Assembly (NCBI RefSeq): GCF_014196335.1
Contig: NZ_JACIDM010000002.1
Location: 186,001 to 250,000, forward strand
From: Brevundimonas lenta
Lineage (GTDB): Bacteria > Pseudomonadota > Alphaproteobacteria > Caulobacterales > Caulobacteraceae
Direction: 5' to 3'
DNA length: 64,000 nt
Every line of letters starts with the position of its first letter. The stretch's first letter is position 1. Shown piece by piece: positions 1 through 64,000 of this stretch. The notes beneath the pieces were generated by a model. The model ran no database searches. It saw nothing but the letters and a program-made list of their open reading frames with translations, and was not told where the DNA came from. A program made the position numbers and the translations under genes.

Positions 1-1
1 C

Positions 2-1708
2 GACGATCAGTTGTACGGCGGGGACGGCAGCGACGCTCTCATGGGAGGCGCGGGCTCCAACGTCCTGTCCGGCGGCGAGGGCATCGATCTGGCCGCCTAT
101 TTCGCCGCGACGGAGTCGGTGATCATCGACCTGAACGACGGCACGGTGACCAACAACGGCTATGGCTCCGTCGATTCACTCGACGGCATCGAGAGCCTCA
201 TGGGAGGCGACTTCAACGACGTCCTGATCGGCGAGGCGTCGAACAACCAGCTCTGGGGCGGGGCCGGCTCGGACTACCTCGTCGGCCTGGGCGGCAACGA
301 CATCCTTGAAGGCGGAACCGGCGCGGCCAACACGCTTCAGGGCGGTCTGGGCGACGACACCTATATCGTCCAGGTGGCCGGCGACACGGTCCTCGAACTG
401 GCCGGGGAGGGGACGGACAGCGTCTTCACCACGGTTTCGGTCTATCGCCTGCGCGACAATATCGAGAACCTGACTTTCTTCGGCGCCGGCGGCTTCAACG
501 GCCTCGGCAATGCGCTCAACAACGACATCTCGGGATCGGCGGGCGCCGACGCCCTGTTCGGCTATGCGGGCAATGACGTGCTGCGCGGCGACGCCGGCGC
601 GGCCAACACCCTGATCGGCGGCCTCGGCGACGACCGCTACGTCACCCGCGTCGCCGGCGACACCCTGATCGAGGCGGCCGGCGAGGGCCATGACACGGTC
701 GAGACCACCGCGACGACCTACACCCTGCGCGACAATTTCGAGGATCTGGTCTTCGTCCCGTCCGGCTTCAGCACGGCCGCCTTCGCCGGGACCGGCAACG
801 CGCTTGGCAATCTCATCCAGGGCGCGAGCGCCGGCGACATCCTGTCCGGCCTCGCCGGCAATGACACCCTGCGCGGCTTCGACGGAACCGACATCCTGCG
901 CGGCGGTCAGGGCAACGACGTCCTCGACGGCGGGGCGGGGATCGATACGGTCGACTACGCCGCGGCGGCCGCGGGCGTGAACGTGAACCTGTCGGGCAAT
1001 GTCGCCGCCAACGACGGCGACGGCGGCTCCGACAGCCTGCTGGGTATCGAGAACCTGACCGGTTCGGCCTTCAACGACACCCTGGCCGGCTCGGCCGTCG
1101 CCAATGTGCTGCGCGGCGGCCTCGGCGCCGACACCCTGATCGGCCTCGGCGGCAATGACGTGCTCGAAGGCGGGACCGGCGCCGCCAACACCCTGATCGG
1201 CGGCCTCGGCGACGACCTCTACCGCGTCAGCGTGGCGGGCGACACGCTCGTCGAAAGCGCCGGCCAGGGGCGCGACACGGTCGAGACGACGGTCTCGGCC
1301 CTCACCCTGCGCGCCAATTTCGAGGACCTGACGTTCACCGGAACCGGCTCGTTCAGCGGTACGGGCAATGCGGAGAACAACAGCATCACCGGCGGCCTGT
1401 CGGCGGACACCCTGATCGGCCTCGGCGGCGACGACATCCTCCAGGGCGGCGGCAGTGTCGATACGGTGGTCATGTCGGGCGTTCGCGCCGACTACCAGAT
1501 CAACGGCGGCTCCAGCACCTGGACGATCACCGATCTGGTCGCCGGCCGCGACGGCACGGACTCCCTGCTGAGCATCGAGCGTATCCGCTTCAGCGACGGC
1601 TCCATCCTGGACCTGACCGCGCCGGCCGCGCCCGCCTTCGATGACCACGCCAAGGGCGACGCGGCCGCGCCGCTGACCCTGCCGTGGATCCCCTGGGACG
1701 AATACTAG
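2..1708 (+). CDS. RTX calcium-binding protein, 3' part (5' end outside window)
   Basis: The frame is open from the left edge, so the start lies upstream and only the last 568 codons are seen. The protein is built of glycine/aspartate nonapeptide repeats of the GGxGxDxLx type, which bind calcium and fold as parallel beta-rolls in proteins exported by type I secretion. Blocks of about 130-150 residues recur, each with a GGLGDD-Y/R segment, a VEx-AGEG-DTV segment and a LRxNxExLxF segment. It ends with an RADYxI...AGRDGTDSLxSIExIRFSDG module and a short acidic/aromatic tail, the usual place of the secretion signal. No ABC exporter, membrane-fusion protein or outer-membrane factor is in the window. 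The related large RTX gene at 34.5 kb has the same end module. Specific function unknown. Confidence 0.9.
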   Translation, partial: DDQLYGGDGSDALMGGAGSNVLSGGEGIDLAAYFAATESVIIDLNDGTVTNNGYGSVDSLDGIESLMGGDFNDVLIGEASNNQLWGGAGSDYLVGLGGNDILEGGTGAANTLQGGLGDDTYIVQVAGDTVLELAGEGTDSVFTTVSVYRLRDNIENLTFFGAGGFNGLGNALNNDISGSAGADALFGYAGNDVLRGDAGAANTLIGGLGDDRYVTRVAGDTLIEAAGEGHDTVETTATTYTLRDNFEDLVFVPSGFSTAAFAGTGNALGNLIQGASAGDILSGLAGNDTLRGFDGTDILRGGQGNDVLDGGAGIDTVDYAAAAAGVNVNLSGNVAANDGDGGSDSLLGIENLTGSAFNDTLAGSAVANVLRGGLGADTLIGLGGNDVLEGGTGAANTLIGGLGDDLYRVSVAGDTLVESAGQGRDTVETTVSALTLRANFEDLTFTGTGSFSGTGNAENNSITGGLSADTLIGLGGDDILQGGGSVDTVVMSGVRADYQINGGSSTWTITDLVAGRDGTDSLLSIERIRFSDGSILDLTAPAAPAFDDHAKGDAAAPLTLPWIPWDEY

Positions 1709-1860
1709 GCCCGGTCCGCGTCCCGGGTCTTGTCGTCCTCCGCCTGAAGGCTTTCGAACGGCTTGCGCAGCCGGCAGCGGACGCACACCTGCGTGCCGGG
1801 CGTGCTCCGGCTGTCGATGAACAGGTGCCCCTTCATCAGGCACCGCAGGGATTTGAGCAT
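1705..1860 (-). CDS. 51-residue CxxC miniprotein (putative small zinc-binding protein)
   Basis: A short ATG-initiated frame converges on the RTX gene, its TAG stop overlapping the RTX stop codon. The product is basic and begins MLKSLRCLMKGH, followed by a SRSTPGTQ turn and a CVRCR knuckle. Cys7, His12, Cys26 and Cys29 could make one zinc site (C-x4-H...C-x2-C). A G-rich stretch (GTGGGGGCG) lies about seven bases before the ATG and could act as ribosome binding site. The composition looks selected rather than like an antisense shadow, because Cys, His and Pro-Gly-Thr are clustered. I know no function; small treble-clef-like proteins with this look are common conserved hypotheticals. The start and reality of the gene are inferred from sequence alone. 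Confidence 0.6.
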   Translation of the reverse strand: MLKSLRCLMKGHLFIDSRSTPGTQVCVRCRLRKPFESLQAEDDKTRDADRA

Positions 1861-1938
1861 CGGACGCCCCCACAGTTGGGAGAACAGTGTTCCCGATTTA
1901 TCGAAAGAGCAAGCGGAGCTGTTCGTTCCGCCCTGTCT

Positions 1939-2946
1939 TCAGGCGGTTAGCGCCAGCAGGGCGAAGCTGGCCAGCCAGTGCTCGCCCATATAGTCGCCGG
2001 TGACGTGGGGCAGGGCGGCGTCCAGATGCGCCGTCGCCGCCTCCCGCGCCACGGCCGCGCGCGGGTCCCCTTCCGGCAGCGCCGCCGCGATCTCGCGCCA
2101 GCACCAGGCCCGGCTCAGGTTCAACCCGTCCAGATGCGCGATCTTGCCGTCCGACCGGTCACTGACGCTGGCGGGCAGGAACAGGGTCGCCGGCTCACGC
2201 GCGGCCACCCGCGGCAGGAAGGCGTCGAACCAGTCCCGGAACGCGCCTTGGTCCAGCACCCGCCGCATCAGACCCGCTTCCATCAGGGCGGACGACAGGA
2301 ACTCGTCCTGCGACGGCTCCCACGCCTGGCAGTCGCGATCGTCGGAATGCCAGGCCAGGGCCTTGTCGCGGCACAGCGCCGCCAGCGCCGGGTCGTTCGC
2401 ATCGGCCCAGTCCAGTGTCAGTCTCAGCGCGAAGGCGGTGTTGTAGTGCGTACCGACCCGCACCGGATACGCCGACAGCGGCAGGAAGGCGTCGAACCGC
2501 TCGGCGAACGCCTCCGCCAGCGGCCGGATCTTCTCCGCCCGCCACCGTCCTCCCGCGTCCTCGTGCCGGTCCATCTCGGCCGCCAGCATCAGCAGCCAGG
2601 CCCAGCCATAGGGCCGCTCGAACCCGCGGCTCGACGGCTGCTCCAGATAGGCGACCTCGGCCGCCACGTTCTCATCGGTGAACAGCTCGTCCGCCAGCGC
2701 CCGGATACGCCCCGCCTCGGGCAGGTCCGGATACAGCCGCAGCAGCGTCATCAGCGTCCACCAGCCGTGCACGCACGAATGCCAGTCGAAGCTGCCGAAG
2801 AAGATCGGGTGCAGCGCCCGCGGCCCCTTCACGTCCTCCGGCCCGGTCAGCACGTGATCCAGCTTGTTCGGATACTCCTTCGTCACATGCCCCAGGGCGG
2901 CGGCGGCGAAGCGCGAGGCGGTGGCGGCGTCCAGCGTATGGGTCAT
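1939..2946 (-). CDS. DUF2891 family protein
   Basis: The 335-residue product matches the DUF2891 pattern: HPIFFGSFDWHSCVHGWW near residue 50, repeated Trp/Tyr-rich helical segments (YGWAWLLMLAAE), CQAWEPSQDEFLSSALMEA, and a C-terminal HWLASFALLALTA. It has no signal peptide or membrane segment, so it is probably cytoplasmic. The fold is expected to be an all-alpha (alpha/alpha toroid-like) domain, but no activity is established. It is the last gene of a minus-strand operon with the DUF979 and DUF969 membrane proteins; only one base separates it from the DUF979 stop. The fixed association suggests it processes whatever the DUF969/DUF979 pair moves. Family assignment is confident, role unknown. 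Confidence 0.85.
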   Translation of the reverse strand: MTHTLDAATASRFAAAALGHVTKEYPNKLDHVLTGPEDVKGPRALHPIFFGSFDWHSCVHGWWTLMTLLRLYPDLPEAGRIRALADELFTDENVAAEVAYLEQPSSRGFERPYGWAWLLMLAAEMDRHEDAGGRWRAEKIRPLAEAFAERFDAFLPLSAYPVRVGTHYNTAFALRLTLDWADANDPALAALCRDKALAWHSDDRDCQAWEPSQDEFLSSALMEAGLMRRVLDQGAFRDWFDAFLPRVAAREPATLFLPASVSDRSDGKIAHLDGLNLSRAWCWREIAAALPEGDPRAAVAREAATAHLDAALPHVTGDYMGEHWLASFALLALTA

Positions 2947-2947
2947 C

Positions 2948-3913
2948 TCAGAACCGGAAGGCGAGGGCGTACATCAGCACGATATTGACGGCCAGCATGA
3001 CCAGGGCGGTCGGGATCTGCGCCCGGATCACCCCGTTCAACGCCGCATCCCGGTCCGGCAGTTCCAGCAGGTTGGCCGGCACCACGTTGAAGTTGGCCGC
3101 CATCGGCGTCATCAGCGTCCCGCAGAACCCGGCCAGCATGCCGATGGCGCAGACGATGGCCGGATTGCCCCCGAACTGGTGCACCACGATCGGCAGGCCG
3201 ATCGCCGCCGTCATCACCGGGAAGGCCGCGAAGGCGTTGCCCATGATCACCGTGAACAGCGCCATGCCCAGGCAGTAGGCGACCACCGCCAGCAGCGGCG
3301 TCGTCAGCGGCACGGTCTGGCTGACCAGCTCGCCCACCACCCCGCCCACATCCGCCGCCAGGAACACCGCCCCCAGCGACGCCAGCATCTGCGGCAGCAC
3401 GGCGGCCCAGCCGATCGAGTCCATCAGCCGCCGTCCTTCCTGCACCGGCGCCATCACCGGCGGTCGGAACCAGGCGATGGCGACGACCAGGGCGATCAGA
3501 CAGCCCAGACCCAGCGCGATCAGCGTCGTCTGCGTCGACGAGATCAGCCACGCCCCCGCATCCGTGTATTTGGCCAGCAGCGTCCCGCCCACGGCCACCA
3601 GCGGAATGATCAGCGCCGGCACGAACAGCGCATTTCCGCGCCGCGCTGCGCCCTCGCGCCGCTCCTCCAGCGTCGTCGTCGCCGGCTTGCCGACGCCCAT
3701 CTTTCCGACCGCCCCGACGATCACCAGCGCCACCACCAGCAGGCCGTTGCCGAGGCCTCCCAGCGCCGGCCCGAACAGCATCGAGGCTGCGATCAGCCCC
3801 CAGAACAGCGTGTTCCGGATCCGCGTCGGATGCGTCCGGTCCAGCGCCGTGAACACGGCGAACGCCAGGAACATCAGCCCGACGACGATATAGGCGTGCT
3901 GCAGGGTGATCAT
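2948..3913 (-). CDS. DUF979 family membrane protein
   Basis: Polytopic membrane protein of 321 residues, starting MITLQHAYIVVGLMFLAFAVF, with roughly eight to nine hydrophobic segments. It has the DUF979 hallmarks of an N-terminal RIRNTLFWGLIAASMLFG and a central GNAFAAFPVMTAAIGLPIVV. The start is the ATG overlapping the TGA of the upstream DUF969 gene (ATGA); the frame is open further upstream, but only inside DUF969. Pairing with DUF969 suggests the two form one inner-membrane transporter or permease, by analogy with other split permeases. The substrate is not known. A link to pyroglutamate metabolism is worth considering because a 5-oxoprolinase lies 8 kb away, but that is only proximity. 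Confidence 0.85.
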   Translation of the reverse strand: MITLQHAYIVVGLMFLAFAVFTALDRTHPTRIRNTLFWGLIAASMLFGPALGGLGNGLLVVALVIVGAVGKMGVGKPATTTLEERREGAARRGNALFVPALIIPLVAVGGTLLAKYTDAGAWLISSTQTTLIALGLGCLIALVVAIAWFRPPVMAPVQEGRRLMDSIGWAAVLPQMLASLGAVFLAADVGGVVGELVSQTVPLTTPLLAVVAYCLGMALFTVIMGNAFAAFPVMTAAIGLPIVVHQFGGNPAIVCAIGMLAGFCGTLMTPMAANFNVVPANLLELPDRDAALNGVIRAQIPTALVMLAVNIVLMYALAFRF

Positions 3914-4638
3914 TGCGCCGCCTCCGAACCGGTCGCGGCCGTCGCCAGCTCCCGCTTCAGCGACCGGTCGAACAGCCACAGCCGCACCCCGTGCACCGCG
4001 AATGCCGCGATCGCCGTCGGAATGGCCCACAGCGACACGTGCAGCGCCTCGACCACGATCCCGGCCTGCTCGAGGAAGCCGACCATCAGCACGATCGAGC
4101 CGATGGCGATGAAGATGTCCTCACCGAAGAACAGGCCGATGTTGTCGGTCGCCGCCGACATCCCGCGAATGCGGAACCGCGCCTTGTCGGGCAGGGCGCC
4201 GAACTCGGCCTCCGCCGCCCCTTCGGCCATCGGCGCCACCAGCGGCCGCACCATCTGCGGATGCCCGCCCAGCGAGGTCAGACCCAACGCCGATGTGCCC
4301 TGGCGCACGAACAGATAGACCAGCAGCAGCCGCCCGGCCGTCGCCGCCTTCACCCGGGCGATCAGCATCCGCGCCCGCTCCTGCAGACCCGCGCGCTCCA
4401 GCACCCCGATCACCGGCAGGATCAGCCAGGTGATGTGGAAATAGCGGTTGTCGTTGAACGCCTCGCCGAACTTCGCCAGCGTCGCCACGCCCGCCTCGAA
4501 CAGTCCGCGCGCATCGACCCCCGGCTGCACCGCCGCCAACACGCCGGTGACGATCGCGGCGACCAGAATGACCAGCAGCGGATTGATCCGGGCGATGAAC
4601 CCCGCGACCACGACCGCAATCCCCAGCAGCACCAGCAT
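3910..4638 (-). CDS. DUF969 family membrane protein
   Basis: First gene of the DUF969-DUF979-DUF2891 operon. The 242-residue product begins MLVLLGIAVVVAGFIARINPLLVILVAAIVTGVLA and is strongly hydrophobic, with about six membrane segments. It contains HITWLILPVIGVLERAGLQERA and TSALGLTSLGGHPQMVRP, characteristic of DUF969 and reminiscent of arsenical or short-chain fatty acid permease halves. Translation is coupled to DUF979 by a four-base overlap. A G-rich stretch (GGGGGACGG) precedes the ATG. It probably forms an inner-membrane complex with DUF979; substrate unknown. Confidence 0.85.
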   Translation of the reverse strand: MLVLLGIAVVVAGFIARINPLLVILVAAIVTGVLAAVQPGVDARGLFEAGVATLAKFGEAFNDNRYFHITWLILPVIGVLERAGLQERARMLIARVKAATAGRLLLVYLFVRQGTSALGLTSLGGHPQMVRPLVAPMAEGAAEAEFGALPDKARFRIRGMSAATDNIGLFFGEDIFIAIGSIVLMVGFLEQAGIVVEALHVSLWAIPTAIAAFAVHGVRLWLFDRSLKRELATAATGSEAAQ

Positions 4639-4704
4639 CCGCCGTCCCCCTCAATCCGGCGCGGAGAGTTGCGCGGTTCGCGAAGTTCGCAAAGAGCTAT
4701 CCCC

Positions 4705-4887
4705 CTTGCTTTCGTCATCCTCCGGGCCGCGCGCAGCGCGGAACCGGGGGACCCGGCGGCGCGCGGGAGCGCGAAACTGTCACGCACGCTGCACGCGGAA
4801 GCATCGCCTCCCGCCCGCTCTGGCGGGCGCACGGCGCCGCTGGGTCCCCCGGTCGCCCTGCGGGCGCCGGAGGATGACGAAAGCAAG
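4705..4887. repeat. Long inverted-repeat (palindromic) element
   Basis: Perfect 21-base outer arms at 4705-4725 and 4867-4887 are inverted copies of one another (core CTTTCGTCATCCTCC / GGAGGATGACGAAAG). Inner arms 4743-4760 and 4836-4853 (ACCGGGGGACCC-GCGGC class) also pair with one mismatch. A separate small hairpin (CCGCCCGCTCTGGCGGGCG) lies between them. The layout resembles dispersed REP- or MITE-like palindromic repeats of alphaproteobacterial genomes. There is no transposase in or beside it, and only one copy occurs in the window. Confidence 0.7.
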
Positions 4888-4927
4888 GATGGGGTTGTGC
4901 TCGCTTGCCGCGCTCCCACCTCGAATA

Positions 4928-4951
4928 TATACCGCATATACAAATCGTATA
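4928..4951. promoter_or_regulatory. Candidate operator/promoter of the antitoxin-map operon
   Basis: Three TATAC/GTATA half-sites sit at 4928-4932, 4937-4941 and 4947-4951; the last two form an inverted repeat with a five-base spacer. They lie 14-38 bases before the antitoxin ATG in a local AT-rich island. Antitoxins with an RHH fold usually repress their own promoter through such repeats, so autoregulation is plausible but not shown. Confidence 0.4.
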
Positions 4952-4965
4952 GTCAGGACCGCTCC

Positions 4966-5175
4966 ATGGGCATCGTCAACATCGAGGACGAACTCCACGA
5001 ACAGCTCCGCCGCGCCAGCAAGGCCTCGTGCCGGTCGATCAACGCCCAGGCCGCCTTCTGGATCAGGATCGGCATGCTCGGCGAGCTGAACCCGGGCCTC
5101 ACCTTCCAGGAACTGGCCGCGCGTGAGCTCCGGGCCGCCGGCGTCGACGCCCCCGGCCTCGCCCCCGCGTCATGA
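4966..5175 (+). CDS. ParD-like antitoxin family protein
   Basis: The 69-residue product reads MGIVNIEDELHEQLRRASKA, then a conserved SCRSINAQAAFWIRIGMLGELNP block and a LTFQELAARELRAAGVD tail. This matches the ParD_like (DUF3423) family, small RHH-type DNA-binding proteins classed with type II antitoxins. The first strand (IVNIEDEL) and following helices fit an RHH dimer. Its stop overlaps the start of the methionine aminopeptidase gene (ATGA), so the two are co-translated. No RelE/ParE toxin is next to it; the aminopeptidase occupies the toxin position. An AGGA element precedes the ATG by about eight bases. Family match is good; whether it acts as an antitoxin here is unknown. Confidence 0.85.
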   Translation: MGIVNIEDELHEQLRRASKASCRSINAQAAFWIRIGMLGELNPGLTFQELAARELRAAGVDAPGLAPAS

Positions 5176-5945
5176 TCAAGTCGCCCGCCGAGATCGAGCT
5201 GATGGCCGAGTCCGGCCGTCTGCTCGCCTCCGTCTTCACCTACCTGGACGAACGGCCGCTCGAGGGCATGAGCACCCTCCAGGTCAACAATCTCGTTGAG
5301 AGCTTCATCGTCGACGAACTGCGCGCCCGGCCCGCCAGCAAGGGCCAGTACGGCTACGGCTTCGTGCTTAACAGCTCGCGCAACGAAGTCGTCTGCCACG
5401 GCGTCCCTTCGGCTGACGAGGTCCTTAAGGACGGCGACATCGTCAACCTCGACATCACGCTCGAGAAGAACGGCTTCATCGCCGACTCCAGCAAGACCTA
5501 CCTCATCGGCAATGTGGGGCCGCAGGCGCGGCGGCTGGTCAAGACGACGTACGACGCCCTGTGGAAGGGCATCCGCGTGGTCCGCCCGGGGGCCAGCCTC
5601 GGCGACATCGGCCACGCCATCGAACAGCACGCGAAAAAGGCCGGCTATTCCGTCGTCCGCGAATATTGCGGTCACGGCATCGGGCGGGAGATGCACGAGG
5701 CTCCGCAGGTGCTGCATTTCGGCAAGCGGGGCACGGGTCTGACCCTGAAGGAAGGCATGACCTTCACCATCGAGCCCATGATCAACCAGGGCGGCCGCGC
5801 GGTCTTCGAACAGGACGACGGCTGGACCGTCGTCACCGCCGACGGAAAACTCTCCGCCCAGTTCGAACACACGGTGGCGGTGACGAAGGACGGCGTGCGG
5901 GTGCTGACGTTGCGGCCGGATGAGGCGAGGGCGGGAGCCGGCTAG
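5172..5945 (+). CDS. map: Type I methionine aminopeptidase
   Basis: Removes the initiator methionine from nascent proteins in the cytoplasm. The 257-residue length fits class Ia enzymes. All five metal ligands of the pita-bread fold are recognisable: Asp in NLDITLEKNGF, Asp in ADSSKTYLIG, His in GHGIGREMHE, Glu in FTIEPMIN and Glu in SAQFEHTVAVT. The substrate His of VCHGVP is also present. The start ATG overlaps the stop of the ParD-like gene, and no SD stands immediately before it, which points to translational coupling. Bacteria commonly have a separate housekeeping map; this antitoxin-linked copy may be an accessory paralogue, which the window cannot settle. Confidence 0.93.
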   Translation: MIKSPAEIELMAESGRLLASVFTYLDERPLEGMSTLQVNNLVESFIVDELRARPASKGQYGYGFVLNSSRNEVVCHGVPSADEVLKDGDIVNLDITLEKNGFIADSSKTYLIGNVGPQARRLVKTTYDALWKGIRVVRPGASLGDIGHAIEQHAKKAGYSVVREYCGHGIGREMHEAPQVLHFGKRGTGLTLKEGMTFTIEPMINQGGRAVFEQDDGWTVVTADGKLSAQFEHTVAVTKDGVRVLTLRPDEARAGAG

Positions 5946-6100
5946 CGACTGCCCGTTTGCAGATATTTGCAGGCCGGACTTCAGCCCGTGTGGTGTGTGT
6001 CTTTGGCGGAAACCAACTGTGTCCGGCGCCGGGCGTCCCTCTTGCTTGCAGCCGTTTGCGGCGACGGGCAGGGTCCATCGCTGGTTCGGGAGGCAGGTCG

Positions 6101-8536
6101 ATGAGCATTTCAGTCAAGCGCGGGGTCGCTGCGGCGGCGCTTCTGGCGGCTGTCCTCGGCGGTTGCGCGACCGGTCCTGAACAGACCACGGGTCCTGAGC
6201 CGTCGGCCGATCTCTGCACCGCGCCGCCCTTCGGCGAGACCCCGCTGTATCTCCGCGGAGCGATGAGCGGCTGGGCGGCGGTGGACGAGTACGCCATGGC
6301 CTGGGACTGCGACGCCTATGCGGTCACCGCCGAGCTGCAGGGCGCCCAGGACTTCAAGATCGCCGACGCCGCCTGGGCGGACCAGTCCACCTTCGCGGCC
6401 CCCCGCGGCGGCGAGGCCCCTGACGGCGCGCTACGGGTGGCGCGCGCCGACCGCGGCGGCTCCGACAATCTCCGCGTTCGTTTCGACGGGTGGAGCACCC
6501 TGCGCCTCAGACCCGACGGCGATCAGCCGGTGCTGACGGTGGAGCGGGCGTCGCCTCGCGTCGAACCGCTGTCGGATCCCCGCGCCGCCGAGCTGCGCCA
6601 CGACAGCCGCGACGTCCGCTACAAGTCTCCCTTCGGGGCCGTCACCGACGGTCAGGACGTGGCGTTCGCCCTCGACGCGCCGGCGGCGGCGGACCGGGTC
6701 ACCCTGGTGGTCGAGACCCGCAGGCTGGAGGGCAACCAGGACGTCCTCGCCTACAGCGAAGTCGATCGTCTTCCCATGACCCGGGGCGCCGACGGCCGCT
6801 GGTCCGCGCACCGCGCCTTCGACGGCTCCGGGATCTACGGCTACTGGTTTGAGGTCGAGCTCGACGGCCGAACGTTCGTCTATCAGAACAACTCCGCGCC
6901 GATCTACTGGACCCGCGAACGCGGCGCCAACGGCGAGGGCGTGGCCACCGACCCGCCCGCCGATCCCGCCGCCATCCGCCGCTTTCGCCTGACCGTGCAC
7001 GCGCGCGACTTCGCCGTCCCGACCTGGTCGCAGCAGGCGGTCTGGTACTACGTCTTCCCCGAACGCTTCCGCAACGGCGATCCGTCCAACGACCGCCAGC
7101 CCGGCCCGAACACCTTCCAGAACCGGTCGGCCGAGGTCCACGGGGCCTGGAGTGAACGACCTTTCCGTCCCGGCTCCGGCGACGGCTCGGATGCGTCCGG
7201 CGGCAACGACTTCTTCGGGGGCGATCTGGCCGGGATCATCGACAAGCTCGACTATATGGCCGACCTGGGCGTGACCGCGCTCTACATGACGCCGATCTTC
7301 ACCGCGGCCAGCAACCACAAGTACGACACAGGCGACTACCGCAACGTCGATCCCGCCTTCGGCTCGAACGCCGATTTCGAGCGGCTGACGCGCGAGGCGG
7401 CCGCACGCGGCATTCGCGTGGTCGTTGACGTTTCCTTCAACCACACAGGCCGCGACAGCCTGTATTTCGATCGCTTCGCCAAACACCCGGGCGTCGGGGC
7501 GCTGGAGGGCGGCGAGGTCCGCGCCGACAGCCCCTACGCCGACTGGTACCGGCTGGATCCCACGCAGGCCGATCCCGACAACCGCTACAGCGGTTGGACC
7601 GGCGCCCGTGATTTGCCCGAGCTGAACGAGGCCTCGCCGTCCTACCGCGCCTTCGTCTTCGGCGCGCCGGACTCGGTCACCCGTCTCTGGCTCGACCGGG
7701 GCGCCTCGGGGTGGCGGATGGACGTCGCGCCCTGGGTGCCGGACGACTTCTGGCGCGAGTGGCGCACGGCGGTGAAGGCTCGCGATCCCGACGCCGTGAC
7801 CATCGCCGAGACCTGGTTCGACTCCTCCAAATACTTCCTCGGCGACACCTTCGACGGGACGATGAATTACATCTTCCGCAACGCCGCCCTGGATATCGCC
7901 GGGGGTGGAGTCGTCGCCGGCGACTACCGCAACATCGAACTGATGCGCGAGCTGTACCCCGCCGCCTCGCTGCGCGCCTCGATGAACCTGCTCTCGACCC
8001 ACGACACGGCGCGCAGCCTCTGGCTGCTGGGCGATCACGGCGACGATCCGGTGAAGGCGGCCGACGCCCGGCGTCGCTACCGTCTGGCCGTGCTGATGCA
8101 GGTCGCCTGGCCGGGCGCGCCGACCGTCTTCTATGGCGACGAGGTCGGCGTCACCGGCGGCGAGGACCCCGACAACCGGCGCACCTACCCCTGGGCGGAC
8201 CAGGGCGGCCAGCCGGACCTGGCGATGTATGCGGACATCCGGCGGCTTCTCTCGCTCCGGAAGGAGCATCCCATCCTCGCCCTCGGCGATCTCGGCACCC
8301 CGCTGCACGTCGACGCGCACACCGTCGTCGCCTCCCGCACGCTGGACGGCACCGTCGCCCTGATCGCCGTCAACAACGCAGAGACGGAGCGGGTGATCGA
8401 GGTCGCGCTCCCGGCGGACCTCTCCGGCCGCGCCTGGGTCGATGCGCTGACGGGCGAGACGGTGCGGGCAGGGGCGACGGTCCGCCTCACCCTGCCGCCG
8501 CTCTTCGGCGCCGTGCTGGTTTCAGGCGGCGGCTGA
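6101..8536 (+). CDS. GH13 alpha-amylase family lipoprotein (neopullulanase/cyclomaltodextrinase-like)
   Basis: Hydrolyses alpha-glucans, probably at the cell envelope. Residues 1-22 are a lipoprotein signal (LAAVLGGC, lipid Cys22). A small N-terminal beta-domain follows (PLYLRGAMSGWAAVDEYAMAW, as in pullulanase-associated glucan-binding modules), then a GH13 N-domain. The barrel starts near residue 310 (WSQQAVWYYVFPERFRNGD). The four catalytic regions are intact: DVSFNH (about residue 442), GWRMDVAPW with the nucleophile Asp near 540, IAETW with the acid/base Glu near 569, and STHDTARS near 632. An all-beta C-terminal domain closes the 811-residue protein. The start at 6101 has a GGGAGG element nine bases upstream and gives a clean lipoprotein signal; the frame is open further upstream without such features. 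Monocistronic. Confidence 0.92.
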   Translation: MSISVKRGVAAAALLAAVLGGCATGPEQTTGPEPSADLCTAPPFGETPLYLRGAMSGWAAVDEYAMAWDCDAYAVTAELQGAQDFKIADAAWADQSTFAAPRGGEAPDGALRVARADRGGSDNLRVRFDGWSTLRLRPDGDQPVLTVERASPRVEPLSDPRAAELRHDSRDVRYKSPFGAVTDGQDVAFALDAPAAADRVTLVVETRRLEGNQDVLAYSEVDRLPMTRGADGRWSAHRAFDGSGIYGYWFEVELDGRTFVYQNNSAPIYWTRERGANGEGVATDPPADPAAIRRFRLTVHARDFAVPTWSQQAVWYYVFPERFRNGDPSNDRQPGPNTFQNRSAEVHGAWSERPFRPGSGDGSDASGGNDFFGGDLAGIIDKLDYMADLGVTALYMTPIFTAASNHKYDTGDYRNVDPAFGSNADFERLTREAAARGIRVVVDVSFNHTGRDSLYFDRFAKHPGVGALEGGEVRADSPYADWYRLDPTQADPDNRYSGWTGARDLPELNEASPSYRAFVFGAPDSVTRLWLDRGASGWRMDVAPWVPDDFWREWRTAVKARDPDAVTIAETWFDSSKYFLGDTFDGTMNYIFRNAALDIAGGGVVAGDYRNIELMRELYPAASLRASMNLLSTHDTARSLWLLGDHGDDPVKAADARRRYRLAVLMQVAWPGAPTVFYGDEVGVTGGEDPDNRRTYPWADQGGQPDLAMYADIRRLLSLRKEHPILALGDLGTPLHVDAHTVVASRTLDGTVALIAVNNAETERVIEVALPADLSGRAWVDALTGETVRAGATVRLTLPPLFGAVLVSGGG

Positions 8537-8698
8537 CGGCCGCGCCTTCCTCGAACAGGACGACCGGTGCGGCGTCATGGGCGGCTGGGTGCTCGTCTCA
8601 CCATATTGTCAGGCTTCGTAACGATGGCGTCAGGACGGTTTTCAATCCCGAGTCATGACTGTTAGTCGCTACCGGCGCTAGCGTAAGGGGGACTGAGC

Positions 8699-9304
8699 AT
8701 GCCGGACCGTCACGATGAGGAAACCGAAGCTGATCTTCGCGGCCAGACTGTCCGCGGACTTGATCGCCTCTGTGAAATATTCGACCCGCTTCTGACCGAT
8801 GCCGCCCATACACTCTATTCGGATCAGAAGTCAGAACTCGCCGCCCTTGCGCGGATCTTCGATCTGCCTACCGACAAGGAGCCGGCGCAGGTCTGGGCGG
8901 AGGTGCGGGCGCTCCTCGTCGTGACGCCCGGCGAGGGAGCGACCTCTTCTCCGCTGACCATCATGGTGGTCGAACAGGATCCGCAAACGGCCTCCGACCT
9001 GCTGGCCGAGCTCTCGTGCGCCGGACACCGGGTGATCGGGTCTTTCGACAGCGCGGAGACGGCGGAAGTTTCAGCCGCCCTGCACCAGATCGATCTCGCG
9101 ATGATCGATGTCGATCTCGCGGGTGAAGCGGACGGACTGGATCTGGCCAGGTCTCTTCGAGGCCGGTGGAACATGGCGACCATACTCATGTCGGAGAATA
9201 TTGTTTCGCTGACCAGCGTCGGCGATCTCGGCGATGCATTGGTGCTCAAGCCCATTTCGGGCGCGAATTTGCGAGCGACGATTGCGAGCGTGATGGCGGC
9301 CTGA
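8699..9304 (+). CDS. Response regulator with N-terminal helical region and no output domain
   Basis: The 201-residue product has an alpha-helical N-terminus (1-80, unknown) and a C-terminal receiver domain (about 83-200). Receiver hallmarks are an EQD acidic cluster at the end of beta-1, the phospho-acceptor Asp137 in AMIDVDLAG, a Ser in ATILMSE (Thr/Ser switch), and a Lys in LVLKPIS. No HTH or enzymatic domain follows, so it probably signals by protein contact or is a phosphorelay intermediate. AAGGGGGA precedes the ATG. No histidine kinase is adjacent; it converges on the next membrane gene. Partner unknown. Confidence 0.8.
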   Translation: MPDRHDEETEADLRGQTVRGLDRLCEIFDPLLTDAAHTLYSDQKSELAALARIFDLPTDKEPAQVWAEVRALLVVTPGEGATSSPLTIMVVEQDPQTASDLLAELSCAGHRVIGSFDSAETAEVSAALHQIDLAMIDVDLAGEADGLDLARSLRGRWNMATILMSENIVSLTSVGDLGDALVLKPISGANLRATIASVMAA

Positions 9305-9317
9305 ACCCGGGCCGGCT

Positions 9318-9707
9318 TCAGATCACCGCCCAGATCAGTGCGCCGCCGGCGATCACGGATGCTGACGCCGCCAGCCGGACCGTCATGCTCCGGATACGGC
9401 GGGCCCAGTACTGGGAATAGGCCGCATGCCAGCGCCGGGGCAGGACCATCAGGACGAGGGCTGAGGCCACCAGGAACCAGCCGATGGCGGCGATCACCTC
9501 CGGGAACCGGGACAGGGAAGCCGCCAGGATCAGGGCTATGCCGCCGACGGTTCTGAGCCCCAATTCCCCGAAATGGATTGTGGCGGACCCGCCCATCTTC
9601 GCCAGCGCCGCCACCGCTCGAGCGGGCGATACGAACATGAAGACGCTCACGCCGACGAGCCAAAGGCCGAGAACGACGGCTACCGTGCGGGACAACTCGC
9701 CGATCAC
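9318..9707 (-). CDS. Small integral membrane protein, unknown function
   Basis: About 129 residues with four hydrophobic segments (SRTVAVVLGLWLVGVSVFMF, LGLRTVGGIALILAA, VIAAIGWFLVASALVLMVL, LAASASVIAGGALIWAVI) and short charged loops (PRRWHAAYSQYWARRI). I chose a GTG start at 9707 because a perfect GGAGG lies six bases upstream; an in-frame TTG at 9737 would add ten Arg-rich residues without an SD. Not assigned to a family I recognise with certainty. It converges with the response-regulator gene, and the lipoprotein gene behind it may share its transcript. Confidence 0.7.
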   Translation of the reverse strand: MIGELSRTVAVVLGLWLVGVSVFMFVSPARAVAALAKMGGSATIHFGELGLRTVGGIALILAASLSRFPEVIAAIGWFLVASALVLMVLPRRWHAAYSQYWARRIRSMTVRLAASASVIAGGALIWAVI

Positions 9708-9759
9708 CGAATGCCTCCGGGCCCGGAGGCGCCGCAACGGCCACTGCCGTTCAAAGTCG

Positions 9760-10572
9760 TCAATCCGGCCGCCATTCGCTCAATATCTCCCCGGAGGCGG
9801 TGGTGAAGGCGACGCGATCAAGCTGGGCGGCGGCGACACAGACGGGACGTCGGGCCGTGCTCGCCGCCTGGCATCGGACGGCGCCTCCATCTGCAAATGA
9901 GGCGAATCGTCCTTCCAGCCGGAGGCGGTAGCCCTCCGTTGCGGAGACCGTCGCGGCCTCGACCGGCCTGATCGTGTGGCGATAGGCCCGGCCGTTGCGA
10001 CGCCCCAGCCGCGAGCCGTCCGCTTCGAATACGGCGGCCAGTCCTACCGTCTGGGGGGAGCCGATGGTCGGAGCCGCGGGGGCTTCCACAGCCGCCCCGG
10101 GACACCCGTCCGCCCTCATCCAGGGGCGCGCGATCCAGAAGCCCTCGACGGCTTCCCAACCGTCCCCGGAGGCGCCCCCAACGAGCGGGGAATCCGTCCA
10201 TGCGGCGGGCGCCAGTGATATCTCGATGGCTTTGCGGTCCCGCCCCCATGACCAACCCGGGAGTCCGTCGGTCGCGGCATCCGCAGGGGTGGGGCCGTTA
10301 CACCCGAAGGCGAGGTCCAGGACGAAGGCCCTGCCGGTCAGCGGATCGGCTCCGTCGCGAGCCTTCCCGGCGGCGTAGTCGGAGGCCGCCTGCTCCACAG
10401 CGGCGAGCAGGTCGGCCCGGCCCAGCCGTTGGGGAACGACGTCCGGAGTCGGCGTCGCGGGCGCCGGCGGAGCAGCCTCAACGGTCCCGGGCGACGCGGG
10501 TTCGGCTGGTCTGTCGCAGGACGCCGGGATCAGCGCCGCGATGAGCCACGCGAAATATGGAAGCTTCCGCAT
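9760..10572 (-). CDS. Putative lipoprotein of unknown function
   Basis: The 270-residue product begins with a hydrophobic segment and a lipobox-like IPASC (Cys19), followed by a Pro/Ala-rich linker to about residue 48. The soluble domain has four further Cys residues, possibly two disulphides, around LAFGCNGPTP, ADGCPG, VRCQAAS and PVCVAAA. No catalytic motif or known domain was recognised. Its promoter region (10573-10658) is shared with the divergent SLC13 transporter. Envelope location is inferred from the lipobox; function unknown. Confidence 0.7.
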   Translation of the reverse strand: MRKLPYFAWLIAALIPASCDRPAEPASPGTVEAAPPAPATPTPDVVPQRLGRADLLAAVEQAASDYAAGKARDGADPLTGRAFVLDLAFGCNGPTPADAATDGLPGWSWGRDRKAIEISLAPAAWTDSPLVGGASGDGWEAVEGFWIARPWMRADGCPGAAVEAPAAPTIGSPQTVGLAAVFEADGSRLGRRNGRAYRHTIRPVEAATVSATEGYRLRLEGRFASFADGGAVRCQAASTARRPVCVAAAQLDRVAFTTASGEILSEWRPD

Positions 10573-10658
10573 CGATACACACTAGCACGCGATCTTACGG
10601 CAAAGGCAGCGCGTGTGAGAAAGGTTGACTGAGCGCCACGACGGCCGCAGCACAGCGC

Positions 10659-12062
10659 ATGCCTTTCGATCAGATCGCCGCGCTGGTGGTGCTCGTGACC
10701 GTCGTCGGGGTTCTGATCCATGGCCGGGTGCGCTCGGACGTGGTGGCGCTTTCCGGTGCGGCGGCTCTGCTCCTTCTTGGCGTGGTGCGCCCGGTCGAGG
10801 TGCAATCCGCCTTCGCCAGCCCCGCCGTCATCGCCCTGGCCGGGCTCTTCGTCATCGCCTATGCGATCGAGCTGTCGGGCTTGCTGGGTCTGATGATCCG
10901 CCAGGCGACACGCCTGGCGATCCGGATCGGTTCGCTTGGCATCTGGGTCGTCCTGGGGTTCTGCGGCGTCCTGGGCGGGTTTTTGAACAATACGCCCGTC
11001 GTTGTGCTGGCTGCGCCGGTGGTCCGCGACGTCAGCCAGTCTCTCAAGCTGTCGCCCAAGCGCTTCCTCATGCCGCTGAGCCATATCTCGGTTCTGGGCG
11101 GGCTCCTGACCCTGATCGGCACGTCGACCAACCTGCTGGTCAACGACATGGCGCGCAACGCGGGCCAGCCGGTGTTCACGCTTTTCGAGATTACGCCCGT
11201 CGGGCTGACGATCGCGCTGGTCGGCGGACTATGGCTCTTCCTGGTCGGGGCCCGGCAGCTGGGTCGGCGGGCGAGCGTGGAGGAAGCCGAGCAAGTGCGT
11301 CTGGCCGAGGCGGAGGCGCTGCGCCGACAGGCCGACGCCTCGACGCGCATTCGGTGGCGGTTGCCATTCAAACTGCCGCGGCTGGGCGAGGCGCGAACGA
11401 ATGAGGATGGCTCGGGCGATGCACATCTGGGAGATGTGGAGCTGTTCGGCGCCGCCGACCGACCCCTGGACCTTCGACGCGCGCTCATCTCGCTGACCGT
11501 CTTCGTCGCCGTGGTCGTTTCGGCCGGACTGGGTCTGGCGCCGATCGCGGCTTCCGCGTTCGCGGGCGCGGTCGCCCTGATCCTGCTGAAAGTCATAACC
11601 CCGGAAGAGGCCTATGCCGGACTGCGACCGGAGATACTCCTGCTGATCGCCGGAATGGTGGTCGTCGGCATCTCCATCGAGGTGACGGGCCTGGCCGCGG
11701 CAGGCGCCGCCCAACTGATCGATCTCATCCGTCCATTCGGCCCACTGGGCGCGCTGATCGTGCTGTATGGCGTGACCTTGCTCGCCACCGAACTGTTGTC
11801 CAACGCGACCGTCGCCGTTCTCATCACGCCGATCGCCGTGGCCATCGCCGAGAGCTTCGGCGTCGACCCGCGACCGTTCCTGGTCGGCGTCATGATGGCC
11901 GCATCCGCCGCCTTCGCGACTCCCTTCGGCTACCAGACCAACGTTCTCGTGTTTCAGATGGGCGGCTACAGCTACATGGATTTCGTCCGCGTCGGCGTTC
12001 CGCTGAACATCGTCACCTGGATTACGGCGATTATCGCGATCTCGATCTTCTTCCCGTTCTAG
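10659..12062 (+). CDS. SLC13/DASS-type permease
   Basis: Inner-membrane anion/cation symporter of 467 residues with about eleven membrane segments. Two repeat signatures of the DASS family are clear: GFLNNTPVVVLAAPVV with GTSTNLLVNDMA in the first half, and LLSNATVAVLITPIA with AFATPFGYQTNVLVFQMGGY in the second. Between them is a cytoplasmic loop (about 195-270, charged). Family members carry sulfate, phosphate or dicarboxylates with sodium; the substrate cannot be read here. TrkA-C (RCK_C) domains found in longer homologues are missing. No strong SD was seen before the ATG, and the frame is open further upstream, so the start is the less certain part. Confidence 0.85.
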   Translation: MPFDQIAALVVLVTVVGVLIHGRVRSDVVALSGAAALLLLGVVRPVEVQSAFASPAVIALAGLFVIAYAIELSGLLGLMIRQATRLAIRIGSLGIWVVLGFCGVLGGFLNNTPVVVLAAPVVRDVSQSLKLSPKRFLMPLSHISVLGGLLTLIGTSTNLLVNDMARNAGQPVFTLFEITPVGLTIALVGGLWLFLVGARQLGRRASVEEAEQVRLAEAEALRRQADASTRIRWRLPFKLPRLGEARTNEDGSGDAHLGDVELFGAADRPLDLRRALISLTVFVAVVVSAGLGLAPIAASAFAGAVALILLKVITPEEAYAGLRPEILLLIAGMVVVGISIEVTGLAAAGAAQLIDLIRPFGPLGALIVLYGVTLLATELLSNATVAVLITPIAVAIAESFGVDPRPFLVGVMMAASAAFATPFGYQTNVLVFQMGGYSYMDFVRVGVPLNIVTWITAIIAISIFFPF

Positions 12063-12110
12063 CGCCTCGTGAAGCGGTTGAGGCCCGTCGGGCGCCGCCG
12101 GGCTTCGTCC

Positions 12111-15100
12111 TCACCCTCGCCCGAACCCGCCCCCGCCCGGCGTCTCGATCACGAACACGTCCCCCGCCGCCATCTCGACCTCCGCCGTCGCGCCCAGGGC
12201 CTCGATCGCGCCGTCCACCCGTTCGATCCGGTTGATCCCGACCGCGCCCGGTTCCCCACCGTCGACGCCGAACGGAGCCGTGCGCCGATGGTTCGACAGG
12301 ATCGCCGCCGTCAGCGGCTCCAGGAAGCGCACCCGCCGCACCGCTCCGTCGCCGCCGCGGTGGGCGCCCGCGCCGCCTGAGCCGCGGCGGATCGAGAATT
12401 TCTCCAGCAGCACCGGGAAGCGCGTCTCCAGCACCTCCGGGTCGGTCAGGCGGCTGTTGGTCATGTGCGTCTGCACCGCCGCCGTGCCGTCGAAGTCCGG
12501 TCCGGCGCCCGAGCCGCCGGCGATGGTCTCGTAGTACTGCCGGGTCGCGTCGCCGAAGGTGAAATTGTTCATCGTCCCCTGGCTGGCCGCCAGCACGCCC
12601 AGCGCGCCGTACAGCGTGTCCACCACCGCCTGGCTGGTCTCGACATTGCCCGCCACCACCGCCGCCGGATAGCGCGGGTTCAGCATCGAGCCCTCCGGCA
12701 CAATCAGCTCGATCGGCTTCAGACAGCCCTCGTTCAGCGGAATGGCGTCGTCCACCAGGGTGCGGAACACGTACAGCGTCGCCGCCCGCGTGATCGACAG
12801 CGGGGCGTTGAAATTGTTGGGCCGCTGGCCGCTGGTGCCGGTGAAGTCGACCACGGCGCTGCGGGCCGTCGCATCCACGTCGATCCGCACACGGATCATC
12901 GCCCCGTCGTCCATCTCCAGCTCGAATGATCCCGGCTTCAACGCGGCGATGGCGCGCCGCACCGCCTCCTCGGCGTTGTCCTGGATGTGGCCCATGTAGG
13001 CGGCGACCACCGCCCGTCCGAACTCGCCGACCATCCGCGCCAGTTCGTCGGCGCCGCGCGCGCAGGACGCCACCTGGGCCTTCAGGTCGGCCATGTTCTG
13101 GTCGACGTTGCGCGACGGATGCGGTCCCGAGGCGAACAGCGCCCGCGTCTCGGCGTCCCGCAGCGTCCCGGCGTCGACCAGCAGGAAGTCGTCGATCAGC
13201 ACGCCCTCGTCCTCGACCGTCTTCGAGGTCGGCGGCATCGAGCCCGGCGTGATCCCGCCCACATCCGCATGGTGCCCGCGCGCCGCCACGAAGAAGGCCG
13301 GCGTCGCGTCCGCCTCCAGGAACACCGGCATGATCACCGTGATGTCCGGCAGGTGCGTCCCGCCGTTGTAGGGCGCGTTCAGCATATAGACGTCGCCGCG
13401 CTTCATGCCGCGCCCGTCGGCGCCGCCTCCGCGTGAGCCGATCACCGTCCGGATGCTCTCGCCCATCGAGCCCAGGTGCACCGGAATATGCGGCGCATTG
13501 GCGATCAGCGCCCCGCCGGCGTCGAACACCGCGCAGCTGAAATCCAGCCGCTCCTTGATGTTCACGGAGTAGGCCGTGGCCCTCAACGCCTCGCCCATCT
13601 GCTCCGCCGCCGCCATGAAGCGGCTGTTGAACACCTCCAGCAGGATCGGGTCGGCATGGGTGCCGATGGCCACGCGGGCGGGCAGGGGGACCACCCGCTG
13701 CAGGATCAGGTTCAGCCCGGCGTCCGCCGAGGCGCGCCAGCCCGGCTCGACCACGGTGGTGCCCGTGTCCTCCAGGATCACCGCCGGCCCGTCCACCGCC
13801 GCGCCGGGCCCGAAGTCCTCGCGGCGATAGACCGGGGCTTCGTGCCGTTCGCCCGCCATCCATACCGGCGTCCGCGTCACCACCCCGGGCTCCCGCGTCG
13901 TTCCATCGACCTCGCCGCCGCCCGCCGTCTGGCCGGACGATCCAGTCGCCTCGGCCTCCAGCGTCTCGACCACCAGCGCCTTGCCCTCGGCGAAGAAGCC
14001 GAAGCGCCGCCGGTGCAGCGCCTCGAACGCCGCCGTCATCTCGGCCGCCGGGCCGAACGGCACGGTCAGCGGCGTGTCCGAGCCCGCGAATTTGATCTCC
14101 GCCCGCGCCGTCACCGAGATCCGGTGCTCACCGAAGCCCTGGGCCCGCAGCTCCTCGCGCGCCTGTTCGGCCAACGCCTCGACCCGCGCCGCCATCGCCG
14201 CGTCGCGCCCGCGCTCCAGCGGCTCGGCCGCCGTCGCCTGGCGGATCGCCCGCACCTCGGCCAGCCCCATGCCATAGGCCGACAGCACGCCCGCGAACGG
14301 GTGCAGCATCACCGTCGTCATGCCCAGCGCGTCCGCCACCAGGCACGCATGCTGCCCGCCCGCGCCGCCGAAACAATTCAGCACATAGCGGGTCACGTCA
14401 TAGCCGCGCTGGATCGAAATCGACTTGATCGCCTCGGCCATGTTCTGCACCGCGATGGTCACGAAGCCCTCGGCCAGCGCCTGGGGCGTCGTCCCGCGCC
14501 CGGTCGCCGCCGTCACCTCCGCCGCCAGCGCATCGAACGCCTCGCGCACCGCATCGGCGTCCAGCGGCTGGTCCGCCCCCGGGCCGAACACCGCCGGAAA
14601 GAACTCCGGCCTCAGCTTGCCCAGCATGACGTTGCAGTCCGTCACCGTCAGCGGCCCGCCGCGCCGATAGGCTCGCGGCCCCGGCACGGCCCCCGCCGAC
14701 TCCGGCCCGACCCTCAGCCTCGAGCCGTCGAACCGGCAGATCGACCCGCCGCCGGCCGCCACCGTATGGATCGACAGCATCGGCGCCCGCAGTCGCACGC
14801 CCGCCACCACAGCGTCCGACGTCCGCTCGTACTCGCCGGCGAAATGCGACACGTCGGTCGACGTCCCGCCCATGTCGAAGCCGATCACCCGCTCGAACCC
14901 GGCAGCCTTCGCCGTCTCGGCCATGCCGACCACGCCGCCCGCCGGTCCCGACAGGATCGCGTCCTTGCCCCGGAACGCCCCCGCCGCCGTCAGCCCTCCG
15001 TTCGACTGCATGAAGAGCAGGGGCGTGGCCTCGCCCAGGTCCGCCCCCACCCGGTCGACATAGGCCCGCAAGATCGGCGACAGATAGGCGTCCGCCACCG

Positions 15101-15731
15101 TCGTATCGCCGCGCCCGACCAGCTTGATCAGCGCCCCGACCTCATGGCTCACCGACACCTGGGTGAAGCCGATCGCCCGCGCGATCTCCGCCACCTGCCG
15201 CTCATGGTCCGAAAACCGCCAGCCGTGCACCAGGGCGATGGCGACCGACCGGAAGCCCGCATCGAACGCCGCCTGCAACGCCGACCGCGTCGCGTCGCTA
15301 TCCACAGACTTGTCCACAGCCCCCGAAGCGGTCACCCGCTCGTCGATCTCGACCACCCCGTCGTACAGCTGATCCGTCAGTTTGATGTGCCGCACGAACA
15401 GCTCCGGCCGGCTCTGCCAGCCGATCCGCAGCGCGTCCCCAAAGCCCTTGGTGATGGCCAGAACCGTCGGTTCGCCCTTGCGCTCCAGCAGGGCGTTGGT
15501 CGCCACCGTGGTGCCCATCCGCACCGCCTCGACCTGACCCGCGGGCAGGGGACCTGGCCCCGCGCCCAGCACCCGCCGCACGCCCTCGACCGCAGCATCG
15601 GCATACTGTTCCGGATTGACCGACAACAGCTTTTTCGTCGTCAGCCGCCCGTCCGGCGCCCGCGCCACGACGTCGGTGAAGGTGCCGCCCCTGTCGATCC
15701 AGAAGCGCCAGCCGATCTCTCCAACGCCCAT
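12111..15731 (-). CDS. 5-oxoprolinase / hydantoinase A-B fusion protein
   Basis: ATP-dependent opening of 5-oxoproline or a related hydantoin-like ring, cytoplasmic. One chain of about 1206 residues joins a HyuA-like half (from residue 8, [18 protein letters not shown], an actin-like ATPase fold, with [12 protein letters not shown] near 290) and a HyuB-like half (from about 690, [29 protein letters not shown]). The length is close to eukaryotic OPLAH and bacterial fused oxoprolinases (about 1200-1300). I start at 15731, where GGAGTGGTGGA precedes the ATG; another ATG 36 bases upstream is possible. Divergent from the BASS transporter and monocistronic. Specificity for oxoproline over hydantoin or acetone-carboxylase-like substrates is not decided by sequence. 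Confidence 0.88.
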
Positions 15732-15828
15732 TCCACCACTCCCGTCCGGCGACCGCGGCCGGACCATAGACCCTGCGCCGACGAGTCGAACACTCCGGCC
15801 GTCGACAAGGGCGCCGGGGCCGCGATCC

Positions 15829-15844
15829 TAAGGGTTTCTCCCGA
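15829..15844 (+). promoter_or_regulatory. Palindromic regulatory element 1 (BASS transporter)
   Basis: TAAGGGTTTCTCCCGA, followed by T, 58 bases before the BASS transporter ATG. It matches the recurrent element TCGGGGTTTCACCTGA in the TTTC centre and the CCYGA half, and keeps the same orientation to its gene as the other copies. Confidence 0.55.
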
Positions 15845-15902
15845 TTGTCGCGGACCAGGCCGCCGCTGACAGTCCGGCCCTATCGCACCGCCGGAGGCCG
15901 TC

Positions 15903-16772
15903 ATGGAATTCGTCAAGCAACTGGTCCCCTTGCTCCTCACGATCAGCCTTGGCGGGCTGGTCATGACGGTGGCTCTGAACTCCGGCAGGGGCGACCTGAT
16001 CTACGTGCTGCGCCGGCCTGGCCTGCTGGCCCGCGCGGTCCTCGCCGTCATGGTCATTCCCCCGATCGCGGCTGGCCTGCTGGTCTGGATGTTGCCGCTG
16101 ACCCCCGCGGTGAAGGCGGGGATCATGCTCATGGCGGTCGCGCCCGTGCCGCCGTTGGTGCCCGGCCAGGAGATCGGGGTCGGCGCCCGCAAGGAGTACG
16201 CCTACGGCGTCTACGTCGCCATGGCCCTGCTGACGGTGGTCTCGGTTCCGGTGGTGTTCAATATCGCCGCCTACCTGTTCGGCCGCAGCGATACGGCATC
16301 GGTCGAGAGCATCGCAGGGACGGTCACCTCAGGTGTTCTGGTCCCCCTTGTCGTGGGCTTGCTGATCCGGCAGTTCTCGCCGAAATTCGCCGCCCAGGCC
16401 GCGCCGGTTCTCTACAAGCTCAGCATGCTGCTGGTGGTGCTGGCCTTCCTGCCGATCATCGTGTCGGTCTGGCCGCCGATGACCAATCTGATCGGCAACG
16501 GGACCCTGCTGGCCATGGTGATCCTCGTCATCGTCAGCCTGGTCGGCGGGCATATTCTGGGCGGGCCTGAACTGATGGACCGGGCCACGTTGGCGATCGC
16601 CGCCTCGGTCCGCCACCCTGGCATCGCCATGTCCCTCGCCGCGGCCCACTTCACCGACCGGCGCGTCCAGGCCGCCATCCTGCTGTTCCTGATGGTCGGC
16701 CTGGTCATCGGCACGCTCTACAAGACCTGGATCAAGCGCACCGCGAAAAAGGCCGGGCGCGCCGCCGCCTGA
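15903..16772 (+). CDS. BASS family sodium-dependent transporter (bile acid:sodium symporter-like)
   Basis: Integral membrane protein, 289 residues, with eight to ten hydrophobic segments spread over its whole length. It has the BASS pattern: LLTISLGGLVMTVAL, RAVLAVMVIPPIAAGLL, MAVAPVPPLVPGQ, and a C-terminal AIAASVRHPGIAMSLA that resembles the crossover region of ASBT/PanS proteins. Substrates in the family range from bile acids to pantoate and pyruvate; none can be assigned. The upstream palindromic element at 15829 joins it to the cluster that continues to 29 kb. It converges with the porin-like gene ten bases away. Confidence 0.85.
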   Translation: MEFVKQLVPLLLTISLGGLVMTVALNSGRGDLIYVLRRPGLLARAVLAVMVIPPIAAGLLVWMLPLTPAVKAGIMLMAVAPVPPLVPGQEIGVGARKEYAYGVYVAMALLTVVSVPVVFNIAAYLFGRSDTASVESIAGTVTSGVLVPLVVGLLIRQFSPKFAAQAAPVLYKLSMLLVVLAFLPIIVSVWPPMTNLIGNGTLLAMVILVIVSLVGGHILGGPELMDRATLAIAASVRHPGIAMSLAAAHFTDRRVQAAILLFLMVGLVIGTLYKTWIKRTAKKAGRAAA

Positions 16773-16782
16773 CCAGCCGGCC

Positions 16783-17649
16783 CTACTGCGGGAACAGGAA
16801 GGTCGCGTTCGCCCGCAGGCCCCACGTCGGGGCGCCGACCTCGTCCGTCAGATAGAATCGGGCGCCGGCTCCGACCTGAACCCGTTGCTGGCCGAATTTG
16901 TAGAGCTGGCTGATGGTGGCGTTGATCGGCACGCTCCAGGTCCGCGTCTCCCAGTTGTAGGTCGCTTCGCTGTTGAGGCCGTAGGTCGTCGCGCCGCGCG
17001 TCGTGTACGAGAAGAACGGCTGCAGGAACGTCTGGCTGACGTCCCCGCGATCGTCGTCGCCGGCGTAGGACCAGATGTGGTTGGCCAGGACGCCGTAGGT
17101 CGAACCGCCATCCTGTTTCAGCAGCAGGCCCGTGGGACCCGCGCCCCATTTCTGCGTCCCCAGTTCTTCCGTCCCGACCGGCCACAGGAACACCGGCCCG
17201 ACCGCCCAGGTCACGCCGTTGCGGGTGTGGGACGGCGTGAAGAAGAAGCTCTGGGTGATGTCCGATATCCCCGTGGTCCTTGGGACGCCGGGCGCCGTGC
17301 TCTGCTGGTAGACGATCGGCAGGATGGTCCGGACGACCAGGTTCCAGTCGTCGTTCAGCGGCACGGGTATCACCGGCTGCACGTTGACGGTCATCCGCGC
17401 CCCGTCATTGGGTCCGATGCAGCAGTCGTAGTTCCACTGGATCGGCACGCTGATCATGCTCGACACAGGGTTCGACAGCTTGGCCGCCAGGTCGGCGTCG
17501 CTGCCTGGCGGATGTTCGCCCGTCTCCGGCTCCTGCGCCTGGGCAGCGAAGGGCGCGGCGATAACGGCGGCGGCGACTGCGACCCCGGCCAGCCGCCATC
17601 CTCCGCCCGTCTGACGGGTGGAACGGGGGTGCGATACAGGTGACGCCAT
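16783..17649 (-). CDS. Outer-membrane transporter-like beta-barrel protein ('neuromedin U'-type)
   Basis: The 288-residue exported protein has an Arg-rich N-terminus, a hydrophobic core (VAVAAAVIAAPFAAQAQ) and cleavage after about residue 39. The mature part alternates aromatic and polar residues: SVPIQWNYD, VNVQPVIPVPL, ITQSFFFTPSH, WAVGPVFLWPVG, FLQPFFSYTTRGATTYGLNSEATYNW, and it ends in ...LRANATFLFPQ. This is the class often annotated 'transporter' or 'neuromedin U'. It is the last gene of the DUF4136-DUF2092-Gly-rich operon (11-base gap). A barrel in the outer membrane is inferred; cargo unknown. Confidence 0.7.
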   Translation of the reverse strand: MASPVSHPRSTRQTGGGWRLAGVAVAAAVIAAPFAAQAQEPETGEHPPGSDADLAAKLSNPVSSMISVPIQWNYDCCIGPNDGARMTVNVQPVIPVPLNDDWNLVVRTILPIVYQQSTAPGVPRTTGISDITQSFFFTPSHTRNGVTWAVGPVFLWPVGTEELGTQKWGAGPTGLLLKQDGGSTYGVLANHIWSYAGDDDRGDVSQTFLQPFFSYTTRGATTYGLNSEATYNWETRTWSVPINATISQLYKFGQQRVQVGAGARFYLTDEVGAPTWGLRANATFLFPQ

Positions 17650-17660
17650 TCAGGGTGCGC

Positions 17661-18446
17661 CTACTGAACCACGGTCACGCTTTGCGCGGGGTCGTCCACC
17701 ACGACGTAGACCACGGTGTCTCCCTGGTACTGCGGCTGATAGTAGTGACCGTCGCAGTAATAGTACGACCCGTAGTACGGCGAGCACGCTGGCGGGATGC
17801 TGTAGAACATCGAGCCGACGACGGCCGAGGTCCAGGCCGCCGCGGTGCCGAAAGCGACCCCTGCGGCGATCGGGTGATCGCCCCAGCCGTCATCCCAGTC
17901 CCAGCCGTGATCACCGTCGATATCGATGTCGTTGTTGATGTTGATGTCGCCGCGATCGATGTTTGTCTCCCGATCGCGAACCCGGTCGCCCCGGTTGACC
18001 TCCCGGTCGCCGGTGTTGATCCGGTTGCCGTCGCCGGAATTGATCCGGTTTCCGTCGCCGCCCGGCCGATCCCTGTTGGGAGTACGGTCTCCGGCCGCCG
18101 GCCTTTCGCGGGTTCCGGCCCCGGCGCCGCCGGGCCTTTCCCGGGCGGCGGCTCCTGCGCCTCCGCGGTCGCGCGTGCCTGCGGCTGCGGCCGGGCGGCT
18201 CTGACCGCCTGACGGCCGGGCCCGCTGGGCGGTTCCGGCCGAGGGAGACCGGGCGGGCCGGCTGGCGGCGCTTCGACCCCCGCCGCCGCCACGGCTCATG
18301 CCGCCGTGGCCGCCGCCACCGCCGCGACTGACACCGCCCCGGCCGCCGCCGCGCACCTGGGCGTCAGCGGCTTCAAACGCCGGCGCGGCCACAAGGAAGG
18401 TGATGCTGGCTGCGAGGGTGGCGAGCCCTGATTTCGAGAGTTTCAT
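17661..18446 (-). CDS. Exported Gly/Arg-rich protein with Tyr-rich C-terminus
   Basis: 261 residues. The signal peptide (MKLSKSGLATLAASITFLVAAPAFEAADA) is followed by low-complexity RGGGRGGVSRGGGGG and RPGG/RPSG repeats to about residue 130. Asn/Asp tandem units (GDGNRINSGDGNRINTGD) and IDRGDININNDIDID come next. A hydrophobic patch (HPIAAGVAFGTAAAWTSAVVGSMFYSI) leads to a Cys/Tyr-rich end (CSPYYGSYYYCDGHYY). GAGGAG stands about eight bases before the ATG. Such proteins typically sit beside DUF2092 genes. The repeats could be disordered and the end a small beta element. No function known; envelope location is likely. Confidence 0.75.
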   Translation of the reverse strand: MKLSKSGLATLAASITFLVAAPAFEAADAQVRGGGRGGVSRGGGGGHGGMSRGGGGGRSAASRPARSPSAGTAQRARPSGGQSRPAAAAGTRDRGGAGAAARERPGGAGAGTRERPAAGDRTPNRDRPGGDGNRINSGDGNRINTGDREVNRGDRVRDRETNIDRGDININNDIDIDGDHGWDWDDGWGDHPIAAGVAFGTAAAWTSAVVGSMFYSIPPACSPYYGSYYYCDGHYYQPQYQGDTVVYVVVDDPAQSVTVVQ

Positions 18447-18456
18447 GGCGCGCTCC

Positions 18457-19236
18457 TCACTCTGACCTGAACTGGATGGCTTGGTCGTCGGCGTCCGGCG
18501 CGAAGGCGAACGTCCGGGCGTCGAAGGCCGCATTGGTGTTCCAGCCGAGCGTCGCCGTGTACTTCGGCAGGGTCGGATCGGTCCGGTCGACGATCGATAT
18601 CTTCCGGGGCAGCGGCTCGGACCCTTGCTGGATCCAGATCTGCCAATCGAGTTCGGGCTGGCGGAAGAGGTACTGATCGGTCTGCACCCCGTCGACCATG
18701 GCCGTGCCGAGGTGGACGGCGGACTCGAAGTCCTGCGGCAGGTTAGCCGGATCGCCCCAGTGGAACAGATCTTCGAGGGGCAGTTCGACCCCGTATTGCT
18801 CGGCCGCGACGTCCAGCAGTTCGCCGATGGTCGGCGGCGCATCGACGGTCGCATAGTAGCTGCGCGTCGGCGCATAGACCGTGAAATGCTGGCCGTCATA
18901 GATGAACTGCCGCTGCTTCCGCGACGTATTGTTCTCGACGAACAGTCGGTCGGGCCGTCGGACCCGATAGGTCGTGACGCCATCCAGGTCGAATTTCTGG
19001 TCCGCCCCCAGCATCAGCTCCCGACTGGTCTCGGCCGTGATTTCGAAATTCTGCAACGTGCCGAGGTAGGCGCCCATGCGGTGCAGCGCGGCGACGGCTT
19101 CCGGATCGACGGTGGCCGCTGGCGCGGCAGTTGCCGCCGCATCGGTCGTCTGGGCGAGGGCGCACGGCGCGGCGGCGGTCAGTACTGCGGCGAGCGCCAG
19201 GGCGGGAAGGGATGCATGCATCATGGGATTCCTCAT
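18457..19236 (-). CDS. DUF2092 family periplasmic protein
   Basis: The 259-residue protein has a signal peptide ending near ...APCALAQ and the DUF2092 core: AVAALHRMGAYLGTLQNFEITAETSRE, YRVRRPDRLFVENNTSRKQRQFIYDGQHFTVY and QPELDWQIWIQQGSEPLPRKISIVDRT. The fold is a LolA/LppX-like half-barrel by family knowledge, suggesting lipid or lipoprotein handling, but that is not proven. The ATG overlaps the stop of the upstream DUF4136 gene (ATGA), so translation is coupled. An internal ATG four codons in is an alternative start. Second gene of a four-gene operon. Confidence 0.85.
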   Translation of the reverse strand: MRNPMMHASLPALALAAVLTAAAPCALAQTTDAAATAAPAATVDPEAVAALHRMGAYLGTLQNFEITAETSRELMLGADQKFDLDGVTTYRVRRPDRLFVENNTSRKQRQFIYDGQHFTVYAPTRSYYATVDAPPTIGELLDVAAEQYGVELPLEDLFHWGDPANLPQDFESAVHLGTAMVDGVQTDQYLFRQPELDWQIWIQQGSEPLPRKISIVDRTDPTLPKYTATLGWNTNAAFDARTFAFAPDADDQAIQFRSE

Positions 19237-19820
19237 CGGGACTCGCCGGGAAGACTGGTCATCATCTCGGCGAAGATGGCGTTCAGGCGGGGCTGGGCGA
19301 TGGAGGTGCTGTCGACGCGCTGTTTCGAGACCGCCCGCCAGGCGAGCTGGTTCGACGCCCGGTCGACGAGGTCCAGAATGACCGTTCCATCGGTGTAGTT
19401 GACCGTCATCCCGGTCATGGACGGGTAGCCGTAGACCCCCCAGCCCGGCACGCAGCCACTGAAGCCGCATGCCGCCGGGCCGACCGGCCCGTCATAGGCG
19501 GCGCGGGCGTCGGAGTGCGGCGTCAGGCCGATGAAGTAGGCCACCAGCAGCGTCGCCTCGTCCGGATCGGACACCTGCCGGAAGCCCTTGGCCGCCAGAC
19601 CTTCCTCGACGGCGGTCTTGATCCGCGACTGGACGAGGTCATTGGTCACCGCGGGATTGGCGCCCCGCTCGACGACGCTTTCGATGGGTTTCCAGGCGTA
19701 GGTCGAGCCCGGCGCGATGGCGCTGGCCTGCGTCACGGTGAGCTCGGGCCCCGTGGTCTCGCAGGCGCCCAGCCAGAGGGCCGAACCGACAGCGAGGATG
19801 ACGGGCGCGAACCCCTTCAT
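19233..19820 (-). CDS. DUF4136 lipoprotein (first copy)
   Basis: The 195-residue protein starts MKGFAPVILAVGSALWLGAC with a lipobox (LGAC, lipid Cys20). The DUF4136 body shows GSTYAWKP, NDLVQSRIKTAVEEGLAAKGFRQV, DEATLLVAYFIGL, and TVNYTDGTVILDLVDRASNQLAWRAVSKQRVD. AGGAG precedes the ATG. It leads the operon DUF4136-DUF2092-Gly-rich-porin-like. It is clearly paralogous to the lipoprotein at 20 kb. Regulatory element 2 lies 66 bases upstream. The family is outer-membrane or periplasmic and of unknown activity. Confidence 0.88.
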   Translation of the reverse strand: MKGFAPVILAVGSALWLGACETTGPELTVTQASAIAPGSTYAWKPIESVVERGANPAVTNDLVQSRIKTAVEEGLAAKGFRQVSDPDEATLLVAYFIGLTPHSDARAAYDGPVGPAACGFSGCVPGWGVYGYPSMTGMTVNYTDGTVILDLVDRASNQLAWRAVSKQRVDSTSIAQPRLNAIFAEMMTSLPGESR

Positions 19821-19886
19821 GGCGGCTCCTTTCGTCCCGGATTTCGGGACTGTCGGCATTATCCTCGCCGCCCTGAAGGCGGCCCA

Positions 19887-19902
19887 TCGGGCGAAACCCC
19901 GA
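19887..19902 (-). promoter_or_regulatory. Palindromic regulatory element 2 (DUF4136 operon)
   Basis: Read in gene direction, TCGGGGTTTCGCCCGA, then T; 66 bases upstream of the DUF4136 ATG. A -10-like GATAAT begins 24 bases past the element. Confidence 0.65.
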
Positions 19903-19954
19903 GAGCCGCCGCGGTGCGGACCGACAAAATCCGCACCGGCGTACGGGACCGGAC

Positions 19955-20563
19955 TCAGCTCGCCGGCGTGTTGCGCGGCAGCGAGCGCAGCATGTCGTCG
20001 GCGATGGCGTTCAGACGGGCCTGGTCGGCGTCGCCGCTATCCACTCGCTGTTGCGAGGTGGAGCGCCACGCCAGCTCGCCCGAAGCCCGGTCGACGATGT
20101 CGAAGATCACCGTGCCGTGGGTGTAGTTGATCGTGTCGACGTTCAGCGTCGGGGCGCCGTACCAGCCCCAGCCGCCCATGCAGCCGCGGAAGCCGCACGC
20201 TCCCATCGGCGGGCCGCCGAAATTGTCGGCGCGCACCTCGGTCCGGTCCTGAAGGCCGATATGGTACGAAACCAGCAGTGTCGCCTGCTGCGGATCCGAG
20301 ACCCGCTGGAAGCCGCGGGCCACCATCGCCGCGTCGAAGGCGGATGTGATGCGCTGCTGGATGATGTCGTTGGCGACGCGCGGATCCGCGGAGCTCCGGA
20401 CCGTCGGGTCGAAGGGCGCCCAGGCGTAGGTGGAACCCGGGATCACGGACTGGGTGCTCGACTGAAGCACCGACACGTCGCCAGCCGGCGTTCCGCAGGC
20501 CGTGAGGCTGAGAAGGGAAACAGCGACGACCGTCGCTGCCGTGCGAACAGATGGGAAGGTCAT
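19955..20563 (-). CDS. DUF4136 lipoprotein (second copy)
   Basis: 202 residues; signal MTFPSVRTAATVVAVSLLSLTAC with lipid Cys. It shares GSTYAW, NDIIQQRITSAFDAAMVARGFQRVSDP, QATLLVSYHIGLQ, and NYTHGTVIFDIVDRASGELAWRSTSQQRVD with the neighbouring copy, so the two are tandem paralogues that have diverged substantially. Both keep a CGF-GC pair (ACGFRGCMGGWGWYG), probably a disulphide. It has its own promoter region with element 3, so it is not simply read from the HAD gene upstream. AGGA lies about eight bases before the ATG. Confidence 0.88.
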   Translation of the reverse strand: MTFPSVRTAATVVAVSLLSLTACGTPAGDVSVLQSSTQSVIPGSTYAWAPFDPTVRSSADPRVANDIIQQRITSAFDAAMVARGFQRVSDPQQATLLVSYHIGLQDRTEVRADNFGGPPMGACGFRGCMGGWGWYGAPTLNVDTINYTHGTVIFDIVDRASGELAWRSTSQQRVDSGDADQARLNAIADDMLRSLPRNTPAS

Positions 20564-20620
20564 CGTAGGGTCCTCGCTGCGAGATACCGCAGTTCTCAAC
20601 CCATGATGGCTTGGGCGTAA

Positions 20621-20636
20621 TCAGGTGAAGACCTGA
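20621..20636 (-). promoter_or_regulatory. Palindromic regulatory element 3 (second DUF4136)
   Basis: In gene direction TCAGGTCTTCACCTGA, a perfect six-base inverted repeat (TCAGGT/ACCTGA) around CTTC, followed by T. It is 57 bases before the ATG. Confidence 0.65.
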
Positions 20637-20672
20637 GCGACGTCCCGGGCGATCCCCAGAAACATCCTTTCC

Positions 20673-21647
<975 letters not shown>

Positions 21648-21714
21648 CGGGTGTGCTGCTGGCGAATCCGTGTTCTGACGACCTAGAGACACCACGCCGC
21701 GCCGTTGCAGGGCA

Positions 21715-21730
21715 TCGGGTCTGCACCCTA
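21715..21730 (-). promoter_or_regulatory. Palindromic regulatory element 4 (HAD hydrolase)
   Basis: In gene direction TAGGGTGCAGACCCGA, then T, 67 bases before the HAD start. The GGGT/ACCC arms pair, but the centre (GCAG) departs from the usual TTTC/CTTC, making this the most divergent copy. Confidence 0.45.
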
Positions 21731-21770
21731 TGCGCCCGGCCTCTACGCCTTACTCCACTCTGAAAATGCA

Positions 21771-21798
21771 GAAGGCCGGCGGTTTCCCGCCGGCCTTC
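21771..21798 (-). terminator. Stem-loop terminator after the sulfatase pseudogene
   Basis: Twelve-base perfect arms GAAGGCCGGCGG and CCGCCGGCCTTC around TTTC. On the minus strand the stem is followed by TGCATTTTC, an imperfect U tract. It lies 26 bases beyond the relic stop codon and before the HAD promoter. Confidence 0.7.
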
Positions 21799-21823
21799 GA
21801 CAAGCACATGCTACGCGGCGAGA

Positions 21824-22899
21824 TCAGCCGCCGCCCTGGGCCTCGGCCATCTTCGCAATCGCGTCGTCGATGGTGAAGGTGTTGGGCTTCTGGATCGGCG
21901 GGAAGTCCTTGAACGTGTCGGCGAACTTGCCCGCCAGACCCCACGCTCCGTACAGGAGCCTTCCCAGTTCGAGTTCTTCTCGCTGCGGAAGGGGGTCATG
22001 CCGCCGTCCGGCCAGCTGTTGCGGTGCGGGCCGTTGTCGGTCGAGTAGACCACGATGGTGTCCTCGGCCAGGCCGAGTTCGTCGAGCAGGTCGAGCATCT
22101 GACCGACGTTCTTGTCATGGTCGATCATGGTGTCGTGGTAGGGCGACTGCCAGCGGCCCGCCTGGCCCAGGCTCGACTTCTTGGTGTGCGTGAACATGTG
22201 CATGTGCGTCGTGTTCAGCCAGACGAAGAAGGGCGTATCGGCGTCGTTGGCTTCCTTGATGAAGCGGGTGGCGTGCTCGACGAACTCGTCGTCGCAGGTT
22301 TCCATCCTCTCCTTGGTCAGGGGGCCGGTTTCCTCGATCTTCTGCTTGCCCACCTTGCCCCAGCGCTCGTGGGTGGTGGTGTCGTCCTTGTCGGTGGCCC
22401 AGGAGTGGATCACGCCGCGCGGGCCGCTGTTCTTGCGGAAGTTCGGGAAGTCCTTTTCCGGATAGTAGTCGTACATCTCCGGCTCTTCCTCGGCGTTGAG
22501 GTGGTAGAGGTTGCCGAAGAACTCGTCGAAGCCGTGGTTGGTGGGCAGCATGTGGTTCAGGTCGCCGAGGTGGTTCTTGCCGAACTGCCCCGTCTTGTAG
22601 CCCTGTTCCTTGAGCAGCCCGGCGATTGTCACCACGCCCTCCGGCATGCCGACAGGCGAGGCAGGGGCGCCCACCTTCGACAACCCGGTCCGCAACACGC
22701 TCTGGCCGGTGATGAAGGACGACCGGCCGGCCGTGCAGCTCTGTTCGCCATAGCTGTCGGTGAACAGCATGCCCTCGTCGGCTATCCGGTCGATGTTGGG
22801 CGTCCGGTAGCCCATCAACCCTTTGCTATAACAGCTCAAATTACTGATCCCGATGTCATCGCCCCAGATGACGAGGATGTTGGGTTTTCCGTTTGGCAT
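21824..22899 (-). pseudogene. Arylsulfatase with internal deletion and frame change
   Basis: The first 314 codons encode a good type I sulfatase: IWGDDIG metal site, the formylglycine motif CTAGR with Cys55, GKNHLGD, and TDNGPHRNSWPDGGMTPFR. After NSNWEG (311-314) the family normally continues for some 190 further residues. Here the DNA jumps at about 21958 straight to what is, in a different frame, the normal family C-terminus (GKFADTFKDFPPIQKPNTF...), ending at a TGA at 21824-21826. The read-through frame instead gives an Arg/Ser-rich nonsense tail ending at 21811. This is therefore an internal deletion of roughly 550-600 bp that also shifts frame. No signal peptide. The promoter element (22955) and terminator remain. 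A shortened enzyme would lack part of the sulfatase fold and is unlikely to work. Confidence 0.8.
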
Positions 22900-22928
22900 G
22901 ACTGTTCTCCGGGGAAGGGGCTGAAGGC

Positions 22929-23114
22929 TTATCGGCCGCTCAGGGACGACGGGATCAGGTGAAGCCCTGGGGCGCGGGCGGGGGAGGCCTCATGCGGGAT
23001 CGCCTGCTTCGCCGCGGTGTCGTTCCACGACGGCAGCGCCGCCAGCACCGGTGTGGCCCAGGCCAGGGTCAGGGCGACGACAAGGCTGGCGAGCGCAGCA
23101 AAGTGACGGGTCAT
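22929..23114 (-). pseudogene. 5' remnant of an exported HAD phosphatase gene
   Basis: A strong AGGAG and ATG open a clear signal peptide (MTRHFAALASLVVALTLAW...VLA) followed by LPSWNDTAAKQAI. In exported HAD phosphatases of the same group as the 20.7-kb gene, that is the segment just before the DFV...FDNDGTLW core. After this point the frame runs into unrelated HEASPARAPGL... and stops at residue 61. The break lies about 20 bases before the sulfatase regulatory element, so the body of the gene was lost up to the sulfatase promoter. It could still make a short exported peptide. The reading as a remnant is inference from family resemblance. Confidence 0.6.
22955..22970 (-). promoter_or_regulatory. 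Palindromic regulatory element 5 (sulfatase)
   Basis: In gene direction CCAGGGCTTCACCTGA, then T, 55 bases before the sulfatase ATG. It lies inside the out-of-family tail of the HAD remnant frame. A -10-like GATAAG starts 22 bases past it. Confidence 0.6.
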
Positions 23115-23160
23115 GGCAAACTCCTGACTGGAACCTGCAATGCGGCAGGCCAGGCGTCCC

Positions 23161-23176
23161 TCGGGGGAAACCCCGA
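23161..23176 (-). promoter_or_regulatory. Palindromic regulatory element 6 (HAD remnant)
   Basis: In gene direction TCGGGGTTTCCCCCGA, a near-perfect palindrome, 46 bases before the remnant's ATG. It could alternatively influence the divergent DUF1622 gene, whose start is 143 bases away. Confidence 0.55.
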
Positions 23177-23319
23177 CCTGCAGCATGGAAGAGCCCGGTT
23201 CCCCCGGGGCCAGGAACGGCTTGGCGGTGACCGGGTATTTCCGCCTTGAACCTGGGTGTTCAGCCGATGGTGCCCGGCCTGCCGCTCGGGTCCCCTCGGC
23301 GCCTTCATCGGAGGTTCGC

Positions 23320-23679
23320 ATGGAAGCCGTCGTCGATGCACTGGCCACCCACGTGGCGACCGTCTGCGAGGCGGTGGCGGTCGTGATCCTGGCGGTCGCC
23401 GCCCTCTCGGCGGTGGTCAGGGTCGCCAGGAACTGGCGCGCCTACAGCGATCTACGGCTCAAGAAGGACATCTGGCTGGGCTTCGCGGCCTCCATCGTCC
23501 TGGCCCTCGAGTTCGCCCTCGCGGCTGACATCGCCGACACGATCGTGGCTCCCAACTGGGAAGAGATCGGACAGCTGGCGGCCATCGCCGCCATCCGGAC
23601 CATCCTCAACCTGTTCCTTGAGCGGGACCTCGAGGCGGCGCGGGCCATGAGGCTGGAAGGCGAAGCGGCGACAGAGTGA
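23320..23679 (+). CDS. DUF1622 family membrane protein
   Basis: 119 residues with two to three hydrophobic helices: VATVCEAVAVVILAVAALSAVV, then LGFAASIVLALEFALAADIADTIVAP, then QLAAIAAIRTILNLFLERDLE. The (L/F)G...LEFALAADI-DT and IRT-LN-FLE-ELE segments are the DUF1622 signature. The ATG is chosen because GGAGG lies five bases upstream and the start directly precedes the first helix; the upstream open frame overlaps regulatory DNA. It runs opposite to its neighbours. A TGAAC/GTTCA inverted repeat with a six-base spacer (23247-23262) is 57 bases upstream. Inner-membrane location; role unknown. Confidence 0.85.
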   Translation: MEAVVDALATHVATVCEAVAVVILAVAALSAVVRVARNWRAYSDLRLKKDIWLGFAASIVLALEFALAADIADTIVAPNWEEIGQLAAIAAIRTILNLFLERDLEAARAMRLEGEAATE

Positions 23680-23689
23680 GCCTTCGCCG

Positions 23690-24658
23690 TCAGTCGCGGA
23701 TCACCACGCGGAAACCCACGTGCGACGCGCCGGAGTCCTCGGCCTGGGCGTGCCGCGCGGCCGGCCGGTAGCGGCGGCAGTAGTTGGGGGCGCACAGGTG
23801 CGAGCCGCCCTTCAGCACGCGCCGCGGAATCTTCAGATGCGCCGCCGCCGGGTCGTAGCTCATCGTCGCGCATCCGCCCTGCGGGTTCTTCGCCGCGCAG
23901 CAGGCGCTGGTCGGCGCCTTCGGATTGGTCGCCGACCAGAAGTCGCGGGTCCACTCCCAGGTGTTCCCGATCATATCGTACAGGCCGTAGCCGTTCGGCG
24001 GATACGTGCCGACCGGCGACGTCCTCGGCCAGCCGTCCTCCGTGTAGTTGAAGATCGGGAAGGGGCCCTGCCAGACGTTGGCCATATGTTTGCCGTCCGG
24101 CGTCAGCTCTTCGCCCCAGGCGTAGGCCGCGCCGTCCAGACCGCCGCGCGACGCCAGCTCCCATTCCGCCTCGGTGGGCAGGTCCGCGCCCGCCCACAGG
24201 GCATAGGCCGCCACATCCTCCCAGGCGACGTGGACCACCGGGTGATCGTCCAACCCCTCCAGCGAGCTTCTCGGTCCGGCGGGGTGTCGCCAGTCGGCGC
24301 CGGCGATGTAGTGCCACCATTCGCCGTCCCGCAGCGGCTGCCCCCTCGGCGGTTGCACGAAGACGATCGACGACGGCCCAAGCAGGGCGGGATCGACGCC
24401 GGGGTACAGCGCCGGGTCGACGGGGCGTTCGGACACGGTCTTCCAGCCGGTCGCCTCGACGAAGGCCCTGAACTGCCGGTTCGTCACCGGATGGCTGTCG
24501 ATCCAGAAGCCGTCCACCTGCACGGACCGTGCCGGGGCCTCCTCGGGATAGTGCTCGTCAGAACCCATCCGGAAGGTCGCGCCCTCGATCCGGATCATGC
24601 CCGGCCTTACGGGGGCGCCTTCCGGCGACTTTTCCTTCACGCCCGTCTGCACCGTCAT
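23690..24658 (-). CDS. Formylglycine-generating enzyme (SUMF1/FGE family)
   Basis: Oxidises the active-site Cys of type I sulfatases to formylglycine. The 322-residue protein has the FGE-sulfatase fold pattern: FRMGSDEHYPEEAPARSVQVDGFWID, VTNRQFRAFVEATGW, PVVHVAWEDVAAYA-WAG, LPTEAEWE, and GNTWEWTRDF. Near the C-terminus GGSHLCAPNYCRRYRPAARH carries both copper-binding/catalytic cysteines of true aerobic FGEs (Cys289, Cys294). The start MTVQTG has GGAGG seven bases upstream and is 53 bases from regulatory element 7; an in-frame ATG at 24691 lies too close to that element. The only sulfatase in the window, two genes away, is broken, so targets must be elsewhere if it is still used. Confidence 0.92.
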   Translation of the reverse strand: MTVQTGVKEKSPEGAPVRPGMIRIEGATFRMGSDEHYPEEAPARSVQVDGFWIDSHPVTNRQFRAFVEATGWKTVSERPVDPALYPGVDPALLGPSSIVFVQPPRGQPLRDGEWWHYIAGADWRHPAGPRSSLEGLDDHPVVHVAWEDVAAYALWAGADLPTEAEWELASRGGLDGAAYAWGEELTPDGKHMANVWQGPFPIFNYTEDGWPRTSPVGTYPPNGYGLYDMIGNTWEWTRDFWSATNPKAPTSACCAAKNPQGGCATMSYDPAAAHLKIPRRVLKGGSHLCAPNYCRRYRPAARHAQAEDSGASHVGFRVVIRD

Positions 24659-24711
24659 GCCTCGCCTCCGTGTCAGATACGGATTTGGCATCCCGTCCCA
24701 CGGGGGCGCTA

Positions 24712-24727
24712 TCAGGCGTTACCCTGG
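24712..24727 (-). promoter_or_regulatory. Palindromic regulatory element 7 (FGE)
   Basis: In gene direction CCAGGGTAACGCCTGA, then T, 53 bases before the chosen FGE ATG. CCAGGG and the CCTGA half match the sulfatase copy; the centre is TAAC. Confidence 0.55.
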
Positions 24728-24744
24728 GATGGCGCGCCGCGCGC

Positions 24745-24777
24745 GAAAAAGGCGGCCCCGCAGGAGAACGGGGCCGC
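24745..24777 (-). terminator. Intrinsic terminator of the candidate small RNA
   Basis: On the minus strand a perfect nine-base stem GCGGCCCCG/CGGGGCCGC encloses TTCTCCTG and is followed by CTTTTT. It lies upstream of the FGE element and promoter, so it cannot belong to FGE. It must end a transcript that starts within the preceding 100-130 bases or reads through from further upstream. Confidence 0.85.
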
Positions 24778-24845
24778 GTGAGTTTCGCCACGGGAGGTCA
24801 TGGAGCCGGAGGAATAGCTCCCGGTCCGAAAAGCGGACTTTCAAC
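24745..24845 (-). ncRNA. Candidate regulatory small RNA with CU-rich anti-SD segments
   Basis: Between regulatory element 8 and the terminator lies a transcript-sized segment with no credible gene. Predicted structure from the 5' side: hairpin GTCCG-CTTTT-CGGAC (24824-24838), then hairpin GGAGC/GCTCC (24802-24821) whose loop shows TTCCTCC, an unpaired stretch with ACCTCCC (24792-24798), then the terminator whose loop shows TCTCCT. Three accessible CU-rich stretches are complementary to GGAGG Shine-Dalgarno sequences. The 5' end is estimated by analogy with element-to-start distances elsewhere and may be off by 10-15 bases. A 41-codon frame (ATG at 24847) crosses the region but has no SD and reads through the terminator. 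Expression is unproven. Confidence 0.5.
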
Positions 24846-24871
24846 ATGGCGGGGAGGCGAGGGCGGGACGA

Positions 24872-24887
24872 TCAGGCGAAACCCCGA
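24872..24887 (-). promoter_or_regulatory. Palindromic regulatory element 8 (candidate small RNA)
   Basis: In minus-strand direction TCGGGGTTTCGCCTGA, then T; 15 of 16 bases match the best form. It points toward the terminator-bounded segment rather than any ORF. Confidence 0.65.
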
Positions 24888-25080
24888 CGCGACCTCTGGC
24901 TGTTCCCAGGGCGTTGTTTCACGCGGGCCTTCATCGTCCTGATTGGGCTGGAATCCCCGACGGGCCGTCTTCCGCCCGAGCCTTCCTGCAAGCTCGATCG
25001 AGATGGTGGAAGACGGCCCTGAGCACTGATGGCGGCCTGCGAGCAGGCGGTCGGGGGGCGATCGCCATCAATGCGTTCGA
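24888..25080. other. Inverted-repeat-rich intergenic segment beyond DUF1254
   Basis: No gene seen. A 12-base arm GGGCCGTCTTCC (24962-24973) pairs with GGAAGACGGCCC (25008-25019) and encloses the palindrome CTCGATCGAG (24993-25002). Further on are GCCTGC-GA-GCAGGC (25035-25048) and GGCGATCGCC (25057-25066). The nested structure follows the DUF1254 stop on the minus strand but lacks a clear U tract, so it may protect or process the 3' end rather than be a simple terminator. Confidence 0.5.
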
Positions 25081-26481
25081 TTACAATGGCGCCATCCAGT
25101 CCCTTCCGATATCGGGCAGATGCCCTGGGGCGGAATGGGGGGCGCCTGACCCTACCCCTACGGATTCGCTCAGGCGTTTCCGGTGCGGCCTCCGGTCTCC
25201 GGCCGTGACACGCCTTAGGGGCGGGGGAGTCCACCGGCCGTCGAGGACCGTCGCTCCCGGCTGCCAGGTCCGCAAAATCAGCCGGAAACGCCCTGCTGGC
25301 GCGGGCACCCAGTTTGCGCCGGCCGGTCCGGTCGGGCGCTGCGTCTGGATCCGGACATCCAGCGATCCATCCGGGTTGAAGCGGAGGGGGTCGCGACTGG
25401 ACAGGCCGACCTGATCGCCCGCGCCCGCCGCGGGAAGGTGTCCCTTTTCATCGTAGGCCGCCATCGACCAGAAGGCGCCGACGGGCGGCATCCCCTTGGG
25501 CTCGAAATGAAGGTGGTATCCGGTCTCGCCGTTAAGCGCCGCTCCGGCGGCGTCCTCGCACGCTGTGTAGTAGACGGCGTCGTCGCGCAGATTGAATCCG
25601 AAGCCGCGGCGGATGATGGCGGCGCGCTCCAGCGGGCTCAGTCGCCCTCCGCCGGGACGGGACAGCCTGTTCCAGTGATCGGAGCCCGGCGCTTCCGGCC
25701 ATGCGGACTCGGAGATGCTGTTGTGCGCGGCCGCCACGCCCTCGCGCACGCTGGCCGCCACATCCGCAGGGAGGTCGTCCAGCCGGAACGGCCTTGAGCC
25801 GCTGACGCCCAGCCGGGCCAGGCGGCGGCCCAGGGCGCTGCGGAACACCCCGGGCGGATGGCGGGTCATCAGGGCGGCCAGCCGGTCCAGGAAGTCCTCG
25901 GCGTCCGGCGGCTCCACCGACGCCGGCCATGGCTCCCACTCGGCCTCGGGCGCGTCCGCCACCATCCCGCTGCGCAGGCATTTCGGGGTCAGGAAATAGT
26001 CGTTCCACGGCCCGTCATCGATATCGTCCAGCGGGTCGATCAGGGTGCGCCCCAGAAGCCAGACGGCGTTGGTCGGCGCCCGGACGACGGGCAGATCGTC
26101 GGTTGAGCTGCCGCTCCATCCCGGGCCGACGACCACCAGATGCTGCGCGCCCGCGCCGCGCCGGCGCACGCCCAGCGATGCGAAGATCTCGCCCCAGGCG
26201 TCCATCATCGGCATCACAAAATGGCGAGCGCGAAGCTCGGGCAGGCTGATCACCACCGGCCCGCCCCTCAGGTCCAGCCATGCGCTTGAATAGACCACAT
26301 GCGGATTGGGAGAGCACAGGCCGACCGCCTCGCCGGGCCTCGCGTGAACGAATCTGTTGGGTCCCGCCGGATGCCGTCGGCGGGCGGAATCGAGCGTTAC
26401 GAGCGGGTAGCCGGCCAGATAGCCGTCAAAGGCGATCTCGAACGCTTCCTCGGTATCCATTGGGCGATCGGTCATGGTCAT
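25081..26481 (-). CDS. DUF1254/DUF1214 domain protein
   Basis: 466 residues. The N-terminal DUF1254 region (about 10-160) has AFDGYLAGYPLVTLDSARRRHP, PNPHVVYSSAWLDLRGGPVVISLPE and HFVMPMMDAWGEIFASLG. The C-terminal DUF1214 region (about 300-425) has NGETGYHLHFEPKGMPPVGAFWSMAAYDEKGHLP, RIQTQRPTGPAGANWVPAPAGRFRLILRTWQP and DGRWTPPPLRRV. Family members normally end about there; here some 40 residues of Arg/Gly/His-rich sequence follow, suggesting loss of the original stop. No signal peptide is obvious. Element 9 lies 53 bases upstream. These paired domains of unknown activity often accompany sulfatase and HAD genes. Confidence 0.88.
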   Translation of the reverse strand: MTMTDRPMDTEEAFEIAFDGYLAGYPLVTLDSARRRHPAGPNRFVHARPGEAVGLCSPNPHVVYSSAWLDLRGGPVVISLPELRARHFVMPMMDAWGEIFASLGVRRRGAGAQHLVVVGPGWSGSSTDDLPVVRAPTNAVWLLGRTLIDPLDDIDDGPWNDYFLTPKCLRSGMVADAPEAEWEPWPASVEPPDAEDFLDRLAALMTRHPPGVFRSALGRRLARLGVSGSRPFRLDDLPADVAASVREGVAAAHNSISESAWPEAPGSDHWNRLSRPGGGRLSPLERAAIIRRGFGFNLRDDAVYYTACEDAAGAALNGETGYHLHFEPKGMPPVGAFWSMAAYDEKGHLPAAGAGDQVGLSSRDPLRFNPDGSLDVRIQTQRPTGPAGANWVPAPAGRFRLILRTWQPGATVLDGRWTPPPLRRVTAGDRRPHRKRLSESVGVGSGAPHSAPGHLPDIGRDWMAPL

Positions 26482-26534
26482 CGCCGGCCTCCTGTCGGAC
26501 CGACGATAATCCCAGCCGCAGAGGTTCAGACCAA

Positions 26535-26550
26535 TCAGGTCGAACCCCGA
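26535..26550 (-). promoter_or_regulatory. Palindromic regulatory element 9 (DUF1254)
   Basis: In gene direction TCGGGGTTCGACCTGA, then T, 53 bases before the DUF1254 ATG, in the short gap behind the response-regulator gene. A -10-like ATTATC starts 25 bases past it. Confidence 0.65.
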
Positions 26551-26559
26551 CCAACGAGG

Positions 26560-27195
26560 TTAAGCCTGGATCAAATTGTGCTTGATGGCGAAGCGGACGA
26601 ACTCCGCCGCGGTGCGTACGCCCGCCTTGCGCATGGCCGCGGCGCGGTGGCTTTCCACCGTCTTGATGCTGATGCCCAGGCGCCGCGCGATCTGTTTGTT
26701 GCTTCCGCCCTCGGCGATCAGCTGGGCGACCTCAAGCTCCCGCAGGGTGAAGCTTTCCAGTCGGGATTTCTTCCGTTCGTGGACCGCGGCCTCCAGCAGC
26801 ATCTCCGCCACCGCGGGCGAGAAGTAGGGCCGGTGCGTCCCCAGCGCCGAGATCGCCGCCACCAGCTGCGTCTCGCCTTCCGACTTCAGCAGGTACCCGC
26901 GCGCGCCCGCCGCCAGCCCGCCGGCCACCGTCTCGTCGTCGTCGTGCATCGTGAACAGCAGCACCTCCGTAGCGGGAAGTGCGTGCCGAATCTGTCGGGT
27001 GACGGCGATGCCGTTCAGGCCGGGCAGGGACACGTCCAGGACGACCACGTTGGGCCGCTGTTCCTGCGCCATCGCAAGCACTTCGGAGCCGTGGCACGAC
27101 TCCCCGCACACCTCCCAGCCGAGGTGATTTTCAACTACATCACGAACGCCGCGTCGGACGATCTCGTGGTCGTCCGCGATCAGTACGCGTAGCAT
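26560..27195 (-). CDS. NarL/LuxR-family response regulator
   Basis: 211 residues: receiver domain 1-120 (IADDH acidic pair, phospho-acceptor Asp54 in VVVLDVSLPG, Thr in EVLLFTMHDDDE, Lys in YLLKSEGE) and a C-terminal LuxR HTH (about 145-205, LTLRELEVAQLIAEGGSNKQIARRLGISIKTVESHRAAAMRKAG). It is divergent from a HisKA_3 histidine kinase 149 bases away, a standard cognate arrangement. GAGGG lies about six bases before the ATG. It sits in the middle of the genes that carry the recurrent palindrome, which makes it the best candidate to bind it. NarL-type dimers do bind palindromic sites near -40, but this pairing is inference. Confidence 0.93.
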   Translation of the reverse strand: MLRVLIADDHEIVRRGVRDVVENHLGWEVCGESCHGSEVLAMAQEQRPNVVVLDVSLPGLNGIAVTRQIRHALPATEVLLFTMHDDDETVAGGLAAGARGYLLKSEGETQLVAAISALGTHRPYFSPAVAEMLLEAAVHERKKSRLESFTLRELEVAQLIAEGGSNKQIARRLGISIKTVESHRAAAMRKAGVRTAAEFVRFAIKHNLIQA

Positions 27196-27344
27196 GCCCA
27201 GCCCTCATGAGTGCTCGCCGATCTGCACCCTACCTGATAGTCCCTAGGTAGTATATGGGTTCAATCACTGATATGATGCCTTCAAGGTGTCCTGAATTAC
27301 TTGTAGTTAATCCCGTTCCTCCCCTCGAATGCTAGGCGGTCGGC

Positions 27345-28907
27345 ATGAGGTCGTCCGGATCAAACGACAATCTTCCGGTTGGGCTCATAGAAAGCCCTGT
27401 TTTTGCCACGCCGGAGCGCCGATTCGGCTTTAATGGCTTAGCTGAATACAGCAAAGCTTCCGATTTCGATTGGATTTCAGGGCTCGACGCCCCGATGGCG
27501 CTCGTCGCGGATTCCGTCAGCGGCCCCCGTTTCGCCAAGGTCAGCGACGGCCTCCTCCACACGCTTGAGTGGAGTCGCCCCGAAGTGGTCGGCCGCCGCA
27601 TGGAGGATGTGCTTCCCCTCGAGGCTCATCTGCCGCTCGAGCTGGCCTTCAACCGGATCGCCGACGGCGCCGACGTGGCCGAGGCCACCGCCACCGTCCG
27701 GGTAGCGCGGCGGCGCGCCCGTCGGATGCGGTTCCGGCTTCATCCCACGGCCTCCGGTGCGGTGGTGATCGAGGTCGCGCCGGCCACCGACCGGGCGGAT
27801 TCGACCGGATCCTGGCGTCGCGTCCTGTTCGATCACCTGAACCTGATCAGCGCCGGCACCACCTATATCTACGACCGTTCCCCATCGGTCGGACTGAAGC
27901 TCTCGGTCCTGCTCGGCTTCTCGGAGGAGGGGGCCCAGACCCGCTCCCGCCCGGCGCGCGGCCTGGTTCATCCCGACGACCTGCAACGCTTCCTCGGCCA
28001 CCGGCGCAGCCTCGCCTCCGCGCCGGACGGCCACACCTCGACGGTGACCACCCGCATGCGGCACAGCGACGGCAGCTGGCGCTGGATCGAGGTGCGCGAG
28101 CAAATCCTCAATCGCGACAGCCACGGCGCCGTGCGTCAGATCCTCGGCTTCGCCAGCGACGTCACCGAGCATCACGAACTGGCCCAGGCCACCACCCGCC
28201 TGGCCGCCGCCGTCATGAAGGCCGAGATCGACGAGCGCCGCCGCATCGCGCGCGAGCTTCACGACTCCATGGCCCAGCATCTGGTGGTCATCGACCTGAC
28301 CATGTCCCGGCTGCAGCGCGAGAGCGCCACGCCGCTGCCCGCCGATGCGGTCGAGGACATCCAGGTCGCCTTGCGCGCCGCCCATGAAGAGGTGCGGACC
28401 TTCTCCTACCTGCTGCATCCGCCGGACCTCGAACGGCTCGGCCTCGCCGGCGCGATCGGGAAATTCGCCACCGGCTTCGGCGCCCGCACGGGCCTGGACA
28501 TTCGCCTGACCATCGAGCCGATGCCGACGCTTGCGCCTGTCTCGGAACTGACGCTCTTCCGCATCGCCCAGGAAGCCCTGATGAACGTGCACCGCCACGC
28601 CCGGGCGACCACGGTCGACGCGCGACTGGTGCGGCGCGGACGCGAGATCGAGCTCGAGGTGATCGACAACGGCGTCGGCGGCAGCGCCGATCACATCGAC
28701 AAGATCCTCGCCCGCGGCGCCACCGGCGTCGGCATCCCCGGCATGAAGGCGCGGCTGGAACAGCTGGGTGGCGAACTGGTCATCGGCGCGCTGGATCGCG
28801 GCTTCCGACTGAAGGCCACCCTCCCGGTCAGCCGGGATTCGCCCTCCGAGGTCCCCGCGGGCCCCGGCGAGCGGGCATCTCCCGGCCGCCCGGACACCCG
28901 CCAGTAG
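27345..28907 (+). CDS. PAS-domain sensor histidine kinase (HisKA_3, NarX/DegS type)
   Basis: 520 residues, no membrane segments, so a cytoplasmic sensor. Two PAS-like regions: about 45-130 (DAPMALVADSVSGPRFAKVSDGLLHTLEWSRPEVVG) and about 160-285 (a PAS_3-type fold ending MRHSDGSWRWIEVREQILNRD...ILGFASDVTEHHEL). HisKA_3 follows with the phospho-His near residue 306 in ARELHDSMAQHL, then HATPase_c with FRIAQEALMNVHRHARAT (N-box), IDNGVGG (G1) and GVGIPGMKARLEQLGG (G2). The first 30 codons are richer in A+T than the rest. Cognate regulator is the divergent gene. Signal unknown. Confidence 0.92.
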   Translation: MRSSGSNDNLPVGLIESPVFATPERRFGFNGLAEYSKASDFDWISGLDAPMALVADSVSGPRFAKVSDGLLHTLEWSRPEVVGRRMEDVLPLEAHLPLELAFNRIADGADVAEATATVRVARRRARRMRFRLHPTASGAVVIEVAPATDRADSTGSWRRVLFDHLNLISAGTTYIYDRSPSVGLKLSVLLGFSEEGAQTRSRPARGLVHPDDLQRFLGHRRSLASAPDGHTSTVTTRMRHSDGSWRWIEVREQILNRDSHGAVRQILGFASDVTEHHELAQATTRLAAAVMKAEIDERRRIARELHDSMAQHLVVIDLTMSRLQRESATPLPADAVEDIQVALRAAHEEVRTFSYLLHPPDLERLGLAGAIGKFATGFGARTGLDIRLTIEPMPTLAPVSELTLFRIAQEALMNVHRHARATTVDARLVRRGREIELEVIDNGVGGSADHIDKILARGATGVGIPGMKARLEQLGGELVIGALDRGFRLKATLPVSRDSPSEVPAGPGERASPGRPDTRQ

Positions 28908-28957
28908 GCGCCTTCCGGCAACCGCAACAGCGGTGTCGCCGGTCCTCGCAACGGGCC

Positions 28958-28973
28958 TCGGGGTTTCACCTGA
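28958..28973 (+). promoter_or_regulatory. Palindromic regulatory element 10 (amidohydrolase)
   Basis: TCGGGGTTTCACCTGA, then T, on the plus strand 78 bases before the amidohydrolase GTG. It is used here as the best form of the element. CCTGA/TCAGG arms with an eight-base gap also extend the symmetry downstream. Confidence 0.65.
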
Positions 28974-29051
28974 TACCTAAGTCAGGCTGCGCCCGGCTTC
29001 ATGCGAGCGCGGCCGTTGTTGTTCGCCGCGGCAAATGGCGGAGAGCGCACC

Positions 29052-30506
29052 GTGTTCACCTGCTCGACCGACGACCTCCCCAACTCTGCGGCGGCCGGCT
29101 GCGGCTGCTGCCGACCGGAGCTGAAATTCGCTTCTGACCGCATGACCGCCGAGCTGTCCCGCCGCGGCTTCATCGCCGGGGCGACCGGTTCGTTCGCGGC
29201 GCTGGGCCTGACGGGCAAGGCGCGGGCGCAGGCGCCGTCCCCGCCAATGGTGTTCCGGAACTGCATGCTCTTCGACGGCAAGGCGTCGCGCACGCGCGGC
29301 GGGGTCCAGGTGCTGGTCGAGGGAAACCGCATCAGCCGCATCATCGAGGGAGACGCCGCCCCGCCTGACGGCGCGCGGGTGATCGATTGCGGGGGAGGGG
29401 TGCTGATGCCCGGCCTCATCGACGCCCACTGGCACACCATGTTCGCCGCCCTGCCGCTGATGGCCCTGACCACCGCCGACATCGGCTTCATCTTCCTGGC
29501 CGCCAGCGCCGAGGCGGAGCGCACCCTGATGCGCGGCTTCACGACGGTGCGCGACCTGGGCGGACCGTCGTTCGCGCTCGCCCAGGCCATCGACCGGGGC
29601 ATGGCCACCGGGCCGCGCATCTATCCGTCCGGCACCATGATCACCACGACCGGCGGACACGGCGACATGCGGCCTCTAGAGGATATCCCGCGCAGTCCTG
29701 GCGGCCGGCTCAGCCATATGGAGCACATCGGCGGCGGCAGCATCGCCGACACGGCCGACGAGGTGCGGCTGCGGGCGCGCGAGCAGCTGATGCAAGGCGC
29801 GACCCAGATCAAGATGGTCGGCGGCGGCGGCGTATCCTCGCCGCGCACCACCCTGGACATGTTCACCTATGGCGAGGCCGAGTTCCGCGCCGGCGTGGAG
29901 ACGGCGGCCGACCGCCGGACCTATCTGACCGTCCACGCCTATCCGCCCGAACAGATGCAGCGGGCGCTGGCGGCCGGGACCCAGTGCATCGAGCACGGCC
30001 ACCTGATGGACGAGGCCACGGCGCGGATGATGGCTGAGCGCGGCGCCTGGCTGAGCACCCAGCCGTTCTTCAGCGAGGAGGACCAGGCGCCCCTGACGGG
30101 CCAGAGCCGGGTCAACCTGCTCCAGGTCCTTGAGGGGACGCGGACGATGTATCCCCTCGCGCGCCGCCACGGGATCAAAACGGCGTTCGGCACCGACCTG
30201 CTGTTCTCGCCGGACATCCTGCACCGGCAGGGACTGATGCTGGCGCGCATGACGAACTGGTACAGCCCTGCCGAGTCCCTGCAGATGGCCACATCGGGGA
30301 ACGGCGAGCTGATGGCCCTGTCTGGCCCGCGCAATCCTTATCCGGGCAAGCTGGGCGTGATCGAGCCGGGCGCGATGGCGGACATGCTGGTCGTCAACGG
30401 CGACCCCACAGCGGACCTGGACCTCATCGCCGACCCGAACAACTTCACGGTCATCGTGAAGGACGGGACGATCTACAAGGACACCCGGAGCGGGACTGCA
30501 GCCTGA
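29052..30506 (+). CDS. Exported amidohydrolase-superfamily enzyme (Tat signal)
   Basis: Metal-dependent hydrolase of 484 residues, imidazolonepropionase/prolidase-like. Metal-site hallmarks are LIDAHWH (HxH), a Lys in QIKMVGGGG, His in LTVHAYP and IEHGHLMDE, and Asp in AFGTDLLF. GTG at 29052 has GGAGAG seven bases upstream. It yields an N-terminus with a Cys-rich GCGCCRPE box before a twin-arginine signal (SRRGFIAGATGSFAALGL...ARAQA). An ATG at 29142 would start at the Tat signal itself. Preceded by regulatory element 10. Substrate unknown; peptides or lactams are usual for relatives. Confidence 0.85.
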   Translation: MFTCSTDDLPNSAAAGCGCCRPELKFASDRMTAELSRRGFIAGATGSFAALGLTGKARAQAPSPPMVFRNCMLFDGKASRTRGGVQVLVEGNRISRIIEGDAAPPDGARVIDCGGGVLMPGLIDAHWHTMFAALPLMALTTADIGFIFLAASAEAERTLMRGFTTVRDLGGPSFALAQAIDRGMATGPRIYPSGTMITTTGGHGDMRPLEDIPRSPGGRLSHMEHIGGGSIADTADEVRLRAREQLMQGATQIKMVGGGGVSSPRTTLDMFTYGEAEFRAGVETAADRRTYLTVHAYPPEQMQRALAAGTQCIEHGHLMDEATARMMAERGAWLSTQPFFSEEDQAPLTGQSRVNLLQVLEGTRTMYPLARRHGIKTAFGTDLLFSPDILHRQGLMLARMTNWYSPAESLQMATSGNGELMALSGPRNPYPGKLGVIEPGAMADMLVVNGDPTADLDLIADPNNFTVIVKDGTIYKDTRSGTAA

Positions 30507-30545
30507 CCGGCGTAGTCCCGCCGTCTCACGCTGCAGGCCTGAGCC

Positions 30546-31313
30546 TCAGTCCGCCGTCCAGCCGCCGTCGACCATCACCGAACTGCCGGTCATCAGGCTC
30601 GAGGCGTCCGACGCCAGCAGCAGCAGCGGACCCGTCAGCTCCTCCATCCGCCCCAGCCGGCCGAATTTGATCCGGCTCAGCACGTGCTCGCGCGTGCCGG
30701 GCGTATCCAGGATCGGCCGGGTCAGGGCCGTGTCGATGAAGGTCGGGCAGATGGTGTTCACCCGGATGCCCTGCGGCGCCAGATCGATCGCCATGCAGCG
30801 GGTCATGCCTTCCAGCCCCCATTTCGAGGCGCTGTACAGCGACCGTCCGCCGCCGCCGACGTGGCCCATCTGCGATGAGACGTTGATGATCGATCCGGGC
30901 TTGCCCGCCTCCAGCAGTCCCTTGGCCACCGCCTGCGCCACGAACAGCGCGGCCTTCAGGTTCAGGTTCAGGACCGCGTCATAGTCCTCTTCCGTAACCT
31001 CGGTGATCGACCGGATACGATTGGCCCCGGCGTTGTTCAGCAGGATGTCGAACGGCCCGCGCGCCGCTATCTCCCGGCGCACGGCCGCGATGTCGTTGAC
31101 GTCCAGCACGAACCAGTCCGCCTCGAACCCGGCCTCCCGTATCTCCGCGACCCTGGCCTCCAGCTCGCTGCCCGTCCGCGCGCACAGGGTGACGTGAGCG
31201 CCCGCCTGGGCGAACACCGCCGCGCCCGCCGCTCCGATCCCGCGGCCGGCGCCGGTGATCAGTGCTCGCTTGCCGTCGAGTCGAAGGGAGGGCAGGGGCG
31301 GCGTAAGCGTCAC
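30546..31313 (-). CDS. SDR-family oxidoreductase (classical, NAD(P)-dependent)
   Basis: 255 residues with all classical SDR motifs: TGAGRGIG cofactor loop, NNAG, Ser in INVSSQMG, catalytic YSASK, and a C-terminal LASDASSLMTGSSVMVDGGWTAD as in FabG/gluconate-5-dehydrogenase relatives. The GTG at 31313 gives the standard length and has GGAG nine bases upstream; the open frame extends further with no family similarity. It follows the cytochrome gene by 71 bases on the same strand and may be its operon partner. Substrate not predictable. Confidence 0.9.
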   Translation of the reverse strand: MTLTPPLPSLRLDGKRALITGAGRGIGAAGAAVFAQAGAHVTLCARTGSELEARVAEIREAGFEADWFVLDVNDIAAVRREIAARGPFDILLNNAGANRIRSITEVTEEDYDAVLNLNLKAALFVAQAVAKGLLEAGKPGSIINVSSQMGHVGGGGRSLYSASKWGLEGMTRCMAIDLAPQGIRVNTICPTFIDTALTRPILDTPGTREHVLSRIKFGRLGRMEELTGPLLLLASDASSLMTGSSVMVDGGWTAD

Positions 31314-31384
31314 GGTCTCATCTCCACAGCCGACGATCGGCGCGCGGAGCTTAGCGGTGCGCCCTGGCGACGCAACGGGGCCGA

Positions 31385-33106
31385 TCAGCCTGCGCGCGCC
31401 TGTCGCGCCCAGTCCGGCGGGTCGGCGCAAGCGACCTTCCCCGGGACCGCGCGGCTTTCGGTTGGATAGTTGTCGTAGGTCGCGGCCTTCAGGAACTCGA
31501 TGATCGCGAATTTCTGGTCGTCGTTCAGCCTGGGGCCGATGCGGCCGGGCCTGCTGGTGTCGTCCGTCCACCAGTGGCCCGCATTGGAGTTGCCGGACAC
31601 CGAGGTGTCGAGCGTGAAGCTCCTCAGGCCTGGACCGTCCGCATAGCCGAGGTGGACGGGATCGTACTCCCGCGTCCCGACCGTGAAGGTCGCCGGCCGG
31701 GTGTCGCTGAGCAGGTCGAACACCGTGCGCACCGCGCCGTTGTGCAGGAACGGCGGCGTCGCCCAGACCCCGATCAGCGGCCGCGCCTTGTATCCGCAGG
31801 GCGCCAGGAACTCGACGTCCGGATCCTGCTCCGACGCGGGTATCGCCGCGTCGGCGTACAGCTGTCTGCGGATCGCGTTGATCGCCGTGCTCGTGCCCAC
31901 ATTGGCCGGGGTCTGCGTGGACATGCCGAGCTTCGTCAGGTCGTAGGTGTACCCGGCCCAGTTCGTCGCCTGATTGGGGTCGGTCCCGATGTGCTCAAGC
32001 GGCACCACCGTCACGTCCCAGTTGCCGTCCGGCAGCGCCTTGATTCCGTGACAGCCGGTGCAGTGGGTGACGAACAGCTCCCGGCCGGCTGTGGCCCTGT
32101 CCTGGTCTATGTCGCCCAGCACACCGGTCGGCCATGTGGGCGCCTTCAGACCCCGCAGCGTCGCCTCCATCCATTGCAGGTTCCGGATCTGAACCGAGGT
32201 CCGCCAGCGCTCCGGCTCCGGATTCAGCGAACCGTCCGGTCCGACGAAGTTGGTTTTGGCGATGGTCCCGAGCACCTCGCCGATGTTGCGCGAGTCCGCA
32301 TTGGCCGGAATGAACCCGTTGTACTGTAGCCAGCTCAGCCGCCAGATGTCCCATAGATAGGGGTAGCTGACCGGCGCCGTGGCGTCCCGCTGGTTGGACG
32401 GGATCATCAGGTCCGTGCCGAACACGCGATTGGCGATCCCCTGCACCGCGTCGACCCGGCCCGGACCGCCCGGAAGCATGGTGATTTTCGCCCCCGGCGT
32501 TGAGGACCGCAGATGGCTCAGCGTCCCGACGGTCGCGTCGAAGTCGGTCGCCATGCGATCGGCCGGATAGCCCGCCGCGATGGCGTCTTCGAAGAATTTG
32601 GCGCGCATCACAGGATCGGTCGCCGTGGCGGCGAAGGCGGTGGCGACCCAGTCGATGAAGGGGAAGAGGTCGATCATGGACTGGCCGCCCTCGACCACCA
32701 TCACCTTGCCCTGGTATTCGATCTGGCCGGTGTGGCACATCGCGCAGCTGAAGCCCGCGATCGCCACGCCATTGTTCTGTGCCGGGTCGCTGACGGTCCA
32801 TCCCAGCGGCCAGCCGTAGGGATTGCCCGGCCCGGTCTGCACGTTATCGACCAGGAAGCCGTAGCGGCGCAGGTCCTCGGTGTTCATCACCTTGCCGCTG
32901 CCGTCCGGCTTCTCCAGCGCCGCCAGCCAGGCGGCCGGCAGCAGCCTGGTGCCCTGGTCGGTGTGGTGATAGCGATCCAGCGTGGCCTGATCGATCCCCT
33001 GTTCCAGGTCGACCGCCGGGGGCGGAGCGTCCGCCGCCGATACGACGATGGCGCCGCACAACATGACCGCGGTCGACGCAATGGCGACGTTCAGGGTGCG
33101 CTTCAT
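31385..33106 (-). CDS. Dihaem c-type cytochrome, RoxA-like / dihaem peroxidase-like
   Basis: 573 residues with a signal peptide (MKRTLNVAIASTAVMLCGAIVVSAADA) and two haem c sites, CAMCH (about residue 120) and CTGCH (about 360). Surrounding motifs fit RoxA-type rubber oxygenase relatives: GWPLGWTVSDPAQNNGVAIAG, YLWDIWRLSWLQYNG, and YKARPLIGVWATPPFLHNGAVRTVFDLL. RoxA and its kin oxidatively cleave polyisoprenoids or act as dihaem peroxidases; which applies here is open. Periplasmic. It follows the catalase-like gene by 36 bases, and AAAAGCAG precedes the ATG, so the SD is weak. Confidence 0.82.
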   Translation of the reverse strand: MKRTLNVAIASTAVMLCGAIVVSAADAPPPAVDLEQGIDQATLDRYHHTDQGTRLLPAAWLAALEKPDGSGKVMNTEDLRRYGFLVDNVQTGPGNPYGWPLGWTVSDPAQNNGVAIAGFSCAMCHTGQIEYQGKVMVVEGGQSMIDLFPFIDWVATAFAATATDPVMRAKFFEDAIAAGYPADRMATDFDATVGTLSHLRSSTPGAKITMLPGGPGRVDAVQGIANRVFGTDLMIPSNQRDATAPVSYPYLWDIWRLSWLQYNGFIPANADSRNIGEVLGTIAKTNFVGPDGSLNPEPERWRTSVQIRNLQWMEATLRGLKAPTWPTGVLGDIDQDRATAGRELFVTHCTGCHGIKALPDGNWDVTVVPLEHIGTDPNQATNWAGYTYDLTKLGMSTQTPANVGTSTAINAIRRQLYADAAIPASEQDPDVEFLAPCGYKARPLIGVWATPPFLHNGAVRTVFDLLSDTRPATFTVGTREYDPVHLGYADGPGLRSFTLDTSVSGNSNAGHWWTDDTSRPGRIGPRLNDDQKFAIIEFLKAATYDNYPTESRAVPGKVACADPPDWARQARAG

Positions 33107-33142
33107 CTGCTTTTCCCGGGCAAGGGGCGTCGCGTGTGACGC

Positions 33143-34237
33143 TCAGTGAAAGGTCTCGTCTCCTGTGGGCTCGGCGGGCGCGGCGCGGTTCAGGCGATGG
33201 CGCAGGTCGGAAATCGCCTCATAGACCGCCTTCCGCAGGCGATTGATCCCGCCGACCGGCCGATGCTCCGGCAGCGCGTGCCAGGGCGTGAAGGACAGGT
33301 TCTCGCAAAAGGTCTGCTGCGCTTCGGAGTCGAACGTCTGTTTCGGTATGCGGATGGACGCGACATCGACGAACGGCGCGGCGGTCTCGTCCCACAGGAT
33401 GGTCGGGTCCTCGATCGGCTGGCTGGCCGGATCCGTCTGCAACTGGACGCCGAACCGGAAGCACGCGTCCTTCTCGCCCAACCAGCTGATCATGGCCTCG
33501 CGCAGATAGTCCGGGTCCGTCGGCGCGGCCGCCGTGGATTCTTCGATCGGCGCATTCGTCGAGCAATCGACCGGTCGCGCGGAGAATTTGATGTAGCGCT
33601 CGCCCAGCCGGTACGGCGCCATGCTGAAGTAGCGCTGCTCGAACATCTCATCGACGGTCTGCGCCATGATCGCCGCGACGATCGACTGCTCGTGCGGGTG
33701 GGTGGCGAGAAACTGGTCCGACTTGCCCTGCAGCGACAGGGTGGTGAAGGGGACGTAGTCGGCGACGTTCCGGATGAAGAAGACCGGATGGTTGATCATG
33801 ACGAAGTCTTGCGTCTGAGCGTCGATCTCCGCGTCCAGCAGCTTCCGGCCCGGCACCCCGGTCAGTTTGATCGCCATGCCGCGGCCGTCGCCGGCATGAT
33901 CGTCATGCGGCGTGCCGGCGCCGTTCGAGAACCGTATCCAGGCCCTGTACGTCCGCGCCTCCGCGAACACCCCGACCCTCAGCTCCGGCGGCGCCTCGCC
34001 GACCCGGAACTCGGCCTTCACGCAGCCGTGGCCCTTGGCGTGCGCGTCCCGCATCGCGGGGCGTACGCCCAGCGCATAGGCCCCGGTCAGGGCGCCTTCG
34101 ATGGTGGACACGATCGATGCGATGTCAGCCGCCTCCGTCGGCGGAACGACTTCCTGGCCGGGTCCGGAGCGAGCAGGGGAGGCAAGAACCAGGGACGCAA
34201 AGGTCAAGGTTCCGCCAAGAAACGCCATCGTCGACAT
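33143..34237 (-). CDS. Catalase-family (SrpA-like) haem protein, exported
   Basis: 364 residues with an N-terminal hydrophobic signal (MSTMAFLGGTLTFASLVLASPARSG). The family blocks are RDAHAKGHGCVKAEFRV (distal His region), YRAWIRFSNGAGTPHDDHAGDGRGMAIKLTGVPG, and QDFVMINHPVFFIRNVADYV. This is the short catalase-related group without the full catalase wrapping domain. It may have peroxidase or catalase activity with haem b. It leads a minus-strand run with the dihaem cytochrome and SDR. None of the recurrent palindromes is in front of it. Function beyond the family is unknown. Confidence 0.82.
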   Translation of the reverse strand: MSTMAFLGGTLTFASLVLASPARSGPGQEVVPPTEAADIASIVSTIEGALTGAYALGVRPAMRDAHAKGHGCVKAEFRVGEAPPELRVGVFAEARTYRAWIRFSNGAGTPHDDHAGDGRGMAIKLTGVPGRKLLDAEIDAQTQDFVMINHPVFFIRNVADYVPFTTLSLQGKSDQFLATHPHEQSIVAAIMAQTVDEMFEQRYFSMAPYRLGERYIKFSARPVDCSTNAPIEESTAAAPTDPDYLREAMISWLGEKDACFRFGVQLQTDPASQPIEDPTILWDETAAPFVDVASIRIPKQTFDSEAQQTFCENLSFTPWHALPEHRPVGGINRLRKAVYEAISDLRHRLNRAAPAEPTGDETFH

Positions 34238-34532
34238 CGTGGCGCTCCCGGCAGCCTGGCGCGACCTGCTACATCAAATACCGTCGATTTACAAGAATCG
34301 CGCGAATGACTGGCTCCTACATCTTCCGATTTACAAGCAAAGCTTACGGCCATTGCAGTGCGGCGAAGGCGGCGCGGGAGCGTCCGGAAAGGCTCCTGTC
34401 AGGGCGCAAATCAGATCATTGAAGCGCCGCAATTGGCCACCTAACCTTGGCCGTCAGGGGAGTGTGTCGCCCGCATAGGTGGTGGTGTCCCTGTATGTTT
34501 GTTTGGGCCGCGCCCACCGGGGGAATCAGACC
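34238..34532. promoter_or_regulatory. Divergent promoter region with direct repeats (catalase-like / RTX)
   Basis: No gene. The 11-base CGATTTACAAG occurs at 34285-34295 and again at 34327-34337, 42 bases (four helical turns) apart. CTACATC precedes each copy (34269-34275, 34317-34323). This section is clearly AT-richer than its surroundings. It probably holds promoters and a binding site for an unidentified regulator of the large RTX gene or the catalase-like operon. Confidence 0.45.
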
Positions 34533-37500
34533 ATGCCGACCGTCACCAGCGATTTCGTGATCGATATGAACGACTTCAGCCGCGCGCGGCTGGCTGCGGT
34601 CCTCCAGGCCGGGCAGTCGGTGTCGACGTCGGCGACGCAAGCCGTGATCAACGCGCTCGATCCCGACGGCTACGCCATCCAGTTGATCTTCACCGGCACC
34701 GGCCTCGGCGGTTTCACCGCCAGGGGCGTGCCGACCACCGGCACGATCACCGGCTTCCGCATCGAGCAATCCGGCGACCTCGTGCTGGGCCTCGCCGGGC
34801 TGTCGGTTTCGGCCAGCGCCCTGAACGCGGTCCTCGCCGGCAGCGACGACGCCGCCTTCTGGAACCTGCTGTACGGCGGGGCGGACACCATCACCGGCGC
34901 CGGGACCTGGGGCGTCGCCAACAGTCTGTACGGACACGGCGGCAACGACACCATCAACGGCGGATCCGGCGGCGACCTGCTGAGCGGCGGCGCCGGCGAC
35001 GACGTGATCACCGGCGGCGACGAAATCGATCCCAGCGGCGCCAGCTACGGCGACGGCATCGACGGCGGCGCGGGCGCCGACACCCTGCGCGGCGGCGTCG
35101 GCCGCGACGTCCTCGTCGGCGGCGATGGAGCCGATCTGATCGAGGGGGATGCCGGCAACGACATCCTGTACCACGACGGCGACGGGCTCACCTCGGGTGA
35201 AACCGTTCTCCAGCTGGGTCCGGAGTATGGCAACATGGCCATTCCGGTCCGTTTCTACCTCGCCGCAGACCGGCGGGCGGAGGACGGTTCCGTCGATACC
35301 CTGAACGGGGGCGCGGGCGACGACTTCATCTATCTGGGCGCCGGCGACTCCGCTGACGGCGGCGATGGCGCGGACTCCGTCGAGGTCAATTTCCGCGGCC
35401 GCAACAGCGCCCTCACCCTGGATATGACCGCCGGAGCCGCAGCCGCGATCACGGCGGTTGCGGGCGGGAGCTTCGCCAACGTCGAACGCTTCGACGTCGT
35501 CGGCACCCTGTTCAACGACATCATCACGGGCGGTGCTGAAAGCACCATCCTGTACGGCGAGGCGGGCGAGGACCGCATCGACGGCGGCGCAGGCAATGAC
35601 AGCATCGCCGGCAGCGCCTTCACCAACTCCAGCCGCATCGGCAACGTCTGGGGCTCCCGCTTCGACGACGGCCAGCGCGACGAACTGTTCGGCGGAGAAG
35701 GCAACGACGCCGTCAGCGTCGGCCTGCTGGACTACGCCGACGGCGGCGCCGGCGGCGACTCCCTGCTGGTCAGTCTGGATGGACTGGACGAGGGCGTCTC
35801 AATCGAATTCTCCGCCGGTTTCGAGTTTGACATCCTGGCCCTGGTGACCGGCGGGACCTACGTGAATTTCGAAACGATCTCCGCGCTTCATACGACCGAA
35901 TACCGCGACGTTATCCGCAGCATCGGGATCACCAGCATCCATACCTTCGGCGGGGATGACCTCGTTTACGCGGGCGACGCCAACAACACCGTCAGCATGG
36001 GAGACGGCGACGACGTGGCCTACGCCATGGGCGGCATCGACCTTGTGTTCGGCGGCTTCGGCGATGACCGGCTGTACGGCGGCGCGGGCTCGGACACCCT
36101 CTACGCCGACATCGACTACGACCCGAACCAGGCGGCCGGTTCGGGCGCCGACTTCCTCGACGGCGGAGAGGGGAACGACACCCTCTACGGCGGCGCGGGC
36201 GACGACGTGCTCGTCGGCGGGGCGGGCGGCGACCGGATTTACGGTGAAGGCGGGACCGACACCGTCTCCTACGACGGCTCGACCGTCGGCGTCAGCGTTC
36301 AGCGCTCGCCGAACGGCTCCGATCCGCAGACGGGGCTGCAGGCCTGGACCTATTTCGCGTCGGGCGGCGACGCCCAGGGCGACATGCTGGACGGCGTCGA
36401 GGGGATCATCGGTTCGGGACAGAACGACACCCTGACCGGCTTCGGCCGGGCCGACGGCGCCGGCGGCGCCGACACGATCGAGGGCTCCCATCTCGCGGAC
36501 ATCCTGCTGGGCGGCGCGGGCGACGACACCCTGCGCGGCCTGGACGGCGCCGACACCCTGAACGGCGGCGAAGGCAATGACATCGTCGGCTACAGTCGCA
36601 CGTCCTCGGGCGCCGGAACGGTCGGCGTCACGGTCGATCTGCGCATCCAGGGCGTGGCGCAGGACACCGGCCACGGCTCAGACACCCTGATCAGCGTCGA
36701 GGGCGTGGTCGGCAGCATCCATGCCGACGTGCTCCACGGCGACGACCAGGCCAACTACATCCAGGGCGCCGGCGACGGCAGCCTGCCGGGCTCGGGCCCC
36801 TACCAGGGCGACCAGCTGTTCGGACACGGCGGCGACGACGTTATCGTCGGCGACGGCGCGGCCGCAGGGCTCGGCTACACCCCGGGCGACGGCGTTTCCC
36901 GCGGCTACGACCTGATCTCGGGCGGCGACGGCAACGACACCATCACCGCCGGCAACGGCGCGGACGTGGTCACCGGCGACGCCGGCGACGACATCATCTT
37001 CGGCGAGTGGGACGCCGACACGCTCGACGGCGGCGCCGGAAACGACAAGATCGACGGCGGCTCGATGAACGACATCATCACCGGCGGCGACGGAAACGAT
37101 CGCCTGACCGGCGGTTCGGGCGCCGATGCGCTCGACGGCGGCGCCGGAACTGACACGGCCGTTTTCTCGGGCGTCCGTGCGGACTACGCCTTCGCCTTCC
37201 TGCCCGGCGGCGAACTGCAGATCACCGGGCCCGACGGCGTCGACGTTCTGACCAATGTCGAACGGCTGCAGTTCTCGGACGGCCTGTTCGATCCGAACGG
37301 CCACGCCCTGCCGACGGAGATCCTCGGCACCCCCAACGCCGACACGCTCAACGGCACGGCCGGCCGCGACGACATCCAGGCCGGAGCGGGCGATGACCTG
37401 ATCACCGGCGGCGGCGACAACGACACCATCGACGGCGGCGCCGGCTTCGATACGGCCGTCTTCTCCGACGGCCCGGCGGGCGTGGTTTCGAGCAACGGCG

Positions 37501-39245
37501 TGGGCGTGACCGGCCTCGACGGCTCCGACAGCCTGACGAACGTCGAACGCCTGCGCTTCGGCACGACCGACCTGCTGGTCTCGGCCCTGCTCTTCTCGAA
37601 CAGCGTCGGCAGCAGCGCCGGCGAGACCCTGATCGGAAGCTCCTCGTTCGAGGGCCTGTTCGGGCTCGGCGGCGACGACACCCTGAACGCGTTCGACGGC
37701 GACGATACGCTCGCGGGCGGCGCGGGCGTCGATGTCCTCAACGGCGGAAACGGCTTCGACACGGCGGACTACACCTCGGCCGCGGCCGGGGTCACCGCCC
37801 GTCTCGACACCATGCGCTCGACCAATGACGGTGACGGCGGCACGGACACCTTCACCTCCATTGAGGCCATCACCGGCTCCGCCTTCAACGACCTGCTCGT
37901 CGGCGGAGCGCTCGGCGACACGCTGAAGGGCGGCCTCGGCGCCGACACCCTGCTCGGCCAGGGCGGCAACGACGTCCTGTGGGGCGGCGCGGGCGCCGGC
38001 AACACCCTGCAGGGCGGCCTCGGCGACGACCGCTATGTGCTGGAGGCGCTGGACTCCGTGGTCGAGGTCGACGGCCAGGGCACGGACACGGTCGAGGCGC
38101 GCATCAACGCCTACAACCTCGCCAACAACGTCGAGAACCTGATCTACACGGGCGCCGGAAACTTCTCCGGCACCGGAAATGCGCTCAACAACGTCATGAC
38201 CGGCGGGGCGGGCGACGACCTGCTCCGCGGTCGCGGCGGCGTCGACACCCTCGTCGGCGGCGGCGGCATCGACACGGCGGACTATTCGCAGGCCGCGGCG
38301 GGCGTGCACGCCCGTCTCGACAACATGCGGGCGGTCAACGACGGGGACGGAAGCACCGACACCTTCACCTCGATCGAGGCCATCCTCGGCTCCGCCTTCA
38401 ACGACACTCTCGTCGGCGGCGCGCTCGGCGACCGCCTCAGCGGCGGTCTCGGCGCCGACACGCTGCTCGGCTTCGCGGGGAACGACATCCTCGCCGGCGG
38501 TCAGGGGCTGGCCAACCAGCTGCAGGGCGGGCTGGGCGACGATCTGTATGTGCTCGACGCCTACGACACGATCGTCGAGATCGCCGGTCAGGGCCACGAC
38601 ACCATCGAGGCTCACGTCGGGGCCCACGTCATGGCCGCCAACATCGAGGACATGTTCTACGTCGGGAACAACAAATTCTACGGCACCGGCAACGCCGGGA
38701 ACAACACCATCACCAGCGGCATCGGCGACGACATCCTCAAGGGGATGGGCGGCTCCGACCGGCTGTTCGGCGGCGCGGGATACGACGAGGTCCACGTCCG
38801 CGGAACCCAGGCCCAGTACACGGTGACCACCGAGGGCTCGGGCTGGCGCATCGTCGACACCGTCGCCGGCCGCGACGGGACCATCTACGTCGAGAGCATC
38901 GAGGCGGTGCGCTTCCTCACCGGCAACACCAAGACGGTGCTGACCTACACTCACGGCGCCGCCGCGCCGGAGCCGTCGGCCAAGGACGCCGGGCCGCTGG
39001 TCTCGCCGCTTCAGGACGACGACGCCTTCGTCCTGCCGGCCCTGGCCGACAAGGCGGGGCCGCTGGTCCTGCCCGTGCAGGACGACCTCGCCTTCGACGG
39101 CGCGGACGCCGGCGGCGGTATGGAGACCGGCTTCACCGGCTTCCACGGCTTCGGCGACGCGCCGCTGTTCATCGGCGGGATGTTCGGACCGCACATCGAT
39201 GACCACAGCTTCGACGCCGGCTCGATGCGCGACTGGATCGTCTGA
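34533..39245 (+). CDS. Large RTX calcium-binding protein (about 1570 residues)
   Basis: Putative type I secreted, calcium-folded protein. Residues 1-125 form a non-repeat N-domain (MPTVTSDFVIDMNDFSRARLAAVLQAG). After it come many clusters of GGxGxDxLx nonapeptides separated by beta-rich linkers such as FVxVERLQFSDG and GVTARLDTMRSTNDGDGGTDTFTSIEAI. Two near-duplicate modules occupy about 1080-1420. The end module (VRGTQAQYTVTTEGSGWRIVDTVAGRDGT) matches the end of the RTX gene at the left edge. The tail repeats AGPLV-P-QDD-AF twice, then ends GSMRDWIV. GGGGGA precedes the ATG. No catalytic domain was seen; adhesin, S-layer-like or matrix roles are possible. Confidence 0.92.
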   Translation: MPTVTSDFVIDMNDFSRARLAAVLQAGQSVSTSATQAVINALDPDGYAIQLIFTGTGLGGFTARGVPTTGTITGFRIEQSGDLVLGLAGLSVSASALNAVLAGSDDAAFWNLLYGGADTITGAGTWGVANSLYGHGGNDTINGGSGGDLLSGGAGDDVITGGDEIDPSGASYGDGIDGGAGADTLRGGVGRDVLVGGDGADLIEGDAGNDILYHDGDGLTSGETVLQLGPEYGNMAIPVRFYLAADRRAEDGSVDTLNGGAGDDFIYLGAGDSADGGDGADSVEVNFRGRNSALTLDMTAGAAAAITAVAGGSFANVERFDVVGTLFNDIITGGAESTILYGEAGEDRIDGGAGNDSIAGSAFTNSSRIGNVWGSRFDDGQRDELFGGEGNDAVSVGLLDYADGGAGGDSLLVSLDGLDEGVSIEFSAGFEFDILALVTGGTYVNFETISALHTTEYRDVIRSIGITSIHTFGGDDLVYAGDANNTVSMGDGDDVAYAMGGIDLVFGGFGDDRLYGGAGSDTLYADIDYDPNQAAGSGADFLDGGEGNDTLYGGAGDDVLVGGAGGDRIYGEGGTDTVSYDGSTVGVSVQRSPNGSDPQTGLQAWTYFASGGDAQGDMLDGVEGIIGSGQNDTLTGFGRADGAGGADTIEGSHLADILLGGAGDDTLRGLDGADTLNGGEGNDIVGYSRTSSGAGTVGVTVDLRIQGVAQDTGHGSDTLISVEGVVGSIHADVLHGDDQANYIQGAGDGSLPGSGPYQGDQLFGHGGDDVIVGDGAAAGLGYTPGDGVSRGYDLISGGDGNDTITAGNGADVVTGDAGDDIIFGEWDADTLDGGAGNDKIDGGSMNDIITGGDGNDRLTGGSGADALDGGAGTDTAVFSGVRADYAFAFLPGGELQITGPDGVDVLTNVERLQFSDGLFDPNGHALPTEILGTPNADTLNGTAGRDDIQAGAGDDLITGGGDNDTIDGGAGFDTAVFSDGPAGVVSSNGVGVTGLDGSDSLTNVERLRFGTTDLLVSALLFSNSVGSSAGETLIGSSSFEGLFGLGGDDTLNAFDGDDTLAGGAGVDVLNGGNGFDTADYTSAAAGVTARLDTMRSTNDGDGGTDTFTSIEAITGSAFNDLLVGGALGDTLKGGLGADTLLGQGGNDVLWGGAGAGNTLQGGLGDDRYVLEALDSVVEVDGQGTDTVEARINAYNLANNVENLIYTGAGNFSGTGNALNNVMTGGAGDDLLRGRGGVDTLVGGGGIDTADYSQAAAGVHARLDNMRAVNDGDGSTDTFTSIEAILGSAFNDTLVGGALGDRLSGGLGADTLLGFAGNDILAGGQGLANQLQGGLGDDLYVLDAYDTIVEIAGQGHDTIEAHVGAHVMAANIEDMFYVGNNKFYGTGNAGNNTITSGIGDDILKGMGGSDRLFGGAGYDEVHVRGTQAQYTVTTEGSGWRIVDTVAGRDGTIYVESIEAVRFLTGNTKTVLTYTHGAAAPEPSAKDAGPLVSPLQDDDAFVLPALADKAGPLVLPVQDDLAFDGADAGGGMETGFTGFHGFGDAPLFIGGMFGPHIDDHSFDAGSMRDWIV

Positions 39246-39550
39246 CGAATCCGGGTGACGACCGGGCGGCCGCAGGGCCGTCCGGTCCGTCCTCGTCGTC
39301 GGTTCCGGATTTGGCTGTGCGGTCAGTCCAGTGCCAACTTGTCGGCGTAACAGGCTGATTCGGAAGCGAGCTTCGTAAAGCCGCTCTCATTCGAGCGCCG
39401 GCGCTTCCGGGCCCCGCAAGTTCGGACCGCAAATCGCCAGCTTTCCGCGCCGCCGTCTGATGCACAGCGGCGTCCTGGATCAGGCCCTGCTGCTGGCGCG
39501 GCCGGGCTCATGACCGCTTCGATCATCGCCGTGGATAGCAGTCCGTCGCT
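39246..39550. other. Gene-free stretch after the RTX gene
   Basis: No credible gene. A stem-loop ACCGGGCGGCC/GGCCGTCCGGT (39261-39286) just past the RTX stop may end its transcript, although no U tract follows. The rest is unstructured and somewhat less GC-rich. It separates the RTX gene from the convergent peptidase-like gene. Confidence 0.5.
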
Positions 39551-40843
39551 CTAGCTCGCGACCACAGCCTCCAGCAGACGTCGGAACCCCTCGGCCGCGG
39601 CGAGGGTGGCCGGCGGGTTGAGGCAACGCTCGTCGTCCTCGGCGACGTGGTGGTAGCGATGGATGCCGAAGACGCCGGCGGCGGGCGCATAGCCGGCCTT
39701 GATGACCTCCTCGAGCTCACCGGCCGCGAGTACGGCGCTGGAGACGGGCGCCTCGTACCCCGCCTGGCCGGCGAAGATGGAGCGGGCGAGTGGCAGCAAC
39801 CCGGGGCTGACGGACAGGAAACGCTGACTGTCGACGCTCGGCAACGGCGACGGGTGACCCGGAATGTCGTGCCAGTCGCGGGCCGCGACATTCGCCCCGA
39901 GGTGAAGCCAGAAGCGCGTCGCCTCAGGCGGAGGCGCGATCTGCTTCATCGCCTCGGCGGCGCCCAGGTATTCGTACTCGTGCCCGGTGTTGCAGATGAA
40001 GGCGAGGTTGTAGTCCCGAAGCGCGGTCGTGGCCCAGCGGGCCAGGTGTAGCCAGGCCGCGACGCCCGGGCCGCGTTCGGCGGCGCAGGTGAACCAGCCG
40101 GATCGCGGCGTCGAGATGGCCAGCCACCGGTCCTTGCCGCGATCGAGGCGGCCGACGAAGTTGAAGGCGGGACGCGTGCCGCCCTGACCCTCTATCGAAA
40201 GGCGGGCGTCCCGACCTTCGATCGCCATTCCCAGGAAAGCGCTGGCGTGCTCAGGCGCGATCAGGGCGACGGGGCCGGGGAACATCGGCCGCCGGCCGTC
40301 GGCGTTCAGGGCGATGACCTTGCCGGTCGGGCCGTTCGTGATCACGACCGCGGCCTTGGCGCCGGCGGCGAAGGCCGCTTCGATCGGGCCGCGGACAGGT
40401 CTCGGCAGAGCCGAGGACCAACGCCCGTGCGGCAGGTCGATCAGGGCGATGGCTCCGGCCATGGCTCCCTTGAATCGTCCCTGGCCATCGACCCGGACCA
40501 GCGGGCCGACGGCGCCGTCGGGACCTGTCGGGATGACGATGGGCTGCGGCAGGACCGGAGCGCGTGCGTCGCCGCTGACCAGTTCGGCGCGGGAGGCCTC
40601 GAAAAAGGGTGTCTGGAAGGTCTGCCGTTCCAGTACGTAGCCGGCCTGCTCCAGTTCGCCCGCCAGCCATTCGCCGCAGGCGGTGTCGCCGGCGCCGCCG
40701 GCACGCTTTTCGCCGAAGCCGACGTAGCGAACCAGATCTGCCTCGATCCGGTCGCTCGAAGGCGCGGCCGCCTGGAGGCTCGCGGCGCCGACCGGCAGAA
40801 GGGCGCCCGCGCCAAGGAACGTCCGTCTGCTGGTGTCGATCAT
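39551..40843 (-). CDS. M28-like peptidase homologue with degenerate metal site (Tat-exported)
   Basis: 430 residues; the start has GGAGG before ATG and opens a Tat signal (SRRTFLGAGALLPVGAASLQAA). A PA-type insert (about 130-220, GAIALIDLPHG...AAVVITNGPTGK) sits in an M28 frame. The first metal-ligand block, normally H-x-D...D-N-x-S-G, reads STPRSGWFTCAAERGPG and has lost His and Asp. GHEYEYLGAAEAM and the late HHVAEDDE remain. Catalysis as a zinc aminopeptidase is therefore doubtful. ATG overlaps the TGA of the MFS gene (ATGA), so they are co-translated. It may be a binding protein or use another chemistry. Confidence 0.75.
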   Translation of the reverse strand: MIDTSRRTFLGAGALLPVGAASLQAAAPSSDRIEADLVRYVGFGEKRAGGAGDTACGEWLAGELEQAGYVLERQTFQTPFFEASRAELVSGDARAPVLPQPIVIPTGPDGAVGPLVRVDGQGRFKGAMAGAIALIDLPHGRWSSALPRPVRGPIEAAFAAGAKAAVVITNGPTGKVIALNADGRRPMFPGPVALIAPEHASAFLGMAIEGRDARLSIEGQGGTRPAFNFVGRLDRGKDRWLAISTPRSGWFTCAAERGPGVAAWLHLARWATTALRDYNLAFICNTGHEYEYLGAAEAMKQIAPPPEATRFWLHLGANVAARDWHDIPGHPSPLPSVDSQRFLSVSPGLLPLARSIFAGQAGYEAPVSSAVLAAGELEEVIKAGYAPAAGVFGIHRYHHVAEDDERCLNPPATLAAAEGFRRLLEAVVAS

Positions 40844-42192
40844 TGCGATGCCTCCTGGCGGTTCGGCTGGGAAATTTGCAGGCGGTCGGTCGTACGGCTG
40901 TTCGCCGGCAGGTGGCGGCCGAGCATGATCACGCTGATGAACGAAATCGCGCACATCGCCGCCAGATAGATCGAGATCGGCACGGTGTCCTGGTATCGGG
41001 CGAACAGGGCAGTGGCGACTATGGGGGCGAACCCGCCTCCGACAACAGAGCCGATCTGGTAGCCGAGCGACGCTCCGGAATAACGCACTGATTTGGGGAA
41101 CAGCTCAGCAAACAGCGCGGCCTGCGGGCCGTACATCATGCTGATGAAGGCGAGCTGGACCGTGACGGCGAGGATGATGGCCGTCGGGGAGGCTGTCCCG
41201 ATCAGCGGGAAGGCCACGAACGCCCAGATGCCGGACAGCAGAGCGCCGGCCAGGAAGATCCCGCGCCGGCCAAAGCGGTCTGAAAGCGCCCCGCAGCCTA
41301 TCAGGAACGGAACCATCAGGACGCTTCCGACCATGACGGCCATCAGCAGGATGTTGCGATCGATGCCCAGGCTGGTTGTGCCGTAAGCCACCACATAGGT
41401 GATGGCGACATAGAAGCAGGTGTTGTTGGCGACGAAGGCCCCGCCCGCGAGCAGGATGGCGCGCCAGTGACCGCGGGCGACCTCGGCGAGGGGCGAGCGG
41501 CGCCGCTCCCCAGCCACCGGCGGCGGGGCGGCTTCACCTTCGCCGGCCGGTTCTGACACGCCGAGATGCAATGCCATGCCGATGAAGATCAGGCCCACGC
41601 TGGCCACGAAGCCGATGCGCCACCCCCAGCTCATGAATACGTCGTCGGAGGTCAGGGCGCCGACGATCAGGAAGACGCCATTGGCGACCACCACGCCCAG
41701 CGGCACGCCGACCTGGACAAAGCTGCCGTAGAAGCCGCGCCGATTCTCGGGAGCGCTCTCGATGGCCAGCAGGGCGGCGCCGCCCCATTGGCCGCCGACC
41801 GCGAGGCCCTGGGCGAACCGTAGGGCCACGAGCAGGAGAGGCGCCAGGATCCCGACCTGGCCATAGCCGGGCAGGAATCCGATCAGGGTGGTCGAGCCGC
41901 CCATCAAGAACATGGCGACGACCAGGGCCCGCTTGCGCCCGTGAATGTCGCCGAAATGTCCGAACAGCATGCCGCCGAGCGGGCGTGCGATGAAACCCAC
42001 GGCGAAGGTGCTGAAAGACGCGATCTGCGCCACCAACGGCGGCAGGTCCGCCGGGAAGAACAGGTGTGGAAACACCAGGGCGGCGGCCGTGCCGTAGATG
42101 AAGAAGTCGTACCATTCGACCGCGGCGCCGGCCGACGCCATGACGGCGATCTTCAGCCCGGGGCCGCTACGGGATTCGCGTGTTTCTGACAT
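40840..42192 (-). CDS. MFS transporter, metabolite:H+ symporter (MHS) family
   Basis: 450 residues, twelve membrane segments. It starts ...GLKIAVMASAGAAVEWYDFFIYGTAAALVF, the MHS (ShiA/ProP/KgtP-like) signature, followed by the loop 2-3 motif GHFGDIHGRKRAL and RFAQGLAVGGQWGGAALLA. Such carriers import organic acids, shikimate, proline or aromatic acids with protons. It is divergent from the TonB receptor, and the shared gap holds a perfect TTGT-N3-ACAA operator. Together they suggest uptake of one organic substrate across both membranes. Confidence 0.9.
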   Translation of the reverse strand: MSETRESRSGPGLKIAVMASAGAAVEWYDFFIYGTAAALVFPHLFFPADLPPLVAQIASFSTFAVGFIARPLGGMLFGHFGDIHGRKRALVVAMFLMGGSTTLIGFLPGYGQVGILAPLLLVALRFAQGLAVGGQWGGAALLAIESAPENRRGFYGSFVQVGVPLGVVVANGVFLIVGALTSDDVFMSWGWRIGFVASVGLIFIGMALHLGVSEPAGEGEAAPPPVAGERRRSPLAEVARGHWRAILLAGGAFVANNTCFYVAITYVVAYGTTSLGIDRNILLMAVMVGSVLMVPFLIGCGALSDRFGRRGIFLAGALLSGIWAFVAFPLIGTASPTAIILAVTVQLAFISMMYGPQAALFAELFPKSVRYSGASLGYQIGSVVGGGFAPIVATALFARYQDTVPISIYLAAMCAISFISVIMLGRHLPANSRTTDRLQISQPNRQEASQ

Positions 42193-42254
42193 TCACTCCC
42201 CGACGTTCTTGAAGACGTCTGGGGAGAGGGAACGCCCCCGTTGAGGGGCGTGTC

Positions 42255-42275
42255 AAGTTTTGTACGACAAAACTT
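42255..42275. promoter_or_regulatory. Candidate GntR operator A (MFS / TonB receptor)
   Basis: Perfect inverted repeat: nine-base arms AAGTTTTGT and ACAAAACTT around ACG. It lies 62 bases before the MFS start and 149 before the TonB-receptor start. Fits the T-N-G-T-N3-A-C-N-A pattern typical of FCD-type GntR proteins. Confidence 0.65.
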
Positions 42276-42424
42276 CGATCATTGTCCGAGCTGTCTCGGA
42301 TGGGGCTGATGGGTCTGTAGCCAGACGAGGGCCGAAGATCCGCAGGGCGAGCAGATCGCCAGTGTCGTACCGCCATCAGCCGGCACCAAAAAGCCGGCGC
42401 TAAAACATCAGGGGAGGAAAAGGC

Positions 42425-44788
42425 ATGTTACGCTTGCTTGCGTGCTCGTCGATCGCGTTGATTGCGGCGATGGGTCCCGGGGTCGCCATGGCCCAGACCA
42501 GTGGTTCGGATCCGGCGCGCCAGGCGGCCGACGAACAGACTGCAGCCACCCAGTTGGGCGATGTCGTTGTCACGGCCCGCCGGCGCGAGGAAGCGATCCG
42601 CGACGTGCCCGCCACGATCACGGCCCTGACCGACGAACAGCTGGAGGCCAAGGGCCCTGTCGAGGGGACCGGCGACCTGCTCCAGACGGTGCCGGGCGTG
42701 CGCTTCAACGGCGTCCAGGCCGAGAACCTCGCCGAGATTTCCATCCGCGGCTCCGGCACCCAGCGCGCGACCAGCGCCGATTCCGCCGTGGGATTGTTCG
42801 TGAACGGCGCCTATGTGGGCAGCAGCACGCTGGGCGGCCGCAACTTCAAGCGCATCGACTATTTCGACCTGTCCCGGATCGAGGTCCTCGAGGGGCCGCA
42901 GGGCGCGCTCTACGGGCGCAACTCCGAGTACGGCACCGTCAATATCGTTCTGGCCCGGCCGGCGTTCCGGGACGGCGGCCGCGTTTCGGCGACCTATACC
43001 GACGACCTTTCGCAGATGCGCGTCGAAGGCGTCGTGAACCAGCAACTGAGCGACACGGTCGCCGTCCGGTTCGGAGCCCAGGTCACCGGCCAGGGCGGGG
43101 GCATCTACTACAACCCCAATCAGGACAGCTACTACGACCACACGGACGGCTACATCGTCCGTGGTCAGGTCCGCTACAGCGACGGTCCGGTCGATGTGAA
43201 CCTGCTCGTCGATGCGATGGACATGAACCTGCCGACCTTCGCCAACCAGTGGGTGATCCCGGCCGGTCGTCTGCCGACGCTGCCGCTGGGCTACACCGGC
43301 CCACGCTATGACATCCCGCAGGACGTGGATAACGGGCTGCACCAGACCGTGCAGCGGGCGATGCTCACTGCCGACTACGATTTCGGCTGGGCGACCCTGA
43401 CGTCGACGACCATGGCCCTGCAGTCGGAGTCCGCCCAGGACTTCGCCGGAGGCGTCGATCTCGCGACCCAGGCCATGTTCCAGTCCCAGGGACAGATCGG
43501 CTTCTACCCGCTGGCCCAGACCTCGACCTTCGCCGAGGACAAGACGCTCTATCAGGATGTCCGGCTCGCCGGCGAAGCGATGGACGGCAGCCTGCAGTGG
43601 CTGGCAGGCGCCGAAGCCCTGATGCAGGACGACTTCTACACCCGTGACACGGTGACCAGCCCCTGCGTGCAGACGGCCACGTCCGGCATCTGCGGCGGCA
43701 CGCCGACCCAGCCGATCTGCTACCGGTTGACGCCAACGGCGCTGAACTGCCCGACGGTCTTCCCTCGTCCGTTCGGCAGCCACCGGGTCGCCCCGTCCGA
43801 GTACCGCTCGGGTGCGGTCTACGGCTCGTTGAAGTATGATACCGGCCCCTGGTCGGTCAGCGGCGAGCTCCGCTACAGCCGCGACGACAAGACGGCGACC
43901 CAGAGCGATTTCAACCTCTACACGACGACACCGGTCGGGACCTCGACGACCTACACCTTCGAACAGGACAACCTGAGCTACGCGGCGATGGCCAGCTATC
44001 GTCTGACCGGGTCGATGCCGACGCTCCTCTACGCCCGGACCGGAACCGGCTACCGCGCCGGCGGCGTCAACAACGGCGCGGTCGTTCCGGTCGCCCCGAA
44101 CCCGCTGCGTCCGACCTATGAGAACGAGGACACCACCAGCTATGAAGTCGGCCTGAAATCCGACCTCACCGACAACGTCTTCCTGCGTGTGTCGGCATAC
44201 GCCTCGGAAACCGACAACGCGATCGCCAGCGTCCTGGACGGCTGTACCGTCCTGAACGTGTGCGGCCAGGTGGGCTCGGTGTTCAACATCAACGGCGGCA
44301 CCGTCGAGGTCCGCGGTCTCGAGGTGGCGCTGGACAGCAAGTTCGATGTCGGGCCGGGCCAGCTGACGCTCAACCTGAACGGGGCGCGCCAAGAGGCGGA
44401 GTGGGTCGAGGTCGTCACGGCTCCGGGCGCCCCGGTTCTGGGCAGCTCGGTGGCGCAGACGCCGGACTGGACCATGTCCGCCAACGTCAACTACGCCCAG
44501 CCGATCGGCGAGAACCTGACCGGCTTCTTCAACATCGCCTACAACGGTCAGCGCGGCGGGGTGCAGGATACGGCCACGGCCACCGCGCCGGCCATCCCGC
44601 TCGAGGACATCGACAACATCGATGCCCGCGTCGGCTTCAACTACCAGCGGACGACCGTGGCCTTCTTTGTGAAGAACCTGACCGACGAGGTCATCCCGGT
44701 GCTCAAGCTGCAGCAGGGCGATATCCCGCTGGCCAACCGCTACAGCCGCCCGCGGACCTTCGGCGTCACGCTCGGCTACCGCTGGTAA
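42425..44788 (+). CDS. TonB-dependent outer-membrane receptor
   Basis: 787 residues. Signal peptide to about residue 24 (...GPGVAMAQ), TonB box LGDVVVTARRREE near residue 42, then a plug domain (IRDVPATITALTDEQLEAKG, VPGVRFNGVQAENLAEISIRGSGTQR, EVLEGPQGALYGRNSEYGTVNI), and a 22-stranded barrel ending ...RYSRPRTFGVTLGYRW with the terminal aromatic. GGGGAGG precedes the ATG. Ligand is unknown; the sphingomonad/caulobacter type of receptor often carries plant-derived or aromatic compounds. Divergent from the MHS carrier, with a GntR operator between. Confidence 0.93.
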   Translation: MLRLLACSSIALIAAMGPGVAMAQTSGSDPARQAADEQTAATQLGDVVVTARRREEAIRDVPATITALTDEQLEAKGPVEGTGDLLQTVPGVRFNGVQAENLAEISIRGSGTQRATSADSAVGLFVNGAYVGSSTLGGRNFKRIDYFDLSRIEVLEGPQGALYGRNSEYGTVNIVLARPAFRDGGRVSATYTDDLSQMRVEGVVNQQLSDTVAVRFGAQVTGQGGGIYYNPNQDSYYDHTDGYIVRGQVRYSDGPVDVNLLVDAMDMNLPTFANQWVIPAGRLPTLPLGYTGPRYDIPQDVDNGLHQTVQRAMLTADYDFGWATLTSTTMALQSESAQDFAGGVDLATQAMFQSQGQIGFYPLAQTSTFAEDKTLYQDVRLAGEAMDGSLQWLAGAEALMQDDFYTRDTVTSPCVQTATSGICGGTPTQPICYRLTPTALNCPTVFPRPFGSHRVAPSEYRSGAVYGSLKYDTGPWSVSGELRYSRDDKTATQSDFNLYTTTPVGTSTTYTFEQDNLSYAAMASYRLTGSMPTLLYARTGTGYRAGGVNNGAVVPVAPNPLRPTYENEDTTSYEVGLKSDLTDNVFLRVSAYASETDNAIASVLDGCTVLNVCGQVGSVFNINGGTVEVRGLEVALDSKFDVGPGQLTLNLNGARQEAEWVEVVTAPGAPVLGSSVAQTPDWTMSANVNYAQPIGENLTGFFNIAYNGQRGGVQDTATATAPAIPLEDIDNIDARVGFNYQRTTVAFFVKNLTDEVIPVLKLQQGDIPLANRYSRPRTFGVTLGYRW

Positions 44789-44811
44789 GACCGAAGCGGT
44801 GCACATGAAAA

Positions 44812-44841
44812 CGCCGCTTCCGCCTCACGGCGGGAGCGGCG
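44812..44841. terminator. Bidirectional terminator between TonB receptor and serine hydrolase
   Basis: Thirteen-base arms CGCCGCTTCCGCC and GGCGGGAGCGGCG (one T-G pair) around TCAC, flanked by GAAAA on the left and ATTTCG on the right. It sits between two converging genes. Confidence 0.65.
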
Positions 44842-44891
44842 ATTTCGTATCTGGAGGTCGTCGCCGCCCCGTAACGGGAGGGGCGCAGGCG

Positions 44892-46157
44892 TCAGATCAG
44901 GGCCGAGTAGATCAGCGTCTTCAGTTCACGGCGGATCGGATAGAGCATCGACGGGCTCATCTGGGTCATGAACACCATGTGCAGCTTCTCGACCGGATCG
45001 ACGAAGAAGGCGGTGGTGAACATTCCGCCCCAGTAGAACTCGCCGACCGAGCCCGGGATCATCGCCCTGGCTACGTCCTGCGTCACCGCAAAGCCCAGGC
45101 CGAAGCCGATGCCGCCGTTCTGGGTCTCGCTGAACAGGGAGCGCGACAGGGTCGACAGGTCTGACTTTCCGGGCAGATGGTTCATGGTCATCAGCTCGAT
45201 CGTCTTGCGGCCGAGAATCCGGGTTCCATCCAGTTCGCCGCCGTTCGCCAGCATCTGGCAGAAGCGGTGATAGTCGAGCGCGGTCGAGACGAGGCCGCCG
45301 CCGCCGGATACCAGGTTCGGCTTGCGCAGCCAGACGCTCTCGGCCCCGCGGTCATACATCACCCGCCCCATGGCCGGTCCGGCCCAGGCGTAGCAGTCGG
45401 GCAGGCGGTCAGCCTTCTCGGCCGGCACGGTGAAGCCGGTGTCCTTCATGCCCAGCGGTGTGAAGATCCGTTCAGCAAGGAAGCGGTCGAGCGGCATGCC
45501 GGAGACACGCTGGATCACGGCGCCGAGGACGTCGGTCGAGACAGAATAGTTCCATGCCTCACCGGGCGAGAACTCGAGAGGCAGACGGGCGAGGTCGGCT
45601 ACAAAGGTGTCGAGATCGGCTTCGCCGTACCAGTTCTCGACCGGTCCAGCGTCGGACTTGCTGGTCCGATAGGCGGCGTCGATGTTGCTACGGTTCTGAA
45701 AGCCGTAGGTCAGCCCCGAGGTGTGGCGCAGCAAATCGAGCATCCGCATCGGCTCGGTCGCCGGCCGGGTCGCGAACGGCACGCCCGCGCCGCCGCCGTT
45801 GTAGACGCCGACGTCCCTGAACTCGGGCAGAATGTCATGGACGGGGGTGTCGACCGCGACCTTTCCCTCCTCGACCAGCATCATGAAGGCGACCGAGGTA
45901 ATCGGTTTGGTCATGCTGGCGATTCGGAACATCGAGCTTTCGTCGATCTGCCGGGCAGAGCCTTCCCGCGCCACGCCCTGACTGCTGAAGTGGGCGATTT
46001 CGCCGCCCCGGCTGATCAGGATCTGGGCGTGGGGCAGCTTGCCCGTGTCGAGATAGCGTTCCTTCAGGAAGGCGTCGATGCGATTGAGTTTGGCGGCGTC
46101 GAAGCCGTATTTTCCGGGCGCCTTGGCAAGCATGTCATTCCCTCCGCCGGTCGCCAT
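44892..46157 (-). CDS. Serine hydrolase, class C beta-lactamase/esterase fold
   Basis: 421 residues, no signal peptide, so probably a cytoplasmic esterase of the EstB/penicillin-binding type. The catalytic S-x-x-K is SMTK in MFRIASMTKPITSVAFMM (about residue 90). The Tyr motif is YSVS in AWNYSVSTDVLG. A third box GGMFTTAFFVDP replaces the usual KTG. HTSGLTYGF and GLGFAV are further family marks. ATG at 46157 has GGAGAG; an ATG 24 bases later has an even better GGAGGG. It is divergent from the GST/MFS/SDR genes with operator B between. Likely cleaves an ester or lactone taken up by the cluster's transporters. Confidence 0.88.
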   Translation of the reverse strand: MATGGGNDMLAKAPGKYGFDAAKLNRIDAFLKERYLDTGKLPHAQILISRGGEIAHFSSQGVAREGSARQIDESSMFRIASMTKPITSVAFMMLVEEGKVAVDTPVHDILPEFRDVGVYNGGGAGVPFATRPATEPMRMLDLLRHTSGLTYGFQNRSNIDAAYRTSKSDAGPVENWYGEADLDTFVADLARLPLEFSPGEAWNYSVSTDVLGAVIQRVSGMPLDRFLAERIFTPLGMKDTGFTVPAEKADRLPDCYAWAGPAMGRVMYDRGAESVWLRKPNLVSGGGGLVSTALDYHRFCQMLANGGELDGTRILGRKTIELMTMNHLPGKSDLSTLSRSLFSETQNGGIGFGLGFAVTQDVARAMIPGSVGEFYWGGMFTTAFFVDPVEKLHMVFMTQMSPSMLYPIRRELKTLIYSALI

Positions 46158-46301
46158 CTTCGGCTCTCCGTTTGACGTTCCCCTCACGGACCAGCCGCGA
46201 TGGGAGCGTGGGGCCGTGTTCTGGCGGGCCGGGTGTAAGCCTCATTAAAACCGGTGCGGCGACGCTTAACGCCGCAATTTTCTGTACCACCACAACGCAT
46301 C

Positions 46302-46318
46302 AATTGTCGTACAAAATT
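46302..46318. promoter_or_regulatory. Candidate GntR operator B (serine hydrolase / GST operon)
   Basis: AATTGTCGTACAAAATT with the symmetric core TTGT-CGT-ACAA at 46304-46314. It shares TTGTCGTACAAAA with operator A (read on the opposite strand). It lies between the two divergent starts, 78 bases before the GST GTG. Confidence 0.6.
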
Positions 46319-46392
46319 TTTGACTTTCAGGCCTGACCGGTCGATGACTGAGGCAGCCGTCGGAAGAATGCGGAGCGGGGAGGGGCGCGGCA

Positions 46393-47031
46393 GTGATCGA
46401 GCTCTATCATTGTATCGACGCCCGCTCGTTTCGGGCGCTCTGGGCGCTCGAGGAGATGGGGCTGCCCTATCGCCTGCACGTTCTGCCGTTCCCGCCGCGT
46501 GTTCATCAGCCCGGATATCTCGAGCAGAATCCTCTCGGCACCATCCCGCTGATGATCGACGGCGAGGTGCGGATGACCGAATCCGCCGCCATCCCCCAGT
46601 ATCTGGCGACCCGGTATGGGCCGACGCCACTGGCCGTCGGGGTCGAGGAGCCGGACTACGGGCTCTGGCTCGATTGGCTGCATCGCAGCGAGGCGACCCT
46701 GACATTCCCGCAGACGATCGTGCTCCGTTACACCCGGCTCGAGCCCGAAGAACGGCGGCTGCAGCAGGCCGCTGACGACTACGCCCAGTGGTTCCTGTCG
46801 CGGCTTCGGCACCTTACGCGCGCGCTGGCGGATGGCCGCGAGTGGCTGTGCGCCGGGCGGTTCACGATGGCGGATCTGTGCGTCGGCTACGCCCTGCTGT
46901 TCGCCCGCACCCTGAACCTCGACCACAAGTTCAGTCCCGAGGTTTCGGCCTACTGGGACCGGCTTTCCGCACGCACGGCCTTCATCGCCGCGCAGGCAGC
47001 GCAGACGTCCAATCCCGAGGAGCTCGCATGA
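46393..47031 (+). CDS. Glutathione S-transferase
   Basis: 212 residues: N-terminal thioredoxin-like domain (MIELYHCIDARSFRALWALEEMGLPYRLHVLPFPP, cis-Pro in GTIPLMID, glutathione-binding ESAAIPQYLA) and an all-helical C-domain (about 90-205, with ADLCVGYALLFARTL). GTG start with a GGGAGGGG element upstream. The gene overlaps the MFS by ATGA and is co-transcribed with MFS and SDR. In such catabolic clusters GSTs conjugate, isomerise or cleave ethers of the substrate; the exact reaction cannot be told. Confidence 0.9.
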   Translation: MIELYHCIDARSFRALWALEEMGLPYRLHVLPFPPRVHQPGYLEQNPLGTIPLMIDGEVRMTESAAIPQYLATRYGPTPLAVGVEEPDYGLWLDWLHRSEATLTFPQTIVLRYTRLEPEERRLQQAADDYAQWFLSRLRHLTRALADGREWLCAGRFTMADLCVGYALLFARTLNLDHKFSPEVSAYWDRLSARTAFIAAQAAQTSNPEELA

Positions 47032-48323
47032 CCGCCCCGACGACCCCGACGTCTGCCGCGATCGCCGTCCCGATCCACGGTCGTTGGTATCCCCGCCTGG
47101 TGCTGGCGATGCTGCTGATCGTCTACATCTTCAACTGGCTGGACCGGCAGATCCTCGGGATCCTGGCTCCGGCGATCAAGGCGGACCTGGGCCTGTCCAA
47201 CACCCAGCTGGGTCTGTTGGGCGGCCTGGCCTTCGCCGCACTTTACTCCACCCTGGCCATTCCGCTGGCGGTGATCGCCGACCGTACGAGCCGGACGTGG
47301 GTGATCACCCTCTCCATGGTCGTCTGGAGCGGCTTCACCGCCCTGTGCGGGATGGCGAACAGTTTCTGGTCCCTGTTCCTCTTCCGACTCGGTGTCGGGG
47401 TGGGCGAGGCCGGCGGCGTCGCGCCCAGCTATGCCATCATCTCTCAATATTTCCCGCCCGAGCGCCGGGCGCGCGCCATCAGCATCTATTCGCTGGGCAT
47501 TCCCGTCGGCCTGGCCTGCGGGGTTCTGTTCGGCGCGGCCATCGCCAGGGCGGTCGACTGGCGGGCGGCTTTCATCGTCGTGGGCCTCGCCGGGGTGATC
47601 ATCGCGCCGATCTTCCGCCTCGTGGTCAAGGAGCCGCCGCGCGTCGCCACATCGAAGGCGGACCGCGTCCGCGCCGGCGCCGTATTCGCCATCCTCGCCC
47701 GGAAGCCCAGCTTCTGGCTGCTGGCCTTCGCCGCAGCGATGAGCAGCACAGCCGGCTACGGCCTGGCCTTCTGGACGCCGTCCATCCTGATGCAGACCTT
47801 CGGTTTCGACCTGAGCGTCGTCTCCTACTTTGTCGGCTCCCTGCTGCTGGTCGGCGGCGTGGGCGGCGTCTTCCTCGGCGGCGTGCTGGCTGACCGGCTG
47901 GGCAAGGCGGACCGCGGCGCCTACGCCGGCGTGTCTTCCCTCGCCTGGGTCCTGACCGCGCCCCTGTTCATCGCCGGCTTCCTGTCGTCGTCGCCGACGC
48001 TCGCCTGGGGGCTGCTGCTGATCCCGAATGCACTGAACATCCTGTTCGTCGGCCCGGTGACCACCGCCGTCCAACACCTCGTGCCGCCGCAGATGCGCGC
48101 GACCGCGGCGGCCTGCTTCATGCTGATCAACAATCTGGTCGGCATCGGCGCCGGATCATGGTTGCTGGGCGGATTGAGCGACGTCCTGACCCCGCAGTTC
48201 GGCGCCGAGGCGCTGCGCTATTCGGCGATCGCCCTTGTCGGCCTGTATTTCGTCGCGTCCGCGCTCGCTCTGTTCGCGGTGCGTCCGCTGCGACGTGACT
48301 GGGTCGAGGAACCGACGGCCTGA
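47028..48323 (+). CDS. MFS transporter (spinster/hexuronate-like)
   Basis: 431 residues with twelve helices: RLVLAMLLIVYIFNWLDRQILGILAPAIKADLGLSNTQLGLL in helix 1-2, VIADRTSRTWVITLSM in the loop 2-3 signature, RLGVGVGEAGGVAPSYAIISQYFPPERRARAISIY, and a C-half ending ...FAVRPLRRDW. The Spns-like subgroup is common beside TonB receptors in sphingomonads and caulobacters. ATG overlaps the GST stop. It could be a second importer or an exporter of product. Confidence 0.9.
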   Translation: MTAPTTPTSAAIAVPIHGRWYPRLVLAMLLIVYIFNWLDRQILGILAPAIKADLGLSNTQLGLLGGLAFAALYSTLAIPLAVIADRTSRTWVITLSMVVWSGFTALCGMANSFWSLFLFRLGVGVGEAGGVAPSYAIISQYFPPERRARAISIYSLGIPVGLACGVLFGAAIARAVDWRAAFIVVGLAGVIIAPIFRLVVKEPPRVATSKADRVRAGAVFAILARKPSFWLLAFAAAMSSTAGYGLAFWTPSILMQTFGFDLSVVSYFVGSLLLVGGVGGVFLGGVLADRLGKADRGAYAGVSSLAWVLTAPLFIAGFLSSSPTLAWGLLLIPNALNILFVGPVTTAVQHLVPPQMRATAAACFMLINNLVGIGAGSWLLGGLSDVLTPQFGAEALRYSAIALVGLYFVASALALFAVRPLRRDWVEEPTA

Positions 48324-48385
48324 CCGCTTTCTCCGGAGGCCGTCGTGCGCGGCGGCCCGAGCCGGACCATCGAAAGGAATTTTGT

Positions 48386-49273
48386 ATGCGTATCGATCTC
48401 TCGGACCGCGTGGCGATCGTCACCGGGGCGGGCGGCGGCCTCGGCGCCGCGCACGCGATCGCGCTTGGCCGCCGCGGCGCCAGGGTCGTCGTCGCGGACA
48501 TGAACGCCGAGGCGGCGGCTGCCGTGTCCGATCAGATAGTCGCCGCCGGGGGCGAAGCCCTCGCCTGTGGCGTCAGCGTCACCGATCAGGCGGGCGTCCA
48601 GGCCATGTGCGACGAGGTGATGGCGCGCTGGGGCCGGATCGACATTCTGATCAACAACGCCGGTGTCTTGCGCGACCGAACCTTCGCCAAGATGGACCTC
48701 GACGACTTCCGACTGGTGCTGGACGTGCATCTGATGGGATCGGTGAACTGCACCAAGGCGGTGTGGGAAATCATGCGGGCCCAGAACTACGGGCGCATCG
48801 TCTTCACCACCTCCTCGTCAGGTCTGTACGGCAGCTTCGGCCAGGCCAACTATTCCGCCGCCAAGATGGGGCTGGTCGGCCTGATGCAGACGCTGGCGCT
48901 TGAGGGCGAACGCTACGGCATCCGGGTGAACTGTCTCGCACCCAGCGCGGCCACCGGCATGACCAACGACCTCTACTCGCCCGAACTGCTGGCCGGACTG
49001 GACGCCTCGCTGGTCAGCCCGGCGGTGGTGGTCCTGGCCAGCGACCAGGCGCCCAACCGCGCGGTCCTGCTGGCCGGGGCGGGGAGCTTCGAGCAGGCTC
49101 ACGTCACCATGACGCGCGGCGTCTTCCTCGATGCGGGGGACGCGACCGCGGAAGCCCTGCTGGATCGGCTGGACGAAGTCGCGCACCGAGAGGGCGAGAG
49201 CATCCCGGCGCGCGGCGAGGAGCAGCATCGCTACGAGATGGGCGTGCGCGCAGCGCAACGGGTTGACGCCTGA
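48386..49273 (+). CDS. SDR-family dehydrogenase (multifunctional-enzyme/17-beta-HSD4-like)
   Basis: 295 residues. It has TGAGGGLG, ADMN, NNAG, Ser in FTTSSSGLYG, YSAAK, and the extended C-terminus (VSPAVVVLASDQAPNRAVLLAGAGSFEQAHVTMTRGVFL) typical of the hydroxyacyl-CoA dehydrogenase part of peroxisomal MFE2-like SDRs. AAAGGAA precedes the ATG. Third gene of the GST-MFS-SDR set. Together with the acyl-CoA ligase it suggests that the compound is activated to a CoA ester and beta-oxidised. Confidence 0.88.
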   Translation: MRIDLSDRVAIVTGAGGGLGAAHAIALGRRGARVVVADMNAEAAAAVSDQIVAAGGEALACGVSVTDQAGVQAMCDEVMARWGRIDILINNAGVLRDRTFAKMDLDDFRLVLDVHLMGSVNCTKAVWEIMRAQNYGRIVFTTSSSGLYGSFGQANYSAAKMGLVGLMQTLALEGERYGIRVNCLAPSAATGMTNDLYSPELLAGLDASLVSPAVVVLASDQAPNRAVLLAGAGSFEQAHVTMTRGVFLDAGDATAEALLDRLDEVAHREGESIPARGEEQHRYEMGVRAAQRVDA

Positions 49274-49313
49274 GACCTGAACTCCGGGATGGTCGCCGCA
49301 CATGCGGCGACCG

Positions 49314-50900
49314 TCAGCTTGCGCTGTAGGTCGCGCGCAAGCGAATCTTGTCGACCTTGCCGGTCGAGGCCAGCGGCATGGCCGGCACACGCAGGACGGA
49401 ATCCGGAATCCACCACGAGGCGACGCGTCCGCGGATGGCGTCAAGCAGGGCTTCGTCGCTGATCTCGTGGCCCTCGCGCACTTCGACGATCAGGATGGGG
49501 CGCTCGCTCCACTTGACATCGGCGCGGCCGATGACGGCCGCCAGCGACACTTCGGGCAGGGCGCAGACGAGGGCCTCGATCTCCGCCGGATTGATCCATT
49601 CGCCGCCGGACTTGATCAGATCCTTGGCGCGTCCGGTGATGACCAGATTGCCCTTGCGGTCGATCTTTGCGAGGTCTCCGGTGTCGAACCACCCGTCGAC
49701 GTCGACGACGGGCTCGGTCTGGCCGAAATAGCGTTCAATGACCGCGGCGCCGCGGACGTGGAGCCGGCCCTCGTTCTCCCTTTGCTCGGCAAGGGGAACG
49801 CCGTGCTGGTCGGCTACCATTAGATCCACGCCAATCGCCGGACGGCCCGACACCGCGGCCTGACGATCCGGATCGCTGAGGACGCCGAACACGCCGACCG
49901 GCGACAGCTCGGTCATGCCCCAGCTGTTCTGCACCACCACGCCCAACTGTTTCTCAAGCCGTTCCATCAGCGCGGGCGGCGTCGGCGCGCCGCCGAGGAT
50001 GATCCTCTCCAGCGAGGGTAGTTTGGCGCCGCTGGCGTCCAGATGCTCGCATAGGCCCAGGAAGACCGTCGGCACGCCGACGGCGACCGTCACGCCTTCG
50101 GCGGCGATCAGGCGAGCGAGGCTGGCGCCGTCGGTGTGCCGGCCCGGCAGGACCATGCGGCTGCCGGCCGCCGGCAGGGCGAACGGCAGACCCCAGGCGT
50201 TGGCGTGGAAAAGGGGCACGATCGGCAGCACCACATCCGTGCTGCGCGCCGCCAGCACGTCCGCCTGCAGCATTTTCATGGTGTGCAGGAAGCTGGAGCG
50301 GTGAGTGTATGTCACGCCCTTGGGCGCGCCGGTCGAACCCGAGGTGAAGCAGAGACTCGACGCCGTCGTTTCATCGAACCGGCCCCATTCGACAGCGTCC
50401 TCCGCCGCGGACTCGACCATGGGTTCAAGCGCCATCACCGCGGCGCGCGCATGGGTGTCTGCGGTCTCGCCGTCGATAACGAGGATGCGCTCCAGACCCG
50501 CCGCGTGATCCGCGACGTCGAGGATCAGCTTCATCAGGTCGGCGCTGACGATGACGATGCTGGCGCCGGACTGATCCAGCATCCAGGCCAGCTGGACGGC
50601 CGTCAGGCGGGGATTGAGCGTGTGGCACACCGCGCCCATGCCCATTATCGCGTACCAGGATTCGACGTGGGCCTGGGTGTTCCAGGCCAGGGTCGCGACG
50701 CGGGCGCCGGCCGTCACGCCGAAGCCGGACAGCACGGTCGAGACCTTGCGGGCGCGTCGGCGCAACTCCTCATAGGTGACCCGGGCGCTGTGTTCGCCGC
50801 CGCGGGCGGTGACGACTTCAGCTTCGGAATGCCATTTCGCCGCGTGATCGATAAGCTTGTCGAGCGTCAGGGAAAAGGCTTGCATGCTGCCGTCAATCAC
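49314..50900 (-). CDS. Acyl-CoA ligase (AMP-forming, long-/medium-chain type)
   Basis: 528 residues of the ANL superfamily: P-loop TSGSTGAPKGV (about 190), PLFHANAWGLPFA, NSWGMTELSP (A5), DGWFDTGDLAKID (A7), TGRAKDLIKSGGEWI (A8 hinge), and the catalytic Lys in MPLASTGKVDKIRLR. It resembles FadD3/AlkK-like ligases for medium-chain or branched acids. Start MIDGSMQAF; a second ATG five codons in is possible. It is convergent with the SDR gene and may follow the beta-lactamase-fold gene in one transcript (83-base gap). Activates a carboxylic acid to its CoA thioester. Confidence 0.92.
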   Translation of the reverse strand: MIDGSMQAFSLTLDKLIDHAAKWHSEAEVVTARGGEHSARVTYEELRRRARKVSTVLSGFGVTAGARVATLAWNTQAHVESWYAIMGMGAVCHTLNPRLTAVQLAWMLDQSGASIVIVSADLMKLILDVADHAAGLERILVIDGETADTHARAAVMALEPMVESAAEDAVEWGRFDETTASSLCFTSGSTGAPKGVTYTHRSSFLHTMKMLQADVLAARSTDVVLPIVPLFHANAWGLPFALPAAGSRMVLPGRHTDGASLARLIAAEGVTVAVGVPTVFLGLCEHLDASGAKLPSLERIILGGAPTPPALMERLEKQLGVVVQNSWGMTELSPVGVFGVLSDPDRQAAVSGRPAIGVDLMVADQHGVPLAEQRENEGRLHVRGAAVIERYFGQTEPVVDVDGWFDTGDLAKIDRKGNLVITGRAKDLIKSGGEWINPAEIEALVCALPEVSLAAVIGRADVKWSERPILIVEVREGHEISDEALLDAIRGRVASWWIPDSVLRVPAMPLASTGKVDKIRLRATYSAS

Positions 50901-50983
50901 GGGCGCGTGTCCTGCATCTTGGGGAGGGGTGGGCGACCGCCCCTAAGGCCGGAGCGGATCGCGTCGTACGGTTCGTGCCGGCC

Positions 50984-52033
50984 TCAGCCGATCACCTTCA
51001 TCAGACGCAGCCAGAGCTGCTGGTCGAAGTCCCGTTCGTTCGTGGCGGCGCCGGTCCGCACCACCACCAGATTGCGGCTGGGCACGACGTAGAGGCGGCG
51101 GTCGAAGGCGCCGAGCGCGCCGACAAGATCGGCCGGCGCCGCATCGATCAGCGGGCCGTCGCTGCGACCGACCAGCGGACGCATGACGTACTCGCCGCCG
51201 TTCAGCCACCAGAGCCGGCCGTAGGCGGGGTTGGTTTCCGAGCGTGCGAACAGGGCGTTCAGTTGCGCCTCCGAGACGACGCGCGTCCCGTCCTGCGCCA
51301 CCCCGCCGTGCAGGATCATCAGGCCGAAGCGCGCGACGTCGCGCGGCGTCGTCACCAGTCCGGTGTCATTGCCGACCGAGGCCAGAGCGGCCGGGCGGCG
51401 GCGCCACTCGGTGTTGGCCATGCCGATCGGGGCCGTGAGCCACTCGCGCGTGATCACGTCCAGCGGCTGGCCGGCGGCCGCCGCGACGATACGCTTGGAC
51501 ACGGCGTAAACCGGGGTGTTGTAGAAGAAGGTCGTGCCCGGCTCGGCGGTGTAGCCGAACCGTTCGTCCAGTCCCGAACTCATCGTCAGGATGTCGATGA
51601 CGCGGATACGGGCTTCCTGGTCCGGCGTGGCCTGCGACCAGCCGGAGCCGAGGTAGGCCGACACCGGCCGCTCGACGTCCAGCAGGCCCTTGTCGACGGC
51701 GATGGCGGCCAGGACCGCCACAAAGCTCTTCTGCTGGGAGGCTACGTCCTCGAGCAGGCCGCCGTCGGCGGCCTGGCCGTACACGAAGTTGGCGAACATC
51801 CGGTCGTCTTCCGGCGCCGCCCAGGTCTCATCGATCAGGAGAGCGCCGTTCTGGATTACGATGAAGCCGGTCGAGCCGTGGTTACGGACGTAGTTGAGCA
51901 GGTTGCGCAGATCCGCCGACGGGGCGGCCTGCGGCGTCGGTTCGGCGGGAACAGTCGCGCAGGCGACGCCCGACCCGACAGTCAGGGCGGCGAGCGCGAC
52001 CGAAGCGAGCACGCGGAGATACAGGCGCGACAT
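50984..52033 (-). CDS. Exported serine hydrolase (beta-lactamase fold)
   Basis: 349 residues; lipoprotein-type signal MSRLYLRVLASVALAALTVGSGVAC (lipid Cys about 25). The nucleophile motif is SQQK in DVASQQKSFVAVLAAIA (about 102), then Y-N-T in TTFFYNTPVYAVSKR. SSGLDERFGY and a C-terminal GALGAFDRRLYVVPSRNLVVVRTG complete the fold. Its ATG overlaps the TAA of the GntR gene by one base (TAATG), tying its expression to the regulator. Probably an envelope esterase that releases the substrate before uptake. Confidence 0.88.
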   Translation of the reverse strand: MSRLYLRVLASVALAALTVGSGVACATVPAEPTPQAAPSADLRNLLNYVRNHGSTGFIVIQNGALLIDETWAAPEDDRMFANFVYGQAADGGLLEDVASQQKSFVAVLAAIAVDKGLLDVERPVSAYLGSGWSQATPDQEARIRVIDILTMSSGLDERFGYTAEPGTTFFYNTPVYAVSKRIVAAAAGQPLDVITREWLTAPIGMANTEWRRRPAALASVGNDTGLVTTPRDVARFGLMILHGGVAQDGTRVVSEAQLNALFARSETNPAYGRLWWLNGGEYVMRPLVGRSDGPLIDAAPADLVGALGAFDRRLYVVPSRNLVVVRTGAATNERDFDQQLWLRLMKVIG

Positions 52034-52806
52034 TATCCGACTCCCCCTTCAGCGACCGTACGACGTTTGCGTGGCGCGCCCGGTCGCGGCGACGACGCTT
52101 CAGTTCGCATGCGCGGGCCCCGCGCCAGCATGATGCGGGCGACTTCGCCCTGCATGAAGTAGAGGATGTCGCGCGCCGACTTGCTGGCCCGCTCCGCATC
52201 GCGGTCGATCAGGGCTGCGCGCACCTGGCGCCAGTGCTCGTACGGCCCGGGGCCGTCGACGGTCAGCGCCAGGGCGACATAGGAGAAATGGAAGCGCGTC
52301 TTGCGGCGGACGACCTCGATCATGCGCTGCGCGTCGGCGCTGGCGCACGCTGACATCTCGCTGAAGATCGCCTCACTGATCTCGATGATGTTCTCGGCCG
52401 GCGCCCCGTGCTCCGCCGCGTCCAGCAGGCGGTCGATGTTGGCGATCAGGCCGCGGATGACGGCGTCCGATCCGCGCAGGCAGGCGAAGCGCGCAGCCAG
52501 GCCGTACAGCGCGGCGCGAACCTCATACAGGTCGAACACTTCCTCGACCGAGGTGGTCGAGACGCGCGCGCCCCGGTTCTCCTCGATCTCGATGAGACCG
52601 TCGTCGGCGAGCGTGCGCAGGGCGCGCCGCACCGTCGAACGGCCCACGCCGAATTCTTCGCACAGGCGGACTTCGCGCAGCCATTCGCCCGGCGCCAGTT
52701 CGCTCTTCTGGATGCGTACCCGAAGGGCGTGGGCGATGTCGTCGGCGGTCGGAGCGGGGCCCTGGGGCGCCGCGTCCTTGCCGGACTGGCCTGATGTATT
52801 CGCCAT
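52033..52806 (-). CDS. GntR-family regulator with FCD domain
   Basis: 257 residues. The winged helix covers about 25-95 (ADDIAHALRVRIQKSELAPGEWLREVRLCEEFGVGRSTVRRALRTLADDGLIEIEENRGARVS). An all-helical FCD ligand domain follows (about 100-235, VFDLYEVRAALYGLAARFACLRG). Metal-ligating Asp/His positions of many FCD domains appear replaced (EISEAIFSEMS), so ligand sensing may be metal-free. ATG at 52806; the SD is weak (GGGAG very close), and the open frame continues upstream without similarity. It co-transcribes with the exported serine hydrolase. Three TTGT-N3-ACAA sites, one upstream of itself, suggest local autoregulated control; ligand unknown. Confidence 0.9.
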   Translation of the reverse strand: MANTSGQSGKDAAPQGPAPTADDIAHALRVRIQKSELAPGEWLREVRLCEEFGVGRSTVRRALRTLADDGLIEIEENRGARVSTTSVEEVFDLYEVRAALYGLAARFACLRGSDAVIRGLIANIDRLLDAAEHGAPAENIIEISEAIFSEMSACASADAQRMIEVVRRKTRFHFSYVALALTVDGPGPYEHWRQVRAALIDRDAERASKSARDILYFMQGEVARIMLARGPRMRTEASSPRPGAPRKRRTVAEGGVG

Positions 52807-52921
52807 ATCTCCCAAGGACCTGTTCTCCCTCAGCCTCGACAGGAGCCTGCCGACGCCACCCTCGTCATTCCTATTTCGCGCCGTTCGCTCGAGCAAGAAG
52901 TTTGTCTCATGTTGCTGCGTG

Positions 52922-52934
52922 ATTGTTGTACAAT
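52922..52934. promoter_or_regulatory. Candidate GntR operator C (autoregulation)
   Basis: ATTGT-TGT-ACAAT, a perfect five-base inverted repeat with a three-base centre, 115 bases upstream of the GntR ATG. It shares the TTGT-N3-ACAA core with operators A and B. Confidence 0.55.
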
Positions 52935-53312
52935 ACATCGCTCCTGGCGCAACTCGCTCAGCCAGGACCCCCCACAGGCGGTGGTGCTCCTGCTGCCCTG
53001 TCGAATTCAGCCTCGGCGCTGTAGCTACAGGATCGTCCAACGGCGTCGCAGGATCGGTGCCAGGTTCTGGCCAGGGAGACGGATGAGCTGCAGGCGCAGC
53101 GAAACGCCGCGATGGGCCGCAGGGTGGGGGCTCTCTCGCCGGGATCACCGCGCGGGCGCAGACCATGGCAGAGACGCGCGACCGTTGACGCGGAGAAGCG
53201 GGTGAGAATGGTGAAACTCGACCGCCGACGGTTCGGAAACGCGCCAGAACCGCCCCGGAAGTCCGGGGCGTTCGGGGCGTGGGGTTGAGAAGAGAGCCTT
53301 GGAGGCGGTCGG
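52935..53312. other. Gene-free stretch between gntR promoter and tRNA-Ser
   Basis: No credible coding sequence or RNA gene. It holds a perfect 12-base palindrome CTGTAGCTACAG (53019-53030). A strong eight-base stem CGCCCCGG-AAGT-CCGGGGCG (53251-53270) lies on the 3' side of the tRNA and may end its transcript, although the following T-rich run is weak. Confidence 0.5.
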
Positions 53313-53402
53313 TGGCGGACAGGGTGGGATTCGAACCCACGGTAGGCTTCCACCTACGGCGGTTTTCAAGACCGCTGCCTTAAACCACTCGGCCACCTGT
53401 CC
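53313..53402 (-). tRNA. tRNA-Ser (anticodon TGA)
   Basis: A 90-base class II tRNA. Acceptor arms GGACAGG and CCTGTCC pair; discriminator G and an encoded CCA follow. The D arm contains GGCCGAGTGGTTTAAGG. The anticodon loop is CTTGAAA with TGA at 34-36, the long variable arm is CGTAGGTGGAAGCCTACG-like, and the T loop is GGTTCGAATCC. It reads UCN serine codons, mainly UCA/UCG. Confidence 0.97.
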
Positions 53403-53499
53403 GTGTCCCGCGAGCGGACAAGCCGCATAGCGTCAAACCCGCCGTTAACCAAAGCGGAAATATCCGCCCGGCATGCTATGGGGCCTCAAGGGCTGGGAC

Positions 53500-54297
53500 A
53501 TGGCTGCAAGATTTCTCAAGGCCGCGACGATCGCGGCGCTGTTGTCGCTTGTGGCCGCCTGCGCGGGCGCGCCGCGTCCGGGCGGCGGGCGCGTGCCCGT
53601 GGTCACCGATCCGGCCCCCATCGTGTCCGGCACCATGCGGCCCTACCAGATCCGCGGCCGCTGGTATCATCCCGCCGAACAGCCCGGCTATGACGAGACC
53701 GGCCAGGCCTCCTGGTACGGCGATCAGCACCACGGCCGGCCCACCTCGACCGGCGAGCTGTTCGACCAGTACGCCCTGACCGCCGCCCACAAGACCCTGC
53801 CGCTGCCGGGCCTGGTCGAGGTCACCAACCTCGCCAACGGCCGCACCATCGTCGTGCGCATCAACGACCGCGGCCCGTTCGTCGACGGCCGCATCATCGA
53901 CCTGTCGCGCGGCGCGGCCGACGCGCTCGGCATGCTTCAGCAGGGCGTCGGCGAGGTCCGCGTACGCTACCTCGGCTTCGCGCCGCGTCTCGGTTCGTCC
54001 CAGCCCCTCCGCTACGCCGCCGCGGTCGCCCCGGCGCCGGCGGCGCCCGCGCCCGCCGCCCCGAACGAGAGCGGCGCCTACTGGATCCAGGCCGGGACCT
54101 TCGCCGATCGCGGCAACGCCCGCCGGGTCGCCGACCGCCTCGGCGAGCGCGCCGTCATCGACATGGTCCGCCAGGGCGATTCGACGCTGTACCGGGTTCT
54201 CATCGGCCCCTGGCCTGATCCCAACGCCGCGGAACAGGCGCGTCAGGCCGTGGTCGCACGCGGTTACGCCGACGCCCTGTTGATATCGGCCCGCTAA
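53500..54297 (+). CDS. rlpA: RlpA-family septal ring lytic transglycosylase, SPOR-domain lipoprotein
   Basis: 265 residues. Lipoprotein signal MAARFLKAATIAALLSLVAAC (lipid Cys). Double-psi beta-barrel domain about 65-160 (GQASWYGDQHHGRPTSTGELFDQYALTAAHKTLPLPGLVEVTNLANGRTIVVRINDRGPFVDGRIIDLS) has the catalytic-type His and Asp of RlpA. After an Ala/Pro linker comes a C-terminal SPOR domain (GAYWIQAGTFADRGNARRVADRL) that binds denuded septal glycan. It cleaves or binds peptidoglycan at division sites. ATG 53500 begins at the lipoprotein signal; an ATG nine codons earlier is possible. Confidence 0.92.
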   Translation: MAARFLKAATIAALLSLVAACAGAPRPGGGRVPVVTDPAPIVSGTMRPYQIRGRWYHPAEQPGYDETGQASWYGDQHHGRPTSTGELFDQYALTAAHKTLPLPGLVEVTNLANGRTIVVRINDRGPFVDGRIIDLSRGAADALGMLQQGVGEVRVRYLGFAPRLGSSQPLRYAAAVAPAPAAPAPAAPNESGAYWIQAGTFADRGNARRVADRLGERAVIDMVRQGDSTLYRVLIGPWPDPNAAEQARQAVVARGYADALLISAR

Positions 54298-54334
54298 GGC
54301 TTGCCTCATCGCCCGGCGCCGCCATTGTGCGCCG

Positions 54335-54961
54335 GTGACCCACGGCAGATTCATCACGTTCGAAGGCGGCGAGGGGGCCGGCAAGTCGACCCAGGTCGGC
54401 CGCCTGGTCGAGCGCCTGCGCGAGCGCCACCTCGAGGTCGTCCAGACCCGCGAGCCGGGCGGCTCCCAGGGCGCCGAGGAGATTCGCGCCATCGCCCTGA
54501 ACGGCGACGCCGGCCGCTGGTCGCCGATGACCGAGACCATGCTGATGTTCGCCGCCCGCAGCGACCATCTGGAGAAGACCATCCGCCCGGCGCTCGAGGC
54601 CGGCCGCTGGGTCGTCTGCGATCGCTTCGCCGATTCCAGCCGCGCCTACCAGGGCGCCGGCGGCGGCGCGCCCGAAGCCTTCATCGAGAGCCTGGACGCC
54701 GCCATCGTCGGCGCGACCCAGCCGGACCTGACCCTGATCTTCGACCTGCCCGTCGAGATCGGCCTCGAACGCGCCTTCGGCCGCGGCCTGTTCGAGACGC
54801 GGTTCGAGTCCAAGGGGCTGGAGTTCCATGAGAGACTCCGTCGCCGCTTCCTTGAGATCGCGAAGGAAAAATCGGATCGCTGCGTCGTCATCGACGCCGT
54901 CGGCGACGAGGAGGCCGTGGCCGCCCGCGTCTGGGCCGCGGTCGAGGGGCGGCTCCTGTGA
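54335..54961 (+). CDS. tmk: Thymidylate kinase
   Basis: Phosphorylates dTMP to dTDP in the cytoplasm. 208 residues with P-loop EGGEGAGKST (about 9-18), the TREPGG dTMP motif, DRFADSSRAYQGAGGG, and the FDLPVEIGLERAFGRG lid region. GTG start. Its stop overlaps the GTG of holB (GTGA). In many alphaproteobacteria rlpA is followed by a D-Ala-D-Ala carboxypeptidase gene before tmk; here only 37 bases separate rlpA and tmk. Confidence 0.96.
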   Translation: MTHGRFITFEGGEGAGKSTQVGRLVERLRERHLEVVQTREPGGSQGAEEIRAIALNGDAGRWSPMTETMLMFAARSDHLEKTIRPALEAGRWVVCDRFADSSRAYQGAGGGAPEAFIESLDAAIVGATQPDLTLIFDLPVEIGLERAFGRGLFETRFESKGLEFHERLRRRFLEIAKEKSDRCVVIDAVGDEEAVAARVWAAVEGRLL

Positions 54962-55938
54962 GCGAGCATCCGCGCGACCGGTTCGACCTGATCCCGGACG
55001 CCGCGGCCGAGGCCGCCTTCCTCGACGCCCAGGCCAAGGGGCGTCTGCACCACGCCTGGCTGCTGTGCGGGGTCGAGGGCTCGGGCAAGTCGACCTTCGC
55101 CTACCGCGCCGCCCGCCGTCTGCTGGGCGCCGCGCCGGATTCGTCGCGCGGCCTGCTGGGCACGGACCCCTACGACCACGTCGCCCGCATGATCGCGGCC
55201 CAGTCGCACCCGGACCTGCTGGTGCTGGAGCGGGCCGTCGAGGGCGGCAAGGTCAAGAAGTCGATCTCCGTCGACCAGGCCCGCGACCTGCCCGAGTTCT
55301 TCTCCAAGAGCCCGTCGCAGGCGTCGTATCGCGTCGCCATCATCGACGCGGCCGATGATCTGAATCTCAACGCGGCCAACGCCTTGCTGAAGGTTCTTGA
55401 GGAGCCGCCGGAGAACGGCGTGCTGTTCCTGGTGACCCATGCGCCCGGCCGCCTGCTGGCCACCATCCGCTCCCGCTGCCGCCGCCTGGCCTTCCCGGTC
55501 TGGCCGCAGCATGCGCTGGAGGAGATGGTCCGCAACCGCACCGGCGTCTCGTCCGCCGAGGCCTCGCGCATCGCCGGCATGGCAGGCGGCTCGCCGGGAC
55601 AGGCCCTGGCCCTGGCCTCGGGCGCCACGCTCGAAGCCGATCAGCTGGCCCAGGCCTGGGTCGCAGCCGACCAGATCGACCGCGCCGAGGCCATGGCCGT
55701 CGCCGACAAATTCCGTGGGGCTGAAGGTCAGGAGCGGTTCGAGACCCTGATGGATCGCCTGATCGCCGCCGTGAAGGTGCGCGCGCTGGAGGAAGGGGCC
55801 GCCGGCGCCCGCTGGGCCGAGCTGTGGACCCGCCTGTCCGAACTGCCCGACCGCACCGCCGCCATCAACCTCGACCGCGCCGACGTCCTCGCCGGGGCCC
55901 TGGCCGACCTGCAACGCACCAAGGCGACGGCCCGCTGA
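54958..55938 (+). CDS. holB: DNA polymerase III delta' subunit
   Basis: Clamp-loader subunit, 326 residues. RFDLIPDAAAEAAFLDAQAKGRLHHAWLLCGVEGSGKSTFAYRAARRLL contains an intact Walker A. DLLVLERAVEGGKVKKSISVDQARDL and ANALLKVLEEPPENGVLFLVTHAPGRLLATIRSRCRRLAF form the AAA+ core, with SRC as sensor/arginine element. GTG start overlaps the tmk stop; its TGA overlaps the TatD ATG by one base. The usual metG of this gene order in relatives is absent between holB and tatD. Confidence 0.94.
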   Translation: MSEHPRDRFDLIPDAAAEAAFLDAQAKGRLHHAWLLCGVEGSGKSTFAYRAARRLLGAAPDSSRGLLGTDPYDHVARMIAAQSHPDLLVLERAVEGGKVKKSISVDQARDLPEFFSKSPSQASYRVAIIDAADDLNLNAANALLKVLEEPPENGVLFLVTHAPGRLLATIRSRCRRLAFPVWPQHALEEMVRNRTGVSSAEASRIAGMAGGSPGQALALASGATLEADQLAQAWVAADQIDRAEAMAVADKFRGAEGQERFETLMDRLIAAVKVRALEEGAAGARWAELWTRLSELPDRTAAINLDRADVLAGALADLQRTKATAR

Positions 55939-56726
55939 TGCTGATCGACAGCCACGTCAACCTGCACGCCCACCAGTTCGACGAGGACCGCGACGAGGTC
56001 ATCGCCCGCGCACGCGAGGCCGGCGTCGGCCTGATGGTCGAGATTTCGGACAAGCTGTCGACCTTCGAGGCCACCCATGGCTTGGCCATGGGCCACGACG
56101 ACATCTGGTGCACCGTCGGCGCCCATCCGCATGAGGCGAAGGACCACGTCGATCTGACCGCCGCCCGTCTGGCCGAGTTGGCCGGGCGTCCCCGCGTCGT
56201 CGGCATCGGCGAGTGCGGCCTCGACTTCCACTACGACCTCAGCCCGCGCGACGTGCAGGCCGCGGTCTTCCGTCAGCATGTCGAGGCGTCGCGCCTGACC
56301 GGCCTGCCGCTGGTGGTCCACACCCGCGAGGCCGACCAGGTCATGGGCGACATCCTTGAGGAAGAGCAGGCGAGGGCGCCCTTCCGCTTCCTCATGCATT
56401 GCTACACCAGCGGCCCGGAACTGGCGGAACGCGCGGCGAAAATGGGGGCGTGGTTCTCCGTCTCCGGCATCGCCACCTTCCGCGCGGCCGAGGGGGTGCG
56501 CGAGATCATCCGCACCATGCCGGCCGACCGCATCATCGTCGAAACCGACTGCCCCTACCTGGCCCCGATCCCGCATCGGGGGCGGCGCAACGAGCCGGCG
56601 TATGTCGGCCACGTCCTCGACAAGCTGGCCGAGGTTCGCGGCTGGACCCGCGACGAGGCCGAGGCCCGCACCACCGACGCCTTCTTCGCCCTGTTCGACC
56701 GCATCCCCAGACCCGAGGGCGCATGA
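55938..56726 (+). CDS. TatD-family metal-dependent hydrolase
   Basis: 262 residues of the TatD/YcfH DNase family. Metal-site marks are IDSHVNLH (in place of the usual DSHCHLD), Glu in GIGECGLDFHYD, His in LPLVVHTREAD, His in LMHCYTSG, and Asp in IIVETDCPYLAPIPHRGRRNEPAYV. The second His of the HxH pair reads Asn, which may be normal for this subgroup. Co-translated with holB (TGATG) and with the MBL gene (ATGA). Likely a 3'-5' exonuclease or D-aminoacyl-type hydrolase by family. Confidence 0.9.
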   Translation: MLIDSHVNLHAHQFDEDRDEVIARAREAGVGLMVEISDKLSTFEATHGLAMGHDDIWCTVGAHPHEAKDHVDLTAARLAELAGRPRVVGIGECGLDFHYDLSPRDVQAAVFRQHVEASRLTGLPLVVHTREADQVMGDILEEEQARAPFRFLMHCYTSGPELAERAAKMGAWFSVSGIATFRAAEGVREIIRTMPADRIIVETDCPYLAPIPHRGRRNEPAYVGHVLDKLAEVRGWTRDEAEARTTDAFFALFDRIPRPEGA

Positions 56727-57526
56727 TGGACCGGCTGGAGGTCGTCATCCTGGGCAGTGGATCGTCGGGCGGGGTGCCCCGCGGCGACGGCGACTGGGGC
56801 GACTGCGATCCGTCCGAGCCGAAGAACTACCGCACCCGCTGCTCCCTGCTGGTCCGCCGCCACGGGCCTGACGGCGTCACCAGCGTCCTGATCGACACCT
56901 CGCCGGATCTGCGCGCCCAGATGCTGGCGGCCCAGGTCCGCCACGTCGACGCCGTCCTCTACACCCACGATCACGCCGACCAGACCCACGGCATCGACGA
57001 TCTGCGCGTCTTCGCCATGCGCGCGCGCCGCCGCATCCCGGCCTTCATGGACGCCGCCACCCGCGCGGCCCTGTTCACCCGCTTCGGCTACATTTTCGAG
57101 AGCGTCGAAGGCTATCCGGCCATCGTCGAGGCGCACGACGTCCCGGCCCACGGCCGGCCGTGGTCGGTCGACGGTCCCGGCGGCGCCGTCCCGGTCGTCA
57201 CCTTTGACCAGGCCCACGGTCCGATCCGCTCGGTCGGCTACCGCATCGGGCCTGTCGCCTATTCCAGCGACGTCTCCGAACTGGATGACGATGCGCTGGA
57301 GGCGGTGCGCGGATGCGATCTCTGGATCGTCGACGCCCTGCGCTTCACGCCTCATCCGACCCACGCCCACGTCGACCGCACCCTGGACTGGATCGCCCGC
57401 ACCGGGGTCAAGCGCGCGGTTCTGACGAACCTGCATATCGATCTGGATTACAACGCCTTGTCGGCGATAGTTCCGCCCAATGTCGAAGTGGCCTTCGACG
57501 GCTGGAACGCCACCCTGTCCCTCTGA
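56723..57526 (+). CDS. MBL-fold metal-dependent hydrolase (PhnP-like)
   Basis: 267 residues. Starts MMDRLEVVILGSGSSGGVPR and has the metal motif THDHADQTHGIDDLR (HxHxDH). Further sites are YSSDVSEL (Asp) and a His late in NLHIDLDYN. The NYRTRCSLLV segment and the whole layout fit PhnP-type cyclic phosphodiesterases that stand beside tatD in alphaproteobacteria. The ATG overlaps the tatD stop. Probably a phosphodiesterase; natural substrate unknown. Confidence 0.9.
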   Translation: MMDRLEVVILGSGSSGGVPRGDGDWGDCDPSEPKNYRTRCSLLVRRHGPDGVTSVLIDTSPDLRAQMLAAQVRHVDAVLYTHDHADQTHGIDDLRVFAMRARRRIPAFMDAATRAALFTRFGYIFESVEGYPAIVEAHDVPAHGRPWSVDGPGGAVPVVTFDQAHGPIRSVGYRIGPVAYSSDVSELDDDALEAVRGCDLWIVDALRFTPHPTHAHVDRTLDWIARTGVKRAVLTNLHIDLDYNALSAIVPPNVEVAFDGWNATLSL

Positions 57527-57542
57527 ACCGGAGTTTCGGACG

Positions 57543-58613
57543 ATGAAGCGGTATCTCCCGGCCCTGTGCGGCCTCGTCGGCCTCGCCCTGTCGACCACCG
57601 CCCTGGCCCAGCCCGTTCCGGCCGAGGGCGATTACACCGCGCGTGACTTCGCCGTCGCCGGCCAGACCCTGCCGGAGCTGAAGATCCACTATCGCACCCT
57701 CGGCCGGCCGCACCGCGGCGCCGACGGCCGCGTCGACAACGCCGTCCTGCTGCTGCACGGCACCGGCGGTTCCGGGGCCCAGTTTCTGTCGCCGCAGTTC
57801 GCCGGCGAGCTGTTCGGCCCCGGCCAGCCGCTGGATACGACGCGCTACTTCATCATCATGCCGGACAACCTCGGCCACGGCGCCTCGTCCAAACCCTCCG
57901 ACGGCCTGCGCGCCCGCTTCCCGGAGTACGGATACGACGACATGGTCGAGGCCCAGCGCCGCCTGCTGGTCGACGGTCTCGGCGTCGACCGCCTGCGCCT
58001 GATCCTCGGCACCTCGATGGGCTGCATGCACGCCTTCGTCTGGGGCGAGGAACATCCCGACTTCGCCGACGCCCTGATGCCCCTGGCCTGCCAGCCGACC
58101 GCCATCGTCGGCCGCAACCGCCTGTGGCGCGCCATGCTGCAGGACGGCATCCGGTCAGACCCGGCCTGGCAGGGCGGCGACTACCAGACCCAGCCGCAGC
58201 AGGGCCTGCGCACCGCCGTCGACCTGCTGATCCTCGCCGGCGGCGCCGCCATCCCGCTGCAGAACGACCTGCCGACCCGCGCCGCCGCCGACGAATGGCT
58301 GACGGCCCAGCAGACCCGCCGCCTGCCGGCGCTGGACGCCAACGACCTCTGGTACCAGGTCAACGCCTCGCACGACTACGACCCGTCGGCGAACCTGGAG
58401 GCCATCACCGCCCCGGTGATGTGGATCAACTCGGCCGACGACTTCATCAATCCGCCGGAACTGGGGCTCACGGAGCAATTCCTCCCGCGGCTCCGGAACG
58501 GCGAATACCGCCTGATCCCCAACAGCCCGGAAGGCAAGGGCCACGGCACCCACACCTGGGCGAAATTCTGGAAGGACGATCTGGTCCGGTTGCTGGCTAG
58601 ATCGGAGGACTAG
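57543..58613 (+). CDS. Exported alpha/beta hydrolase (homoserine acetyltransferase-like fold)
   Basis: 356 residues. Signal peptide MKRYLPALCGLVGLALSTTALAQ. The body matches MetX-like alpha/beta hydrolases: LKIHYRTLGRPHRGADGRVDNAVLLLHGTGGSG, PDNLGHGASSKPSDGL, nucleophile elbow GTSMGCMHAFVW (Ser about 160), Asp in WINSADDFINPPE, and His in GKGHGTHTWAKFW. A signal peptide argues against methionine biosynthesis and for a periplasmic esterase. Its stop and that of the convergent hemB share the bases CTAG. Confidence 0.88.
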   Translation: MKRYLPALCGLVGLALSTTALAQPVPAEGDYTARDFAVAGQTLPELKIHYRTLGRPHRGADGRVDNAVLLLHGTGGSGAQFLSPQFAGELFGPGQPLDTTRYFIIMPDNLGHGASSKPSDGLRARFPEYGYDDMVEAQRRLLVDGLGVDRLRLILGTSMGCMHAFVWGEEHPDFADALMPLACQPTAIVGRNRLWRAMLQDGIRSDPAWQGGDYQTQPQQGLRTAVDLLILAGGAAIPLQNDLPTRAAADEWLTAQQTRRLPALDANDLWYQVNASHDYDPSANLEAITAPVMWINSADDFINPPELGLTEQFLPRLRNGEYRLIPNSPEGKGHGTHTWAKFWKDDLVRLLARSED

Positions 58614-59614
58614 GCGCCCATCAACCGCGCCGCCTGCGGGGCGAAATAGCTCAGCACCCCGGCGCAGCCCGCGCGTTTGAAGGCGTGCAGGCTCTCCAGG
58701 ATGGCGCGGTCCTCGTCCAGCCAGCCGTTGGCCATCGAGGCGCGCATCATCGCGTACTCGCCCGACACCTGGTAGGCGAAGGTCGGTACGCGGAAGGTCT
58801 CCGACACCCGCCGGACGATGTCCAGGTACAGCATCCCCGGCTTCACCATCACCGCGTCGGCGCCCTCCGAAATGTCCATCGCCACCTCGCGCAGGGCCTC
58901 GTCGGTGTTGGCGTAGTCCATCTGGTAGGTCTTCTTGTCGCCGGTCAGCATCTTCGCCGACCCCACCGCGTCGCGGTACGGACCATAGAAGGCCGAAGCG
59001 TATTTGGCGGCGTAGGACAGGATCATAACATCCTGAAGTCCATTGGCTTCCAGCGCCTCACGGATGGCCTGCACCCGCCCGTCCATCATGTCTGAGGGGG
59101 CGACGATGTCGGCGCCCGCGTGGGCCTGGATGAAGGCCTGTTCGGCCAGCCGCTCCAGCGTCGCGTCGTTGAGGATGCGCTGGCCCTCGACCACGCCGTC
59201 GTGGCCGTGGTCGGTGTAGCAATCCAGCGCCACGTCGCACATCACGCCGATCTCCGGCGCGGCGTCCTTGATGGCCTTGATGCAGTCCGGGATCAGGCCG
59301 TCGGGGTCGGTCGCGCCGGTGCCGACGGCGTCCTTGATCGCCCCGTCGACATTGGGGAACAGCGCCACCGCCGGAATGCCCAGGTCGCGCGCCTCGACCG
59401 CCGCCTGCGCAGCCGCCTTCGGGCTCAGCCGGAACACGCCCGGCATGGAGGCGACCGGCTGCCGGTCCTCGGCCCCGTCATGCACGATCAGCGGCCAGAT
59501 CAGGTCGGCCGGCGTCAGCGTCGTCTCGGCCACCAGCCGGCGCACCCACGGGCTCGAGCGCAGGCGGCGGGGGCGGGCGTAGGGGAAGGCGGCGGGAGCG
59601 AACGGCTGGGTCAT
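58610..59614 (-). CDS. hemB: Porphobilinogen synthase (delta-aminolevulinic acid dehydratase)
   Basis: Condenses two 5-aminolevulinate molecules to porphobilinogen in haem synthesis. 334 residues with both active-site lysines: LSYAAKYASAFYGPYRDA and VMVKPGMLYLD. The metal segment reads DVALDCYTDHGHDG, that is, the aspartate-rich Mg/K-type rather than the Cys-rich zinc type, as in other alphaproteobacteria. YQVSGEYAM is also conserved. ATG at 59614; upstream is the divergent promoter region shared with the acyl-CoA dehydrogenase. Confidence 0.96.
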   Translation of the reverse strand: MTQPFAPAAFPYARPRRLRSSPWVRRLVAETTLTPADLIWPLIVHDGAEDRQPVASMPGVFRLSPKAAAQAAVEARDLGIPAVALFPNVDGAIKDAVGTGATDPDGLIPDCIKAIKDAAPEIGVMCDVALDCYTDHGHDGVVEGQRILNDATLERLAEQAFIQAHAGADIVAPSDMMDGRVQAIREALEANGLQDVMILSYAAKYASAFYGPYRDAVGSAKMLTGDKKTYQMDYANTDEALREVAMDISEGADAVMVKPGMLYLDIVRRVSETFRVPTFAYQVSGEYAMMRASMANGWLDEDRAILESLHAFKRAGCAGVLSYFAPQAARLMGA

Positions 59615-59755
59615 GGCGGCGATGTAGGCCGACCTTGGCCGCTCTGCAAAGCCGCAGCGGGGTGCAGCCTGTCGACGCCCGCCGCGGACATCGCTAGACA
59701 CGCGCCCGAACCGGCCCGTCAGAGGCCGCCGCGACCAGACGACCGGGAGACCCCC

Positions 59756-60895
59756 ATGGACTTCGCCCTCACCGACGACCAGCGCGCCATCCAGGACGCC
59801 GCCCGCGCCTTCGCCGACGCCGAGCTGGCCCCGCACAGCGCCGAGTGGGACGAGACCAAACATTTCCCCGTCGACGTCATGCGCCACGCCGCCGAGATGG
59901 GCTTCTGCGGCATCTACACGGGCGAGGAGCACGGCGGCATGGCCCTGGGCCGCGTCGAGGCGGCGGTGATCTTCGAGGAGCTGTCGCGCGGCGACGTCTC
60001 CACGGCCGCATTCATCTCGATCCACAACATGGCCACCTGGATGATCGACCGGTTCGGCTCCGACGACCTGCGCGGCCGCTACGTCCCGTCGCTGGTGACC
60101 ATGGAGAAGATCGCCAGCTACTGCCTGACCGAGCCGGGCTCGGGCTCCGACGCGGCCGCCCTGCGCACGACCGCCAGGCTGGACGGCGACCACTACGTCC
60201 TGAACGGCTCCAAGGCCTTTATCTCTGGCGCCGGGACCTCGGACGTCTATGTCGTCATGGCCCGCACCGGCGTCGACGGCCCCAAGGGCATCTCGACCTT
60301 CGTGGTCGAGAAAGACACGCCGGGCCTCAGCTTCGGCGCCCAGGAGAAGAAGATGGGCTGGAACTCCCAGCCCACCGCCATCGTCAGCTTCGACGACTGC
60401 CGTATCCCGGCCGCCAACCTGCTGGGCAAGGAAGGCGACGGCTTCCGCTACGCCATGATGGGCCTCGACGGCGGCCGCCTGAACATCGCCGCCTGTTCGC
60501 TGGGCGGCGCCCGCCTCGCGCTCGAGGCCTCGCTGGAATACGTCAACACCCGCAAGCAGTTCGGCAAGCCGATCGCCGATTTCCAGAACACCCAGTTCAA
60601 GCTCGCCGACATGGCCACCCAGCTGGACGCCTGCCGCCTGATGGTGATGCGCGGCGCCTGGGCGATGGACACCAACCATCCCGAGAAGACCAAATGGTGC
60701 GCCATGGCCAAGCGCATGGCCACGGACATCTGCTTCCAGATCGCCGACGAGGCCCTGCAGCTGCACGGCGGCTACGGCTACCTCAAGGACTATCCGCTGG
60801 AGCGCATCGTCCGCGACCTGCGCGTCCACCGCATCCTCGAGGGCACCAACGAGATCATGCGCGTGATCACGGCGCGCGAGATGCTGCGGCAGTGA
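59756..60895 (+). CDS. Acyl-CoA dehydrogenase (isobutyryl-CoA dehydrogenase-like)
   Basis: 379 residues, FAD enzyme. N-terminal helical domain (DFALTDDQRAIQDAARAFADAELAP), middle domain with YCLTEPGSGSDAAALRTTA and KAFISGAGTSDVYVV, C-terminal domain with YVNTRKQFGKPIADFQNTQFKLADMA, QLHGGYGYLKDYPLERIVRD and the catalytic Glu in RILEGTNEIMR. GGGAG precedes the ATG. With the 3-hydroxyisobutyryl-CoA hydrolase-like gene at the window end it suggests valine degradation. Confidence 0.93.
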   Translation: MDFALTDDQRAIQDAARAFADAELAPHSAEWDETKHFPVDVMRHAAEMGFCGIYTGEEHGGMALGRVEAAVIFEELSRGDVSTAAFISIHNMATWMIDRFGSDDLRGRYVPSLVTMEKIASYCLTEPGSGSDAAALRTTARLDGDHYVLNGSKAFISGAGTSDVYVVMARTGVDGPKGISTFVVEKDTPGLSFGAQEKKMGWNSQPTAIVSFDDCRIPAANLLGKEGDGFRYAMMGLDGGRLNIAACSLGGARLALEASLEYVNTRKQFGKPIADFQNTQFKLADMATQLDACRLMVMRGAWAMDTNHPEKTKWCAMAKRMATDICFQIADEALQLHGGYGYLKDYPLERIVRDLRVHRILEGTNEIMRVITAREMLRQ

Positions 60896-60954
60896 GCGGG
60901 CATTGCGTCGCGGGCCGGCGGCGATAGGGTCCGGCAAGGTCCGGGGGATCGTTC

Positions 60955-61356
60955 ATGCTGCTCGTCACAATTCTGGCCGCGCTCGCCGTCCTCCCGCAGG
61001 CCGTTGAGGAGCGAGCGCCTCGCCACTGGGCGAACGGCGTCAACTGGTCGCGTATGCCGCGTCCGGACTACTCGCCTGACGAGGATAGCGTCGTCATGGC
61101 CCGGGTCACCTGCACCGTTGCGGACGGCGAGCGCCTGCAGGCTTGTCGGATAGACCGGCTGCTTCCCGAAGACACGAGGTTCGGCCGTCCGGTGCTGGTG
61201 AGCATCCGGCGAGCGCGCCTTGCCGAGGGGTGGGCGCTGCCCGGGGATACGGTGACGTTCGACATCTGGGCCTGCGGGGCGTCGGAGAGCCGACGCAACT
61301 GTCCCAAGCCTGACTGGCCGGACGCCGGCCTCACGAACGCCGCCACCCAACCGTAA
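60955..61356 (+). CDS. Small exported protein of unknown function
   Basis: 133 residues with a short N-terminal hydrophobic segment (MLLVTILAALAVLP). The body VMARVTCTVADGERLQACRIDRLLPEDTRFGRPVLVSIRRARLAEGWALPGDTVTFDIWACG has two to three Cys and a beta-alpha-beta look resembling a TonB C-terminal-like fold, but I cannot assign it. GGGGGA lies about seven bases before the ATG. It sits among branched-chain acyl-CoA genes without an obvious link. Confidence 0.7.
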   Translation: MLLVTILAALAVLPQAVEERAPRHWANGVNWSRMPRPDYSPDEDSVVMARVTCTVADGERLQACRIDRLLPEDTRFGRPVLVSIRRARLAEGWALPGDTVTFDIWACGASESRRNCPKPDWPDAGLTNAATQP

Positions 61357-61360
61357 CGGC

Positions 61361-61417
61361 CAAGGTGACGACACGCTGAAGGCGTGCCAACCTCTCAACC
61401 GGGAGGATCGTCACATG
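61361..61417 (+). repeat. Leader repeat, copy 1
   Basis: A 57-58-base segment that recurs at 61788 with about five changes. It begins near CAAGGTGACGACACG, contains the hairpin CACGC-TGAAG-GCGTG, and ends in CAACCTCTCAACCGGGAGG plus the ATG of the DUF6968-like gene. CCTC of the leader can pair with GAGG of the SD. Confidence 0.75.
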
Positions 61418-61774
61418 AACGGACCAGCGGCAGCCGCAAGGACCGAACCATCCGTCGCCTGCGAACGCCTGTTCCAGCTCGCGCTTCCCGCAGAGCCCCG
61501 ACCGTTCAGGGCCGTCTGGATGCAGCCGGTCCCCGACGGGAAAGACTGGGCCTGCGAATATGTGATCGAGTGGCCTCACCGGCCCTGGCGGCCCCGGCGT
61601 ATCAAGGGCGTGGATTCGGCGCAGGCGCTGCTTCTGGCCATGAAGATGGTGGCGAGCGAGCTCTACGGCGCCGACCCGCAGGTCTTCTGGTTTGAGCCTG
61701 ACGACACACTCGGTCTTCCGCTCGTACCTGAAGACGCCGACGAGGAAGCCGCTCGGACGAAGGGCCGGATCTGA
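61415..61774 (+). CDS. DUF6968-like small protein
   Basis: 119 residues, no signal peptide. The core LFQLALPAEPRPFRAVWMQPVPDGKDWACEYVIEWPHRPWRPRRIKGVDSAQALLLAMKMVASELYG has the W-C-Y-I...G-DS-QAL-LA pattern of DUF6968 (SF-associated small proteins). The acidic C-terminus (LVPEDADEEAA) is unstructured. It is preceded by the duplicated leader with GGGAGG about eight bases before the ATG. Family membership is recalled from pattern and moderately sure; function unknown. Confidence 0.65.
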   Translation: MNGPAAAARTEPSVACERLFQLALPAEPRPFRAVWMQPVPDGKDWACEYVIEWPHRPWRPRRIKGVDSAQALLLAMKMVASELYGADPQVFWFEPDDTLGLPLVPEDADEEAARTKGRI

Positions 61775-61787
61775 GGGATCCAACAGC

Positions 61788-61844
61788 CAGGGTGACGACA
61801 CGCTGAACGCGTGCCAACCTCTCAACCGGGAGGACCACCACATG
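61788..61844 (+). repeat. Leader repeat, copy 2
   Basis: Near-identical to 61361-61417: same GGTGACGACACG start, hairpin CACGC-TGAAC-GCGTG (stem kept, loop changed), same CCAACCTCTCAACCGGGAGGA block and ATG position. It precedes an unrelated exported protein. Confidence 0.75.
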
Positions 61845-62564
61845 AAAATGCTCGTCGCCGTCGCCGCCGCCACGCTGCTCGCCACCCCTGCGCTCGCCCA
61901 GGACCAGACCGAAATCAACGAGATCGTGGTCACCGGATCGCGCATGCAGAGGCCCTATGAGGTTGCGCCCCCGGTCGTGCCCGTAGTGACCGTCGCCCGG
62001 CGCGCCGACAATCTGATCGTGTCCATCTGGGCCGTGAACGACACGCGTGAGGCCGCCGGCCGTCGCGACGAACTCATGCGGACCCTGCGCAGCATGGCGC
62101 GGGCAGCCCAGAACGAGCCCGATATCGCCCTGAGCATCCAGGTGGATGGCCAACTGGTCGCCTTCAACGAGGACATGGTGTCCAGCCTGACGCTGGGTGT
62201 CGACGACGACCGCTCGGACACCAGCACCGCCAGCCTGATCGTCAAGACGCCGATCCGCCCCGGCGACACGCTCGACTCCGCCTCGGGACGGATCGTCCAG
62301 TTCGTCGCCCGGATCGACAAGGCCGGCCGGTCGCTGGTCAACATCAACGGCGGCTGGCAGCTGTCGATCGTCAATCCCGCCCAGTACCGGCCTGCGGTTG
62401 TCGAGGCGATCGCCGCGGACGCCAGGCGGACCACGGCGATGTTTGGGCCGGACTATGCGGTCGAGGTCGAGGGCATGGCCAACAACCTCACTTGGGTGCA
62501 GTCGGGCCCGCTCGATCTGGCGCTGTTCATTCCCTACAGCATGTCGGTGACGCCGAAGCCGTGA
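61842..62564 (+). CDS. Exported protein with TonB-box-like N-terminus
   Basis: 240 residues. Signal peptide MKMLVAVAAATLLATPALAQ. The mature start is DQTEINEIVVTGSRMQRPYE, which looks like the TonB box and linker of TonB-dependent receptors, yet no plug or barrel follows. The rest (VVTVARRADNLIVSIWAVNDTREAAGRRDELMRTLRSMARAA..., IVKTPIRPGDTLDSASGRIVQFVARID, PLDLALFIPYSMSV) is a mixed alpha/beta domain reminiscent of SIMPL/DUF541 proteins but not clearly so. SD GGGAGG within the shared leader. Function unknown; possible contact with TonB is inference. Confidence 0.75.
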   Translation: MKMLVAVAAATLLATPALAQDQTEINEIVVTGSRMQRPYEVAPPVVPVVTVARRADNLIVSIWAVNDTREAAGRRDELMRTLRSMARAAQNEPDIALSIQVDGQLVAFNEDMVSSLTLGVDDDRSDTSTASLIVKTPIRPGDTLDSASGRIVQFVARIDKAGRSLVNINGGWQLSIVNPAQYRPAVVEAIAADARRTTAMFGPDYAVEVEGMANNLTWVQSGPLDLALFIPYSMSVTPKP

Positions 62565-62575
62565 CGCGTCGGCCG

Positions 62576-62968
62576 CTACGGGGTCGGCGACGCGACGCCG
62601 ACCTCCGGCGCTCCGCCCAGGAAGGTCGCGCACCACGTCAGCGGGCGGCGCAGGCCTTCCGGCGGCATCCGCCCCGTCAGGCTCAGCCGGCAGTAGGCGC
62701 CCGCGGCCGGTCCCGTGTCCGACGGCGAGAACAGAACGACCGTCCTTGCGCCAGGCGACGACAGCATCCGCATCGGCACGCCGTTGTGGTTGATGTTGAA
62801 CAGGACGCCGTCGGCGGCTTGCGCGCCCAGCAGGCTGCGGGCCTGGCCCTCGCGGTCTCCCGGCTCCAGCCGGAACAGCTCGGCGTGGTACGCGTCGCCG
62901 GGCTCGGCCGTCATCGTGAACGCCGGATCGGCCGCCGCCGTCGCCAGGGCGATAAACAAATGGATCAT
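62576..62968 (-). CDS. Small exported protein of unknown function
   Basis: 130 residues. Start ATG 62968 has GGGGGAG about seven bases upstream and gives a short signal (MIHLFIALATAAADPAF). Mature part: MTAEPGDAYHAELFRLEPGDREGQARSLLGAQAADGVLFNINHNGVPMRMLSSPGARTVVLFSPSDTGPAAGAYCRLSLTGRMPPEGLRRPLTWCATFLG, with two Cys that may bond. No family recognised. It converges with the TonB-box protein gene. Confidence 0.65.
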   Translation of the reverse strand: MIHLFIALATAAADPAFTMTAEPGDAYHAELFRLEPGDREGQARSLLGAQAADGVLFNINHNGVPMRMLSSPGARTVVLFSPSDTGPAAGAYCRLSLTGRMPPEGLRRPLTWCATFLGGAPEVGVASPTP

Positions 62969-63062
62969 GAAGCGACTCCCCCACGGCCACGCTAGCCTGG
63001 GCGGCCAGGTCGCCACAAGCTGACGGCTGGACCCTTGGCGCGGGCCGCCGTATCAGCCCGGC

Positions 63063-64000
63063 ATGACCGAAGAACCCGAAGTCCTCGCCCGCATCGAATC
63101 CGGCATCGGCCGCATCACCCTGAACCGGCCGAAGGCGCTGCACGCCCTGAACCGCGCCATGTGCGAGGCGATGATCGAGGCGCTGCTGGCCTGGCGCGAG
63201 GACGACGCGGTCAAATCGGTGCTGATCGACCATTCGGGCGAGCGCGGCTTCTGCGCCGGCGGCGACATCCGCATGATCGCCGAAAGCGGGGCAGGGGACG
63301 CCTCGGCGGCCAAGGCCTTCTTCGACACCGAGTACAAGCTGAACCACCTGCTGTTCGAATACCCCAAGGCGGTGACGGCCATCGTCGACGGCATCGTCAT
63401 GGGCGGCGGCGTCGGCATCTCCGAGCCGGCGGATGTCCGCATCGCCACCGAACGCACCACCTACGCCATGCCCGAGACCGGCATCGGCCTGTTCCCCGAC
63501 GTCGGCGGCGGCTGGTTCCTGCCGCGTCTGCCGGGCCAGACCGGCGTCTGGCTGGCGCTGACCGGCGCGCGCCTCAAGGCGGCCGACACCGTCTTCCTCG
63601 GCATCCACACCCACTATCTGTCGACCGACAGCCTGGAGGCGTTCCGCGCCATCCTGTCGGCCGACCCGGCCTATCCCATCGACGTCGCCGACGGCCTCGA
63701 GGAAGACGCCGGCGAAGCGCCGGTCGAGGCCCATCTGGAGGCCATCGACCGCCTGTTCGGCTTCGACACCGTCGAGGAGATCTTCGCGGCGCTGGAAGCC
63801 GACGGTTCGGACTGGGCCCTGGCCCAGCTCGCCGTGCTGAAGACCAAGTCGCCGCAGTCCCTGAAGGTCTCCCTGCGCCAGCTCCGCACCGGCGCCGGCC
63901 TGACCTCCTTCGCCGACAACATGGCCATGGAATATGCGCTGGGCGGCCGCGCCGTCCGCACCCACGACTTCCAGGAAGGCGTCCGCGCCGTCATCGTCGA
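63063..64000 (+). CDS. 3-hydroxyisobutyryl-CoA hydrolase-like crotonase (3' end outside window)
   Basis: Open to the right edge, 312 codons seen. Crotonase fold: IGRITLNRPKALHALNRAMCEAM, oxyanion-hole segments GFCAGGDIRMIAE and GIVMGGGVGISEPADVRIATE. The hydrolase-type signature YAMPETGIGLFPDVGGGWFLPRL distinguishes HIBCH from plain enoyl-CoA hydratases. The C-terminal helices (KTKSPQSLKVSLRQLRTGAGLTSFADNMAMEY) also fit HIBCH. It hydrolyses 3-hydroxyisobutyryl-CoA in valine catabolism, in line with the nearby isobutyryl-CoA dehydrogenase-like gene. Confidence 0.9.
   Translation, partial: MTEEPEVLARIESGIGRITLNRPKALHALNRAMCEAMIEALLAWREDDAVKSVLIDHSGERGFCAGGDIRMIAESGAGDASAAKAFFDTEYKLNHLLFEYPKAVTAIVDGIVMGGGVGISEPADVRIATERTTYAMPETGIGLFPDVGGGWFLPRLPGQTGVWLALTGARLKAADTVFLGIHTHYLSTDSLEAFRAILSADPAYPIDVADGLEEDAGEAPVEAHLEAIDRLFGFDTVEEIFAALEADGSDWALAQLAVLKTKSPQSLKVSLRQLRTGAGLTSFADNMAMEYALGGRAVRTHDFQEGVRAVIV

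Follow-up and report, generated by a model that had tools for sequence, protein, structure and literature searches.

Promoters recognised by RpoD (sigma73/sigma70) in Caulobacter are described, in passages of PMC8144410, by the consensus TTGaCgS and GCtANAWC, with 10–19 bp used between the two motifs. Passages of PMC4117421 give 349 of 863 Caulobacter operons as having alternative transcription start sites (TSSs), and 24.6% of C. crescentus genes as having a Shine-Dalgarno (SD) sequence. In a 64,000-nt stretch of Brevundimonas lenta DNA (contig NZ_JACIDM010000002.1, positions 186,001 to 250,000; "the window" below) we find a short direct repeat before two neighboring genes, and we consider it quite probable, judging from its layout, that what has been duplicated is a sigma70-type promoter together with an SD and a start codon. 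Like the RpoD promoters, this module has a −35-like GTGACG close to TTGACG, GC before its −10 element, a short predicted 5′ UTR, and 14 nt between the motifs, within the range used in PMC8144410. It departs from them in that its −10 element, CAACCT, matches weakly and its TSS is a predicted one. It also resembles the internal promoters of Caulobacter operons, as the gene that it precedes may be a later member of an operon, but here the promoter, SD and ATG are present in copy at a neighboring gene, and the operon structure itself is putative. The element is not described in the best-ranked titles and abstract openings of a literature search, and passages of PMC3616915 and PMC8450116 leave this interpretation unaltered.

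The direct repeat is 65 nt long, and its copies (61355..61419 and 61782..61846, both on the plus strand) are 91% identical at a spacing of 427 nt and end at two start codons. Ungapped identity between the copies is at background level upstream of the repeat and fades downstream within the first codons. The initial sequence-only reading of this DNA, which had described a leader about 90% identical through the ATG before two genes, was thus accurate. Copy 1 precedes a gene for a 119-aa DUF6968 protein (61415..61774, plus strand; PF22302, E 2.6e-18), and copy 2 precedes a gene for a 240-aa exported protein with a TonB-box-like motif (61842..62564, plus strand) that has orthologues in genomes of the genus and the family. 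Pfam returned no family above its cut-off for the 240-aa protein, so that the two products differ in family, in keeping with the earlier statement that they are not paralogous. Up to the ATG the copies differ at six positions, all found before the −35, at mid-spacer or in the gap that separates the SD from the ATG; the −35, the TGC, the −10, the SD and the ATG are identical in both. A search of the host genome for further copies, which had been proposed as a check, was run by BLASTN (3.36 Mb, 6 contigs); it returned copy 1 itself (E 1.7e-28) and copy 2 (E 6.3e-20), and nothing further better than E 0.055. Twelve more short matches in the same genome were read by eye and are mostly coding-like; one of them is an SD region (L007) and two are ambiguous (L004, L005).

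Both copies read GTGACG-N17-CAACCT directly before the SD, a sigma70-like arrangement. In copy 1 the alignment and leader scan described below place a −35-like GTGACG at 61365..61370, a 17-nt spacer at 61371..61387, which contains CACGC/GCGTG and ends in TGC as in an extended −10, and a −10-like CAACCT at 61388..61393, whose CCT is part of a CCTC able to pair with the SD; the SD, GGGAGG, is at 61401..61406 in the sequence. The corresponding plus-strand positions in copy 2 are 61792..61797, 61798..61814, 61815..61820 and 61828..61833. We suggest that RNA polymerase would recognise GTGACG as the −35 and TGC-CAACCT as an extended −10, 17 nt apart, and from the distance to the −10 box we infer that transcription starts near 61397..61401 at copy 1 and near 61824..61828 at copy 2, both on the plus strand. 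The resulting 5′ UTRs would be roughly 14–18 nt long, beginning at or just before the SD. In both copies GTGACG agrees with TTGACG at 5 of 6 positions, whereas CAACCT agrees with TATAAT at only 2 of 6, a weak match in which the A at −11 and the T at −7 are kept and TGC precedes; GCCAACCT agrees with GCTANAWC at 3 of the 7 specified positions. A generic sigma70 scan of 60880–62700 found no promoter (0.1 expected). A looser promoter-plus-SD pattern has three matches in the window (0.52 expected), one of them elsewhere than the two copies, and in the whole genome such a pattern, chosen once the copies had been seen, occurs at seven places against one for a backward control. Four of the five genomic places besides the copies look coding-like by eye; the fifth, L177, stands before the ATG of a possible exported protein and may share the layout of the module.

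Strong matches to the module occur in two of 131 genomes of the genus, the host and Brevundimonas sp. Root1279 (G121), and 16 more genomes hold one weak match each (E 0.01–0.05). Root1279 has a single copy, found only before its orthologue of the exported-protein gene (75% identical). Over a 43-nt core that starts with GTGACG and ends with GGAGGA, Root1279 is identical to copy 1 at 43 of 43 positions and to copy 2 at 42 of 43. The four-fold degenerate sites of the neighboring genes agree with Root1279 at 69 of 112 in the exported-protein gene and, in the genes that flank the locus, which we take to encode an acyl-CoA dehydrogenase and an enoyl-CoA hydratase/HIBCH-like protein, at 130 of 162 and 135 of 173, respectively (62–80% overall). 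As the identity of the core is well above that of the four-fold sites, we consider the module to be constrained. This bears on whether the repeat could be a product of chance, or what is left of a mobile element or of a repeat family, a notion suggested by the fact that the DUF6968 gene is flanked by direct repeats. We regard it as very improbable, given the conservation in Root1279, the genomic count of just two copies (E below 0.05), and the restriction of strong matches to those two genomes. Furthermore, BLASTN at distant settings with 61355–61847 gave no match in plasmids or phages, and an exact 20-nt core had no match in viral contigs; in a genome contig collection the same core occurs at two places, one in Root1279 (NZ_LMEB01000004.1) and one in an uncultured bacterium, where the DNA around it looks coding. 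A protein search of that collection found no relatives. In the more distant orthologue leader of G151, GTGACG, the 17-nt spacing, CGTGC, CAACCT and CGGGAGGA are retained, and the middle of the spacer and the gap between −10 and SD differ.

The layout was also examined in a wider set of 46 leaders, taken across the family from orthologues or paralogues of the 240-aa gene and drawn from 47 places of which one, at a contig end (G307), was left out, with start codons chosen by a script. In most Brevundimonas orthologues of the 240-aa gene, a −35 of the form nTGAC(G/A), usually 17 nt of spacer and a −10 ending in T are found just before the SD; recurrent combinations outside the genus are TGGACG with CAAGCT and GTGACG with TAGCGT. 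When 13 Brevundimonas orthologue leaders were aligned with copy 1 by MAFFT, L029–L031 being left out, 11 of the 14 rows had no gap in the 28 columns that begin with TGAC and end with the final T of the −10, while the −10 hexamer itself varied (CAACCT, TGATCT, TGACCT, CATAGT, AATAGT, CTTAAT). The best promoter-like match ends 17–31 nt before the ATG in 33 of 41 non-redundant leaders (mean 14.7 and maximum 23 in 300 shuffled sets), the mean promoter score of these leaders is 9.11 (shuffle maximum 8.02), and nTGACn or nGGACn stands at the −35 in 25 of the 41 (shuffle maximum 10). As the score is our own, with ad hoc weights set once examples had been seen, and orthologous leaders are related rather than independent, these figures indicate strength and are not formal probabilities. 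Best matches have a 17-nt spacer in 30 of the 46 leaders, a spacing that the score itself favors. Compared with its own shuffles at the 5% level, the leader comes out ahead in 8 of 16 Brevundimonas cases and 11 of 30 others. L029–L031 and several leaders of other genera lack the pattern, and the register that the script chose in L022 is a different one (18 nt, GATCTT). Some leaders carry features of their own. In L018 (G042) and L022 (G154), upstream of the exported-protein gene, the putative −10 TGATCT is spanned by inverted repeats (GAACGGC/GCCGTTC and GTTCCG/CGGAAC) that stop just short of the SD; the stems are not the same, and the enclosed TGCTGATCT is common to both. L129 (G271) belongs to two tandem exported-protein paralogues, both of which have TTGACG as well as an SD region reading GCGCCGGGAGGA.

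The stem CACGC/GCGTG, which the sequence-only reading had rightly described as kept while its loop changes (one loop base differs, G to C), occupies the spacer that separates the −35 from the −10, and the CCTC overlaps the −10 box. The stem could be read at the level of DNA, as a near-palindrome CACGC-N5-GCGTG that serves as a repressor or activator site common to both genes. Its position between the −35 and the −10 would fit such an operator, and the dyad is the same in copy 1 and Root1279 with only its center changed in copy 2. However, it is only partly kept in G151, eight further Brevundimonas leaders retain 1–3 of its 5 pairs while their promoter-like layout remains, and no further genomic match is better than the E value of 0.055 given above. 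We therefore hold an operator to be distinctly unlikely.

The same bases could instead act in RNA, and the sequence-only reading had suggested a thermometer-like or protein-binding leader. Two kinds of known system are relevant here, namely RNA thermometers of the ROSE/fourU type and the IS10 type, in which hairpins in read-through RNA hide the ribosome site of the transposase. As in the thermometers, the SD of the module lies in a predicted stem: the folds computed for the two 60-nt leaders pair the SD (−24.4 and −19.2 kcal/mol, with z −3.5 and −2.2), in agreement with the earlier remark that CCTC can pair with GAGG of the SD, and the SD is predicted to be unpaired with a probability of only 0.01 in read-through RNA. 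An SD-hiding stem is possible in G000, Root1279 and G151; the Root1279 leader folds similarly (z −1.6), and in four aligned leaders, G151 included, 36 of 36 cells of two stems pair, against 33–59% for slid partners. If a folded 5′ UTR of this kind hid the SD and responded to temperature, a ligand or a protein, it would control translation of both genes. Against it, none of the pairs in the four leaders has changed on both sides and two have a one-sided change, a comparison of low power with only four sequences, and the eight Brevundimonas leaders that keep 1–3 of the 5 spacer pairs have no CCTC within the stretch examined. Mean SD accessibility is near that of shuffles (0.33 against 0.42 in 16 Brevundimonas leaders, 0.33 against 0.35 in 30 others), although in 8 of the 46 leaders the SD is occluded more than in 95% of its own shuffles, where about 2 would be expected. 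The pairing potential of CCTC and GAGG is ordinary in the window, since CCTC-N4..16-GAGG-N4..12-ATG occurs seven times against 6.0 expected from shuffles. In the window as a whole the one Rfam match is a tRNA away from the leaders; a search restricted to 61000–62300 hit two eukaryotic families by chance (E 1.1 and 8.1), both times outside the leaders. The predicted TSSs fall downstream of the hairpin, a position that had been named beforehand as speaking against control by RNA, and the pairing strand is expected upstream of the TSS, unlike in the thermometers. Taken with the loss of the stems in most of the orthologue leaders listed, the suggestion of a regulatory leader fits poorly, and we judge it quite improbable.

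We also considered a three-way-junction RNA (P1/P2/P3) and rejected it; it did well on three to four similar leaders, showed no two-sided changes and was lost in the wider set. In the genus, a covariance model matched 43 of the 131 genomes (E≤1), with G151 (E 0.04) behind weak matches in G160 and G139, and in the family 39 of 390 genomes matched at E≤0.1, at 40 places of which four were already known. Twenty-five of the 40 places, leaving out the 11 weakest, were read by eye; many are coding-like and some lie before the starts of possible exported proteins. At two places, L147 (G358) and L165 (G185), a possible SD lies in a strong CCTCCC/GGGAGG stem; in L147 the stem follows GGTGACG and GTGCTATCCT, again a promoter-like arrangement.

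A compromise between promoter and RNA can be imagined along the lines of IS10. The SD has its complement in the −10 box (the CCT of CAACCT and the C after it), so that RNA started locally might be translatable, lacking the pairing strand, while read-through from the dehydrogenase operon would fold and hide the SD; the module would then insulate the accessory genes, the DUF6968 copy included, from that read-through. Unlike IS10, the module is without a transposase, and its hairpin is not kept across orthologues. A clean switch is disfavored because the local transcript is itself predicted not to be wide open: in RNA folded in isolation from the predicted TSS, the SD is mostly paired with coding sequence (unpaired 0.06–0.27). 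The idea is kept alive by the excess of leaders with an occluded SD and by the 17 of 41 leaders that have CCTC or CTCC before the SD, a marginal excess (shuffle mean 12.4; 7 of 300 sets as high) that also favors a regulatory leader. We consider the insulation unlikely on present grounds.

We favor the duplicated promoter and SD, and the gene content of the locus suggests how it may have arisen. Orthologues of the 240-aa protein are found in 16 of 131 genus genomes (E≤1e-50) and 44 of 390 family genomes (E≤1e-12), the host included in both counts. The protein has a signal-peptide-like N-terminus and a motif E(I/L)(V/I)VT(G/A)(S/T)R conserved in six aligned proteins, and we presume that it is of the kind called "TonB-box exported". 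The native owner of the module would be this gene, and the DUF6968 gene would hold a copy in the present lineage; the alternative that the sequence-only reading had offered, copying of a 5′ region, accords with the promoter, SD and ATG found before DUF6968. In other Brevundimonas, the start codon of a dehydrogenase-adjacent DUF6968 gene overlaps the stop codon of the dehydrogenase gene (GTGA or ATGA) in seven of eight cases, the exception being L042. Root1279 has a 100-aa ORF, without a Pfam match, that starts likewise. In the window this coupling is absent because a gene for a 133-aa protein (60955..61356, plus strand) lies between the acyl-CoA dehydrogenase gene and the DUF6968 gene. The five closest homologues of the 133-aa gene (L064–L068) stand directly after the dehydrogenase gene in their own genomes. 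We infer both the order of events and that the module copy restored expression of DUF6968.

The 133-aa protein has no Pfam match; residues about 26–91 are weakly similar to many longer ORFs in the genus, and presumably it may be related to the TonB C-terminal domain. The slot between the dehydrogenase and HIBCH-like genes (60896–63062) differs in content among Brevundimonas, which have the exported-protein gene, DUF6968, the 133-aa gene or mixtures of these; that of the window holds all three small genes and a minus-strand ORF (62576–62968).

We point out that, in GC-rich Caulobacterales, a weak −10 that overlaps CCTC beside a GGGAGG SD gives rise to SD-hiding hairpins that are convincing and probably irrelevant, which calls for caution. 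Most likely the present case is a small and fairly ordinary one, in which a gene was given a copy of its neighbor's on-switch. A copied piece of 65 nt can provide an accessory gene with a promoter, an SD and an ATG of its own where coupling to the preceding gene is lost, and the recipient sits here in a gene slot whose cargo differs between species.
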